NCBI GenBank assembly: GCA_018671515.1
Contig: JABHHN010000039.1
Location: 1 to 42,001, forward strand
Direction of reading: 5' to 3'
Length of the DNA stretch: 42,001 nucleotides
DNA from: an archaeon
GTDB lineage: Archaea; Nanobdellota; Nanobdellia; Woesearchaeales; GW2011-AR15
In this document: positions 1-42,001 of the stretch, one piece after another
Layout of the letters: each line of letters begins with the position of its first letter
Numbering within the stretch: the first letter of the stretch is position 1
Notes under the pieces: generated by a model
What the model was told of the DNA's origin: nothing
The model's database searches: none
What the model saw: only the letters and a program-made list of their open reading frames with translations
Program-made: the position numbers and the translations under genes

Positions 1-3
1 ACA

Positions 4-1167
4 ATGAATAAAAAAATCAATATGTTCATTATTTTTATATCATTATTATTTATAGTTTCATGTGGACCAGAAGAGATACAAACTGAAGATCAAGAATTAA
101 AATTATATTATCTTCCACTATTGCCTAAAATTATTGATTATGAAAATAACGAAATACTTTATACAGGTGATCATTTTGGTACAAGAATAAATGCCAGAGG
201 TATCATGGATAATCCATTATGTATTCATCATTATCAAGAAGATTCAATGAGTCAAAGAATGGGTGCAGTATTAGCTTATGCAATGTTAAGTATTCCACCT
301 ATACAAAGAATATATGATAGTTTTGAGAAAAGTGTTGATGAAATGATAGAATGGAAAGAGGAGAATGCACCTTGGATTGATTGTGCAACAGAGCCTGAAA
401 TGTATGATTATCATCATTTGAAAAACAACCCTTTATTTGATTATTATCTTGGTGGTGCAAATGAAGCAGATATACAAACAGCATTAAGCTCAGATTCAAA
501 ATATTCAAGTAACATACCAGTTAATAGGTCTCAATATATAATTTATCCTCCTTCATTAGACACATTTTGGAGTCAGACTTTTAAAAGTATAAACGAATAC
601 ATATTAACATTTGGAAATCTACCAGATCTTGAAGAATATTATAATGTAGAAGTAAATAATTTATATTTATTAAATTTTAAAGCAATGGCACCAACATTAG
701 GAAAAAACATTGATGGAAGTATTGAAGAGACAGATATCAATGGAATTACAATACCTAAAACTGAAGATATAAAAAAAGAACTTTTATCAAGGAGTTTTTT
801 TGGTCTTGGGGTTTTTGATACTGGATATAATTATCACGATTTTTTAATAAAGGGTTCTGCATATTTTTTGGCATTTGATGTATTTCAACCAGTAAGAATA
901 AATATAGGTATTCCGGGAATTGATCGTGAAATTGAAAGAAATCTATATAGGATAGATCTGACTACAGCAAGACCACTTATAACTCCTGAAGAAACACCAA
1001 AAAGAATGAAAGAAAAGAGAGATTTGCTTAGAGATCATTATGTTGTAGATGCAATGGATGGTGTAATAGGTATTAAAAGAGCAGCTCCAGCACATCCTGA
1101 AGCAGGATCTGCTAGTGATGAAAACACTAATGAACCTTCTCTCCTCAGGAAACAGCAATTCCACTAG
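4..1167 (+). CDS. Putative lipoprotein A, reading frame broken near its 3' end
   Basis: No recognised family. The 387-residue product starts with a Lys-rich n-region and a hydrophobic stretch ending in VSC (Cys20), which looks like a lipobox, so it is probably exported and lipid-anchored. The body is rich in Tyr, Asn and acidic residues and has no enzyme motif I can name. The last about nine residues after position 1140 look unlike the rest. A second frame starting at about 1143 continues with a Cys-containing tail resembling that of the lipoprotein at 2246-5518. I infer that the natural protein is about 90 residues longer and that this stop is caused by a frameshift in a CT-rich run. Function unknown; lipoprotein call moderately sure. 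Confidence 0.6.
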   Translation: MNKKINMFIIFISLLFIVSCGPEEIQTEDQELKLYYLPLLPKIIDYENNEILYTGDHFGTRINARGIMDNPLCIHHYQEDSMSQRMGAVLAYAMLSIPPIQRIYDSFEKSVDEMIEWKEENAPWIDCATEPEMYDYHHLKNNPLFDYYLGGANEADIQTALSSDSKYSSNIPVNRSQYIIYPPSLDTFWSQTFKSINEYILTFGNLPDLEEYYNVEVNNLYLLNFKAMAPTLGKNIDGSIEETDINGITIPKTEDIKKELLSRSFFGLGVFDTGYNYHDFLIKGSAYFLAFDVFQPVRINIGIPGIDREIERNLYRIDLTTARPLITPEETPKRMKEKRDLLRDHYVVDAMDGVIGIKRAAPAHPEAGSASDENTNEPSLLRKQQFH

Positions 1168-1412
1168 TCTCACCTCAACCTGCAGAAAATATAAATACAA
1201 ACTTTGCTCCTGGATTTAATTGGAAAACAGGAGATGACAGATTTGACTCAAATCAAATTAGTTGTAATTGGGGTGAAACAAGTTATGTAGATTGTAGTGT
1301 TATAGATGAACCAGGAGAATATCCATTTTATTGTTGCAATGGGCAAGTTATGAGTGGTGATCCACAATTTAGTTCAAGTTTAAATACTGTATGTACTGCA
1401 TGTAAACAATAA
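1143..1412 (+). pseudogene. Out-of-frame Cys-rich C-terminal tail of lipoprotein A
   Basis: This frame is open from 1143 to a TAA at 1410-1412 and has no start codon or ribosome site of its own. It encodes a Pro/Gln-rich linker followed by a domain with six cysteines, including a CC pair (PFYCCNG) and a terminal CTAC. The 1090-residue lipoprotein downstream ends with a comparable Cys cluster (VFCCG, CPCP), so this tail most likely belongs to the gene at 4-1167. Restoring the frame needs loss of two bases, or gain of one, in the TCTCTCCTC run at 1138-1146. Confidence 0.6.
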
Positions 1413-1430
1413 AATTATTCAAAATTAAAA

Positions 1431-2186
1431 ATGACATTATATTTAATAGGTCTTGGCCTTAATGATGAAAAAGATATCACCATAAAAGGACTTGAAGCAA
1501 TAAAGAATTGTGATTATATTTATTTAGAAAGCTATACTTCTTTACTTCTAAATACTTCAATTGAAAAACTTGAAAAATTATATGGTAAAAAAATAATTAT
1601 TGCAGATAGAGAATTAGTTGAAAAAAAGTCTGATGAAATATTAGATAATGCCACTCAAAACAACGTGGCATTTTTAGTTGTAGGTGATGTATTTTCTGCA
1701 ACAACACATACAGATTTATTTTTACGCGCAAAAGAAAAAAATATTGATATTAAAATAATTCATAATACTTCAATACTTACAGCTGTAGGTGATGTAGGGT
1801 TAGAATTATATAAATATGGAAAAACAACTTCAATGCCTTATTTTGAGAAAGGTTTTGAGCCAGAAACACCTTATGATGTAATTAAACAAAATAAATCAAA
1901 TGGATTACATACATTGGTACTTCTTGATATAAAACCAGATAGGAAAATGACTGTTTATGAAGCAATTTCTCAATTATTACAAATTCAAGAAAAAAGAACA
2001 GAAAAAATTTTTACATCTGATTTAATGATTGTTGGTTGTGCTAGACTTGGAAGTGATAATTTTACTATTAAGTATGGGAAAGTACAAGAATTACAAAATA
2101 ATGATTTTGGTAAACCACTTCATTGTTTAATTGTACCTGGAAAACTTCATTTTATGGAAGAAGATATGCTTGGTTTATGGAAATAG
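1431..2186 (+). CDS. dph5: Diphthine synthase (Dph5)
   Basis: SAM-dependent methyltransferase that methylates the modified histidine of elongation factor 2 during diphthamide synthesis. The 251 residues match the Dph5/tetrapyrrole-methylase fold: N-terminal LYLIGLGL, then YLESYTSLL, the glycine-rich VVGDVFSATTH loop, HNTSILTAVGDVGL, and YGKTTSMPYF in the middle, with the length typical of archaeal Dph5. The ATG at 1431 follows the frameshifted lipoprotein tail by 18 bp. A run of seven T directly after the stop should terminate transcription. It does not obviously work with its lipoprotein neighbours. Diphthamide genes are patchy in reduced archaea, so its presence is informative about the lineage. 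Confidence 0.95.
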   Translation: MTLYLIGLGLNDEKDITIKGLEAIKNCDYIYLESYTSLLLNTSIEKLEKLYGKKIIIADRELVEKKSDEILDNATQNNVAFLVVGDVFSATTHTDLFLRAKEKNIDIKIIHNTSILTAVGDVGLELYKYGKTTSMPYFEKGFEPETPYDVIKQNKSNGLHTLVLLDIKPDRKMTVYEAISQLLQIQEKRTEKIFTSDLMIVGCARLGSDNFTIKYGKVQELQNNDFGKPLHCLIVPGKLHFMEEDMLGLWK

Positions 2187-2193
2187 TTTTTTT
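2187..2193 (+). terminator. Poly-T terminator after dph5
   Basis: Seven consecutive T directly follow the dph5 stop codon. Archaeal RNA polymerase commonly terminates at such U-tracts without a hairpin. Confidence 0.45.
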
Positions 2194-2245
2194 CTTAACT
2201 TAATTATCAGTAAAATTAATATAGTAGAGAATAAATTAATATTAC

Positions 2246-5200
2246 ATGAAATCTAAAAATCTTATTTTATTCTTGGTTGGTTTAATGATATTATTTTCTT
2301 CTTGTATTAATGAAGAAGCTACTAGTCCAGAAATGGAAGATGAAACTTCATTTCAACAAGGTATAACCAACACTTTAAATGCTATTGAGGGGCAACCTAT
2401 TACAATTGGTACTATTGATGCATCTAATTTTGCCTCTTTGGAAAATCAAAAAATTTGCATTGTTCCAATAGTAGTAACTGAGATTACAAATCCACATAGT
2501 AGAATACCTGAAGATAGTGAATATCTTTTAACAAATAAATTTAGTAAAAAAAAATATACTTATACAGTAATAGAAGAACATTCACTTTTTGGTAATAATT
2601 TAGATCATAAAATCCCAAATATTCAAAATATGATTTTACCAAATGGTTTAAGTATTCCTAAATCAATAGATGAACAATCGGTGGGAGAAAAAAAATATTA
2701 TCAGATTTCTCCATTTATTTATAACATTTTTAAAAAAAATGGACCTTTAGAAATTCCAGTTACTTTTAGCACACAAAGAAAATTGTACAAATCAATAAAT
2801 CAAAGAGACTTACCTGAAACAGAAATTTCTCCTGCTAAAAAGATAAGTGATATAGTTTCATCTGATGAAGTTTATACGAAAACTATTGGCTTGCCACCAG
2901 AAGGGTTATGTTTTGATTTAGCTGAGATTTGGGCAATTGATGGAGATGGAAAATCTGTAGACATAAAAAATATTAATGAAGGTCCAGAAAATAAAAATTT
3001 GTTTGTAATAGAAAATTTGAATATAATAATCAATAGAGAAATTCTAAAAAAAGAAGGATTTATTGCATTAAATCCTCTTTCTGATGGATTGTTATCTAAT
3101 GAAGTACTTTTTAAAGATTATTCTACGAAAAAAGTTACAGTGAATGAAGGTTTAATTGAAATTAATAAATATGAAAAAGAAGAATTTGGGGCAGACTTTA
3201 CAGGATTTAATGAATTTGGGGTAATGATAAATAATATGTTTCATTTACCTAGTATTTTAAATACAGAAGAGAACGTAGGATTAAATCATCCAGCAAAAAT
3301 ACTTCCAATTTTTTTAAAAGCAATAGATAATGCAGGTATAATTATGGTACAACCATGTAATCCTATAAGTATAGATGTAGAAACAAGTGAACAAATAATA
3401 GATCCAAATATATATTTAGGTCAAGTAGGTACATTTACAAGTACTATTGATTTGAAAACAGAAGGTGATCCAAATAAGAGAACTTTGACATTTGAGGATA
3501 AAGATTTAGGTGCTGATTTAGTAAAATATCATTGTCAGCCAAATGATCCTGTTTCTGAAATAGAATCAATTAAATTAACTAGAACAAAAAGTATATCTGA
3601 TTTTTTAGAAAGACCTAAATCAATAATGTATCCTTATATAAATTTAGATACAAGAATAGGACAAATTATGAAAGATTCAATAGAATTAAATTCTATTTTT
3701 TATCAAAATGAAATTACAAGAGATAATCCAAATGGATTGTATCATGAAATATCTTATGTTAATGAAGATGCTCTCAATGCTAATTTTGGTGGAACTATAG
3801 AAGTTGTTGCTCCTGAAGATAAGGAATATTTAGTTAGACAAAATAAAGAAGTTGTAAATTCAATAAAGTTATCTGGTGTATTTCCAACAATAGTTCAAGT
3901 AATGCCTGAAGTTTTTATTGATTTTGATGGTAATAGTATTAGGCAAGAAATTAATCCTAATCAAGAAGTATTCAATATACAGCCAATATCTCCAAAAAAA
4001 TCTGCTGAGATGGTTAAGAAAAATATTGCGTATATTTGGAATGATCCAGAACATGTAAAAGAAATTAAATTTACTAAAGAAGAATTAGTAGAAACAAAAT
4101 ATACTCCTAATGAAGATGGTAGTGTAACTCAGAGTTCAAAAGTAGAACAATATATAGAAAAATATAGATCTGAGAGTACAAATTGGGAAACTGACCCACT
4201 AAAACCCTATTTTGATAGATTTGGGCATTTGTTTTGTTTTGAAATACAAGATAATCTGTTAGAATATAAGAATACCATTTATAATGATATTCCTGATGGA
4301 ACTGCAATTGATGTAAAAGAATCTGGATGGCTTAATCGTAAAGTAGAAGATCCAAGAAATCCTTCCAGTCGGAAGAATTTAAATATTCTTTTTGGAAAAA
4401 ATTATGAACATGATGCATATAATACAGATTTTACAAATAGTTATCCAAATAGAATTTTTGTTGTTGATGTTGAAGGATTACGTGATATAGTAAAATATCC
4501 TAACCCTAATAAAATTTTAGATGATTCAGGTGATGTAGAATTTATAGAAAAAATTATAGAAATTTCATCTGTTCATCAGAGTCCAGGAAAGCGTCCTCAA
4601 ATTGATTTTGGTAATGAAATTTCAATGCATAAATATTGTGATTTACATCCAGTTTTTTATCCAGATGATAAATTTTTTAGGGGTGAAGAAAATTTTTGTA
4701 ATCCAGAATATGAAGATTATTATAGTGACATTTTAGAATCTACTCAAGATGAATTACTTGATTTATCTAAGATTGATTTACATGTATTTTCAAGATTTTA
4801 TGCAGTTTCAGCGTTTTTTCAAAATGCTCGTCCAGACTATTTTGACACTCATTTAAAACATACAATAGATACAAATACTAAAAAATATGTAAGTAAAGAA
4901 GGATCAGATACAATTGGAAGACAAGTTGAGATATTAGATTTTTGGAAATCTGGAAATTTAGTATTTAGAATACCTGGTGAACCTAATTGTGGTGAATGGG
5001 ATGAAGGTTTAGATAATAATAATTTAGGAATAGCTGATAAAAAATTAACGTTTGAAGTGTATTATAAAAAAATAATTAATGATATACAAATAAAACTAGA
5101 TGAAGAAAAAAGATTTGCAGATGAAGCTGCAGCTGCAGCTGCTACTGAACAAGAAGAATTGGAAAAATTATATGCTATACGTCCTGATGAAAATACAATA

Positions 5201-5518
5201 TTAGGTCAGCAATGTAATCCAAGTTTTACAAATCCATTGACAATTTATAATGGAAGAATTGAAAGATCTGCTTGTTCATGTGAAAATATATGGATTCTTG
5301 CAAGAGATAAAGTAGATTGTGCACAATCCTCTCAATGTATCATATTTAATACTGAGGGATTAGCGGGTTCAAAAGAATTTGAGCAATGTGAAACATGCGT
5401 AGGTAAACCTGATCAATATATTAATGGTGTTTTTTGTTGTGGTACGGTAAATATTAATCCTTGTCCTTGTCCTAATGCACTAGGTGGTTTAGTTGCTGCA
5501 GGACATTATTGCAGATAA
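2246..5518 (+). CDS. Large putative surface lipoprotein with Cys-rich tail
   Basis: 1090 residues with no family I recognise. The N-terminus is a lipoprotein-type signal peptide: Lys-rich start, hydrophobic core, then LFSSC with Cys20 as the probable lipidated residue. The long body is mixed alpha/beta and rich in Asn, Ile and Glu. Near residue 960 there is an Ala-rich helix (DEAAAAAATEQEELEKLY), probably a short coiled coil. The last about 90 residues hold a Cys cluster (CSC, CETC, FCCG, CPCP) compatible with disulfides. The layout matches the frameshifted lipoprotein at 4-1412, and the two flank dph5, so they may be distant paralogues. A role at the cell surface is inference. Confidence 0.75.
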   Translation: MKSKNLILFLVGLMILFSSCINEEATSPEMEDETSFQQGITNTLNAIEGQPITIGTIDASNFASLENQKICIVPIVVTEITNPHSRIPEDSEYLLTNKFSKKKYTYTVIEEHSLFGNNLDHKIPNIQNMILPNGLSIPKSIDEQSVGEKKYYQISPFIYNIFKKNGPLEIPVTFSTQRKLYKSINQRDLPETEISPAKKISDIVSSDEVYTKTIGLPPEGLCFDLAEIWAIDGDGKSVDIKNINEGPENKNLFVIENLNIIINREILKKEGFIALNPLSDGLLSNEVLFKDYSTKKVTVNEGLIEINKYEKEEFGADFTGFNEFGVMINNMFHLPSILNTEENVGLNHPAKILPIFLKAIDNAGIIMVQPCNPISIDVETSEQIIDPNIYLGQVGTFTSTIDLKTEGDPNKRTLTFEDKDLGADLVKYHCQPNDPVSEIESIKLTRTKSISDFLERPKSIMYPYINLDTRIGQIMKDSIELNSIFYQNEITRDNPNGLYHEISYVNEDALNANFGGTIEVVAPEDKEYLVRQNKEVVNSIKLSGVFPTIVQVMPEVFIDFDGNSIRQEINPNQEVFNIQPISPKKSAEMVKKNIAYIWNDPEHVKEIKFTKEELVETKYTPNEDGSVTQSSKVEQYIEKYRSESTNWETDPLKPYFDRFGHLFCFEIQDNLLEYKNTIYNDIPDGTAIDVKESGWLNRKVEDPRNPSSRKNLNILFGKNYEHDAYNTDFTNSYPNRIFVVDVEGLRDIVKYPNPNKILDDSGDVEFIEKIIEISSVHQSPGKRPQIDFGNEISMHKYCDLHPVFYPDDKFFRGEENFCNPEYEDYYSDILESTQDELLDLSKIDLHVFSRFYAVSAFFQNARPDYFDTHLKHTIDTNTKKYVSKEGSDTIGRQVEILDFWKSGNLVFRIPGEPNCGEWDEGLDNNNLGIADKKLTFEVYYKKIINDIQIKLDEEKRFADEAAAAAATEQEELEKLYAIRPDENTILGQQCNPSFTNPLTIYNGRIERSACSCENIWILARDKVDCAQSSQCIIFNTEGLAGSKEFEQCETCVGKPDQYINGVFCCGTVNINPCPCPNALGGLVAAGHYCR

Positions 5519-5529
5519 TAATTTTAATA

Positions 5530-5543
5530 TTTTTTTCTTTTTT
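5530..5543 (+). terminator. T-rich terminator region after the large lipoprotein
   Basis: Two T6 runs separated by C lie just after the stop at 5518. The rest of the 128-bp gap is A+T-rich with no ORF or strong hairpin. Confidence 0.4.
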
Positions 5544-5646
5544 AATTTAATTAGTATCAAATAATTAATAATTTCTTTTTTTATTCACTGGACATATCCT
5601 AACACAACCCTATTAATAAGATATATCTTTAATTTTTTATAATAAT

Positions 5647-6333
5647 ATGAAATTAAAAACTAATTTTATTAGAAATGGAAATGCTGTTTTAAAACAAGTT
5701 AAGCTTCCAGAAAAGAATGAAAAATTAGCTGAGTTAGTAGGTATAATTTTAGGTGATGGAAATATTCATGAATATAAAAAAGGAAAAAAGGCAGGAACAT
5801 ATATGATTAGAATTGCAGGAGATTATAGAAAAGAATATGATTATTTTCATAATTATGTTGGAGTTTTATTTAAGGATTTATTTGAAGTAGAACCTAAATT
5901 TCATAAGAAGAAAAATTCAAACACATATTACATTATTGTTCATAGTAAACTTATTGTAGAATATTTTAAAGAAATGGGTTTAAAACCTGGAAATAAGATA
6001 AAAAATCAATCTACAATTCTAGATTGGATTTGGGAAGAGGATAAGTTTCTTAAGGCTTGTGTTAGAGGTTTAATAGATACTGATGGATCAATTTATGAGT
6101 TTAAAACACATTGGCCAGGAATTTATCAATTAACATTTGAGAATAGAAATATTAGTTTGCTTAAAGATCTTAGAAAAGCATTTATAGAATTAGATTATAA
6201 AATATCAAGAATTTGTGGTAATAGAACAAAAGATGGAACGAAGATTTATTTGACAAGAAAAGATCAAATAGAGAAATATTTAAAAGAGATAGGATTTTCC
6301 AACACTAAACATACTATACGGATAGCCCCGTAG
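5647..6333 (+). CDS. LAGLIDADG homing endonuclease overlapping a tRNA gene
   Basis: 228 residues with two LAGLIDADG helices: LVGIILGDGNI at residues 30-40 and GLIDTDGSIY at 141-150, each with the acidic metal-binding residue. It is therefore a single-chain enzyme of this family. There is no intein or rRNA/tRNA intron around it; it is a free-standing gene. Its last codons (ATA GCC CCG TAG) are the first bases of the tRNA-Gln gene: the coding region overlaps the tRNA by 10 bp and the stop uses tRNA positions 8-10. A joint transcript could thus give an intact message or a processed tRNA, not both, because RNase P cleavage removes the stop codon. The target site is unknown; the nearby tRNA with its inserted sequence is the obvious candidate (inference). 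Confidence 0.9.
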   Translation: MKLKTNFIRNGNAVLKQVKLPEKNEKLAELVGIILGDGNIHEYKKGKKAGTYMIRIAGDYRKEYDYFHNYVGVLFKDLFEVEPKFHKKKNSNTYYIIVHSKLIVEYFKEMGLKPGNKIKNQSTILDWIWEEDKFLKACVRGLIDTDGSIYEFKTHWPGIYQLTFENRNISLLKDLRKAFIELDYKISRICGNRTKDGTKIYLTRKDQIEKYLKEIGFSNTKHTIRIAP

Positions 6334-6424
6334 TGTAGTGGCCAAATTCTTTGACGCAAGTCGGGAAGGCAATTCATCCTACCCTTTGGAGGTGGGGACC
6401 CAGGTTCGAACCCTGGCGGGGCTA
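6324..6424 (+). tRNA. tRNA-Gln (anticodon TTG) with a 28-nt insertion in the D-loop
   Basis: The acceptor stem AGCCCCG (6324-6330) pairs perfectly with CGGGGCT (6417-6423), followed by discriminator A. The T-arm is CCAGG-TTCGAAC-CCTGG. The anticodon stem is CTACC/GGTGG (one U-G pair) around the loop CTTTGGA, with anticodon TTG at 6386-6388. The 5' end resembles archaeal tRNA-Gln. The gene is 101 nt long; removing 28 nt between the D-loop GGCCAA and CAT gives a normal 73-nt tRNA. CCA is not encoded. A T6 run follows. No TATA box is evident 25 bp upstream, where the endonuclease coding region lies, so it may depend on read-through. Confidence 0.92.
6346..6373 (+). other. Probable intron in the D-loop of tRNA-Gln
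   Basis: A 28-nt extra segment bounded by the repeat AATTC. It folds as a hairpin: TTC-TT-GAC pairs with GTC-GG-GAA across a GCAA tetraloop. Exon GCC (6341-6343) pairs with intron GGC (6368-6370), leaving AAA (6344-6346) as a bulge on one side and AAT/ATT (6371-6374) on the other. This resembles a relaxed bulge-helix-bulge splice motif. Boundaries are uncertain by one base: removing 6347-6374 instead would restore a U13-A22 pair in the D-stem. Non-canonical D-loop introns are known in some archaea. Confidence 0.65.
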
Positions 6425-6435
6425 TTTTTTCTTTT
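6425..6435 (+). terminator. T-tract terminator after tRNA-Gln
   Basis: T6-C-T4 starts at the base after the discriminator A. Confidence 0.5.
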
Positions 6436-6438
6436 ATA

Positions 6439-6505
6439 GACCAGCTTGGTCGATAATCTCAACTTTAGTAGAGATTATCTTTCCTGGCGGGGCTACTCTT
6501 TTTTT
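6439..6505 (+). other. tRNA-like remnant: two hairpins plus a copy of the tRNA-Gln 3' end
   Basis: Two adjacent perfect hairpins, GACCA-GCT-TGGTC (6439-6451) and GATAATCTC/GAGATTATC (6452-6479), are followed by CCTGGCGGGGCTA (6483-6495). That 13-mer is identical to tRNA-Gln 6412-6424 and is followed by a T7 run (6499-6505). The order hairpin, hairpin, half T-stem, 3' acceptor strand mimics the 3' two-thirds of a tRNA, but the T-stem 5' strand and a clean acceptor 5' strand are missing. It could be a decayed tRNA copy, an integration scar or a small RNA. The rest of the gap to 6677 is plain A+T-rich sequence. Confidence 0.55.
6483..6495 (+). repeat. Direct repeat of the tRNA-Gln 3' end
   Basis: 13-bp exact copy of 6412-6424, offset by 71 bp. 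It covers the 3' half of the T-stem, the acceptor strand and the discriminator base, the usual core of a tRNA attachment site. Confidence 0.85.
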
Positions 6506-6677
6506 ATTCTTATATATATTCATTAATTTTATTTACAAAATTCCATTAAAATGAGAATTATTTATAAATAAAGGACATTATGGTGGAAAATCTGAATACT
6601 TTTTATTGAACAATTTTTTTTTACATATTGATTTTTTATTGTTTTTTTTCTTCAAATATTCCACAAATATCGATAAA

Positions 6678-6687
6678 TTTATATATA
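6678..6687 (+). promoter_or_regulatory. TATA box for the AbiE-like pair
   Basis: TTTATATATA is centred about 26 bp before the ATG at 6709, fitting a leaderless transcript that begins at that codon rather than at the ATG at 6700. Confidence 0.55.
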
Positions 6688-6708
6688 ATATAGATATATA
6701 TGGAAAAT

Positions 6709-7578
6709 ATGACTTTAAATAAGATGCAATTAACAATAATTGAACAAATAATTGATTCAAATGCAGGATTGAGTAGTTTTGAGCTATTTAGCAAATTAAA
6801 AAGATCTCAATCACAAATATCATATACATTGACTAGTCTAGTTAAAGAGGGCTTAATAGAAAAGAAAAAAACATTTTATTTTATTTCCAAATATGTACAT
6901 GCTCAATATTTAAAAGATTTATATTTAAGCACCAGAATAAATCTTGGAAGAATTTTATCTAATAATAGAATTAAATTTTTAACAGCAATTTTAGAACCTA
7001 AATCAATACAAGAGATAATGACACAATCAGAATTAAAAAAATCAGTTGTGTATAAATATATTAAAGAATTTCAAGAATTTGGAATTATTAAAAAATTAAA
7101 TTCCAAATTCATAATTAATGAACAAAAATGGTTGCTAATTAAAGAATTTATATTAGAATATACAAAATTCAAACAAAGAATAGATTATAGAATTCCATCT
7201 AATGCTCAAATTCTATTTAAAAATGATAAAAAAGTAATTTTTAGATATGATTTTGAATTTGATGCACAAAAAACTGCATTCTCAAAATTTTCAAAAAATG
7301 GAATAAAAATATATCCTGTAGGAACAATATATAGATTTCCTAAAAAAAAGTTATCAATAAAAAAAGTGTATATTGATGCATTAGACATATCAAAAGATTA
7401 CCGTGATTATATGTTTGATATTTTATTTTATTTAAAACATAAAAAAAAATTATCAAATGTAAAACATAAACTAAACAAAGAAATAAAAGAACATTTAATC
7501 AATAATAATATAAAACACTTACCATCACATAAAGAAATTAAAGAAAAAGCAAATGATTATGATTTAAAATGGCAGTAG
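6709..7578 (+). CDS. Winged-helix regulator, AbiEi-like antitoxin candidate
   Basis: About 289 residues. Two helix-turn-helix units are visible near the N-terminus: SSFELFSKLKRSQSQISYTLTSLVKEGLI at about residues 20-50, and a second at about 100-130 (SIQEIMTQSELKKSVVYKYIKEF). A mixed alpha/beta domain and a very basic C-terminal helix follow. The stop overlaps the start of the nucleotidyltransferase gene by 10 bp (7569-7578), so the two are translated together. A regulator upstream of such a nucleotidyltransferase is the arrangement of type IV AbiE toxin-antitoxin pairs and related archaeal cassettes. That assignment is inference; a plain transcription factor remains possible. I chose the ATG at 6709 from the TATA spacing; an in-frame ATG also lies at 6700. 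Confidence 0.7.
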   Translation: MTLNKMQLTIIEQIIDSNAGLSSFELFSKLKRSQSQISYTLTSLVKEGLIEKKKTFYFISKYVHAQYLKDLYLSTRINLGRILSNNRIKFLTAILEPKSIQEIMTQSELKKSVVYKYIKEFQEFGIIKKLNSKFIINEQKWLLIKEFILEYTKFKQRIDYRIPSNAQILFKNDKKVIFRYDFEFDAQKTAFSKFSKNGIKIYPVGTIYRFPKKKLSIKKVYIDALDISKDYRDYMFDILFYLKHKKKLSNVKHKLNKEIKEHLINNNIKHLPSHKEIKEKANDYDLKWQ

Positions 7579-8351
7579 AACTAGAAAAAATTGAAAAAAT
7601 ATTTGAAGATCTTGATAAATTATTGGTTAAAAATACAAAAATATATGTTTTTGGTGGTGCAGTGCTCCTTTATCACAAATTAAAAGGAAGTACTAAAGAT
7701 ATTGATTTAGTTGTAAGGACCAAGGATGAATATATTTCATTTACAAGTGCTTTGGATAAGCTAAAATTTACTGTAAATAAACTAGAAGGTGCTTACCTAA
7801 AATTTAAGTTAAGTGGAATGTATCATAAAGATGACTATAGATTTGATGTTTTTAATAATGAAATTTGTGAAATGATGAATCTTTCAAAAGGAATGATAAA
7901 AAGATCACAAATATGGTATAAATATAATTATTTAGAAGTATATAGACTTTCTTTGGAAGATATTTTTCTTTTAAAGTCTCTTACTGAAAGAGAAGGAGAT
8001 GTTGTAGATTCAGATGCAATAATTACTTATGGAATAAACTGGGATATTTTAATGGATGAAATAAATAAACAGATTGAATCACATAATATGCCTGTTTGGA
8101 TTACAGATTTTGCATCAAGACTTGAGAAACTTGAAGAGAAATACCAAAAAATATCACCAGTAAAAAAAGAAGTAGATTTAATGGTTGAAGAATATTATGA
8201 TTATATTGAATTAATTCAAAACCTTAATGAACCAAAGACCTATGAAGAATTAAAGAAAAATACAGGCATTAGAGACTTAAAAAAAGTTCTTTTAAAACAC
8301 ATCAAAACCAATGAAATAAATTTAGAAAAAGGTAAATACAAAAAAACATAA
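7569..8351 (+). CDS. Nucleotidyltransferase-fold protein, AbiEii-like toxin candidate
   Basis: 260 residues. The N-terminal domain has the nucleotidyltransferase signature: VFGGAVLLYHKLKGSTKDIDLVV with Gly29-Gly30, Ser41, Asp44 and Asp46, and a possible third acid at Asp93 (RFDVF). The C-terminal part is helical and Lys/Glu-rich. In AbiEii-type toxins this fold adds nucleotides to RNA targets such as tRNA; other members are inactive or serve in tRNA maturation. The catalytic residues look intact here. It lies directly after, and overlapping, a two-HTH regulator, which supports a toxin-antitoxin reading. A TA role is inferred from family and gene order only. Confidence 0.75.
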   Translation: MAVELEKIEKIFEDLDKLLVKNTKIYVFGGAVLLYHKLKGSTKDIDLVVRTKDEYISFTSALDKLKFTVNKLEGAYLKFKLSGMYHKDDYRFDVFNNEICEMMNLSKGMIKRSQIWYKYNYLEVYRLSLEDIFLLKSLTEREGDVVDSDAIITYGINWDILMDEINKQIESHNMPVWITDFASRLEKLEEKYQKISPVKKEVDLMVEEYYDYIELIQNLNEPKTYEELKKNTGIRDLKKVLLKHIKTNEINLEKGKYKKT

Positions 8352-8399
8352 CTTACATCTTAGAAAAACTTATTAATTCCATTTATCATAATCATGCTT

Positions 8400-8750
8400 A
8401 TGGAAGGAAAAATATTAATTGAGGGTGTATTCAACATTACAGGAATAGGACCAGTGCTTGTCTCTCAGGTGATAGAAGGACAGATAAATATTGGTATGAC
8501 AACAACAATTCAAGGAAATGATTATCCAATAAAAAAAATGGAAGCAAATCATAAGAGCATTCAAGCTGCATTCCCTGGACAAAAAGTAGGAATTGTTCTT
8601 ACAAGTCTTAAAAAAAATGTAGCACCATTAAAAGGAGACCAATTAGCTTTTTCAGATGAACATAATCCAGGAATGCATATGCAACAGAGTATTAAAACAC
8701 AAGAAAAAAAAGGACTATTTTCATTCATAACTAAATGGTTTGAGAGATGA
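8400..8750 (+). CDS. Free-standing EF-Tu domain-2-like beta-barrel protein
   Basis: 116 residues from the second ATG (8400); an in-frame ATG also lies at 8394. The core, from KILIEGVFNITGIGPVLVSQVIEGQINIGM to AAFPGQKVGIVLTSL, follows domain 2 of translational GTPases: GVF.I.G.GPV, then a G..V.IG turn, then GQ.VGI. No GTPase domain is present. The C-terminal about 25 residues (KTQEKKGLFSFITKWFER) form an amphipathic basic helix that could bind membrane or RNA. Small proteins of this sort occur in archaea without a settled role. The stop overlaps the next start as ATGA (8747-8750), so it is coupled to an exported Cys-rich protein. Confidence 0.7.
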   Translation: MEGKILIEGVFNITGIGPVLVSQVIEGQINIGMTTTIQGNDYPIKKMEANHKSIQAAFPGQKVGIVLTSLKKNVAPLKGDQLAFSDEHNPGMHMQQSIKTQEKKGLFSFITKWFER

Positions 8751-9841
8751 AAAAATTAATTATCTCCTTGTTTATTTTAATCATGTCTACTACTTTGGTT
8801 TATGGTTCTCAATGTTTCTATGAAGAAACAAATGGTAATCCTGAAAATTATTGCTTTGTAGATGAATCAGGTGAAAATCTAAAGATTTCAAATTTGTTAG
8901 AGAATAAAAACTTTGAATGTTTCTATAAAGCTGAAGGTTTGGATAATGCCTGTGAAACAAAGTATAGTTGTACACCAGGTGCAAAAAAGAGAGTTCATTC
9001 AGAGAATACAATACAATATATAACAACAGTGTGTATTGAAGAGAGAGAGAATTTTTGTAAAATAATAAAAGAAGATGTGAAAATAGATGGAAGTGGCTAT
9101 AAACATATAACTAATAATATTGAAATATATGATGAATTTGATATTGAAAAAAGTTATTGTAAAGGCATGCAGAATGGAAAAATTGTATCTATAAAACCAA
9201 ATATTGCTGGATTTAAAAATAAATATTATTGTATATTGACAGGTCTTGATGCAGATGAAGAAGTAAAAGCATATATCAATAAAAATGGTGAAGAGATTGA
9301 ATGTTTGCCAACATTAAATGAAAAAAAAACAATTACAGGAAGTATAAAATATGATTTTGAAAAAGGTTTATGTGACTATGTTTATGGAGGAAGAGTAAAT
9401 ATATATGAAAATCCTAAATATTGTAGGGAAAAAAAAGGATCAAATGGAGAAACTATTAAAGAATGTGAATGGATGGAAGAAAACAATTGTAAATCAGGAG
9501 AGATAGGTTGTATAACACCACCAATTGATAATATTCCAAGACAGGATTTATGTAAGGTATATGCTTGTAGTTTTGGTGAATTCAAAGTTATTAATCAAAA
9601 ATATGATGGTGCTAAATATTATGAAGTATGCATTGATAAAAAAGAAAAGTTACCAGAAGTAAAACAACCCGTAAAACAAATAGATAATACTAATAAAAAT
9701 AGAAGAATACCATCAACTCCAAGAAAAACTCTAAAAGACGTAATAGAAGAAAGCAATATGAATTCTGCACTTAAATGGATGTTAATAGATTTAATTAAAG
9801 ATTTAGAAGGTATAGGACGTTTTATTGAAAAGAATTTTTAA
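8747..9841 (+). CDS. Exported Cys-rich protein of unknown function
   Basis: 364 residues. A signal peptide of about 20 residues (MKKLIISLFILIMSTTLVYG) is followed directly by SQCFYEE, so cleavage is likely after Gly20. The mature part contains over 20 cysteines spread through the chain, suggesting a disulfide-rich exported domain. After a Lys/Pro linker at about residue 300, the C-terminus has a helix (SALKWMLIDLIKDLEGIGRFIEKNF) that is amphipathic rather than a clear membrane anchor. The start overlaps the stop of the EF-Tu-domain-like gene. The DsbA-like thiol oxidoreductase at 38574-39977 would be a natural folding partner for such proteins (inference). Confidence 0.7.
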   Translation: MKKLIISLFILIMSTTLVYGSQCFYEETNGNPENYCFVDESGENLKISNLLENKNFECFYKAEGLDNACETKYSCTPGAKKRVHSENTIQYITTVCIEERENFCKIIKEDVKIDGSGYKHITNNIEIYDEFDIEKSYCKGMQNGKIVSIKPNIAGFKNKYYCILTGLDADEEVKAYINKNGEEIECLPTLNEKKTITGSIKYDFEKGLCDYVYGGRVNIYENPKYCREKKGSNGETIKECEWMEENNCKSGEIGCITPPIDNIPRQDLCKVYACSFGEFKVINQKYDGAKYYEVCIDKKEKLPEVKQPVKQIDNTNKNRRIPSTPRKTLKDVIEESNMNSALKWMLIDLIKDLEGIGRFIEKNF

Positions 9842-9862
9842 AGAATAAATAATAAAAAATAT

Positions 9863-10606
9863 TTATCTTCGACTTCTTAGTTTTGATAGCAATCTTAATA
9901 TTTCCATATAAAGCCATATAAGAGTTACCATTAATCCAAATGCTCCATACCATTCCATATATTTAGGAGCTTTGTGTTCTGCACCTTTCTCTATGAAATC
10001 AAAATCAAGAACCAAATTCATAGCTGCTACAGCAACAACAACAAGACTGAATATTATCCCTACTGTTCCACTTTGATGAATCATAGGGATAGAAGTACCA
10101 AAAAAACTCATTATGAAACCAACCAAATAAATAAGGCCTATTGCTCCAGTTGCAGCAATGACACCTAATTTAAAATTTTCAGTTACTTTTATTGTTCCAG
10201 ACTTATATAATGCAAGTAGAATAAATAACGTCCCAAATGTAAGTGAAATTGCTTGAATGACAATTCCAGGATAGACTATTTCCATAAATGCGGAAATTCC
10301 ACCAAGGAGAAAACCTTCACATATTGCATATAATGGTGCAGTTACCGGTGACCATTCTTTCTTAAATATAGTAATTAATGCAAATATGAAACCAAGTATT
10401 AATCCACCAAATAAAATAGCAGAATAATAACCAGGGATTTGTCCAGAAAATATTGAATTCCAGATGAAAGATGCTGGAAGCATAACAAGTAACAGTAAGA
10501 TAAAAGTTTTATTTACTGTTCCGTCTATTGTCATAACATTTACATTGTCAAAACTAGAAAAATGACCAAATGTCTTTTTATTTAATACAGGATTTGCAGT
10601 TCTCAT
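9863..10606 (-). CDS. Bax inhibitor-1 / YccA-type membrane protein
   Basis: 247 residues with about seven membrane segments. The N-terminal RTANPVLN and MTIDGTVNKTFILLLLV, the central EGFLLGGISA and the late LDFDFIEKGAEHKAPKYMEWYGAFGL match the Bax1-I/BI-1-like family, which includes acidic residues that gate calcium leak in the bacterial YetJ homologue. It sits in the membrane; the physiological role in archaea is unsettled. It is convergent with the Cys-rich protein gene (21-bp gap) and diverges from the uS15 region. Confidence 0.88.
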   Translation of the reverse strand: MRTANPVLNKKTFGHFSSFDNVNVMTIDGTVNKTFILLLLVMLPASFIWNSIFSGQIPGYYSAILFGGLILGFIFALITIFKKEWSPVTAPLYAICEGFLLGGISAFMEIVYPGIVIQAISLTFGTLFILLALYKSGTIKVTENFKLGVIAATGAIGLIYLVGFIMSFFGTSIPMIHQSGTVGIIFSLVVVAVAAMNLVLDFDFIEKGAEHKAPKYMEWYGAFGLMVTLIWLYMEILRLLSKLRSRR

Positions 10607-10700
10607 TGTAATTGTGAGTTAATGAAGATATGTTTATAAATTTATTTTTGAAGGAGAAGAGTTTAAATCCTTAATTTGAATTGTTTTTTCATCATTATTT

Positions 10701-10778
10701 GTGTCATAGCATGAGACATTCGTCCCATGCAAAAATGCGAGACAGGAACTGGCTTGCTATGGGAAATTCTAGTGACTT
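10701..10778 (-). repeat. Dispersed two-hairpin element, copy 1
   Basis: Read on the minus strand: an outer CATA/TATG stem, hairpin GCAAG-CCAGTTCCTGT-CTCGC (10737-10757), linker ATTTTT, and hairpin GCATGGGAC-GAAT-GTCTCATGC (10709-10730). It shares GCAAGCCAGTT and TGTCT(T/C)GCA with the elements at 21636 and 33783. The plus-strand flank CTAGTGACT (10770-10778) is shared with copy 2. It lies between the BI-1 gene and the uS15 leader. Confidence 0.75.
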
Positions 10779-10849
10779 AATAATTAAAATAAATAAAAGT
10801 CAACAAAAAAACAAGTTTTCTCTAAAAATACAGCTTATTTCCAATAATA

Positions 10850-10859
10850 TTTATAAATA
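10850..10859 (+). promoter_or_regulatory. TATA box for the uS15 transcript
   Basis: TTTATAAATA predicts a start near 10880. That leaves about 125 nt of leader before uS15, long for an archaeal ribosomal protein gene. Confidence 0.5.
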
Positions 10860-10930
10860 AAGTCTATCTTCCAAACTAAATCGAAAGATAATTTTGTATT
10901 TTACAAAGTTATGCTGGAGGATTAGCGTTT

Positions 10931-11005
10931 ATGACTTTTTCTCCAATAGGTATAAAAAAATTCGAAAATAAAATATTTTCGATTGTCAAAAACGGAGGTT
11001 TTTAA
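10931..11005 (+). CDS. 24-codon leader ORF coupled to uS15
   Basis: ATG at 10931 is preceded by GGAGG (10916-10920). The frame encodes MTFSPIGIKKFENKIFSIVK followed by NGGF and ends with TAA at 11003-11005, one base before the uS15 ATG. The uS15 ribosome site GGAGGT (10994-10999) is made of the Gly-Gly codons of this ORF, so a ribosome finishing the leader would terminate on top of the uS15 start. A hairpin TCGAAAATA/TATTTTCGA sits inside it, and TGGAG at its own ribosome site can pair with CTCCA (10941-10945). No homologue is recognised. Translation is inferred from the ribosome site and the tight spacing. Confidence 0.5.
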   Translation: MTFSPIGIKKFENKIFSIVKNGGF

Positions 11006-11006
11006 C

Positions 11007-11462
11007 ATGGCAAGAATGTATTCAAGAAAAAAAGGAAAATCAGGTTCTACAAAACCTGTAGGAACAAAAACACATACATGGATTAGATATAAACCAAAAG
11101 AAATAGAACTTCTAATAATTAAGTTAGCAAAAGAAGAATATGCACCTTCAGAAATTGGACTTATTCTTCGTGATAAATATGGGATACCTGATGTAAAAGC
11201 ACTTACAAAAAAAAGTATTTCAGATATTTTGGCAATTAAAGATTTATTACCAAAAGTTCCTGAAAATCTTACAAATTTAATAAGAAAAGCAATTGATTTA
11301 AGAAAACATCTTGAGACAAATAATAGTGATATTATTGGTAAAAGAGGTTTAATTCTTACAGAATCAAAAATCAGAAGATTAGCAAAATATTGTATAAGAA
11401 CAAATAAATTACCTGCTGATTGGAAATATGATCCTAAAAAGGCAAGTTTACTGATTGAGTAA
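11007..11462 (+). CDS. rps15: Ribosomal protein uS15 (archaeal S15)
   Basis: Small-subunit ribosomal protein that binds 16S rRNA at the platform. 151 residues starting MARMYSRKKGKSGS with the archaeal/eukaryotic N-terminal extension, followed by the S15 core (LAKEEYAPSEIGLILRDKYGIP, KKSISDILAI) and the RNA-binding end TESKIRRLAKYCIRTNKLPADWKYDP. I use the ATG at 11007, which has GGAGGT seven bases upstream; an upstream TTG at 10983 is in frame but would add eight non-conserved residues. A 24-codon ORF ends one base before. A RecJ-like gene follows after 28 bp, probably in the same operon. Confidence 0.96.
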   Translation: MARMYSRKKGKSGSTKPVGTKTHTWIRYKPKEIELLIIKLAKEEYAPSEIGLILRDKYGIPDVKALTKKSISDILAIKDLLPKVPENLTNLIRKAIDLRKHLETNNSDIIGKRGLILTESKIRRLAKYCIRTNKLPADWKYDPKKASLLIE

Positions 11463-11490
11463 ACTTTATTTTTTTTATTTTCTTTAATTT

Positions 11491-12918
11491 ATGAAACCAG
11501 AACTAGATATTGCTTTAGAAAAAGGAATAGAATTTCTAAAATCAATAGATAAGAAAGAAATTATCAGACTTATTAGTCATCTAGATTCAGATGGAATTTG
11601 TGCAGCTGCAATAATGGTTAGTGCATTAAAAAAAGAAGATAGAAGATTCAAATTATCAATTCTTAATCAATTAGGAGATAATGAATTAGACATTCTATCT
11701 AAGGAAGATCAAAAATATTATATTTTCACAGATTTAGGTTCTGGTCAGTTAAAAAATATTTCTCAAAAATTACCTGATAAAAAGATTCTAATTTTAGATC
11801 ATCATGCTTTTGATGAGAATTCTTTGCAAATATTGAATAATTCAAATATTGTGCATATTAATCCAAAATTATACGGTTATAATTGTAATGAAGAAATCTC
11901 AGGTTCAGGTGTTGCATATATATTTTCTAAAAAAATTAATCAAACTAATATTGATATGTCACATATTGCAATAATTGGAGCAATTGGAGATTCACAGGAA
12001 AAAAAAGGGTTTCTTGGATTAAATAATGATATGTTAGAAGATGCAATAAAAAGTAATCTTATAAGTTTAGAAAAAGGTATAAGATGGTTTGGAATTGAGA
12101 CTAAATCACTTGTAAAATTGATGAGTAATAGTACTGATCTTAAGATTCCAGGTGTTAATGGGTCAGAAGATAGATCTTATAATTTTTTAAAACAGATAGG
12201 CATTGCTCCAAGGGGAAAAGTTACCTGGAAAAAATATTCTGATTTGACAGATGAAGAAAAAGAAAAATTAAAAAAAGCAATTATTGAAAAAAGAAAAGAT
12301 GAAAAAACCCCTGAAGATATATTAGGTGTAAGATATATATTAGTAAATCAGGAGAACTCAAGTCCAACAAAAGATGCAAAGGAATTCTCTACACTTCTAA
12401 ATGCATGTGGAAGATTAGGACATTATGCGATTGGAGTAGGTGCTTGTTTAAATGATAGTAAAAGTAAAGAAGAAGCATACGAAGTTCTAAAAGAATATAG
12501 AAGAAAAATTACTGAAGGAATGAATTGGTATGAGGAAAATAAATTTAATGAAAAAAAAATTCTTCTTAAAGATGGATATATAATTATCAATGCAAAAGAT
12601 GAAATCATTCCAACAATAATAGGAACATTGAGTTCTATTGTTTCGTATTCAGGATATTTTCAAAAAAAGACATTTATTTTATCAATGGCAAGAATTATTG
12701 AAAAAAATAAAACTAAAATTTCTCTTAGGTGTTCAAAAAGAGATGATGGTGCTGATTTAAGGAGTATTATTTCAGAAATTATGAAAACTGTAAATGGTGA
12801 ATCAGGCGGACATGTAAATGCTGCAGGTGGAACTATCTTAACATCAGTTGAAGAAGATTTTATAGAAAATGCAGATAGAATACTTCAAAAACATGTAATG
12901 ATAGAAACAATTGTTTAA
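11491..12918 (+). CDS. DHH-family (RecJ/GAN-like) exonuclease
   Basis: 475-residue archaeal RecJ-like phosphoesterase. Motif I is HLDSDG (residues 30-35), TDLGSG lies near 80, the DHH motif is Asp103-His104-His105, GAIGD lies near 160, and the DHHA1 motif GGHVNAAG is at 439-446, so all catalytic parts are present. Archaeal members act as single-strand exonucleases, and the GAN type binds the replicative GINS/CMG complex. The protein is at home next to uS15, as in many archaeal genomes. Its stop overlaps the 3' end of the convergent winged-helix gene by four bases. Confidence 0.93.
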   Translation: MKPELDIALEKGIEFLKSIDKKEIIRLISHLDSDGICAAAIMVSALKKEDRRFKLSILNQLGDNELDILSKEDQKYYIFTDLGSGQLKNISQKLPDKKILILDHHAFDENSLQILNNSNIVHINPKLYGYNCNEEISGSGVAYIFSKKINQTNIDMSHIAIIGAIGDSQEKKGFLGLNNDMLEDAIKSNLISLEKGIRWFGIETKSLVKLMSNSTDLKIPGVNGSEDRSYNFLKQIGIAPRGKVTWKKYSDLTDEEKEKLKKAIIEKRKDEKTPEDILGVRYILVNQENSSPTKDAKEFSTLLNACGRLGHYAIGVGACLNDSKSKEEAYEVLKEYRRKITEGMNWYEENKFNEKKILLKDGYIIINAKDEIIPTIIGTLSSIVSYSGYFQKKTFILSMARIIEKNKTKISLRCSKRDDGADLRSIISEIMKTVNGESGGHVNAAGGTILTSVEEDFIENADRILQKHVMIETIV

Positions 12919-13184
12919 AGAGAATTTCTTATTTTATTGATACTTTCAGCAACATCTTGACCTTTTTTTGTTAGTTTAAGCAGTTTTAATCTTCCTTGTT
13001 TCTCAAATTCAACAAGACCTGATTTTTGCATTTGTTGTAGAATTTTGACAACATGCGAATATGTGCAATCAACAATTTTTGCAAGATTTGATGCATATAT
13101 TTCTGTTTTAGAATTATTCATTTCAACTAGCATCATGGCAGGTTTTTCTCTAAAAATTACATTGAAAATTTTGCTTTTTACCAT
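12915..13184 (-). CDS. Small winged-helix DNA-binding protein
   Basis: 89 residues forming one winged helix: IYASNLAKIVDCTYSHVVKILQQMQKSGLVEFEKQGRLKLLKLTKKG is a clear recognition helix plus wing. It resembles archaeal MarR/Lrs14-like one-domain regulators. The C-terminal helix may serve dimerisation. It converges on the RecJ-like gene with a four-base overlap and has no ligand-binding domain, so its signal is unknown. Confidence 0.8.
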   Translation of the reverse strand: MVKSKIFNVIFREKPAMMLVEMNNSKTEIYASNLAKIVDCTYSHVVKILQQMQKSGLVEFEKQGRLKLLKLTKKGQDVAESINKIRNSL

Positions 13185-13299
13185 TGTATTTAATAAAATT
13201 TTTTCTTCTTTAAAAAGTTTTTGTTTATTTATTCTATTATGTATTTTCCTTTATATATTTTAATTAATATATATTATACTATTAGTGTTTTTAGTATAT

Positions 13300-13737
13300 T
13301 TAAATTAATCTACTAAGTTCTTTATCAGACATATTATCTCTTTTCTTGAAACTAATTATGTATTTGTATTGTATATAAAAACTATAACAAAATAGAATTA
13401 ATGCAAGTAATGCAAAAAAAACATTTAGTACTTTTGGCATAGCAAAAGAAGTACTTATAGCTTTATCATACATAATTTGAAGACCTAATTTCCCAATCCA
13501 AAAACCACCAATTATACTTAATGGTGATATGAATAATAATATTGCAAATACAAATTCACCTATAAAACCTGAAACAGTAATAAAGTTAGGATCGGTTGTT
13601 CCTAAATTTAATGAAGTCATAGTGGCATTAAGTGTTGTTGCTGAAATAGTATTTATTTTTGCAGGTATTAGTGTTTTTGTAAAGATGTATCCTGATATAA
13701 TAAGAATCATAAAAATAATTATTTTTTTCATATTCAT
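13300..13737 (-). CDS. Small membrane protein, unknown
   Basis: 145 residues. The first about 20 residues form a signal or membrane anchor (KKIIIFMILIISGYIF), followed by a Thr/Asn-rich external loop (residues 25-55). Three further hydrophobic segments (about 55-80, 80-90, 105-130) and a charged tail KKRDNMSDKELSRLI follow. No family recognised. A second Met at residue 3 is an equally good start. It stands alone between the winged-helix gene and tRNA-Arg. Confidence 0.6.
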   Translation of the reverse strand: MNMKKIIIFMILIISGYIFTKTLIPAKINTISATTLNATMTSLNLGTTDPNFITVSGFIGEFVFAILLFISPLSIIGGFWIGKLGLQIMYDKAISTSFAMPKVLNVFFALLALILFCYSFYIQYKYIISFKKRDNMSDKELSRLI

Positions 13738-13781
13738 ATTAATTGTTATATGTATTTAGTAATATAAAATTTTCTAAAAAG

Positions 13782-13796
13782 AATACGCCCTTGCGG
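13782..13796 (-). repeat. Direct repeat of the tRNA-Arg 3' end
   Basis: 15-bp exact copy of 13882-13896 on the plus strand: T-stem end, acceptor strand, discriminator and four flanking bases. Confidence 0.85.
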
Positions 13797-13877
13797 TATA
13801 TTCACTTCAATACATAGTGGACGGAGTGAAAAAATAAACACTCCTTAAAATGTATTTTCGTTCATAAAACTAAGGGC
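13786..13877 (-). other. tRNA-like remnant downstream of tRNA-Arg
   Basis: On the minus strand this begins GCCCTTA, like the tRNA-Arg 5' end, and ends CCGCAAGGGCG, identical to the tRNA-Arg 3' end, so a six-pair acceptor-like stem can close. Inside are nested inverted repeats AATACAT/ATGTATT (13809-13815, 13850-13856) and GGAGTG/CACTCC (13823-13828, 13839-13844). No anticodon arm or T-loop is left. The 15-bp direct repeat AATACGCCCTTGCGG (plus strand 13782-13796 and 13882-13896) lies exactly 100 bp apart. Confidence 0.55.
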
Positions 13878-13885
13878 AAAAAATA

Positions 13886-13988
13886 CGCCCTTGCGGAGAA
13901 TCGAACTCCAGCCTCAAGATTTCTGCAAACTGGCCAATTTGAGCAAAGCTACCGCAATCTTGTGTTCTATCCACTATACTACAAGGGC
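13886..13988 (-). tRNA. tRNA-Arg (anticodon GCG) with a canonical intron
   Basis: Acceptor GCCCTTG/CAAGGGC, D-stem GTAT/GAAC (A-A mismatch), anticodon stem CAAGA/TCTTG, T-arm TGGAG-TTCGATT-CTCCG, discriminator G. The anticodon GCG lies at 13953-13955. The 103-nt gene becomes 72 nt after removal of a 31-nt intron at position 37/38. CCA is not encoded. A run of six T follows on the minus strand. Confidence 0.94.
13921..13951 (-). other. Bulge-helix-bulge intron of tRNA-Arg, position 37/38
   Basis: 31 nt. Exon TTGC pairs with intron GCAG to form the four-pair central helix, flanked by the three-base bulges GGT (cut after GG) and AAA (cut after the second A). Inside, CAAATT-GGCC-AGTTTG forms a hairpin. 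This is the standard substrate of archaeal tRNA-splicing endonuclease. Confidence 0.85.
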
Positions 13989-14075
13989 ATAAATAGAGAG
14001 GTTATAAAATAAATTTATAACTTTAACTTGAAACTTAAAAGAATTTTTATATTATATGATATTCATATATTTTTC

Positions 14076-15710
14076 ATGGATATAATTGATATTAAAAATC
14101 TTAGCTATAAATACCCTGATGAAAAAGACTTTGTTCTAGAAAATATTAATCTAAAAATTAAAAAAAATTCATTCACATGTCTTATTGGTCCTTCTGGATG
14201 TGGAAAAACAACTTTGTTAATGCTTATTAGAGGTTTTTTTCAGGAATATGGTGGAAAAATTTCAGGCAACATAGTCGTAAAAGGAAAGGACGTCATAAAG
14301 ACTGAATTCAATAAATTGGGTAAAGACATAGGAATAATTTTTCAGGATCCACAAGTGCAATTACACCAATTAAGAGTCATTGATGAAGTTGCATCAGCTC
14401 CTATGTATCAAGGATTACCTTATGATGAATGTCAAAAAAGAGCAAAGGAATTGATAGATAAAATTCTTGATCCTTCATTTTACAATAAGTCACCAACAGA
14501 ATTAAGTTCAGGCCAGCAACAGAAAGTTGCTTTAGCTGCAACACTTGCAATGGATTGTGAAGTTTTATTATTAGATGAGCCATTTTCATTTTTAGATACA
14601 GGAGCTTTTAGAGAAGTTTTGGATATAATTTTAGATTTGAAAAAACAAGGCAAGACTATTGTGATTGCAACTCATGGTATTGAACAGATATCAGGAATTG
14701 CTGATGAATTAATTCTTATGAATAATGGGAAATTAATATTGCAAGGCGACGTGAAATCAGTTTTATATAATCCTAAATTTGATAAGGTACTTGAACCTCC
14801 TTTATCAATAAAAGTTGGAAAGGAATTGAAAAAGAAAAATATTGATTGGTCTGAACTTTTATATAATAAAAAATTTAATAATAAAATTTTAGAAAAATCA
14901 TCTGATGAAAATAAAGATTTAATACTCGAAGTAAGTAATGTTTCATTTAATTATCCTGAGACTGAAAAAGGATTAAATAAAATAAATTTGGATATTAAAA
15001 AAAATGAAATTCTTGGATTAATTGGGAGTAATGGTTCTGGTAAAACAACACTTGCTAAATTGATTCTTGGTTTATTAAAACCTATTAAAGGTAAAATAAA
15101 ATTACATGGTAAAGAAATTAGGAAATACAATACAAAAGAAAGAGCCAAACATATTGGTTATGTAACTCAGGATCCAATTGATATGTTTTTTGAAGAATCA
15201 TTAATAAAAGAAGTTGCATTTGGACCAAAATGTCTTGGATATAAAAATCCAGAAGAGATTGCAAAAAAAACTTTAGATAAATTGAATTTATTAAAATTCA
15301 AAGACAAGCATCCTGATTCACTTTCAGGTGGACAGAAATCACTTTTAGGAATTGGTGACATTCTTGCAAATAATCCTGATATTATATTATTAGATGAACC
15401 AGAATTTGGATTGGATCCAATAAATTGGCATAAGATAGTTAATGTTATTAAAGAGTTACAGAAACAAGGAAAAACAATTATTGTTATAACACAAGATTTA
15501 GAAAAATCAATGTTTTTGTGTGATAGGATAGTATTAATGAGTCATGGAGAAATTGTTAAGTCCGGAACTCCAAAAGAAGTTTTCACCAAACAAGTATTGT
15601 CTAAAACAAAATTATTGCCTCTACGAGTTTTTGATATTATACCTTATTTATCTGAAAAAGCTTTAGACTCAGAAGAAAATTTTGTTAAAGAGGTCAAGAA
15701 GATATGGTAA
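14076..15710 (+). CDS. ecfA: ECF transporter ATPase, fused EcfA-EcfA'
   Basis: Energises an energy-coupling-factor uptake system. Two ABC ATPase domains lie in one chain of 544 residues. Domain 1 has Walker A GPSGCGKTT (Lys44), Q-loop FQDPQVQ, signature LSSGQQQK and Walker B VLLLDEPFSFLD. Domain 2 has Walker A GSNGSGKTT (Lys323), Q-loop TQDPID, signature LSGGQKS and Walker B IILLDEPEFGLD. Two separate genes is the commoner arrangement; fusion gives the heterodimer in one polypeptide. The ATG at 14076 is preferred because TTTTTATATTATAT is centred about 25 bp upstream (leaderless); a TTG at 14028 would add 16 unlikely residues. The 3' end overlaps the next gene by 7 bp. Confidence 0.93.
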   Translation: MDIIDIKNLSYKYPDEKDFVLENINLKIKKNSFTCLIGPSGCGKTTLLMLIRGFFQEYGGKISGNIVVKGKDVIKTEFNKLGKDIGIIFQDPQVQLHQLRVIDEVASAPMYQGLPYDECQKRAKELIDKILDPSFYNKSPTELSSGQQQKVALAATLAMDCEVLLLDEPFSFLDTGAFREVLDIILDLKKQGKTIVIATHGIEQISGIADELILMNNGKLILQGDVKSVLYNPKFDKVLEPPLSIKVGKELKKKNIDWSELLYNKKFNNKILEKSSDENKDLILEVSNVSFNYPETEKGLNKINLDIKKNEILGLIGSNGSGKTTLAKLILGLLKPIKGKIKLHGKEIRKYNTKERAKHIGYVTQDPIDMFFEESLIKEVAFGPKCLGYKNPEEIAKKTLDKLNLLKFKDKHPDSLSGGQKSLLGIGDILANNPDIILLDEPEFGLDPINWHKIVNVIKELQKQGKTIIVITQDLEKSMFLCDRIVLMSHGEIVKSGTPKEVFTKQVLSKTKLLPLRVFDIIPYLSEKALDSEENFVKEVKKIW

Positions 15711-16276
15711 AAAATAAAAAATGGAGTACAACAAAATTAATTGCGACAGGTAGTTTTGGAGTTTTAATTATTCTTTTTAGTATTGCTGGACTTTTGATTA
15801 ATGCAATAACTGGTTCAACTCACATTGGTGGTGCATTAAATTCATTGGCTAATATATCTTTTATGATAATATGTGTATTTGTTATTGATAAATTTTGGAG
15901 TGCAACTTTCATGTATTCTCTATTGGGTATTCTTGCACTTTCTTTTCCACTTTTAGGACCTGCAGGATTTGCTCTAAAAATTCCAATGGTGATAATTACA
16001 GGAATTATTGCAGATATTGGATATAAATTATATGGAAAAAATAAATTAATTTATTCAATTACAATAGGAGGTCCAATATTACTTTTTTACTCAATTGTAT
16101 TAGTTGAATTATCACATTTTTTTAATGTACCTGGTTTTGAATTAGCTAGTAAAATACTGTATTCACCAATAGGTATATTTGGAAATTTTTTTATGGGAAG
16201 CATTTCTGGAGTAGTAGGATATATTATTTATATTAAAATAAAAAATACAACAATTGTCAAGAGGATTCAGAGATGA
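15704..16276 (+). CDS. Putative ECF S-component, paralogue 1
   Basis: 190 residues, about six membrane segments. Residues 9-30 (TTKLIATGSFGVLIILFS), INAITGSTHIGGALNS, LLGPAGFALKIPM and a basic tail IKIKNTTIVKRIQR recur in the three other copies in this cluster. It overlaps ecfA by 7 bp and the next paralogue by ATGA, so it is part of the transporter operon. Substrate-binding S-components are small six-helix proteins, and this is the natural role here, but the sequence does not match a named vitamin S-component and the substrate is unknown. Confidence 0.7.
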   Translation: MVKNKKWSTTKLIATGSFGVLIILFSIAGLLINAITGSTHIGGALNSLANISFMIICVFVIDKFWSATFMYSLLGILALSFPLLGPAGFALKIPMVIITGIIADIGYKLYGKNKLIYSITIGGPILLFYSIVLVELSHFFNVPGFELASKILYSPIGIFGNFFMGSISGVVGYIIYIKIKNTTIVKRIQR

Positions 16277-16833
16277 GTAAATGGACTCTGACTAAATTAA
16301 TTGTATCAGGTTCATTAGGTGTATTAACAGTTGTTTTAACATTACCTGCAAGTGCTTTGGTTGCATTTACAGGAATTCCTTTAATGGGAGGTTTCATTAA
16401 TTTATTTATTGATAGAATACTTGACACATTAACAGCACTTTCTGTAAATAAATTTGGATCTGTTACTCTAAAAAGAACAATATTAGGAATTGTTGCTATT
16501 CCAACTTTGTTATTAGGTCCACCTGGTTTTGTTGCTAAAGTAATAATTTCAGCTAGTAATGGATTAATAATTGATTTAATATATTTATTTGTAAAAAGTA
16601 AAAAAATAGCAGCTATATTAAGCAATGGTATTGGAGCAGTTGCATTTGCATTTACTTTTGTATATTTGGGAAGAATATTAAAAATGCCTGGAATTGAAGA
16701 GACAGCAGAGTTTTTCTTAAATCCTTTATTGTTATCTGTTTCATTTATTGGTGGATGTTTGAGTGGTTATTTGGGTTGGTTGATATTTGAAAAAATTAAG
16801 AAAACAAATATTGTCAGAAGAATTCAAAGATAA
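16273..16833 (+). CDS. Putative ECF S-component, paralogue 2
   Basis: 186 residues, with the same architecture as the preceding gene: WTLTKLIVSGSLGVLTVV near the N-terminus, LLGPPGFVAKV in the middle, MPGIEE before the last pair of helices, and the tail IKKTNIVRRIQR. The INAITG and GGP motifs of the other copies are changed (VAFTGIPLMGGFIN), suggesting a different ligand. It starts within the ATGA overlap with paralogue 1. A truncated third copy follows immediately in the same frame. Confidence 0.7.
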   Translation: MSKWTLTKLIVSGSLGVLTVVLTLPASALVAFTGIPLMGGFINLFIDRILDTLTALSVNKFGSVTLKRTILGIVAIPTLLLGPPGFVAKVIISASNGLIIDLIYLFVKSKKIAAILSNGIGAVAFAFTFVYLGRILKMPGIEETAEFFLNPLLLSVSFIGGCLSGYLGWLIFEKIKKTNIVRRIQR

Positions 16834-17073
16834 AATATTGAGCTGATTTATTCATTTATTTCTGGAGGATTTATAATGATTTATATTGGATTTTGTCTTG
16901 CAGAAATTGGAAGATTAATGAAATTACCTGGGTTTGAACATGTGATTAATGCGTTTTATTCACCGCTTATGTTAGTTGCATTTGTTATGGGAAGTGCTGG
17001 AGGATATCTGGGTTACAAGATATTTAATAAAATCAAAGATACATCAATTGTTAAAAGAATCCAGAAAAATTAA
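16834..17073 (+). pseudogene. Truncated third S-component copy
   Basis: In the same frame as paralogue 2 and directly after its TAA, the sequence reads ELIYSFISGGFIMIYIGFCL, then MKLPGFE and the family tail IKDTSIVKRIQKN. It corresponds to the C-terminal about 80 residues of the family (compare LIYSITIGGPILLFYSIVLV of paralogue 1). The N-terminal about 110 residues are missing. An ATG at 16876 after GGAGG-like bases could still give a 65-residue product. A tandem duplication followed by internal deletion explains it best. Confidence 0.75.
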
Positions 17074-17825
17074 TCTATATGATCCCACATGAATTCAAAA
17101 TGGTTTTTGTATGTGTTGTATAGATTTTCATCTGCTATTACAACAACGTAAATCTCATTATCATTTATTGATTGAAATGCAACTTTATTGTCATAAATCA
17201 CCGTAGCCATACTTGAAAAATATTTTTTATCCATATATTTTATTTGGATATATTTGGATTGTTCAGTCAAATATTTCTTAGCATCAAAATTTGCTATTTG
17301 TCTAATCTTATTTTTCTTTGATTTAAATATATCTTTAAATTTAGTTATATATCTAGGGAATTCATAAATCAATACTTGAAATGATTTTCCGGTAACTCCA
17401 AAGGAAAGAATTTCATTTCCTTCAAGCAATGCGCGTATATTATCCTGATTGAAGGTTTTTAGTCCTTCTTTTCCTTCAAAAATTTCAAATTTGAATGGCT
17501 CACTTGATTTATGCAATCCTTTTAGTATTGGAAGTATTGTTTCAATTTTTGATTTTTTTGAATCTAAAATTTCAATAAATTTTTCAGGGTCTGCAGGTTG
17601 GTAATACCTTTTTGAATCTTTTATTACATAACTTACCAATCCTTTCCTAATGAGGTTATCTAATTCTAAGTAGGCTGTAGTTCTATAGATGTTTGTTAAT
17701 TTGGCTAATTTTGAAGCAGTGCAGCTTTTTTCTTTTAATAATTCTAAATATATTGTTGCTTCTTTTTCATTTAATCCAAATTCAATCAGTATATTTTTCT
17801 TCATAATATTCAAATAAATTTTCAT
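17070..17825 (-). CDS. TrmB-family transcriptional regulator
   Basis: About 251 residues. The N-terminal winged helix (IEFGLNEKEATIYLELLKEKSCTASKLAKLTNIYRTTAYLELDNLIRKGL) is typical of TrmB; an effector-type C-terminal domain with phospholipase-D-like beta strands follows. TrmB proteins usually control sugar or vitamin uptake. It lies inside the ECF cluster, antisense to it, overlaps the broken S-component by four bases, and diverges from paralogue 4. An inverted repeat GTTGTCA-TTTAT-TGACAAC lies between the two. The most upstream ATG (17843) falls within that operator, so I prefer 17825; 17804 is also possible. Confidence 0.85.
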   Translation of the reverse strand: MKIYLNIMKKNILIEFGLNEKEATIYLELLKEKSCTASKLAKLTNIYRTTAYLELDNLIRKGLVSYVIKDSKRYYQPADPEKFIEILDSKKSKIETILPILKGLHKSSEPFKFEIFEGKEGLKTFNQDNIRALLEGNEILSFGVTGKSFQVLIYEFPRYITKFKDIFKSKKNKIRQIANFDAKKYLTEQSKYIQIKYMDKKYFSSMATVIYDNKVAFQSINDNEIYVVVIADENLYNTYKNHFEFMWDHID

Positions 17826-17835
17826 ATTTATTAAT

Positions 17836-17854
17836 GTTGTCATTTATTGACAAC
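17836..17854. promoter_or_regulatory. Operator, probably for TrmB
   Basis: Perfect 7-bp inverted repeat GTTGTCA/TGACAAC with a 5-bp spacer, directly beside the shared TATA element TTATATATA (17859-17867). It can block the TrmB start on one side and the promoter of S-component paralogue 4 on the other. Confidence 0.7.
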
Positions 17855-17858
17855 ACAC

Positions 17859-17867
17859 TTATATATA
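17859..17867. promoter_or_regulatory. Near-palindromic TATA box shared by divergent genes
   Basis: TTATATATA is centred about 30 bp before the ATG at 17893 and about 38 bp before the TrmB ATG at 17825 on the other strand. Confidence 0.5.
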
Positions 17868-17892
17868 CTAATAATCATTATTAAGTAGTAAA

Positions 17893-18459
17893 ATGAAACA
17901 AAAATTGAATTTGACAAAATTTATTGTAATCGGAAGTATGGCTGTACTAATAGTAGCATTTAGTTTAATTGGATTAAGTATAAATGCAATTACAGGGGGT
18001 CCATATTTTGGTGGATTTCTGAATTCTTTTGGATTAATTTCAATAGGAGTTGTTTGTGTTTTAATTATTAATAGATTTGGAAGTGGAACTATGATGTATT
18101 CTATTTTAAGTATTTTAGCAATACCTTTGCCATTATTAGGACCTTCAGGTTTAATATTAAAGGTTCCGATGATAATGTTATCAGGAGTTATTGCTGATCT
18201 TATTTACTTAATTTTTAAATCAAATAAACTACTATTTTCACTTTTTGTAGGCGGACCAATACTTTATTTTTATAGTTATATGCTAGCTCAATTTTCAATT
18301 ATGTTAGATATTCCTGGTTTTGATTTAACAATAAAATTATTATCAACACCTTTAGGAATAGTTTTAAACCTATTATTTGGAGCAATTTTTGGGTATGTTG
18401 GTTATTTAATTTACAACAAGATAAAAAACACATCAATAGTAAAAAGAATCCAAAGGTGA
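17893..18459 (+). CDS. Putative ECF S-component, paralogue 4
   Basis: 188 residues and the closest relative of paralogue 1: NLTKFIVIGSMAVLIVAFSL, INAITGGPYFGGFLNSFG, LLGPSGLILKVPM, IPGFD, and the tail IKNTSIVKRIQR. About six membrane segments. It has its own promoter with the TrmB-type operator just upstream, so it is the copy most directly under local control. It is followed by another membrane protein and ecfT on the same strand. Confidence 0.72.
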   Translation: MKQKLNLTKFIVIGSMAVLIVAFSLIGLSINAITGGPYFGGFLNSFGLISIGVVCVLIINRFGSGTMMYSILSILAIPLPLLGPSGLILKVPMIMLSGVIADLIYLIFKSNKLLFSLFVGGPILYFYSYMLAQFSIMLDIPGFDLTIKLLSTPLGIVLNLLFGAIFGYVGYLIYNKIKNTSIVKRIQR

Positions 18460-18467
18460 AATGAAAA

Positions 18468-19148
18468 ATGTTTGCAATACAATGGAGGATGGTAAAAGCT
18501 ATAACTATAATCTCATATATATTCATAATATTTAATTTACCATTTAATCCGGCAACTAGTTCCATCATATTATTTGGACTTATTGCATTTTGGTCAAGAC
18601 TTCCAGGTGTTGGAACTCCACCTCCCGGAGATTGGTTAGCAATGCTTGATGTAGTAGATATTTTTAGTTTGATAATTGCTATTAATATAAGTGGAATGAA
18701 AGGCGCAATATTCTCTTTAGTGATAAACATAAGTTCAAGAGTAGTAGGAAGTTTTCCAAGTTGGATTTCAGTACTGAAAGATACAGTAGCACAATTTGTA
18801 GTATGTTTAATTGTACCTTTTATCTATAATTTAGTAGGACAGAATATTATAGTTACAACAATTTGGTATTCAATACTAAGATTTATCATAGTATTTGCAT
18901 TGAGGGTATTCTATGCTGAAAGCCCTTGGTTTTTTGCAGTTTTTGCAATTATTGGAGCAGGTATTGTACAAGCATTTATTAATTCATTTTATGCGGGACT
19001 TTTTGGTAATTTTTTTGATAACCTATTAAAGTCAGGAATAAAATTTAGTTGGATATTGTTCTTGTTTGCTACAGTTGTGATATTTTTAATAAAATATTTT
19101 TCTGAAAATAAGATGGCATTGAATAACATACGAAAGATAGTGAGTTAG
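18468..19148 (+). CDS. Membrane protein of the ECF cluster, possible S-component
   Basis: 226 residues, six or seven hydrophobic segments, not obviously related to the four paralogues. After the first helix it has LPGVGTPPPGDW in a loop, then INISGMKGAIFSLVINISSRVVGSFPSW. Its place, 8 bp after paralogue 4 and 55 bp before ecfT, makes a transporter subunit likely. No ATPase or enzyme motif. Role inferred from context only. Confidence 0.6.
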   Translation: MFAIQWRMVKAITIISYIFIIFNLPFNPATSSIILFGLIAFWSRLPGVGTPPPGDWLAMLDVVDIFSLIIAINISGMKGAIFSLVINISSRVVGSFPSWISVLKDTVAQFVVCLIVPFIYNLVGQNIIVTTIWYSILRFIIVFALRVFYAESPWFFAVFAIIGAGIVQAFINSFYAGLFGNFFDNLLKSGIKFSWILFLFATVVIFLIKYFSENKMALNNIRKIVS

Positions 19149-19203
19149 GGTAAACTATTTACAATAAAATTAAATATGCGTCTGTCATTAGGATAATACA
19201 AAA

Positions 19204-19917
19204 ATGATAAAATCAGTATACATAGAAACATCATCAATTATTCATAACCTGAACTTCTGGACTAAATTTATTTGTCTGCTGCTTATACTTCCACTTATTA
19301 GCTTTATTGCAGAAATAGACATGCTTCCTTATTTGATTGGATTTTTTATATTAATTTTATTACTAAGCAAAATTCCATTGTTAAAATTTTGGAAAACAAC
19401 TAGAGGATATGTAATTCCAATTTTTTTTGGTTTGATGATGCTTTCTCTAGTATTTTCAGAAGGAACTATTAATGAAAAATTATTTGAAGGATTATTATTG
19501 GCTTCAAGATTTATATTATTGATATTATTTGGGATTTTATTTTCTATGGTGACAAATCCAATTGAATTTCCAATGGGTTTTTTACAGGTTGGAATACCAC
19601 ATAGATTTGGAGTTACATTGATGGTTGGTTATAGGATGATGCCATTACTTTCAAAGAAAATATCAACAATAATTGATGCTCAAAAGTCACGAGGTGCAGA
19701 ATTTAAATTAGGGAAAGGTATTTTAAATAGAATTTTCTCATTAATAATTCCAATAATTCACTCAACACTTGAAACATCTGTAAAGTTATCAGATACATTA
19801 TTATCTCGTGGTTATGATCCTTATGGAAAAATAACTAAACCTAAATCAAATTTTAAATTCGCAGATATCTTAATTGGTTGTATATGTATTGGAATTATGG
19901 TTGTAAGTTTTATTTAG
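19204..19917 (+). CDS. ecfT: ECF transporter transmembrane component EcfT (CbiQ-like)
   Basis: 237 residues, about five membrane helices. The two coupling-helix motifs that contact EcfA are present: AQKSRGAEF (Ser162-Arg163-Gly164) and LLSRGYDP (Ser201-Arg202-Gly203). PIEFPMGFLQVGIPHRFGVTLMVGYRMMPLL between them is characteristic of the CbiQ/EcfT family. A single EcfT with several S-component-like proteins implies either one multi-subunit importer or shared use of one energising module. A ribosome-site-like AGGAT lies 8 bases before the ATG. Confidence 0.92.
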   Translation: MIKSVYIETSSIIHNLNFWTKFICLLLILPLISFIAEIDMLPYLIGFFILILLLSKIPLLKFWKTTRGYVIPIFFGLMMLSLVFSEGTINEKLFEGLLLASRFILLILFGILFSMVTNPIEFPMGFLQVGIPHRFGVTLMVGYRMMPLLSKKISTIIDAQKSRGAEFKLGKGILNRIFSLIIPIIHSTLETSVKLSDTLLSRGYDPYGKITKPKSNFKFADILIGCICIGIMVVSFI

Positions 19918-19923
19918 AATTAA

Positions 19924-20607
19924 TCAAATATCTTGTTCCTTAAAAATAAATTTCTTTCTTGATTTAAGATCCCACAAAATATTCCTATTTGATGGACCTA
20001 TTTTATTAAAATTAATTTCATCAAATTTAAAATATTTTAATTCAGAAATGTGTTTGTCTGTTGGAACAAAAAAAGTTTCTTTTGATTCATCTATAATATC
20101 AACTAAAACTACAATTAAATAAGCATGATAGCTTATTTCATCACCATCTCTTACAATAGAAGGATATATTCCAAATATTTTTTTAAATTTTCCAGGAACA
20201 CCTAATTCTTTTTTACATAATCTTAATGTGCATTCCTCAATTGTCTCACCAATATTTTGTTTATCACCTGGTAAAACCCAGAAATTTTTTATTGGTTTAT
20301 TATTCCATTTTGCAAGAAGTATTTCATCATCTTTAATTGATGCTAATATTACTGCAGGAACAGGATAAAATTCTTTAAATTCAAATTGATTAAAATACAT
20401 ACCTAATCTTTCGCCTAATTTTGTAAGTTTGTAATCTTGCTCTTCTTTTGTGATTAGTTCAGCACTAATTAATAGTTTAAGATGATAATTAAGTTTTCCA
20501 GAATCAGAAATATTTGTTTTTTTTAATATTTCAGAATATTTTAAATTTCCTCTTTTTAGATGTTTAAGTATGTCAATTTTTATTTGTTCATTCAAAACTT
20601 TTTCCAT
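19924..20607 (-). CDS. HTH-Nudix regulator with degenerate Nudix box
   Basis: 227 residues. Residues 1-75 form an ArsR-like winged helix (LKHLKRGNLKYSEILKKTNISDSGKLNYHLKLLISAELI). From about 80 a Nudix fold follows (FYPVPAVILASIKDDEILLAK, then the box at 115-137). The box keeps Glu121, Arg129, Glu134 and Gly136 but has Leu130 and Lys133 in place of two conserved glutamates and Asp115 for the first glycine, so hydrolysis is doubtful. Nudix domains with lost catalytic residues act as nucleotide-derivative sensors in regulators such as NrtR. A sensor role is inference. Two matching inverted repeats lie upstream of its start. Confidence 0.82.
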   Translation of the reverse strand: MEKVLNEQIKIDILKHLKRGNLKYSEILKKTNISDSGKLNYHLKLLISAELITKEEQDYKLTKLGERLGMYFNQFEFKEFYPVPAVILASIKDDEILLAKWNNKPIKNFWVLPGDKQNIGETIEECTLRLCKKELGVPGKFKKIFGIYPSIVRDGDEISYHAYLIVVLVDIIDESKETFFVPTDKHISELKYFKFDEINFNKIGPSNRNILWDLKSRKKFIFKEQDI

Positions 20608-20639
20608 AATTGATGTTATAAATAGTTAATATAAAAACG

Positions 20640-20662
20640 TTTTGTGAAATTATTTTACAAAA
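20640..20662. promoter_or_regulatory. Inverted repeat, operator 1 of the HTH-Nudix locus
   Basis: TTTTGTGAAAT and ATTTTACAAAA form an 11-bp arm palindrome with one mismatch. It abuts the likely minus-strand TATA region (20624-20636) of the HTH-Nudix gene. Confidence 0.65.
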
Positions 20663-20683
20663 AGACATTAAATTCATTAAAAA

Positions 20684-20703
20684 TTGTGAATTTATCTTCA
20701 CAA
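20684..20703. promoter_or_regulatory. Inverted repeat, operator 2 of the HTH-Nudix locus
   Basis: Perfect TTGTGAA-TTTATC-TTCACAA. It matches operator 1 in sequence; the centres are about 42 bp apart, four helical turns. It abuts the TATA-like ATTTAATAAA (from 20709) that would serve the small ORF at 20739. Confidence 0.7.
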
Positions 20704-20738
20704 AATACATTTAATAAACATTTTCTTAGTCAATTTAA

Positions 20739-20855
20739 ATGAAAAATAAAATAATGAAAATTGGAGAAAAAATAGGTTTTTTTAAACTATTTATTTTGTA
20801 TATCTTAATCAATACTTTATCTATAATATATGTCTTAAAAACACTTCTAGAATAA
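20739..20855 (+). CDS. 38-residue putative membrane peptide
   Basis: MKNKIMKIGEKIGFF followed by a hydrophobic stretch KLFILYILINTLSIIYVL and a short tail: a basic amphipathic start and one membrane helix. ATTTAATAAA is centred about 26 bp before the ATG, fitting a leaderless transcript, and operator 2 sits directly upstream of that box. It diverges from the HTH-Nudix gene and ends three bases before the convergent methyltransferase gene. No homologue recognised. Support comes from the promoter and operator layout rather than from conservation. Confidence 0.45.
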   Translation: MKNKIMKIGEKIGFFKLFILYILINTLSIIYVLKTLLE

Positions 20856-20858
20856 TTA

Positions 20859-21527
20859 TTAAAGCTTTATTGCAATTGTTGATGGACTACGTCGTCCTAC
20901 AATTGGTCCATCTTCAACATTAAAACCAGCTGCCTTTAGATTGTCTCTTACCATTCTTGCACATGAGAAAGTAGCAAGGATTGAATTAGTTCTCATATGA
21001 TGATATATATCATCAAAAAATTCTTTGCTCCAAAGTTCAGGATTTTTTTTAGGTGAAAATGCATCTAAAAAACATGCATCAAATTTACCATTTATTTTTT
21101 TAATATTTTCTATTGCATCTCCAATATTTACATTAATACTAAGATTGCAATAATTTAATGAAATTTTTTTTTTTTCAGGTGAATAGTTTTTAGATAAATC
21201 TTTTATTAGATTATATGATTTGAATGGAGCTTCATTGTCTATAATTAATTTAAACAGTTCTGCATCTTTTTCAAAAGATTCAATTTCTATATGGCAACCT
21301 TTATTTGATTCAAATATAGAATCTATTGCAGCAGAAACATTATATCCTAGTCCAAAACCAATATCTAGAATTCTTATATGACCTTTTTTTGCAAGTTGAG
21401 GGATAAGTGTAGGTTTTACATATTTTTCAAATGACTCTTCAACTGCTCCACTCTTTGAATGGTAATAATCTCCATACTTTTCATTGTAGTATGTAGTAGA
21501 TCCATCATTGGTAATTATTTTATCCAT
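20859..21527 (-). CDS. MnmC-like SAM-dependent methyltransferase
   Basis: 222 residues of the MnmC2/DUF752 type. N-terminal TNDGSTTYYNEKYGDYYHSKSG is the family signature; the SAM site is ILDIGFGLGYN; DACFLDAFSPKKNPELWS supplies the acidic motif IV; and TFSCARMVRDNLKAAGF near the C-terminus is also typical. In bacteria MnmC completes 5-methylaminomethyl-uridine at tRNA position 34; stand-alone archaeal proteins with only the methyltransferase domain probably modify the same position. The FAD oxidase domain of bacterial fused MnmC is absent. Confidence 0.9.
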   Translation of the reverse strand: MDKIITNDGSTTYYNEKYGDYYHSKSGAVEESFEKYVKPTLIPQLAKKGHIRILDIGFGLGYNVSAAIDSIFESNKGCHIEIESFEKDAELFKLIIDNEAPFKSYNLIKDLSKNYSPEKKKISLNYCNLSINVNIGDAIENIKKINGKFDACFLDAFSPKKNPELWSKEFFDDIYHHMRTNSILATFSCARMVRDNLKAAGFNVEDGPIVGRRSPSTIAIKL

Positions 21528-21635
21528 TAAAAAATAAAATATAGATTCATTAAAAAATTTAGTTAAAAAGGAAGTAGTTATTTAGATTTGAATATGGCCT
21601 GCAATTTTATTGTAATTCATAAACATTTCAGTTTT

Positions 21636-21709
21636 ACAGCAAGCCAGTTTCTGTCTTGCACATTTATGCAGGAGGCTTTCAGCCTACTGCTGTGGCTAAA
21701 CTAGTGACT
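21636..21709 (+). repeat. Dispersed two-hairpin element, copy 2
   Basis: Outer ACA/TGT pairing encloses hairpin GCAAG-CCAGTTTCTGT-CTTGC (21639-21659), linker ACATTTAT, and hairpin GCAGGAGGCT-TTC-AGCCTACTGC (21668-21690, one mismatch). The tail GGCTAAACTAGTGACT follows. Core sequence and layout match copy 1 on the opposite strand. Confidence 0.75.
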
Positions 21710-21745
21710 CAAAAAAAGAATTAAATTATAAAACAAAAGAAAAAA

Positions 21746-22321
21746 TTAACTAAAATAACTAATCAATGGTGCTCCAAAACTAATAAATAAAAATAAATTG
21801 ACTGCAAAATTAGTTCCCCATTCAAATATGATTTCTCTGGGATCCATTTCAAATATTACTAAGATAACAATTCCAATAATAAATTTTAGAACTACTAAAG
21901 TCAGACCTAAGAATACAAAGTTTGTAGAACCAAGAAATTTCATTACTAAAATCATAATTGATGTGAAAAATAATGAAAGGATTGTATCTTTGTCAAATCT
22001 AGCAGTATAAATGTCAGGGATAAAAGATGTTAAAGCTAATACAAAAAATCCAGCAGGAATTCCATATAATTTAGTAACAAGTAATGAAAAAAAAACTTCA
22101 ATGCCTAAATCAATTCTAATAGTCAACATATTTGTGTGATAATTTATAATCAGACCAAGTAAACCTAAAAATAATATGAATGAAATACTGAATTTAGTTA
22201 AAACTGAAATTATAAGTAAGACAATTATTGAAATATAAATTATTGATAAAAAACCAAGATTAATTTTTGACTTTTCATGAAATCTTTTGAATTCTTTTAC
22301 TTTTGACTTTTTTGAAATCAT
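21746..22321 (-). CDS. Multi-pass membrane protein, unknown
   Basis: 191 residues, about five or six membrane helices after a basic N-terminus (KKSKVKEFKRFHEKSK). The middle holds GLIINYHTNMLTIRIDLGIEVFFSLLVTKLYGIPAGFFVLALTSFIPDIYTARFD and a late MDPREIIFEWGTNFAVN. The pattern of conserved-looking charged loops between helices recalls S-component or MreD-like membrane proteins, but I cannot assign a family. It stands alone between element copy 2 and the PAS gene. Confidence 0.6.
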   Translation of the reverse strand: MISKKSKVKEFKRFHEKSKINLGFLSIIYISIIVLLIISVLTKFSISFILFLGLLGLIINYHTNMLTIRIDLGIEVFFSLLVTKLYGIPAGFFVLALTSFIPDIYTARFDKDTILSLFFTSIMILVMKFLGSTNFVFLGLTLVVLKFIIGIVILVIFEMDPREIIFEWGTNFAVNLFLFISFGAPLISYFS

Positions 22322-22463
22322 AATGTATGAAATTATTTGAATAATATATAAAATTTGTCTATTTAATTTTTATTAATTTTTTTTAAGGATTAGAAACATT
22401 TATATGTTAAAAAAATAGAACATATTTTATCTTATATATAAGAGGATTAATAGGATAATCAAA

Positions 22464-23552
22464 ATGGCAATAGAAAAAACAAAATCAAAAACTAATCATG
22501 ATTTTTCTCAAATAGTAGTACTTCCAAAATATTATTTTTATTGTCAGAGTAAAAGAATAATAAAAAATCCTATAGAATTAATAAAAGTTTTAAAATTGAT
22601 GCATGATGATGAATTTAATTATCATGTAACTGACACAAAAAATGATTTTGCAGATTGGATTGTAAATGTGTTTGGTGCGGATGATTTAGCTACAAATATC
22701 AATGATTTGAAAACCAAAAAAGAAATGCTTGAATGTATTGAAAAATATTTTGAAGAATCAATAATGATGGATCAACATAAAGATAAGATTAGTAATACTG
22801 GTGAATTTGAGAAAATATCTGAAACAGTCGTAATATCAAATGAAAAAGGAATTATACAATATGTAAATCCATCATTTACAAAATATTCAGGTTATTCTAA
22901 AAATGAAGTAATTGGGAAAAATCCAAAATTATTGAAATCAGGAAGGCATGGTGATGAATTTTATGAAATTCTTTGGAAAAATATTTTGAGTGGGAAAACA
23001 TTTCACACAAATTTTATCAATAAGGCAAAAGATGGACATTTATACAAGCAAGAAGCATCTATTTCTCCTGTTAAAAATAAGGATGGGAAGATTGTACAAT
23101 TTATATCTAAAGGAAAGTATATTGGTGATTTAAGTTCAAATGAACAGAAGAAAAATGAATCTGAAATTCAAAAACAAAAAGTAATTGAGCCTAAAAAAAT
23201 AGGTGCATTAAAAACTAGTGTTTCTTTACCTGAAAATAAAAAACAAGAAAAAGAGAATGTAGTCAAGCATCAAAAAGAAAAAATCCAGATATTGAAGCCA
23301 ATTAAAATTGATATGGCAACAAATGCAGAAAATTTAGAGCAAAAATTTAGAGATGAATTTGATAAATTATATGAAAAAACATCAGAATTAAGAAAATTTG
23401 GGAAGGATACAAAAATAATTGAATTAAGACTTATGTCAATAGGACCGAAAATAAAAATATTTAATGTAGCTCCATCAAAAAATGATGCAGACAAAGTTAA
23501 CAAATTGATATTAGAAGTACATAGTGAAATAAATGAGTTAATTTCAGAATAA
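22464..23552 (+). CDS. DUF5752-like plus PAS sensor protein
   Basis: 362 residues. Residues about 18-95 match the archaeal/bacterial DUF5752 pattern (YYFYCQSKRIIKNPIELIKVLKLMHDDEFNYHV then KNDFADWIVNVFG). The same module occurs twice in the protein at 40919-42001. A PAS domain follows at about 115-225 (ETVVISNEKGIIQYVNPSF, YSGYSKNEVIGKNPKLLKSGRHGDEFYEILW). After a Lys/Glu linker there is a C-terminal helical segment. No kinase or other output domain, so it probably works by protein-protein contact. Start ATG 22464 follows AGGAT by about eight bases. Likely same transcript as the coiled-coil gene 48 bp downstream. Confidence 0.8.
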   Translation: MAIEKTKSKTNHDFSQIVVLPKYYFYCQSKRIIKNPIELIKVLKLMHDDEFNYHVTDTKNDFADWIVNVFGADDLATNINDLKTKKEMLECIEKYFEESIMMDQHKDKISNTGEFEKISETVVISNEKGIIQYVNPSFTKYSGYSKNEVIGKNPKLLKSGRHGDEFYEILWKNILSGKTFHTNFINKAKDGHLYKQEASISPVKNKDGKIVQFISKGKYIGDLSSNEQKKNESEIQKQKVIEPKKIGALKTSVSLPENKKQEKENVVKHQKEKIQILKPIKIDMATNAENLEQKFRDEFDKLYEKTSELRKFGKDTKIIELRLMSIGPKIKIFNVAPSKNDADKVNKLILEVHSEINELISE

Positions 23553-23600
23553 TAAATTATAAAAGTAAAGGAGTAGTAAATTAGTTAGAAGGAAATAAAT

Positions 23601-24701
23601 ATGGGTTTATTTAAAAAAAAATTTTTGGAACCAGGTAAGGAAGCTGCAGAACCAGATCAAGCGGCAAATAATCAAGAAACTTCTCAATCAATGATGGGTG
23701 GAAGTGGTGGTAATGCAAAATTTGGTATTGAATTAACTAAATTAAAGGCTCAATTTGATCAATTCTCAGAGCTAAGAAAAATATTTGGTGAAAGATTTAC
23801 AAGGATTAATGAACAAGTTGGAGAGCTTAGAGGAATGATCATGGATAGCAATAGGGCTATGCAGGAGATGGAAGTAAAAGTAGTAAAAGCAGTCGATCTT
23901 GTTGAAGCAGTCCATCCTGATAAATTGATGGTGGATGTCAGAAAACAAGATGCAAAAGTAGAGGCACTTAAAGCAAATATTGAAAGTAATGATGCTATGA
24001 TGAAATCTCTTTTGAGTCAACTTAAAGATATAAGACACGATGTTTCTACATTTAGGGGAGTTGAACAGACAGTAAAATTAGCTGAAGATGTAAAAAAAGA
24101 ATTGCTAAATATAAAAAAAGTCCAGGCAAATGTAGAGAGACACGCAGATAAAATAGAAGGTATATTTATTGAATCTCAGAAAAGGTTCCAGGATTTTGAA
24201 AAAATTGATACCAGGATTTCAGAAGTAGAAAAACAGCTTAAACTTGCTACACAGCAATCTGATCAAAACAAGACAAAGATGCCGACATTAGCTAAAAAGA
24301 AAGAAGTCGAAGATTTAATAAATAAATTCAATGATTTTGAAAAACATATGTCAAACATTATTGACTTGATTACAAGAAGATCAAATGAATTACCAAAAGA
24401 TATAAATTTAAGATTCAAAAAGCTTGAAACTACAGTGCAAAATGGATTGGATCATAGACTAAATAAGGCAGAGAAATTTTCAAAAATTTTAGAAGAAATT
24501 GAAAAAAGAGCACCAGAAATAGCAAATCAACTTAATATAACTGATGCAATACAGGCAAATACAGAAGATGCAGAAATTACATCTGGGGAATCTGGTGTAA
24601 AAGAAGAAACTGCTGAAGTTGAAACTGAAAGTAAGGGTTTCTTTAGTAAAATATTGGGAAAGAAAAAGGGACAAAAAGAAGAGAAATCTTCTGATTCTTA
24701 A
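23601..24701 (+). CDS. Long coiled-coil protein
   Basis: 366 residues, soluble. A basic N-terminus (GLFKKKFLEPGK) and a Gly/Gln-rich linker precede about 250 residues of continuous heptad-like helix (for example FERFTRIN-type and ISEVEKQLKLATQQ segments). An acidic stretch and a terminal patch FFSKILGKKKGQKEEKSS, which could contact membrane, close it. No enzyme motif. I recognise it only as a coiled-coil scaffold; similar proteins sit near sensory or surface-appendage genes in related archaea, but that comparison is from memory and weak. Upstream neighbour is the PAS protein. Confidence 0.65.
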   Translation: MGLFKKKFLEPGKEAAEPDQAANNQETSQSMMGGSGGNAKFGIELTKLKAQFDQFSELRKIFGERFTRINEQVGELRGMIMDSNRAMQEMEVKVVKAVDLVEAVHPDKLMVDVRKQDAKVEALKANIESNDAMMKSLLSQLKDIRHDVSTFRGVEQTVKLAEDVKKELLNIKKVQANVERHADKIEGIFIESQKRFQDFEKIDTRISEVEKQLKLATQQSDQNKTKMPTLAKKKEVEDLINKFNDFEKHMSNIIDLITRRSNELPKDINLRFKKLETTVQNGLDHRLNKAEKFSKILEEIEKRAPEIANQLNITDAIQANTEDAEITSGESGVKEETAEVETESKGFFSKILGKKKGQKEEKSSDS

Positions 24702-24724
24702 TTAAAAAATAAAATAAAAAAGAA

Positions 24725-24901
24725 TTATTTTCTATCTTTATACAGAAGTCTTACTGCGTATTTTATGACGTCAGTCCTGCTCGTAAAATCCCCATCAGAT
24801 TCACTGATTAATTGATCTATTTTTAATGTAAGTCCTTCAGGAATTTTTATTGTGTCATATTTATTTTGTATTTTTCCTACTCTTCTTTTTACCATTTTCA
24901 T
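24725..24901 (-). CDS. Ribbon-helix-helix DNA-binding protein
   Basis: 58 residues from ATG 24901 (or 56 from 24895). The strand YDTIKIPEGLTLKIDQLI followed by SRTDVIKYAVRLLYKDRK is a ribbon-helix-helix fold with the conserved R-(T/S)-D/E-hyphen-V/I-I turn. One of three such small regulators in this window. Convergent with the coiled-coil gene. Target unknown. Confidence 0.75.
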   Translation of the reverse strand: MKMVKRRVGKIQNKYDTIKIPEGLTLKIDQLISESDGDFTSRTDVIKYAVRLLYKDRK

Positions 24902-25077
24902 TACCTATTATATAATATTATTCAATCAAAATATATTTATATATTTTTTGTATATTACTCTTATTAAGTGATTATCTGTTGTTTATCCTGGAACGTGACA
25001 TTTATGGCACAAAATATATAAATTAGGATAATATTTCTAATTATTAAAATAATATATTTAAAATTTGGTGATTTTTA

Positions 25078-25230
25078 ATGGATAAAAAAGAATATGATGT
25101 TTATGATTTAAGACTTCAAGTATCCTTAATGAATAAAATTAGGCAAAAGATAGAATCATATGATGGTTTATTTGATGATGAGAGTGATTATATAACTCAT
25201 TGCATTATAGATTTTCATAGGAAAAATTAA
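25078..25230 (+). CDS. Small ribbon-helix-helix-like protein
   Basis: 50 residues: VYDLRLQVSLMNKIRQKIES, then DDESDYITHCIIDFHRKN. The pattern strand, helix, S/D-E-hyphen-Y-I, helix fits the ribbon-helix-helix family, with an acidic turn in place of the usual S/R. A TATA-like AAATATATAAAT lies about 60 bp upstream. TATCCT/AGGATA motifs occur around it (24984, 25025, 25330, 25351). Confidence is limited by its short length. Confidence 0.55.
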   Translation: MDKKEYDVYDLRLQVSLMNKIRQKIESYDGLFDDESDYITHCIIDFHRKN

Positions 25231-25401
25231 TTTTCACTTTCTTTTTATTACTTGACGTGTATTTATTTCCTTAATTATTAGTAAAAATTACACATCAATT
25301 ATTTTTACCCTACAAAAATTATATTTATTTATCCTATATATGTTAATACTTATCCTAAGTGTTTCATTAAGTTAATAAATTTGGCATAGGGAATATCAAG
25401 T

Positions 25402-26331
25402 ATGTTAAATCTACAAACATTAGTTCTTTTTATTAAATCTGCAAGATTAAATCGGACATTTACAGGTATTAGTGCAACATTGATTCCCATTTCAATTGCC
25501 AATAGATTTGATTTTGATATATTGCTATTTTTATTATCATCAATGATACTTTATGGGGCTGTTGCAATTCATAATGCTAAAAAAGACAATGATTATCCTT
25601 TACCTGATAGTACATCTAAAGTCATAATTTTTCTTTTGATTTTTGCAATATATTTGGCTTCAAGAGAAAAAATTGTTTTTATAGGTATAGTGGTTTTATT
25701 TATATTAGGTATTTTATATAACTTAGTTTCAAGATATATTGTTGCGGGGGACGCTACAATTATTGCATTTTCTCATATAGCATGGCCTATGTTTATTTCT
25801 TCAACTATTTTGGGGCTTTCTAAAAATTATAAATTTGTATTTCCAATTATTATGTATGTCATATTTTGGTTTTTACTTCATTTAAAGAATCTAAAAGATA
25901 CTATTGGTGATAAAAAAAGAGGTTATAAGACAATAACAACAAATTTCAAAAACGGAAGAGAAATTACGCTTGTTTCATCACAAATATCTTATATTTTTAT
26001 GATTATATTTTTCTTTGTTTTTAATTTTAAATATAAATTAATTTTCTCATTAATTTTATTATTTGTTAGTTTATCAGTATTTATCAAAATAAAGATTGAA
26101 GATGATATTTATGTTGCAAATTTACTTAAATTTAGTATGATATTATTTTTTTCAATGTTAATATTTGAATTTTCAGGGTTTTCATTAATTTTTGGAATTT
26201 GTTTTTTTCAGGTGTCAACATATATTATTCATTTTATTAAATTGGCAGATTTTACTTTTTCATTCCCTAAATCAATTCACAACACAATAGAAAAATTCAA
26301 ATTAAAAATTCAGAGTAGGCGTTATTTTTGA
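25402..26331 (+). CDS. UbiA-family prenyltransferase
   Basis: 309-residue integral membrane enzyme with about eight helices. It has both Asp-rich prenyl-diphosphate/Mg sites: N58-A-K-K-D62-N-D64 in HNAKKDNDYPL, a variant of NDxxD, and D166-T-I-G-D170-K-K-R-G in the second. UbiA enzymes transfer isoprenoid chains to aromatic or lipid acceptors; in archaea they include digeranylgeranylglyceryl-phosphate synthase. The adjacent overlapping reductase gene fits an isoprenoid-lipid pathway. The first motif departs from the archaeal lipid synthase consensus, so the acceptor is uncertain. Confidence 0.85.
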   Translation: MLNLQTLVLFIKSARLNRTFTGISATLIPISIANRFDFDILLFLLSSMILYGAVAIHNAKKDNDYPLPDSTSKVIIFLLIFAIYLASREKIVFIGIVVLFILGILYNLVSRYIVAGDATIIAFSHIAWPMFISSTILGLSKNYKFVFPIIMYVIFWFLLHLKNLKDTIGDKKRGYKTITTNFKNGREITLVSSQISYIFMIIFFFVFNFKYKLIFSLILLFVSLSVFIKIKIEDDIYVANLLKFSMILFFSMLIFEFSGFSLIFGICFFQVSTYIIHFIKLADFTFSFPKSIHNTIEKFKLKIQSRRYF

Positions 26332-27491
26332 AATTAAATAATATTATAATTTTGGGTGCGGGTATAGCAGGAACTGGGTTATCTTTTAATTTAAAGAGAT
26401 TAGGTTATACAGGGAAAATAACATTATTAGATTCAAATGAAATTGCAGCTAATAAAGCCCATAGTACAAAAACAATACTGAAAAAAATTAAGGAAGAATA
26501 TTCAATACCTTATTATCACAAATATGACAAAATTGCTTTTTGTAATTATGATAATCCTTTTTTTCTTGATATTGATGCTTATTCTGTTAAATATGAGGAT
26601 ATGTGTAATTATTTTTTTGAAAATTCAAATGCAGAATTCAAAAAAGAAAAAGGAATGGATATTGTGAATAATACATTAATAACTAATAAATCAAAACATA
26701 AATTTGATTTGTTAATTGATTGTACGGGAAGGTCATTTTTTGTAAGAAAAAAATTTAAATTACCAATGTCTGAAAGATTTTGGATTGCTAAATTAAAAAT
26801 TCTAAAAAATAATCAAAATATTAAGACAAATCATATGTATTGGTTTACAGATGAAAAAGGATATTTTGAGGAATTTTGTCCGTATGAAGATCATATTGCG
26901 GTTGGAGATTATTTATACTCTGATAAAATAGATTTTAGTAGGATTAAATTACCTGAAAAACTTTATAGAAATAAGGCTTTAAATAATATAGAAATAATTA
27001 AAGAATTTAGAGCAGTAATTCCTTCTTCTCCTAGATTTCCTTTATATTACAAAAAAAAGATTGCATTTTTAGGGGATTCATTTGGAAATGCACCTACTTC
27101 AAGTGCATATGGGTCAGAAGCAATATTAGAAACATCTAAAATACTTTCATGTTGTATAATAAATAATAATATGCATATGTATGAAAAAATGTGGAAAAAA
27201 AAGTATTTGGATTCATATATTAAATATTTAATAGTTAAATATGATATGTTTACAAATTCAAAATTTATAAAAAAAATAAAAAATTATCCAGATAATTATT
27301 CTTTTTTTAATATATTTAAAAAATATCCTGAGCAAGTCATAAAATATTTGGAGGATCCTAATTATGTTTTTGAGTGTTTAAATGAACTAAGTTCAGAAAA
27401 TAAATTTCCAAAGATACAAAAATTATTTAGGGCATATTATTATTTATTTCTTCATACTAGGACATATTTTGAATCATTAAGAAAATTCTAA
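26328..27491 (+). CDS. FAD-dependent oxidoreductase, geranylgeranyl-reductase-like
   Basis: 387 residues. The N-terminal Rossmann motif IIILGAGIAGTGLSFNL binds FAD (Gly10, Gly12, Gly15); LLIDCTGRS follows the typical position of the family; and FLGDSFGNAPTSSAYGSEAILETSKIL is the second FAD-contact motif with its Asp. Members saturate isoprenoid chains or act as halogenase/hydroxylase-like enzymes. The start TTG overlaps the UbiA stop (TTGA, 26328-26331), so the two are translated in concert. The C-terminal about 100 residues are very basic and helical. Confidence 0.82.
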   Translation: MKLNNIIILGAGIAGTGLSFNLKRLGYTGKITLLDSNEIAANKAHSTKTILKKIKEEYSIPYYHKYDKIAFCNYDNPFFLDIDAYSVKYEDMCNYFFENSNAEFKKEKGMDIVNNTLITNKSKHKFDLLIDCTGRSFFVRKKFKLPMSERFWIAKLKILKNNQNIKTNHMYWFTDEKGYFEEFCPYEDHIAVGDYLYSDKIDFSRIKLPEKLYRNKALNNIEIIKEFRAVIPSSPRFPLYYKKKIAFLGDSFGNAPTSSAYGSEAILETSKILSCCIINNNMHMYEKMWKKKYLDSYIKYLIVKYDMFTNSKFIKKIKNYPDNYSFFNIFKKYPEQVIKYLEDPNYVFECLNELSSENKFPKIQKLFRAYYYLFLHTRTYFESLRKF

Positions 27492-28577
27492 AAATAGTAT
27501 GTTTTCTAAAGAAACTTTTTTTGTAATTTTAGTGAATTTTTTCCTCAAGAATGCTTCTAAAAAAGCTTTAATGACTAATGAATAAAAATTATTTTTATTT
27601 TTTTGAATTGATATAGGGTATTTAATTGAACATTTTGTAACATTTTTGGAAGATCTTATGTCAAAAATTCCCCATCCTAAAACACTAAATAGATTTTTTA
27701 GTATTTCTATTTCATTATCTTTGGAATTTTTTAATAATGTTTTTTTAAAAGAATTTATTGTGTTATACAAACTTTTTTCTATTAAATGTTCACAATTATG
27801 TTTTTCATATATATAATAGATTATGTCTAGTGGTAAAGGCCATGGCATAATACATAATTTATCAAACAAAACTAATTTATCAGTATCATTAAGTTTAATT
27901 TTTTTAAATTTAACAAATTCATCAAAACTTTTTAATGGTATATTTTCATCAATATTTTTTAGTGTCTCAAAATATTTTTGGTCTTTTGAATCATCATAGA
28001 TTTCAATATTTTTTTTGCTTTTTTCTTTATTAATTTTTTCAAATTTTAAATGACATATTTTATCACAGGATTTTTTGCAGATTCCTTCTGTTGCATAATT
28101 ATATCCAGTCATTGCTTCAAGTATTTCTTTTCCAAAACAAACTCTAAATTCATTTATTCCAGTTTTTCTACATACTATATTTCCACTTCCGTTTAATTTT
28201 ATAATTTCAGCATTTTTAGAGACAGAAAATTTAGTCATACATGTGGCACCACCAGTAGAAAAAACTTTGAGAATATATTTTATGGATTCTTCTAATATGA
28301 TTTTTGGAACGGGTTTTATTCTTGATTTACTAACATAAAATTTCCCTAATGATGTGCCAATTTCTCCCCAAATTTTTTTGGCATTATTTTCACCTAAAGA
28401 ATTAATAGTGTTATTTTGAAGATCTGAAATTATGTCTTCAAAAATATAAATTTGTCTTCTTGTTTTTTCTTTAAAACTAAATTTTCTTGTTGTTTTACTT
28501 ATGATTATTCCTGGATAATCTATTTTGATTATTTTGGGAAAAAATAAATTTCTAAGGAGGTATTTTTTTGGAGACAT
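27477..28577 (-). CDS. V4R-like domain protein of the KaiC operon
   Basis: 366 residues. The middle segment CFGKEILEAMTGYN then ATEGICKKSCDKICHLKFEKI matches the end of a V4R domain, which in other proteins binds small hydrophobic ligands and often carries Cys in this place. A second, eroded copy without cysteines closes the protein (VIKAFLEAFLRKKF...ENILFLEFS). In between lies a helical region. It is the last gene of an operon with an AbrB-like and a KaiC-like protein (17-bp gap), and overlaps the convergent reductase gene by 15 bp. A ligand-sensing role is inference. Confidence 0.6.
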   Translation of the reverse strand: MSPKKYLLRNLFFPKIIKIDYPGIIISKTTRKFSFKEKTRRQIYIFEDIISDLQNNTINSLGENNAKKIWGEIGTSLGKFYVSKSRIKPVPKIILEESIKYILKVFSTGGATCMTKFSVSKNAEIIKLNGSGNIVCRKTGINEFRVCFGKEILEAMTGYNYATEGICKKSCDKICHLKFEKINKEKSKKNIEIYDDSKDQKYFETLKNIDENIPLKSFDEFVKFKKIKLNDTDKLVLFDKLCIMPWPLPLDIIYYIYEKHNCEHLIEKSLYNTINSFKKTLLKNSKDNEIEILKNLFSVLGWGIFDIRSSKNVTKCSIKYPISIQKNKNNFYSLVIKAFLEAFLRKKFTKITKKVSLENILFLEFS

Positions 28578-28594
28578 TTAAAATTTATAGATTA

Positions 28595-29296
28595 TTATTC
28601 ATCATTTAGAATTTTAATTCCTTTTTTACTGATATTAAACATCAAAGAGGTGTCATATTGTTTTGTCCATCTCATTTTAGGAATAAAAATTCTTCTTTCA
28701 ATTGATCCAAGAGAGATATAATCTAATTCAACTAACCCATCTATTTTGAAAGTTAAGAGGCTATTAATTTCTTTTACAAAATCATTTTTTTCAAGAACTA
28801 AAAGTATTGATAATCCTTCTCTTTTAAATAATGAAAATGCATTAGAAAGAATTTTTCTAGCTGATTTTTTTTCTTCATCGCTAATTTGTGAGGATTTATA
28901 ATATGAAAAGAATCCATTGAAACTATCAATAACGATTCTTTTAATTTTTTTATCTTCTTTTATTGTTTTAAATATTTTATAAGCGACGGTTTCAAAGTCA
29001 TTATAATCAAAACAATATGTTTTAATTTTATTTTTTTTCTCAAATGTGGTGTATTCTTTTCCAAAGTTCATAGTTTGCATTACTTTATCAATATTTGTTC
29101 TTGGTTCTTCAAGATTGATATATACGCTTTTTTCTCCATTTTTAGCTCCAGCTAAAACATAATGTATTGCAAATAAAGATTTTCCTACTCCTGCAGGTCC
29201 AATAAGTCCAATCACACTATCGTCTGGGAATCCACCTTCAATCATAGAATCTAATTTTTTTATTCCTGTATTTATTCTTTTAATCATTAATTTCAC
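28595..29296 (-). CDS. KaiC-like RecA-superfamily ATPase
   Basis: 233 residues, a single KaiC domain: ININTGIKKLDSMIEGGFP-type start, Walker A GPAGVGKS (Gly33-Ser40), YINLEEPR after the second strand, and Walker B RIVIDSF. Single-domain archaeal KaiC-like proteins are signalling ATPases, for example tied to motility; they are not clock proteins. The start abuts the stop of the AbrB-like gene with no gap; the V4R-like gene follows. An ATPase that reads a sensor partner is a reasonable inference. Confidence 0.9.
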   Translation of the reverse strand: MKLMIKRINTGIKKLDSMIEGGFPDDSVIGLIGPAGVGKSLFAIHYVLAGAKNGEKSVYINLEEPRTNIDKVMQTMNFGKEYTTFEKKNKIKTYCFDYNDFETVAYKIFKTIKEDKKIKRIVIDSFNGFFSYYKSSQISDEEKKSARKILSNAFSLFKREGLSILLVLEKNDFVKEINSLLTFKIDGLVELDYISLGSIERRIFIPKMRWTKQYDTSLMFNISKKGIKILNDE

Positions 29297-29599
29297 CTAT
29301 AAGTTTAATTTATCCACAACATAAACATATATTGATTTGAATTTTGAATCAACTTTGTGGCATAGGACATCTTTGCTTTTTTTAATATCTTTTCTTAGTT
29401 CTCTTGGAATTAAAAAATATTTTGTGGCATCATTTTTTCCTCTTAAAGAGATTCTCGAAGTGATATTAATAGCGTCTTCGGCCAAGACAAGTATGTTTTC
29501 TGTATGTCCTTTGAGTTGTAAAGCTTCATCTTTGTTCATAATTATATTATAAACAATTTTATCATCATTTAACACTTTAGTTCCTAATACTGATGCCAT
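29297..29599 (-). CDS. Small AbrB-like protein upstream of KaiC-like gene
   Basis: 100 residues. The C-terminal half, ITSRISLRGKNDATKYFLIPRELRKDI, resembles the SpoVT/AbrB swapped-hairpin DNA-binding fold, and a basic beta-rich tail follows. Its stop is directly followed by the KaiC-like start, so they are co-translated. I recognise the pattern TKYFLIPRELR but cannot name a family with certainty. Likely a DNA- or protein-binding partner of the ATPase. Confidence 0.6.
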   Translation of the reverse strand: MASVLGTKVLNDDKIVYNIIMNKDEALQLKGHTENILVLAEDAINITSRISLRGKNDATKYFLIPRELRKDIKKSKDVLCHKVDSKFKSIYVYVVDKLNL

Positions 29600-30135
29600 A
29601 ATATTTACCTCTTTAGTTATTAATTATTTTTATTAATTTTTGCTATTTTATATAATTTTCGGATAATTTTTGTTTTTTTGTACAATAAAATAAAAATATT
29701 TATCCCAAAAATACATATTTTTCATCATTTTTTCAATGAAAATATCTCCTTTTAATATTCAATATAAGATTATACTAAAAATGATACAATATTATTGACT
29801 CTCCAGTAACTCTAAATCTTTATATACTATAAATTAAGTCTAATCTCTATATCGGGGGATGTGCATTGTATTTAAATATAGATAGGAATACGAATATTAA
29901 TCTAAAAAAGCAATTTTTTCAATTATTAGATTTCAAAAGATTTAAATACTATTGTATTAAAAACAATATAATGTTATATTTTAAAAAATACAATGTATTT
30001 TTTTTGATAAATATGTTTTCCTTTAATTTTAATTTTTGGCAACTGCCTATTTGGAAATATTTATAAAGAAAATAATATAATATTATATTAAAAAAGATAT
30101 AATGTTGTTAAATTGATAAAAATAGTGAATAACAA
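29600..30135. other. 536-bp gene-poor A+T-rich region
   Basis: No convincing gene. A TATA-like TTTATATA (29818-29825) is followed about 30 bp later by GGGGGATGTGCATTG, so a short transcript is possible. An open frame of 66 codons from the TTG at 29866 has Asn/Lys/Phe-rich composition and no recognisable domain. Near 29965-30110 there are repeated AT palindromes of the type ATAATGTTATAT and ATAATATTATAT. This may be the promoter region for both the minus-strand KaiC operon and the gene at 30136. Confidence 0.4.
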
Positions 30136-30732
30136 GTGAGTATAGGAAACGAATTGGAATTGAAGATAGTAAGTATATTCAATAGAGATATCACTGGCAT
30201 GTATAGTATAAATCAAATTTCTAAAATTCTTAAAAAAGCATACCCTCATATCAATAAAAAAGTTAATGATTTAATTTCTGAGAATGTCCTTAAAAAAATA
30301 GTTATTGGAAGAAGTTATCTATGTTCTATTAACTTAAATAATGAAAAAGCTATAGTTCTTCTTACATTAAATAAAATAAATGAAAAAGATGGTTTTATTA
30401 AAAAAAATAAAAAAATAAAATCAATTGTAAAAGATATAAAAAAAATCAGATTGAACTATAAAGTCCATACAATATTTTCATATGATACTAAATTATTTTT
30501 TGTATTAGATTATAAAAATGATGATGAATCAATACTCTCAAATCATCCAGAAATAAAAAATCAAGATCCTAATTTCCTCTCAGTAGAAAACTTTTATGAA
30601 AAAATATTGGAAGATAAATCACTAATTCAAGATTCAATTATAATGTACTCCCACGAAAAATATTTTGAATTAATTCAAAATATTGAGGATAAATTGTTCC
30701 TAAGGGGCAGTTTATTTTCAAATAACAACTAA
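30136..30732 (+). CDS. Winged-helix domain protein, unknown output
   Basis: 198 residues from GTG 30136. Residues 5-60 form a winged helix (IVSIFNRDITGMYSINQISKILKKAYPHINKKVNDLISENVLKKIVIGRSYLCSIN). The C-terminal about 130 residues are alpha/beta with VHTIFSYDTKLFFVLDY, reminiscent of a nucleotidyltransferase-like fold that has lost its active-site acids, and no clear motif. Related two-domain regulators are common in DPANN genomes. It lies 26 bp upstream of an exported protein gene and may be co-transcribed with it. Confidence 0.6.
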   Translation: MSIGNELELKIVSIFNRDITGMYSINQISKILKKAYPHINKKVNDLISENVLKKIVIGRSYLCSINLNNEKAIVLLTLNKINEKDGFIKKNKKIKSIVKDIKKIRLNYKVHTIFSYDTKLFFVLDYKNDDESILSNHPEIKNQDPNFLSVENFYEKILEDKSLIQDSIIMYSHEKYFELIQNIEDKLFLRGSLFSNNN

Positions 30733-30758
30733 AAAAACAAAATTTACCACATAAACAA

Positions 30759-31493
30759 ATGAAGTCAATGAAAAGAACAACAATAGTAGTATTTATACTA
30801 TTTTGTACTCTAATAATATCTTCAATTGTTCTTGCTCAATTAGATAATTCCTCTTCTTCTTCAATAGATTTGAAGAATACACTTAATTTAACTAACGAAA
30901 CCAAATTTTCTAATAAAACTCTTAATTCAACAATTAGAATAAATAATTCAGGTTTGATTTTGTATACAAGTAAGTTAGTCTATGATATCGATGAAGGAAT
31001 AGAAATACATCTAAATGTAACAAACAAAACAGATGCAAGACTAGAATTAATTACTCAAAATACAAGATATTATTATCTCAATCCTCCTGAAAAACTAGAA
31101 TTTTATCCAAGACATATTGGAAATTATTCAATTGAATTATATAGGAAAGGAATTCTTCTAACAAATTATAACTTTGTTGTTACAGTAAATGAGAAAGAAT
31201 TGAATAATAATTCTCAAATAAATAATAGCTTAAATGATCCTGAAATTATAATTGAAAAAAGTTATTTTAATTTAAGTGAGACAATAAATATTTCTGTTGA
31301 TTCAGGAAAATACAATTTATCTAAAGTCAGAATTGCAATAAAATCACCATTTAAAACATATGTTTTATTAGGAATTAGCTCAAAAAAATTATTATTTTTC
31401 CCAAAAAATATTGGAAGACATATAATAGAACTAATACATGAAGGGGAAATCATTAAACAAAAATTAATTTATGTTGTAACATCAAGTTTTTGA
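30759..31493 (+). CDS. Exported protein with two beta-sandwich repeats
   Basis: 244 residues. Signal peptide (MKSMKRTTIVVFILFCTLIISSIVLAQ) with likely cleavage after Ala26. Two homologous about 75-residue modules follow: YTSKLVYDIDEGIEIHLNV to NYNFVV, and EKSYFNLSETINISV to KLIYVV, both carrying FYPRHIG/FFPKNIG then IELYRKGILL/IELIHEGEII. The Ser/Asn-rich N-terminal part holds many N-glycosylation sequons. No membrane anchor at the C-terminus. The 3' end overlaps the convergent secreted-protein gene by 25 bp. Confidence 0.7.
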   Translation: MKSMKRTTIVVFILFCTLIISSIVLAQLDNSSSSSIDLKNTLNLTNETKFSNKTLNSTIRINNSGLILYTSKLVYDIDEGIEIHLNVTNKTDARLELITQNTRYYYLNPPEKLEFYPRHIGNYSIELYRKGILLTNYNFVVTVNEKELNNNSQINNSLNDPEIIIEKSYFNLSETINISVDSGKYNLSKVRIAIKSPFKTYVLLGISSKKLLFFPKNIGRHIIELIHEGEIIKQKLIYVVTSSF

Positions 31494-33415
31494 GGTGTTG
31501 TTTTTTCAATTGTTGAAATTATAGTTTCAGCTTTTCCCAATGTACTTATTAAACCTTTATCAGTCTCATCATTAGGATTTATTGCATTTAATTGATTTTT
31601 TAATTTTGAAATATCATCAGTACTATCCTGAATCTGTTTTAAAAGATTCAGATCATCAATTATTTTTTCAGATGTTCTTTTCTCCTTTATGTTTGACTCT
31701 GCCCAATCAAGATCTATAAGTAATCTCTCAATAATTTTTAATGTATCATTATATCTTTTTAATGTTGAAAATTTTGGAGGATCCATGTTTTGCTCTGTTT
31801 CTTCAACTATAAAATTTGGACTAGATTTTTTTGTTGAAAGTGCACTAACAGTTCTTGATAATGAACCAATATTTCCTGCAAAATCTACTGGTGCAACTCT
31901 ATAATAATATGTTATTCCATTTTCTACATCATCATCAATATATATATCATCAAATGTTTTTGTGTAATAATGTATATAATCAGTATTTGATGAAACTGAT
32001 CTATAAATATTAAATTCCTTGACATCTTCCAAATCATAGAACCACCTAAGAGTTATATCTCCAAGAACATCTGATGTTGCTTCTATACTTGTTATTTCTA
32101 TAGGTTTTGATGTATCAATCAAAAATGTTGCTCCATCTGTTATTTCATTTCCTTTTATTCCATTGATATCTACACCTGAATAACTAAATACTCCAATTTT
32201 ATCATTTTCATAATCTTCTAATATCATGTATCCAACATAAAGATTTGAACCAGATTTTTCTAAAGATACATATCTTGAAAATGTAGGTGAATCTGTAAAA
32301 CTATATGAGAGAGTTGGTATTGATCTTAGATTTTTTGAAGGAAGAACAGTCACTTCATATGTTCCTGCCTTTAATGGTGGTTCTACATCAACAGAGATTA
32401 TTGCTGTAGGTGGCAATTCAACTTCAATTGTATAATCAAGAGAATGTTCATTACCAACTATATCTCTGCATTTTATATAATATTTATTATCACCAACTTC
32501 TAAATTAGTAAGTGTTGATGAAAAATAAGTCTCATTATTTTCTTCAAAAGATATCATATTTCCAAATGATTCATCATCATCTGAGTATTTACATGTTGAT
32601 TTCTCATTTGTTTTTATTCTGAAATCCACAAAGTCCTGAGTAATAGATGACTTTGGATTAACTACTTCAATTTCAGGATTACTTGTATCAACTATAAACA
32701 TAATTGTAGTTGAGATCTGCATCGTAAAGTCAAAACTATCTTTACATTTTACATATACTTCATGAAGACCTTCTGATAGTGGGGATGTAAATGTGTATTC
32801 ATGTATTTTTTGAGTCCCAAAAAATATGAAATCCATATCATCAAATGCTTCATCATGATCTAGTGATCCTTTACATATTGAATCTCTATTTGTATCTACA
32901 TCAATAGTTGGAGTATTATCTGAAATTACAGGAGGAAGTTCATCATCAACTACTGTTGACTGTCCTTCTATTACACTTACATTTACTTCTAATGGTTCTA
33001 CCTGATGAACAATGATTGTTGATTCAGCTTGTCCTAATGAAGTGGCAGTTAATGGATTTGTTGTACTATAATCTATATAAGCTGAATAGACTCCACCATT
33101 TGGATTACTACATTGTATTGTCCATGAAGGTGTAATTGTTGACGCGGAAAGTGGAGCAATATTTCCAATATTCACTTCCTGATTTGTAATATGAGCAAGT
33201 CCAGAATTACCAATAATCATAAGTTTTGCTTTCACATCAGTAAGTGTTGTGTTTAACTGATTAGTCACACCTGTTGCACTAAGTGTTACATAATTAGAAT
33301 AATCACCACATAAATCAACAGATGATGGTGATAAGGACACAGTTTGTATATTTGCTGATACAAATGATATCATAAAAAGCATTACAATTATTGGAGTCAA
33401 GGTTTTAGATTTCAT
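31469..33415 (-). CDS. Large exported multidomain surface protein with fibronectin-III-like domain
   Basis: 648 residues. Signal peptide of about 22 residues (MISFVSA-NIQ cleavage). Beta-sandwich domains follow: an N-terminal one up to about residue 160, two Ig-like modules, each with a CKYS/CKGS to YIKCRD/YVKCKD disulfide pair and a DTS(N/K)P(E/I) linker, and a fibronectin-III-like domain near 440-545 (TSIEATSDVLGDITLRWFYDLEDVKEFNIYRS, YYYRVAPVDFAGNIGSLS). It ends with a helical stalk and no anchor. Such proteins adhere or cover the cell surface (inference). The start overlaps the ribbon-helix-helix stop as ATGA. Confidence 0.75.
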   Translation of the reverse strand: MKSKTLTPIIVMLFMISFVSANIQTVSLSPSSVDLCGDYSNYVTLSATGVTNQLNTTLTDVKAKLMIIGNSGLAHITNQEVNIGNIAPLSASTITPSWTIQCSNPNGGVYSAYIDYSTTNPLTATSLGQAESTIIVHQVEPLEVNVSVIEGQSTVVDDELPPVISDNTPTIDVDTNRDSICKGSLDHDEAFDDMDFIFFGTQKIHEYTFTSPLSEGLHEVYVKCKDSFDFTMQISTTIMFIVDTSNPEIEVVNPKSSITQDFVDFRIKTNEKSTCKYSDDDESFGNMISFEENNETYFSSTLTNLEVGDNKYYIKCRDIVGNEHSLDYTIEVELPPTAIISVDVEPPLKAGTYEVTVLPSKNLRSIPTLSYSFTDSPTFSRYVSLEKSGSNLYVGYMILEDYENDKIGVFSYSGVDINGIKGNEITDGATFLIDTSKPIEITSIEATSDVLGDITLRWFYDLEDVKEFNIYRSVSSNTDYIHYYTKTFDDIYIDDDVENGITYYYRVAPVDFAGNIGSLSRTVSALSTKKSSPNFIVEETEQNMDPPKFSTLKRYNDTLKIIERLLIDLDWAESNIKEKRTSEKIIDDLNLLKQIQDSTDDISKLKNQLNAINPNDETDKGLISTLGKAETIISTIEKTTPQKLDVTT

Positions 33416-33579
33416 TTTAGTTTATCTAACACCCCCTTATCTTTTTTTATTGCTTCAGCTATAGCTCTCTCTATATAATCATTTAATGTAGTATTAGTAA
33501 GAACAGAAATTACTTTGGCTTTAGTGTGAATTTCATCACTAAGTCCAATATTTACATATTTTTTTGTTTTTTTAACCAT
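33412..33579 (-). CDS. Ribbon-helix-helix protein coupled to the surface-protein gene
   Basis: 55 residues: KKYVNIGLSDEIHTKAKVISVLTNTTLNDYIERAIAEAIKKDKG is a textbook ribbon-helix-helix chain. Its TGA overlaps the ATG of the 648-residue exported protein (ATGA, 33412-33415), so the two share a message and translation is coupled. It most likely regulates this operon (inference). Confidence 0.85.
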   Translation of the reverse strand: MVKKTKKYVNIGLSDEIHTKAKVISVLTNTTLNDYIERAIAEAIKKDKGVLDKLK

Positions 33580-33782
33580 GCGCGATTGGTATACTTTTTT
33601 AGCTACTATATTAGTTTTATAACACTTCTTATATAAATATCTTTCTCTTTTTACTTATTTATATATCTTTCTAATGTTTATTATGTTTGTCGGCATTATA
33701 TATTAATTTAGTATAGAGAAGAATCTAATTTACCTTATTTTTTGGCTTTTAATTATAAAGATGAATCATTATAATGAAATTA

Positions 33783-33826
33783 CAGAGCAAGCCAGAACAT
33801 GTCTTGCAGGGAGCTTGCTTCCTGCT
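33783..33826 (+). repeat. Dispersed two-hairpin element, copy 3
   Basis: Hairpin GCAAG-CCAGAACATGT-CTTGC (33787-33807) runs into hairpin GCAGGGAG-CTTG-CTTCCTGC (33806-33825). The upstream flank TTACAG(AG) matches copy 2. No linker and no CTAGTGACT tail, so this is a compact variant. It lies in the 324-bp gap between a ribbon-helix-helix and a zinc-ribbon gene; the rest of that gap is A+T-rich with promoters only. Confidence 0.7.
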
Positions 33827-33903
33827 ATATTTTAGAATAAATATTAAAATTCAATTTTAAAAAAATTATAAATATTAAACAAGAAAAATTTAAAATTAAA
33901 ACC

Positions 33904-34029
33904 TCAAGAAATTGCAATCATCTTATTGCATTTTGGACAATGATACATACTATATGTATCCCCACCTATAAGATTCTCACGCACATAAACTAAATTTGTT
34001 TTGCAAGACCTACAGGTTTTAGCTGCCAT
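33904..34029 (-). CDS. 41-residue zinc-ribbon protein
   Basis: MAAKTCRSCKTNLVYVRENL then a short loop and YHCPKCNKMIAIS: two CxxC knuckles (TCRSC, HCPKC) about 26 residues apart, enough for one structural zinc. Similar mini zinc ribbons are scattered in archaeal genomes without known function. It is divergent from the M28 peptidase gene across a structured spacer. Confidence 0.75.
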   Translation of the reverse strand: MAAKTCRSCKTNLVYVRENLIGGDTYSMYHCPKCNKMIAIS

Positions 34030-34136
34030 AATATAATATATGTATTGTGAGTTTATAAATGTTCTATTTTAATTCATAAAAAAATAATGAAAATTCACTA
34101 GTTTGTAAATCACTAAAAAAGCTAAACTTTTTTGTG

Positions 34137-34234
34137 CCCCAGAAATTTATAATTTCTGAGGGTTTCAACTTGCAAAGTCGAATTGGTTGAGTCTGAATCA
34201 ACAAACTTAAGTATGTGCTATTAGCCTCGACTTT
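34137..34234 (+). ncRNA. Candidate structured RNA upstream of the M28 peptidase
   Basis: Two strong folds in a row. The first is CAGAAATT-TAT-AATTTCTG with flanking CCC/GGG (34137-34162). The second is a long arm closed by AAAGTCGA/TCGACTTT (34174-34181, 34227-34234) with inner hairpin GTTGA/TCAAC (34186-34202) and palindrome ACTTAAGT (34205-34212), a three-way-junction layout. A TATA-like ATTATAAGTA before the peptidase ATG lies after the element, so it is probably a separate RNA rather than that gene's leader. Confidence 0.45.
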
Positions 34235-34273
34235 ACAATAATCATTATAAGTAAATGAAAAATAGTATTTAAC

Positions 34274-35410
34274 ATGAACAATTATCCATTAGACTTTATT
34301 GAAAATATATGTAATAATATAGGTCCTAGACTTCCTGGAAGTAAAAATGAAGAAAAAGCAGGACAATATATAAAAAAAGAACTTGAAAAATATTGTGATG
34401 AAATTAAAGTAGAAGAATTTTATACTCCAATTTTAAAAAAATTTGTCTTGTTAAAAATATCAACTGCCTTTTTTTTAATATCTGCTATTTATTATATCAT
34501 ATCACCAATTTTCTCATTTATTATGATTCTTTTATATGTTGTTTTTATGGGATTACTAATCATATATCCTGAAATCATTGACAATTTTCTACCTAAAAAA
34601 AAATCATATAATATAATAGGTGTAAAAAAAGCTAAAAAAACTGGCAATAAAAAAGTTGTATTTTCTGCACATCATGATTCAGGATATGTTATGCCTTTAT
34701 TTGAAAAATCTAAAAACGGATTTTTCTTATTAAAATTCAATATGATAATTTCTTTATTTTCTATTTTAATCATTGTTGCTAATTTTCTATTTGGTTATAA
34801 AACAATTTGGTTGTTTTATTATCTTATATTTTCAGGAATAATTCAATTTTATATCTCGACAAATATTAATTCAAAAAAAAAATCATTAGGTGCAAATGAT
34901 AATTTATCAAGTGTTGCTACAATATTAAATATTGCAAAAAATGTTAAGAATCAAAAAAATGTTGACTTGATGTTTATTTCTTTTGGGTCTGAAGAAGCTG
35001 GTTGTGTTGGTTCACAAAAATTTGTAAGAAAAAACTACAAAGATATCAAAAATTCAATAAATATAAATTTTGAATCTGTTGGATGTGGTGATTACTTTGG
35101 TTTTTTGAAAAGTGAAAAATTTGGAAGAATAAAATATGATTATAAAAATTCAGATAAATTTTCAAGCATAATTAAAAAAAATGATGGAAAAATAATAAAT
35201 AAAAACATTGGACAATTTGGGAAGAGCGATGGAGGAAGTTTTGCTAAATCTAAAATAAAATCTATATGTATCATTGGAACAAATAAATATGGACACATAC
35301 CTAACTGGCATTCTATAAATGATGTTTTTAAAAATATAAAACCCAAAAATATTGATATTCTTACTAAATCATCATTAGAATATATTTCATCATTACAAAA
35401 TAAACAATAA
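34274..35410 (+). CDS. M28-family zinc peptidase with membrane insertions
   Basis: 378 residues. Zinc-site residues of M28 peptidases are in order: FSAHHDSG (His, Asp), GANDNLSS (bridging Asp), GSEEAG (catalytic and ligand Glu), INFESVG (Glu/Asp position) and NWHSIND (last His). Two hydrophobic insertions, about residues 60-100 and 150-195, add four membrane helices between motifs, so this is a membrane-bound aminopeptidase-like enzyme, reminiscent of Fxna/Ermp-type proteins. Topology relative to the active site is not determined. The gene has a TATA-like box about 26 bp before the ATG. Confidence 0.85.
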   Translation: MNNYPLDFIENICNNIGPRLPGSKNEEKAGQYIKKELEKYCDEIKVEEFYTPILKKFVLLKISTAFFLISAIYYIISPIFSFIMILLYVVFMGLLIIYPEIIDNFLPKKKSYNIIGVKKAKKTGNKKVVFSAHHDSGYVMPLFEKSKNGFFLLKFNMIISLFSILIIVANFLFGYKTIWLFYYLIFSGIIQFYISTNINSKKKSLGANDNLSSVATILNIAKNVKNQKNVDLMFISFGSEEAGCVGSQKFVRKNYKDIKNSININFESVGCGDYFGFLKSEKFGRIKYDYKNSDKFSSIIKKNDGKIINKNIGQFGKSDGGSFAKSKIKSICIIGTNKYGHIPNWHSINDVFKNIKPKNIDILTKSSLEYISSLQNKQ

Positions 35411-35467
35411 AATATTTAAGGGTATAAGTAAAACAAAATTTATTAAGCACACTTAGGGTGGGAATAA

Positions 35468-36718
35468 ATCGTAGCGCAACTAATATTATTTACAGGATTA
35501 ATCATCATTATAGGATATATATCTAGTATTTTTGCAGAAAAAACTAAAATTCCTGAATCTTTATTACTTATCTCAATGGGTTTTTTAATAGGCCCTGTAT
35601 TTAAAGTAGTAGATTCTTCAAGCATCAGAGATTTTGTAACATCATTTACAATTATTGCAATTGTCATAGTCCTTATAGATAATGGGTTAGAATTTAATAT
35701 CCCTATGTTATTTAAAACTATGATTGATTCAACATTATTTACACTTTCTGTAAATATTTTGATAACTATAATAGTAGGATTGGTCCTTAGTACAATATTT
35801 AAATGGAATCTTTTATTTTCATATTTCATAGGAGTAATATCAGCTGGATCAACAACAATAATAATCCCATTCTTATTAAAAGATAAGGAAGTCCAAAAAG
35901 ATGCTAAAAAACTAATTTCATTAGAATCTATATTAAATGATACATCATTAATAATTATTGCTGTGGCTATACTTGAAATGATAAAAACTGGTGAGCCAAG
36001 AGCAATGGACGCAATAATATTTGGTCTTAGAATAATACTAATTGAATTTGTCAAAGGAATAATTTTTGCAGCGATATTTTTTGCAATATGGTTTAAATCA
36101 GTAAAAGCAATCCCAACTCATAAAAAAAGAAATTATATATTCATATTAGGTCTACTTTTTATTCTTTATAGCTTCACTGAGATATTACAAGGAAATGGCA
36201 TAATTGCAGTCCTTACATTTTCAATATTACTTGGAAATGTAACATCTATTATGAAATTACTTAAACTAAAAGATAAAAGATATAGAAAAGATCATATTGA
36301 AACATTAAAATCAATCGAGCTTATCCAGATGGATTTTTCATTTTTCACAAGATCTTTATTTTTTGTTGTTCTAGGTTTATTAATTGACATAAATTCATAT
36401 ACCCTTATGACTTTTGCAATTGCACTAACTTTAATACTTATAATTTTAATTACTAGATTTGTATGTGTAAAATCAATCTTTGCAATAGAACACAGATATA
36501 AAAAACATAAACAAAATATAATCACAATAGTTCCAAAAGGATTTATTGCAACACTTCTAATATTTTTACCATATAGTGAAGGTATTTTCATACCTCAACT
36601 TGGTGAAGTTTCTGTATTGATAATAGTTGGAATGTCCTTTATTGCCATCTATGGTAATAAATTATTAAAAGGAAAAAAAGCATTCATTGAAAAAGGGATA
36701 ACTGATTTTAAAGAATAA
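35468..36718 (+). CDS. CPA-type Na+/H+ antiporter, probable ATC start
   Basis: Monovalent cation:proton antiporter of the NhaP/KefB type, about 416 residues and 12 membrane helices. The first in-frame ATG (35576) would remove helix 1. Upstream, the frame from ATC 35468 encodes VAQLILFTGLIIIIGYISSI and then KTKIPESLLLISMG, the conserved TM1-loop of the family (compare K-T-x-IP-hyphen-x-L-L-I). AGGGTGGGA ends five bases before ATC. Conserved features inside include GVISAGSTTIIIPFLL and SLESILNDTSLI, which hold the transport-site Asn-Asp (LND). Confidence 0.85.
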   Translation: MVAQLILFTGLIIIIGYISSIFAEKTKIPESLLLISMGFLIGPVFKVVDSSSIRDFVTSFTIIAIVIVLIDNGLEFNIPMLFKTMIDSTLFTLSVNILITIIVGLVLSTIFKWNLLFSYFIGVISAGSTTIIIPFLLKDKEVQKDAKKLISLESILNDTSLIIIAVAILEMIKTGEPRAMDAIIFGLRIILIEFVKGIIFAAIFFAIWFKSVKAIPTHKKRNYIFILGLLFILYSFTEILQGNGIIAVLTFSILLGNVTSIMKLLKLKDKRYRKDHIETLKSIELIQMDFSFFTRSLFFVVLGLLIDINSYTLMTFAIALTLILIILITRFVCVKSIFAIEHRYKKHKQNIITIVPKGFIATLLIFLPYSEGIFIPQLGEVSVLIIVGMSFIAIYGNKLLKGKKAFIEKGITDFKE

Positions 36719-36729
36719 AATCCAAAAAA

Positions 36730-37095
36730 TTATTTTCTTATTCCCATATGTATTTTCTTTACATCAAATATCAAAAAAAGATATATTGAATAAATCAAAT
36801 ATATTATTGTTGCTAATAATGTTTCCATTACAGCAAAACCAATTGATGCAAACATCATAAGCACTACAACAATCTTAACGGGATTAAGATATACTTTTTT
36901 TGTATGTTTTAATAAAAATAATCCCATCATAAGTATCAATATTGAAAATAAAAAAACAATAGTTGAAATATAGTCATCACTAATTAATACAGATAAAACC
37001 TGTATCAAAATTCCTGAAATTATCATCAGATAGCTATTTGGCCTATGATGAAGATGATGATGCTTATAATGTATAAAATGATGATGATTACTCAT
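36730..37095 (-). CDS. Small membrane protein with His-rich N-terminus
   Basis: 121 residues. Residues 4-18 hold ten histidines (HHHFIHYKHHHLHHR), then three or four membrane helices and a basic end. Such His tails bind Ni or Zn in other proteins, but no metal transporter family is recognised here. The start overlaps the 6-phosphogluconolactonase stop as ATGA (37092-37095), so the two are one operon. Confidence 0.65.
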   Translation of the reverse strand: MSNHHHFIHYKHHHLHHRPNSYLMIISGILIQVLSVLISDDYISTIVFLFSILILMMGLFLLKHTKKVYLNPVKIVVVLMMFASIGFAVMETLLATIIYLIYSIYLFLIFDVKKIHMGIRK

Positions 37096-37814
37096 ATTGT
37101 ACCTGATATTGCATATATTTTAGCTTCTTCGTTAATTATACTTAATTTTGCTGGGCAATCCTCTAATTTAACTTTATCATCTAAAAAATTATTATAAGCT
37201 ATTTTTTTTCCTTCACCTATAAAAAAAAGCATAATTGAATTTGCATTTAATACCATTTTTGGAGTCAAACTCATTCTCCTCCCAGGTGGTTTTGGTGAAT
37301 TAGTAACCAACATGAAACCTGATTTTTTTTCTTTTAGGTTTGGATGATTCGGAAATAATGATGCAATGTGACCATCTTCTCCAACTCCTAAAACTAATAT
37401 ATCAATATTTTCTTTTAATTTTAATAATTCTTTATTATATTCTTTTATTTCATGTATTGGATCATCTGATTCACCAATATATCTATGGATATTTTCTTTT
37501 TTAAGAAATCCTTTTTTAATCATGTCATCTAAAAATGATTCCTTTGCAAGTCTATAATTACTTTGTTTATCCTCAGGTCCTACTAATCTTTCATCTGCCC
37601 AGAAAAAATGTATCTTATTCCATTCGTCAATTGTTAATGAATGAGTTTCCTTAAATCCATCAAATAATGCTTTAATACTTCTTCCTCCTGGAATTGCAAC
37701 AGTAACTATTTCTTCTTGTCTTAAAACTTTTTTTATTTCATGACAAAAGTATGATACAGAATCAACTTTAAGATGTGTATAATCATGTACTTCAACTAAT
37801 TTTACATTATCCAT
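37092..37814 (-). CDS. pgl: 6-phosphogluconolactonase
   Basis: 240 residues of the DevB/Pgl type. TVAIPGGRSIKALFDG binds substrate phosphate, HFFWADERLVGPEDKQSNYRLAKE is the family core, GVGEDGHIASLFPNHP carries the catalytic His, and NSPKPPGRRMSLTPKMV closes it. It hydrolyses 6-phosphogluconolactone in the oxidative pentose phosphate pathway; neighbours for that pathway are not in the window. The downstream His-rich membrane protein is coupled by ATGA. Confidence 0.93.
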   Translation of the reverse strand: MDNVKLVEVHDYTHLKVDSVSYFCHEIKKVLRQEEIVTVAIPGGRSIKALFDGFKETHSLTIDEWNKIHFFWADERLVGPEDKQSNYRLAKESFLDDMIKKGFLKKENIHRYIGESDDPIHEIKEYNKELLKLKENIDILVLGVGEDGHIASLFPNHPNLKEKKSGFMLVTNSPKPPGRRMSLTPKMVLNANSIMLFFIGEGKKIAYNNFLDDKVKLEDCPAKLSIINEEAKIYAISGTI

Positions 37815-37935
37815 AATATATTTTTAGGTGACCAATTTTATAAAGTTTTTGAAAAAAGAAAATTAAACTGTATTAATCGGAAAATTAATTATTTTCTTAA
37901 AATCCATGAAATACAATATTTCCATTAATACTAGG

Positions 37936-37956
37936 AAAAAAGATTTCATCTTTTTT
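37936..37956. terminator. Hairpin terminator, bidirectional
   Basis: AAAAAAGAT-TTC-ATCTTTTTT: nine-pair hairpin with T-tract. It separates the pgl promoter side from the structured segment at 37968. Confidence 0.5.
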
Positions 37957-37967
37957 CTCTTTCACAT

Positions 37968-38038
37968 GCAAGTCCTTTTATAATTCATTTACATTCGTAT
38001 TGTCAAAGTTATAATAACTTTAACATTTTAGGACTTGC
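37968..38038. ncRNA. Candidate structured RNA in the pgl-GNAT gap
   Basis: GCAAGTCCT (37968-37976) and AGGACTTGC (38030-38038) form a perfect nine-pair outer stem around 53 nt that hold a second hairpin AAAGTTA-TAA-TAACTTT (38005-38021). A further small hairpin AGAGC-ATA-GCTCT follows. Not related in sequence to the GCAAGCCAG elements beyond GCAAG. Strand is unknown. Confidence 0.4.
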
Positions 38039-38109
38039 TATAAAAAAGAGCATAGCTCTAAATTAATAATGAAAAAAATTTATAAATTAAATAAATCACA
38101 AATAATCTT

Positions 38110-38544
38110 ATGCTTAAAATTAGACTTACAAAAAATAAATCTGAATTTTTAAAAGTATTAAAAATAAGAAAAGAAGTATTTGTAAAGGAACAAAATGTCG
38201 CACTTGATATTGAAGTAGATGGACTTGATTCATCATCAAAACATGTCATGGCTACCTATAATGATAAAGTAATTGGATGTGCAAGATTAAGGTTTTACAA
38301 AAATAAATTAAAAGCTCAAAGAATTGCAGTTCTAAGAAAATATAGAGGAAAAGGTTTTGGTAAAGATTTGATGTTGTATATTGTAAAATATGCAAAAAGA
38401 AAGAAATTAAAAGAAGTCTATTTTGAAGCACAGTATTATATTAAAGGATTCTATGAAAAATTAGGTTTCAAAGTACGAGGAAAATCTTTCATTGAAGAAT
38501 GTACAGGAATTAAGCATATTGAAATGTATATGAAGATTAAATAA
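38110..38544 (+). CDS. GNAT-family N-acetyltransferase (ElaA/YjcF-like)
   Basis: 144 residues. IRKEVFVKEQNVALDIEVDGLD is the hallmark of the ElaA/YjcF group, IGCARLRF leads to the acetyl-CoA loop AVLRKYRGKGFGKDLM (R-x-x-G-x-G), and AQYYIKGFYEKLGFKVRGKSFIEECTGIKHIEM closes the fold. The acceptor substrate is unknown. TTTATAAATTAA about 26 bp upstream supports a leaderless start at 38110. Confidence 0.92.
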   Translation: MLKIRLTKNKSEFLKVLKIRKEVFVKEQNVALDIEVDGLDSSSKHVMATYNDKVIGCARLRFYKNKLKAQRIAVLRKYRGKGFGKDLMLYIVKYAKRKKLKEVYFEAQYYIKGFYEKLGFKVRGKSFIEECTGIKHIEMYMKIK

Positions 38545-38573
38545 AGAAAAAAATCAAAAAAAAAAATATTTGC

Positions 38574-39977
38574 TTATTTTGCTGCTTCTGCTAGTTTCTG
38601 ATCAATTGCTGATTTAAATGCTGCAAATGGTTGAGAACCTACAACTTGCACTGCTTCAATTGTACCATCATCAGATGAAACTCCAATAAAGAATCCAGGT
38701 GTTCCACTATTTCTAGCTGCTGCACCATCTTGAAGATCTGCTTCTATTTCAGCTGCAACTTCAGGATCAACTAAACATTCAACATAAGCATCCATATCAA
38801 GTTCAAGTTCTTCAGCCCAAGCATTATAATTTGAGGTACCAATTAAACCTTGATTTTCAAATATTTTGTCATGGTATTCCCAGAATTTACCTTGTTTATC
38901 TGCACAATTCGCAGCAATTGCTGCAGGCTTTGCCTCTGCATGGAATCCAAGTGGAAAATCTCTAAAAACTAATTTTACTTTTCCTGTCTCAATATATTCA
39001 GTTCTTATCTGACCAAGAGTTTGTGTATAAAATCTGCTACAAAATGGACATTCATAATCACTAAATTCAATTATTGTTACAGGTGCATTTTCATCTCCTT
39101 CAACTGGATCATCATCCATACTTACTTTAATTGCATTTGGTGCTGTTGGCGCTACTGGTGCACTTGGCTCTGGTGCGCTAGGTGCTTCACCACCTATTGC
39201 TGCATCGATTATTGGTTTAAATGCTGCAAATGGTTGTGCTCCTACTAATTTTCTTCCATTTACAAAGAATGTTGGTGTTCCACTAACACCTTTTTGCTGA
39301 CCTTCTTTAAGATCTTTTGCAACAATGTCTGCCTTTTCATTATTATCAACACATAAATTAAATTTATCCATATCAAGACCTAATTCTTCAGCCCAAACTT
39401 TATAATTTGCTGTACTTAATGCTCCTTGGTTATCAAAAAGTTTATCGTGGTATTCCCAGAAATTACCTTGATCTCTTGCACATTCTGCTGCTTCAGATGC
39501 ACCTTGTGCCTGCTTGTGAAACCCTAATGGAAAATTCTTAAAAACAACTTCAACTTTATCACCATATGTTTTTTTTATCTCTTCGACTGTTGGAACTGCT
39601 CTTGAACAATAAGGGCACTCAAAATCGCTAAATTCTTCAATAATTACTTTACCTTCTGTTGGTGCTTTTTCACCTTCATTATCAGATTCTGCTTCCTTGT
39701 AGCTTTCTCCTGTAATAGAATTCAATACTTTAATTGCATCAATCAATATATTCTTGTCTCCTTCTTCTGACAACTTCATTGATATTGAATTTAAATCCTC
39801 TGAAGTTTTCATCTCTTTACTCCTAAAATCAAATCCATCTGTAATCAATGTTGTTATGAATAATATTGCAAATAGATATGTTGCGTATTTCCAAAAATCA
39901 TTTCTTGGTCTTCTTGGTGGTTCATGACTTGTATGCTTACCATGATCACTATGTTGTTTTTTTGCTTGATGTTTCAT
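38574..39977 (-). CDS. Membrane-anchored tandem DsbA-like thiol oxidoreductase
   Basis: 467 residues from ATG 39977; a 54-residue extension is open but overlaps uppP and lacks a ribosome site, while GGAG lies before 39977. A His/Lys-rich cytoplasmic start is followed by one membrane helix (about 29-46), then two homologous thioredoxin_4/DsbA domains facing out. Active sites are FECPYC (Cys121, Cys124) and YECPFC (Cys309, Cys312). Each domain has the same trailing signature (FPLGFH, FWEYHDK(L/I)F, GTP with cis-Pro). A Pro/Ala linker joins them. A disulfide-forming role is supported by the Cys-rich exported proteins in this window. Confidence 0.9.
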   Translation of the reverse strand: MKHQAKKQHSDHGKHTSHEPPRRPRNDFWKYATYLFAILFITTLITDGFDFRSKEMKTSEDLNSISMKLSEEGDKNILIDAIKVLNSITGESYKEAESDNEGEKAPTEGKVIIEEFSDFECPYCSRAVPTVEEIKKTYGDKVEVVFKNFPLGFHKQAQGASEAAECARDQGNFWEYHDKLFDNQGALSTANYKVWAEELGLDMDKFNLCVDNNEKADIVAKDLKEGQQKGVSGTPTFFVNGRKLVGAQPFAAFKPIIDAAIGGEAPSAPEPSAPVAPTAPNAIKVSMDDDPVEGDENAPVTIIEFSDYECPFCSRFYTQTLGQIRTEYIETGKVKLVFRDFPLGFHAEAKPAAIAANCADKQGKFWEYHDKIFENQGLIGTSNYNAWAEELELDMDAYVECLVDPEVAAEIEADLQDGAAARNSGTPGFFIGVSSDDGTIEAVQVVGSQPFAAFKSAIDQKLAEAAK

Positions 39978-40093
39978 GTTTTTACCCCGCTCCTTAAATT
40001 TTTTATATTTTAATATAATCTTTTTATTTTTGAGTGCTTTATAAACATAGATAAAAATAAAGAAAATAATAGGTAAAAATAGGTAAAAAAACC

Positions 40094-40867
40094 CTAAAAA
40101 AAACTGATAATCAAAATTAAAATCCCTAATGCAAAACAATAATATGAAAATTTATGAAAACCATCATTATTTATTATCTTAACAAGGAATTTTAATGTGA
40201 TATAACCAATTATTGCAGAGGATAAAAAACCTAGAACCATAGAAGATAATGGTTCAGAACCAACTCCATTTTTTATAAATAAATAAACATTGGCTCCAAG
40301 TATTGCAGGAATTGAAAGTAAAAATGAAAACATTGCTACTTTTTCTTTTTTTATTCCTAAATACATCCCTGTGCTTATTGTCATACCACTACGTGAGACG
40401 CCTGGAAATACTGCTAATGCTTGTACAATTCCTATCAATATAGAACTTAACAAAGTTAAATCTTTTTTTTCTTTTTTCTTTTTTGTTCCTATCAAAACTA
40501 AACCTGTAAATATTAATGCAAATCCTACATAAAACAAATTTGAAGATATTCCATCAATATATCCACTTACAAAAAAACCAAATATCCCTATAGGAATACT
40601 TCCAACAAAGAGAAAAAAAAACAATTTAAAATATTCATCTTTAAAATCTAGTCTTATAACAGATTTTATTATCTTAAATATTTCATCCCTATAATAAAAT
40701 ATTACAACTAATATTGTTCCTAAATGCAATATCATATCAAAAAAAACACTTGATTCTATATCCATGAATTTATGAAAGATTGCTAAGTGACCTGAACTTG
40801 AAATTGGAAGCCATTCTGTAATACCTTGTACAATTCCTAAAATAATTGCCTGAATTATGTTTACCAT
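40094..40867 (-). CDS. uppP: Undecaprenyl-diphosphatase family protein (UppP/BacA)
   Basis: 257 residues, about eight helices. The two catalytic motifs are present: EWLPISSSGHL (residues 18-28) and FPGVSRSGMTIS near 155. In bacteria it recycles undecaprenyl diphosphate; in archaea the lipid carrier is a shorter or saturated polyprenyl (dolichol-like) diphosphate used for glycosylation, in keeping with the N-glycosylation sequons on exported proteins here. Spaced from the DsbA-like gene by 116 bp. Confidence 0.93.
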   Translation of the reverse strand: MVNIIQAIILGIVQGITEWLPISSSGHLAIFHKFMDIESSVFFDMILHLGTILVVIFYYRDEIFKIIKSVIRLDFKDEYFKLFFFLFVGSIPIGIFGFFVSGYIDGISSNLFYVGFALIFTGLVLIGTKKKKEKKDLTLLSSILIGIVQALAVFPGVSRSGMTISTGMYLGIKKEKVAMFSFLLSIPAILGANVYLFIKNGVGSEPLSSMVLGFLSSAIIGYITLKFLVKIINNDGFHKFSYYCFALGILILIISFF

Positions 40868-40918
40868 TTAATTACCTCTAATACTTAATGTTTAATTATG
40901 TTTTCATTTAATTAATCC

Positions 40919-42001
40919 TTATACTTGGACTGCTGTCCTTATGTATTCATCAAGGATTCTTGAAAATTGATTCTTATCTTTTACATATAATAATTTTTGA
41001 TAAAGTTCTTGATTATGAAATACTTTTTTTATCCATTCTGCAAAATCATTTTTCTCGTGATTGTTATGATGATCAAAAACAATCATATCTATTGATTTTA
41101 TTTTATCATTAAGCTCTATAATGTTTTTTAGTATCGTTCCATCTGCTAATTTAAAATACCTTTCAGGTTCAACATTTGGATTTACTTTTTCTTTGTGAAT
41201 ATTTTTAGGTTCTGAATTTAAAGCATTTAAATTCATTACATATTTTGAATCAATAAAAAATTTAATTTCTTCTTCTAACTCTGACCTTAATTCATCTTTT
41301 ATCTCTTCTTTTATTTTTGGTTCTATCTCTTTTATTATATGATTCTCTATTTTTGGAGTAATATCTATTTCAATTTCTCCTTTTAATTTCCCTATTTCTC
41401 GCCTTGAAATTCTGTTAATTTCTTTTGCAATAAGTTCTGGATTTTCTAATATTCTTGATATCTTTGCCATAATCTCTTTATCAATATGTTTTTCTGATTC
41501 TGAATATTTCTGTATCTCTTCAGCAATCAGATCTGCCATTTGTATTCTATCTTTAACATTTTTTATCTTTTCTGCTAGTTCTGGTAATTCAATTACTTCT
41601 TTTACCCAATTATAGAAATCATTCTTATTGTCATTAACATGATCTATGAATTTTTCATATTCAATATCTGTCAAAATTGAATCTAATTCAATAAGATTTT
41701 TTAAAACTCTTCCATCTTTCATCCTAAAATATTTTTCAGGTCTTATTAGATTTTTTTGTCTCATTTCTTTAATTGGCATTCTTCTAAAATAATCCATATC
41801 AGCTTCTTTTTGAATTCTTTGTGGTTCTTGTACAAATACTTTTTCATTTGGTTTCTCAACTATTTTTACTTCTTCTTTTACTTCTTCTTTTACTTCTTCT
41901 TTTACTTCTTCTTTTACTTCTTCTTTTACTTCTTCTTTTACTTCTTCTTTTACTTCTTCTTTTACTTCTTCTTTTACTTCTTCTTTTACTTCTTCTTTTA
42001 C
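40919..42001 (-). CDS. Double DUF5752-like protein with (VKEE) repeat, N-terminus beyond window
   Basis: At least 360 residues; the reading frame runs off the window end. Towards the C-terminus are two DUF5752-like modules, each starting with PE(K/R)YF(R/K)(M/L)(K/A)DG(R/T)(V/I)LKN(L/I)IEL and holding (K)NDF(Y/A)(N/E)W(V/I)K(E/K)V, separated by a Lys/Glu coiled-coil region. Upstream of the Met at 41797, which is not needed as a start, lies an acidic/basic repeat of Val-Lys-Glu-Glu. The same module as in the PAS protein at 22464, so a shared partner is likely. Not otherwise recognised. Confidence 0.65.
   Translation of the reverse strand, partial: VKEEVKEEVKEEVKEEVKEEVKEEVKEEVKEEVKEEVKEEVKEEVKIVEKPNEKVFVQEPQRIQKEADMDYFRRMPIKEMRQKNLIRPEKYFRMKDGRVLKNLIELDSILTDIEYEKFIDHVNDNKNDFYNWVKEVIELPELAEKIKNVKDRIQMADLIAEEIQKYSESEKHIDKEIMAKISRILENPELIAKEINRISRREIGKLKGEIEIDITPKIENHIIKEIEPKIKEEIKDELRSELEEEIKFFIDSKYVMNLNALNSEPKNIHKEKVNPNVEPERYFKLADGTILKNIIELNDKIKSIDMIVFDHHNNHEKNDFAEWIKKVFHNQELYQKLLYVKDKNQFSRILDEYIRTAVQV
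41867..42001 (-). repeat. 12-bp tandem repeat encoding (VKEE)n
   Basis: About 11 near-perfect copies of a 12-bp unit (plus-strand TACTTCTTCTTT) in frame with the gene above, continuing beyond the window. Variation in copy number would change only the length of a charged helix, not the frame. Confidence 0.9.

Follow-up and report, generated by a model that had tools for sequence, protein, structure and literature searches.

A tRNA-Gln gene with a D-loop intron and an adjoining LAGLIDADG endonuclease gene as a probable homing element in archaea

The origin of archaeal tRNA introns at odd positions, and of split tRNA genes, is a long-standing question, and a Caldiarchaeum subterraneum locus described in 2012 hinted at mobile elements. 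At this tRNA-Thr(GGU) locus, a 5' tRNA fragment is followed by an inserted gene and by a complete tRNA with a D-arm intron at 24/25 (Sugahara et al. 2012, PMC3293823). The inserted gene, known from one locus in one population, was assigned by software to the DNA recombinases, and the authors proposed gain of a tRNA intron by a mobile element, with integration of the pNOB8 type (PMC3293823). LAGLIDADG endonucleases are involved in two further systems: mobile open reading frames (ORFs) of fungal mitochondria carry a replacement C-terminal exon (Allomyces atp6; Glomus atp6, cox2, and nad3) (PMC3630166), and bulge-helix-bulge (BHB) introns of archaeal rRNA come with LAGLIDADG endonucleases of the I-DmoI type (PMC4496867). 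Collaborative (trans) homing and intronless homing by free-standing endonucleases have been described for group I introns in phage genes (PMC3984707). Our search of the open-licence literature found no report of homing endonuclease genes (HEGs) partnered with archaeal tRNA introns. Here, we analyze a 42,001-nucleotide stretch of archaeal DNA (the window), together with MAGs of relatives, and we consider it probable from the sequences that an HEG, a tRNA-Gln 5' half, and a D-loop intron in the window constitute one homing element, by which the tRNA would be rebuilt with a replacement half and the cut site masked.

The ORF at 5647 to 6333 (+ strand; 228 amino acids, ATG start, TAG stop at 6331 to 6333) is, as judged by its motifs, a free-standing two-motif LAGLIDADG homing endonuclease gene, and site-specific DNA cleavage is predicted for its product. 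The protein matches Pfam LAGLIDADG_3 (PF14528, E = 6.8e-9) and, weakly, I-DmoI in the PDB; its two motifs, GIILGDG and GLIDTDG, are intact with their catalytic acidic residues, and both are invariant in an alignment of seven homologs. The predicted structure is of low confidence (pLDDT of 52, based on two sequences), with an order of elements compatible with an alpha-beta-beta-alpha-beta-beta-alpha pseudo-dimer. The gene is present as a single copy in the 1.88-Mb genome. About 60 nt before its start lies the motif CACTGGACA (5586 to 5594, +), which is present upstream of the HEG start in most family members, with the same orientation as the HEG in about 48 of its 53 occurrences; the window genome contains 17 copies vs 4 of the reversed pattern, and the motif is possibly a promoter or operator element of the HEGs. 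Farther upstream, dphB (diphthine synthase; 1431 to 2186, +) is the conserved upstream neighbor of tRNA-Gln in relatives and marks the orthologous locus. A 1,090-amino-acid ORF (2246 to 5518) with a lipoprotein-like start and no match in Pfam is inserted between dphB and tRNA-Gln; in most relatives, a shorter distance separates these two genes.

The 3' end of the HEG runs into a tRNA gene recognized by Rfam (RF00005) at 6324 to 6424 with 44.7 bits, and its anticodon loop, CTTTGGA, gives the anticodon UUG and hence tRNA-Gln. On the basis of Rfam and ortholog alignment, the gene (+ strand) is composed of exon 1, comprising the 5' half to position 21 (6324 to 6345), a 28-nt D-loop intron at position 21/22 (6346 to 6373), and exon 2 with the anticodon, T arm, and 3' end (6374 to 6424); exon 1 would have arrived with the element as the replacement half. 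The first-pass annotation had placed the end of the LAGLIDADG gene at tRNA position 10, and this is correct: the two genes overlap by 10 nt (6324 to 6333), the TAG stop coincides with U8-A9-G10, and the last three residues of the enzyme (I-A-P) are tRNA-coded or nearly so. The window has a second tRNA with an anticodon-loop intron (13886 to 13988, − strand); ARAGORN detects neither tRNA, and the Rfam scan of the window returned only these two and no group I intron RNA, so a group I intron with its HEG was ruled out. The tRNA-Gln 3' end recurs as TCCTGGCGGGGCTA 58 nt downstream of the tRNA (6482 to 6495, +; 13 nt exact, 0.01 expected). This copy retains the usual T60, while the tRNA-Gln itself has C60, and it is probably the scar of another insertion, at a T-loop site. 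We also considered whether this repeat could be an alternative exon following an intron in the T loop and rejected the idea: genuine T-loop introns (e.g., L146) have a CGAA element that base-pairs with the T loop, and the repeat has none.

The 28-nt D-loop insertion reported in the first-pass annotation is real, because the syntenic tRNA-Gln following dphB in a genome of the same family (L138 in G007) lacks an intron; its alignment with the window gene shows three substitutions and a single gap, 28 nt long and placed after GGCCAA, and it thereby provides an orthologous empty site. With the exon bounds taken from this alignment, the spliced tRNA-Gln would be 73 nt long. The fold of the intron was then considered together with its relatives: in 35 D-loop introns at the same site, the exon tetranucleotide GGYC pairs with GRCY at the 3' end of the intron, with pair counts of 14 for C-G, 12 for U-A, and 3 for U-G, and this pairing covaries (117 of 140 cells paired vs 111.8 in shuffles, P = 0.0007), in agreement with the relaxed BHB pairing that had been proposed. 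Three of the four pairs of the central helix are formed in the window. Minimum free energy folding of the intron yields z = −1.6 and is not decisive alone. Removal of the insertion would be by splicing, and the window genome encodes a PF01974 splicing endonuclease (E = 6.3e-30, at G000:C45). In this genome, an archaeal MAG, 31 tRNAs were found, about half of them with introns as judged by length; its second tRNA-Gln (C15) contains no D-loop intron. The arrangement is not that of a classical intron-encoded HEG: the HEG is located 5' of the tRNA, and the intron is only 28 nt long.

The six closest HEG homologs in the order (57 to 41% identity over the alignment; found in the other families f60, f10, f33, f2, and f28) are all located on the same strand as, and directly upstream of, a tRNA-Gln with a D-loop intron at the same site. 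This repeated layout at other tRNA-Gln genes shows that the arrangement in the window is not due to chance. The ends of these HEGs range from 1 nt short of the tRNA to 53 nt into it, five of the six lying inside, and comparison of related tRNA-Gln genes, as had been suggested, thereby gave both the intronless form of G007 and the introns at six HEG loci. Across the order, the intron is found at this tRNA-Gln site in 7 of 7 copies with the HEG vs 35 of 144 copies (24%) without it (P = 9e-5), which upholds the earlier claim of a free-standing HEG partnered with a tRNA intron. The association is strong, not absolute. Among homologs in sister orders of the class, two (L305 and L306) adjoin intronless tRNA-Gln, and given these and the 35 HEG-free introns, the intron is neither sufficient nor required; three others (L307 to L309) adjoin a tRNA taken by eye as tRNA-Glu. 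HEG orthologs at unrelated loci were looked for and not found, and the same intron without the HEG, a common situation, is consistent with HEG loss after homing. At four further tRNA-Gln genes (L010, L021, L030, and L214), the intron lies near position 9/10, and HEGs of one clade lie 30 to 46 nt upstream.

Insertion inside a tRNA gene together with a replacement half would leave duplicated tRNA halves, and such duplicates are observed. Two of the six closest loci, in G068 and G154, have all 22 nt of the tRNA-Gln 5' half repeated directly before the HEG, and G095 retains 18 nt. Displaced halves beyond the HEG match at 23 of 23 positions in L002, 22 of 22 in L006, 18 of 18 in L005, 17 of 17 in L024, and 14 of 14 in both L016 and L223, and they are near identical in L014, L222, L236, and L250; a duplicate in L017 (13 of 15) does not exceed every shuffle. 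The duplicated half is always the one adjoining the HEG, and it is the 3' half where the HEG is antisense to the tRNA (L014, L016, L024, L222, L223, L236, and L250). Clear half duplications are present in only about 11 of 63 cases, and these exceed every shuffle. In the window, the displaced 5' half is absent upstream of the HEG; by relatedness to the close homologs L002, L005, and L006, we read the window as a replacement-exon homing element whose old half has been lost. About 25 genomes share the dphB-tRNA-Gln neighborhood, the two genes being separated by 26 bp or more, and an HEG occupies the gap in three of them (window, G041, and G165). G051 has an orphan tRNA-Gln 5' half (L169) without an HEG, separated by 89 bp from the intact tRNA-Gln downstream and possibly the footprint of a lost element.

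The wider HEG family was surveyed by reading 70 homologs, of which one at a contig end was set aside. The HEG 3' end is at or in a tRNA gene in 63 of the remaining 69 (<1 expected), with 33 sense and 30 antisense to the tRNA by inspection; at least 28 stop inside the tRNA as determined by script, and more by eye. The partnership had been called unusual; it is not a single case. The exceptions to tRNA adjacency are L225, L240, L238, L239, L232, and L244. In L225 and L240, the HEG ends at the start codon of rplK (ribosomal protein L11), and in L238 and L239, it ends at that of rnhB (RNase HII), both genes being identified by eye; we report them as putative protein-gene targets of the same HEG family. 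In a maximum-likelihood tree, HEGs at the tRNA-Gln D-loop form one clade (99/92), those at tRNA-Gln position 9 another (100/100), and those at tRNA-Gly another (100/99), and 39 HEGs bearing 11 target labels (tRNA identity and site, given by eye for 39 rows) require 11 changes, the minimum being 10. Endonuclease clades match tRNA identity and site. G068 and G154, of the same family, carry distant members of the Gln HEG clade, and HEG distribution is patchy, a combination that fits horizontal spread. Viral carriage was considered and rejected, as viral contigs hold only relatives of 27 to 29%. A conserved structured RNA of about 110 to 140 nt is found just before the HEG start in L003, L013, L217, L221, L224, L228, L231, L235, L238, L239, L246, and L251, with compensatory changes in 15 of 32 pairs. 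A covariance model finds 30 copies in 19 of 99 relatives, 21 of them followed by an HEG of this family, and none in the window genome; Rfam does not list this RNA in the loci scanned.

In the mechanism we propose, the endonuclease would cut an intronless tRNA-Gln at the D-loop (GGCCAA^TCATCC), and repair from an element-bearing copy would insert the HEG, the replacement 5' half, and the 28-nt intron. Splicing of the new 5' half to the old 3' half would keep the tRNA functional, whereas the intron would mask the cut site and so protect the gene. The original 5' half would remain upstream of the HEG and decay; two relatives still have it, and the window no longer does. Other tRNAs across the family may be invaded in this way, with antisense members replacing the 3' half, and later HEG loss would leave either an intron, as in the 35 copies without an HEG, or an orphan half, as in L169. 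On balance, we favor the broader view that archaeal (DPANN-like) LAGLIDADG elements are widespread, each clade occupying single tRNA sites with a replacement half-tRNA and a junction intron, and that repeated invasion followed by HEG loss is a main source of noncanonical archaeal tRNA introns and orphan halves.

The overlap of the two genes had been given a regulatory meaning in the first-pass annotation, namely, that HEG and tRNA share a transcript from which RNase P removes the HEG stop, so that translation of the enzyme and maturation of the tRNA exclude each other. Processing of a joint transcript by RNase P would indeed remove this stop codon, and stops inside tRNAs, as noted above, recur in the family. 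However, a candidate tRNA promoter, the TATA-like box TTTAAA (6279 to 6284, +), is located within the HEG 3' end, 45 nt before the tRNA. Such boxes occur 18 to 62 nt upstream of 22 of 29 sense-strand partner tRNAs vs 13% of control windows in the HEG body (P = 3e-14), an excess that may partly reflect a conserved peptide, K-Y/F-x-K-E-I-G, and in which a few of the 29 tRNAs were assigned automatically. It is probable that the tRNA is transcribed from a promoter of its own within the HEG 3' end, in which case enzyme and tRNA would not exclude each other. Furthermore, the stop position ranges from 1 nt before the tRNA (L003) to beyond the tRNA 3' end, and roughly half of the family is antisense, where the link is impossible. 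Mutual exclusion thus fares poorly and is, in our estimate, highly improbable; the stops inside the tRNA look like a side effect of the element ending right at the gene.

Recombinase integration of the att type, as for the Caldiarchaeum tRNA-Thr, would turn the tRNA halves into att repeats and the LAGLIDADG gene into cargo or an unrelated gene. The anatomy of 5' half, gene, and intact intron-containing tRNA is alike (PMC3293823), but the sole gene between the repeats is the LAGLIDADG HEG with both motifs conserved, no integrase or recombinase of the SSV/pNOB8 type is found there, and the HEG clades track the target, which makes this explanation very unlikely. HEG and intron could also be independent, the HEGs aiming at conserved tRNA genes in which D-loop introns are common, and some introns perhaps having arisen as host protection against HEGs. 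Such independence would accommodate the HEG-free D-loop introns and the intronless partners of L305, L306, L023, and L028; it is nevertheless very unlikely in view of the bias at tRNA-Gln (7 of 7 vs 24%) and of the position-9 clade, whose introns lie at their own shared site. We retain the homing element with a replacement half-tRNA and a masking intron as the preferred reading.

This replicated, phylogenetically structured set of loci offers an agent (target-specific HEGs), a mechanism (replacement of half the gene together with an intron that masks the site), and orthologous empty sites, and a single purified enzyme with a tRNA gene lacking the intron would suffice to test the origin of odd-position tRNA introns. 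The locus shares with the Caldiarchaeum tRNA-Thr locus the succession of half-tRNA, gene, and intron-bearing intact tRNA, whereas LAGLIDADG endonucleases, many tRNAs, both orientations, and an order-wide occurrence set the present elements apart. In the fungal mitochondrial ORFs, too, an endonuclease gene moves together with a substitute for part of the host gene, and the native part is pushed to the far side, but those ORFs are found at protein genes and have no BHB intron; here, tRNA halves on archaeal chromosomes are concerned, usually with a junction intron. The LAGLIDADG enzyme family and BHB splicing recall archaeal rRNA introns, in which the HEG resides inside the intron, while here the intron is 28 nt long and the HEG lies outside the tRNA. 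Finally, as in collaborative homing, an HEG beside an intron could drive co-conversion of both, although no replacement gene half is present in that system.
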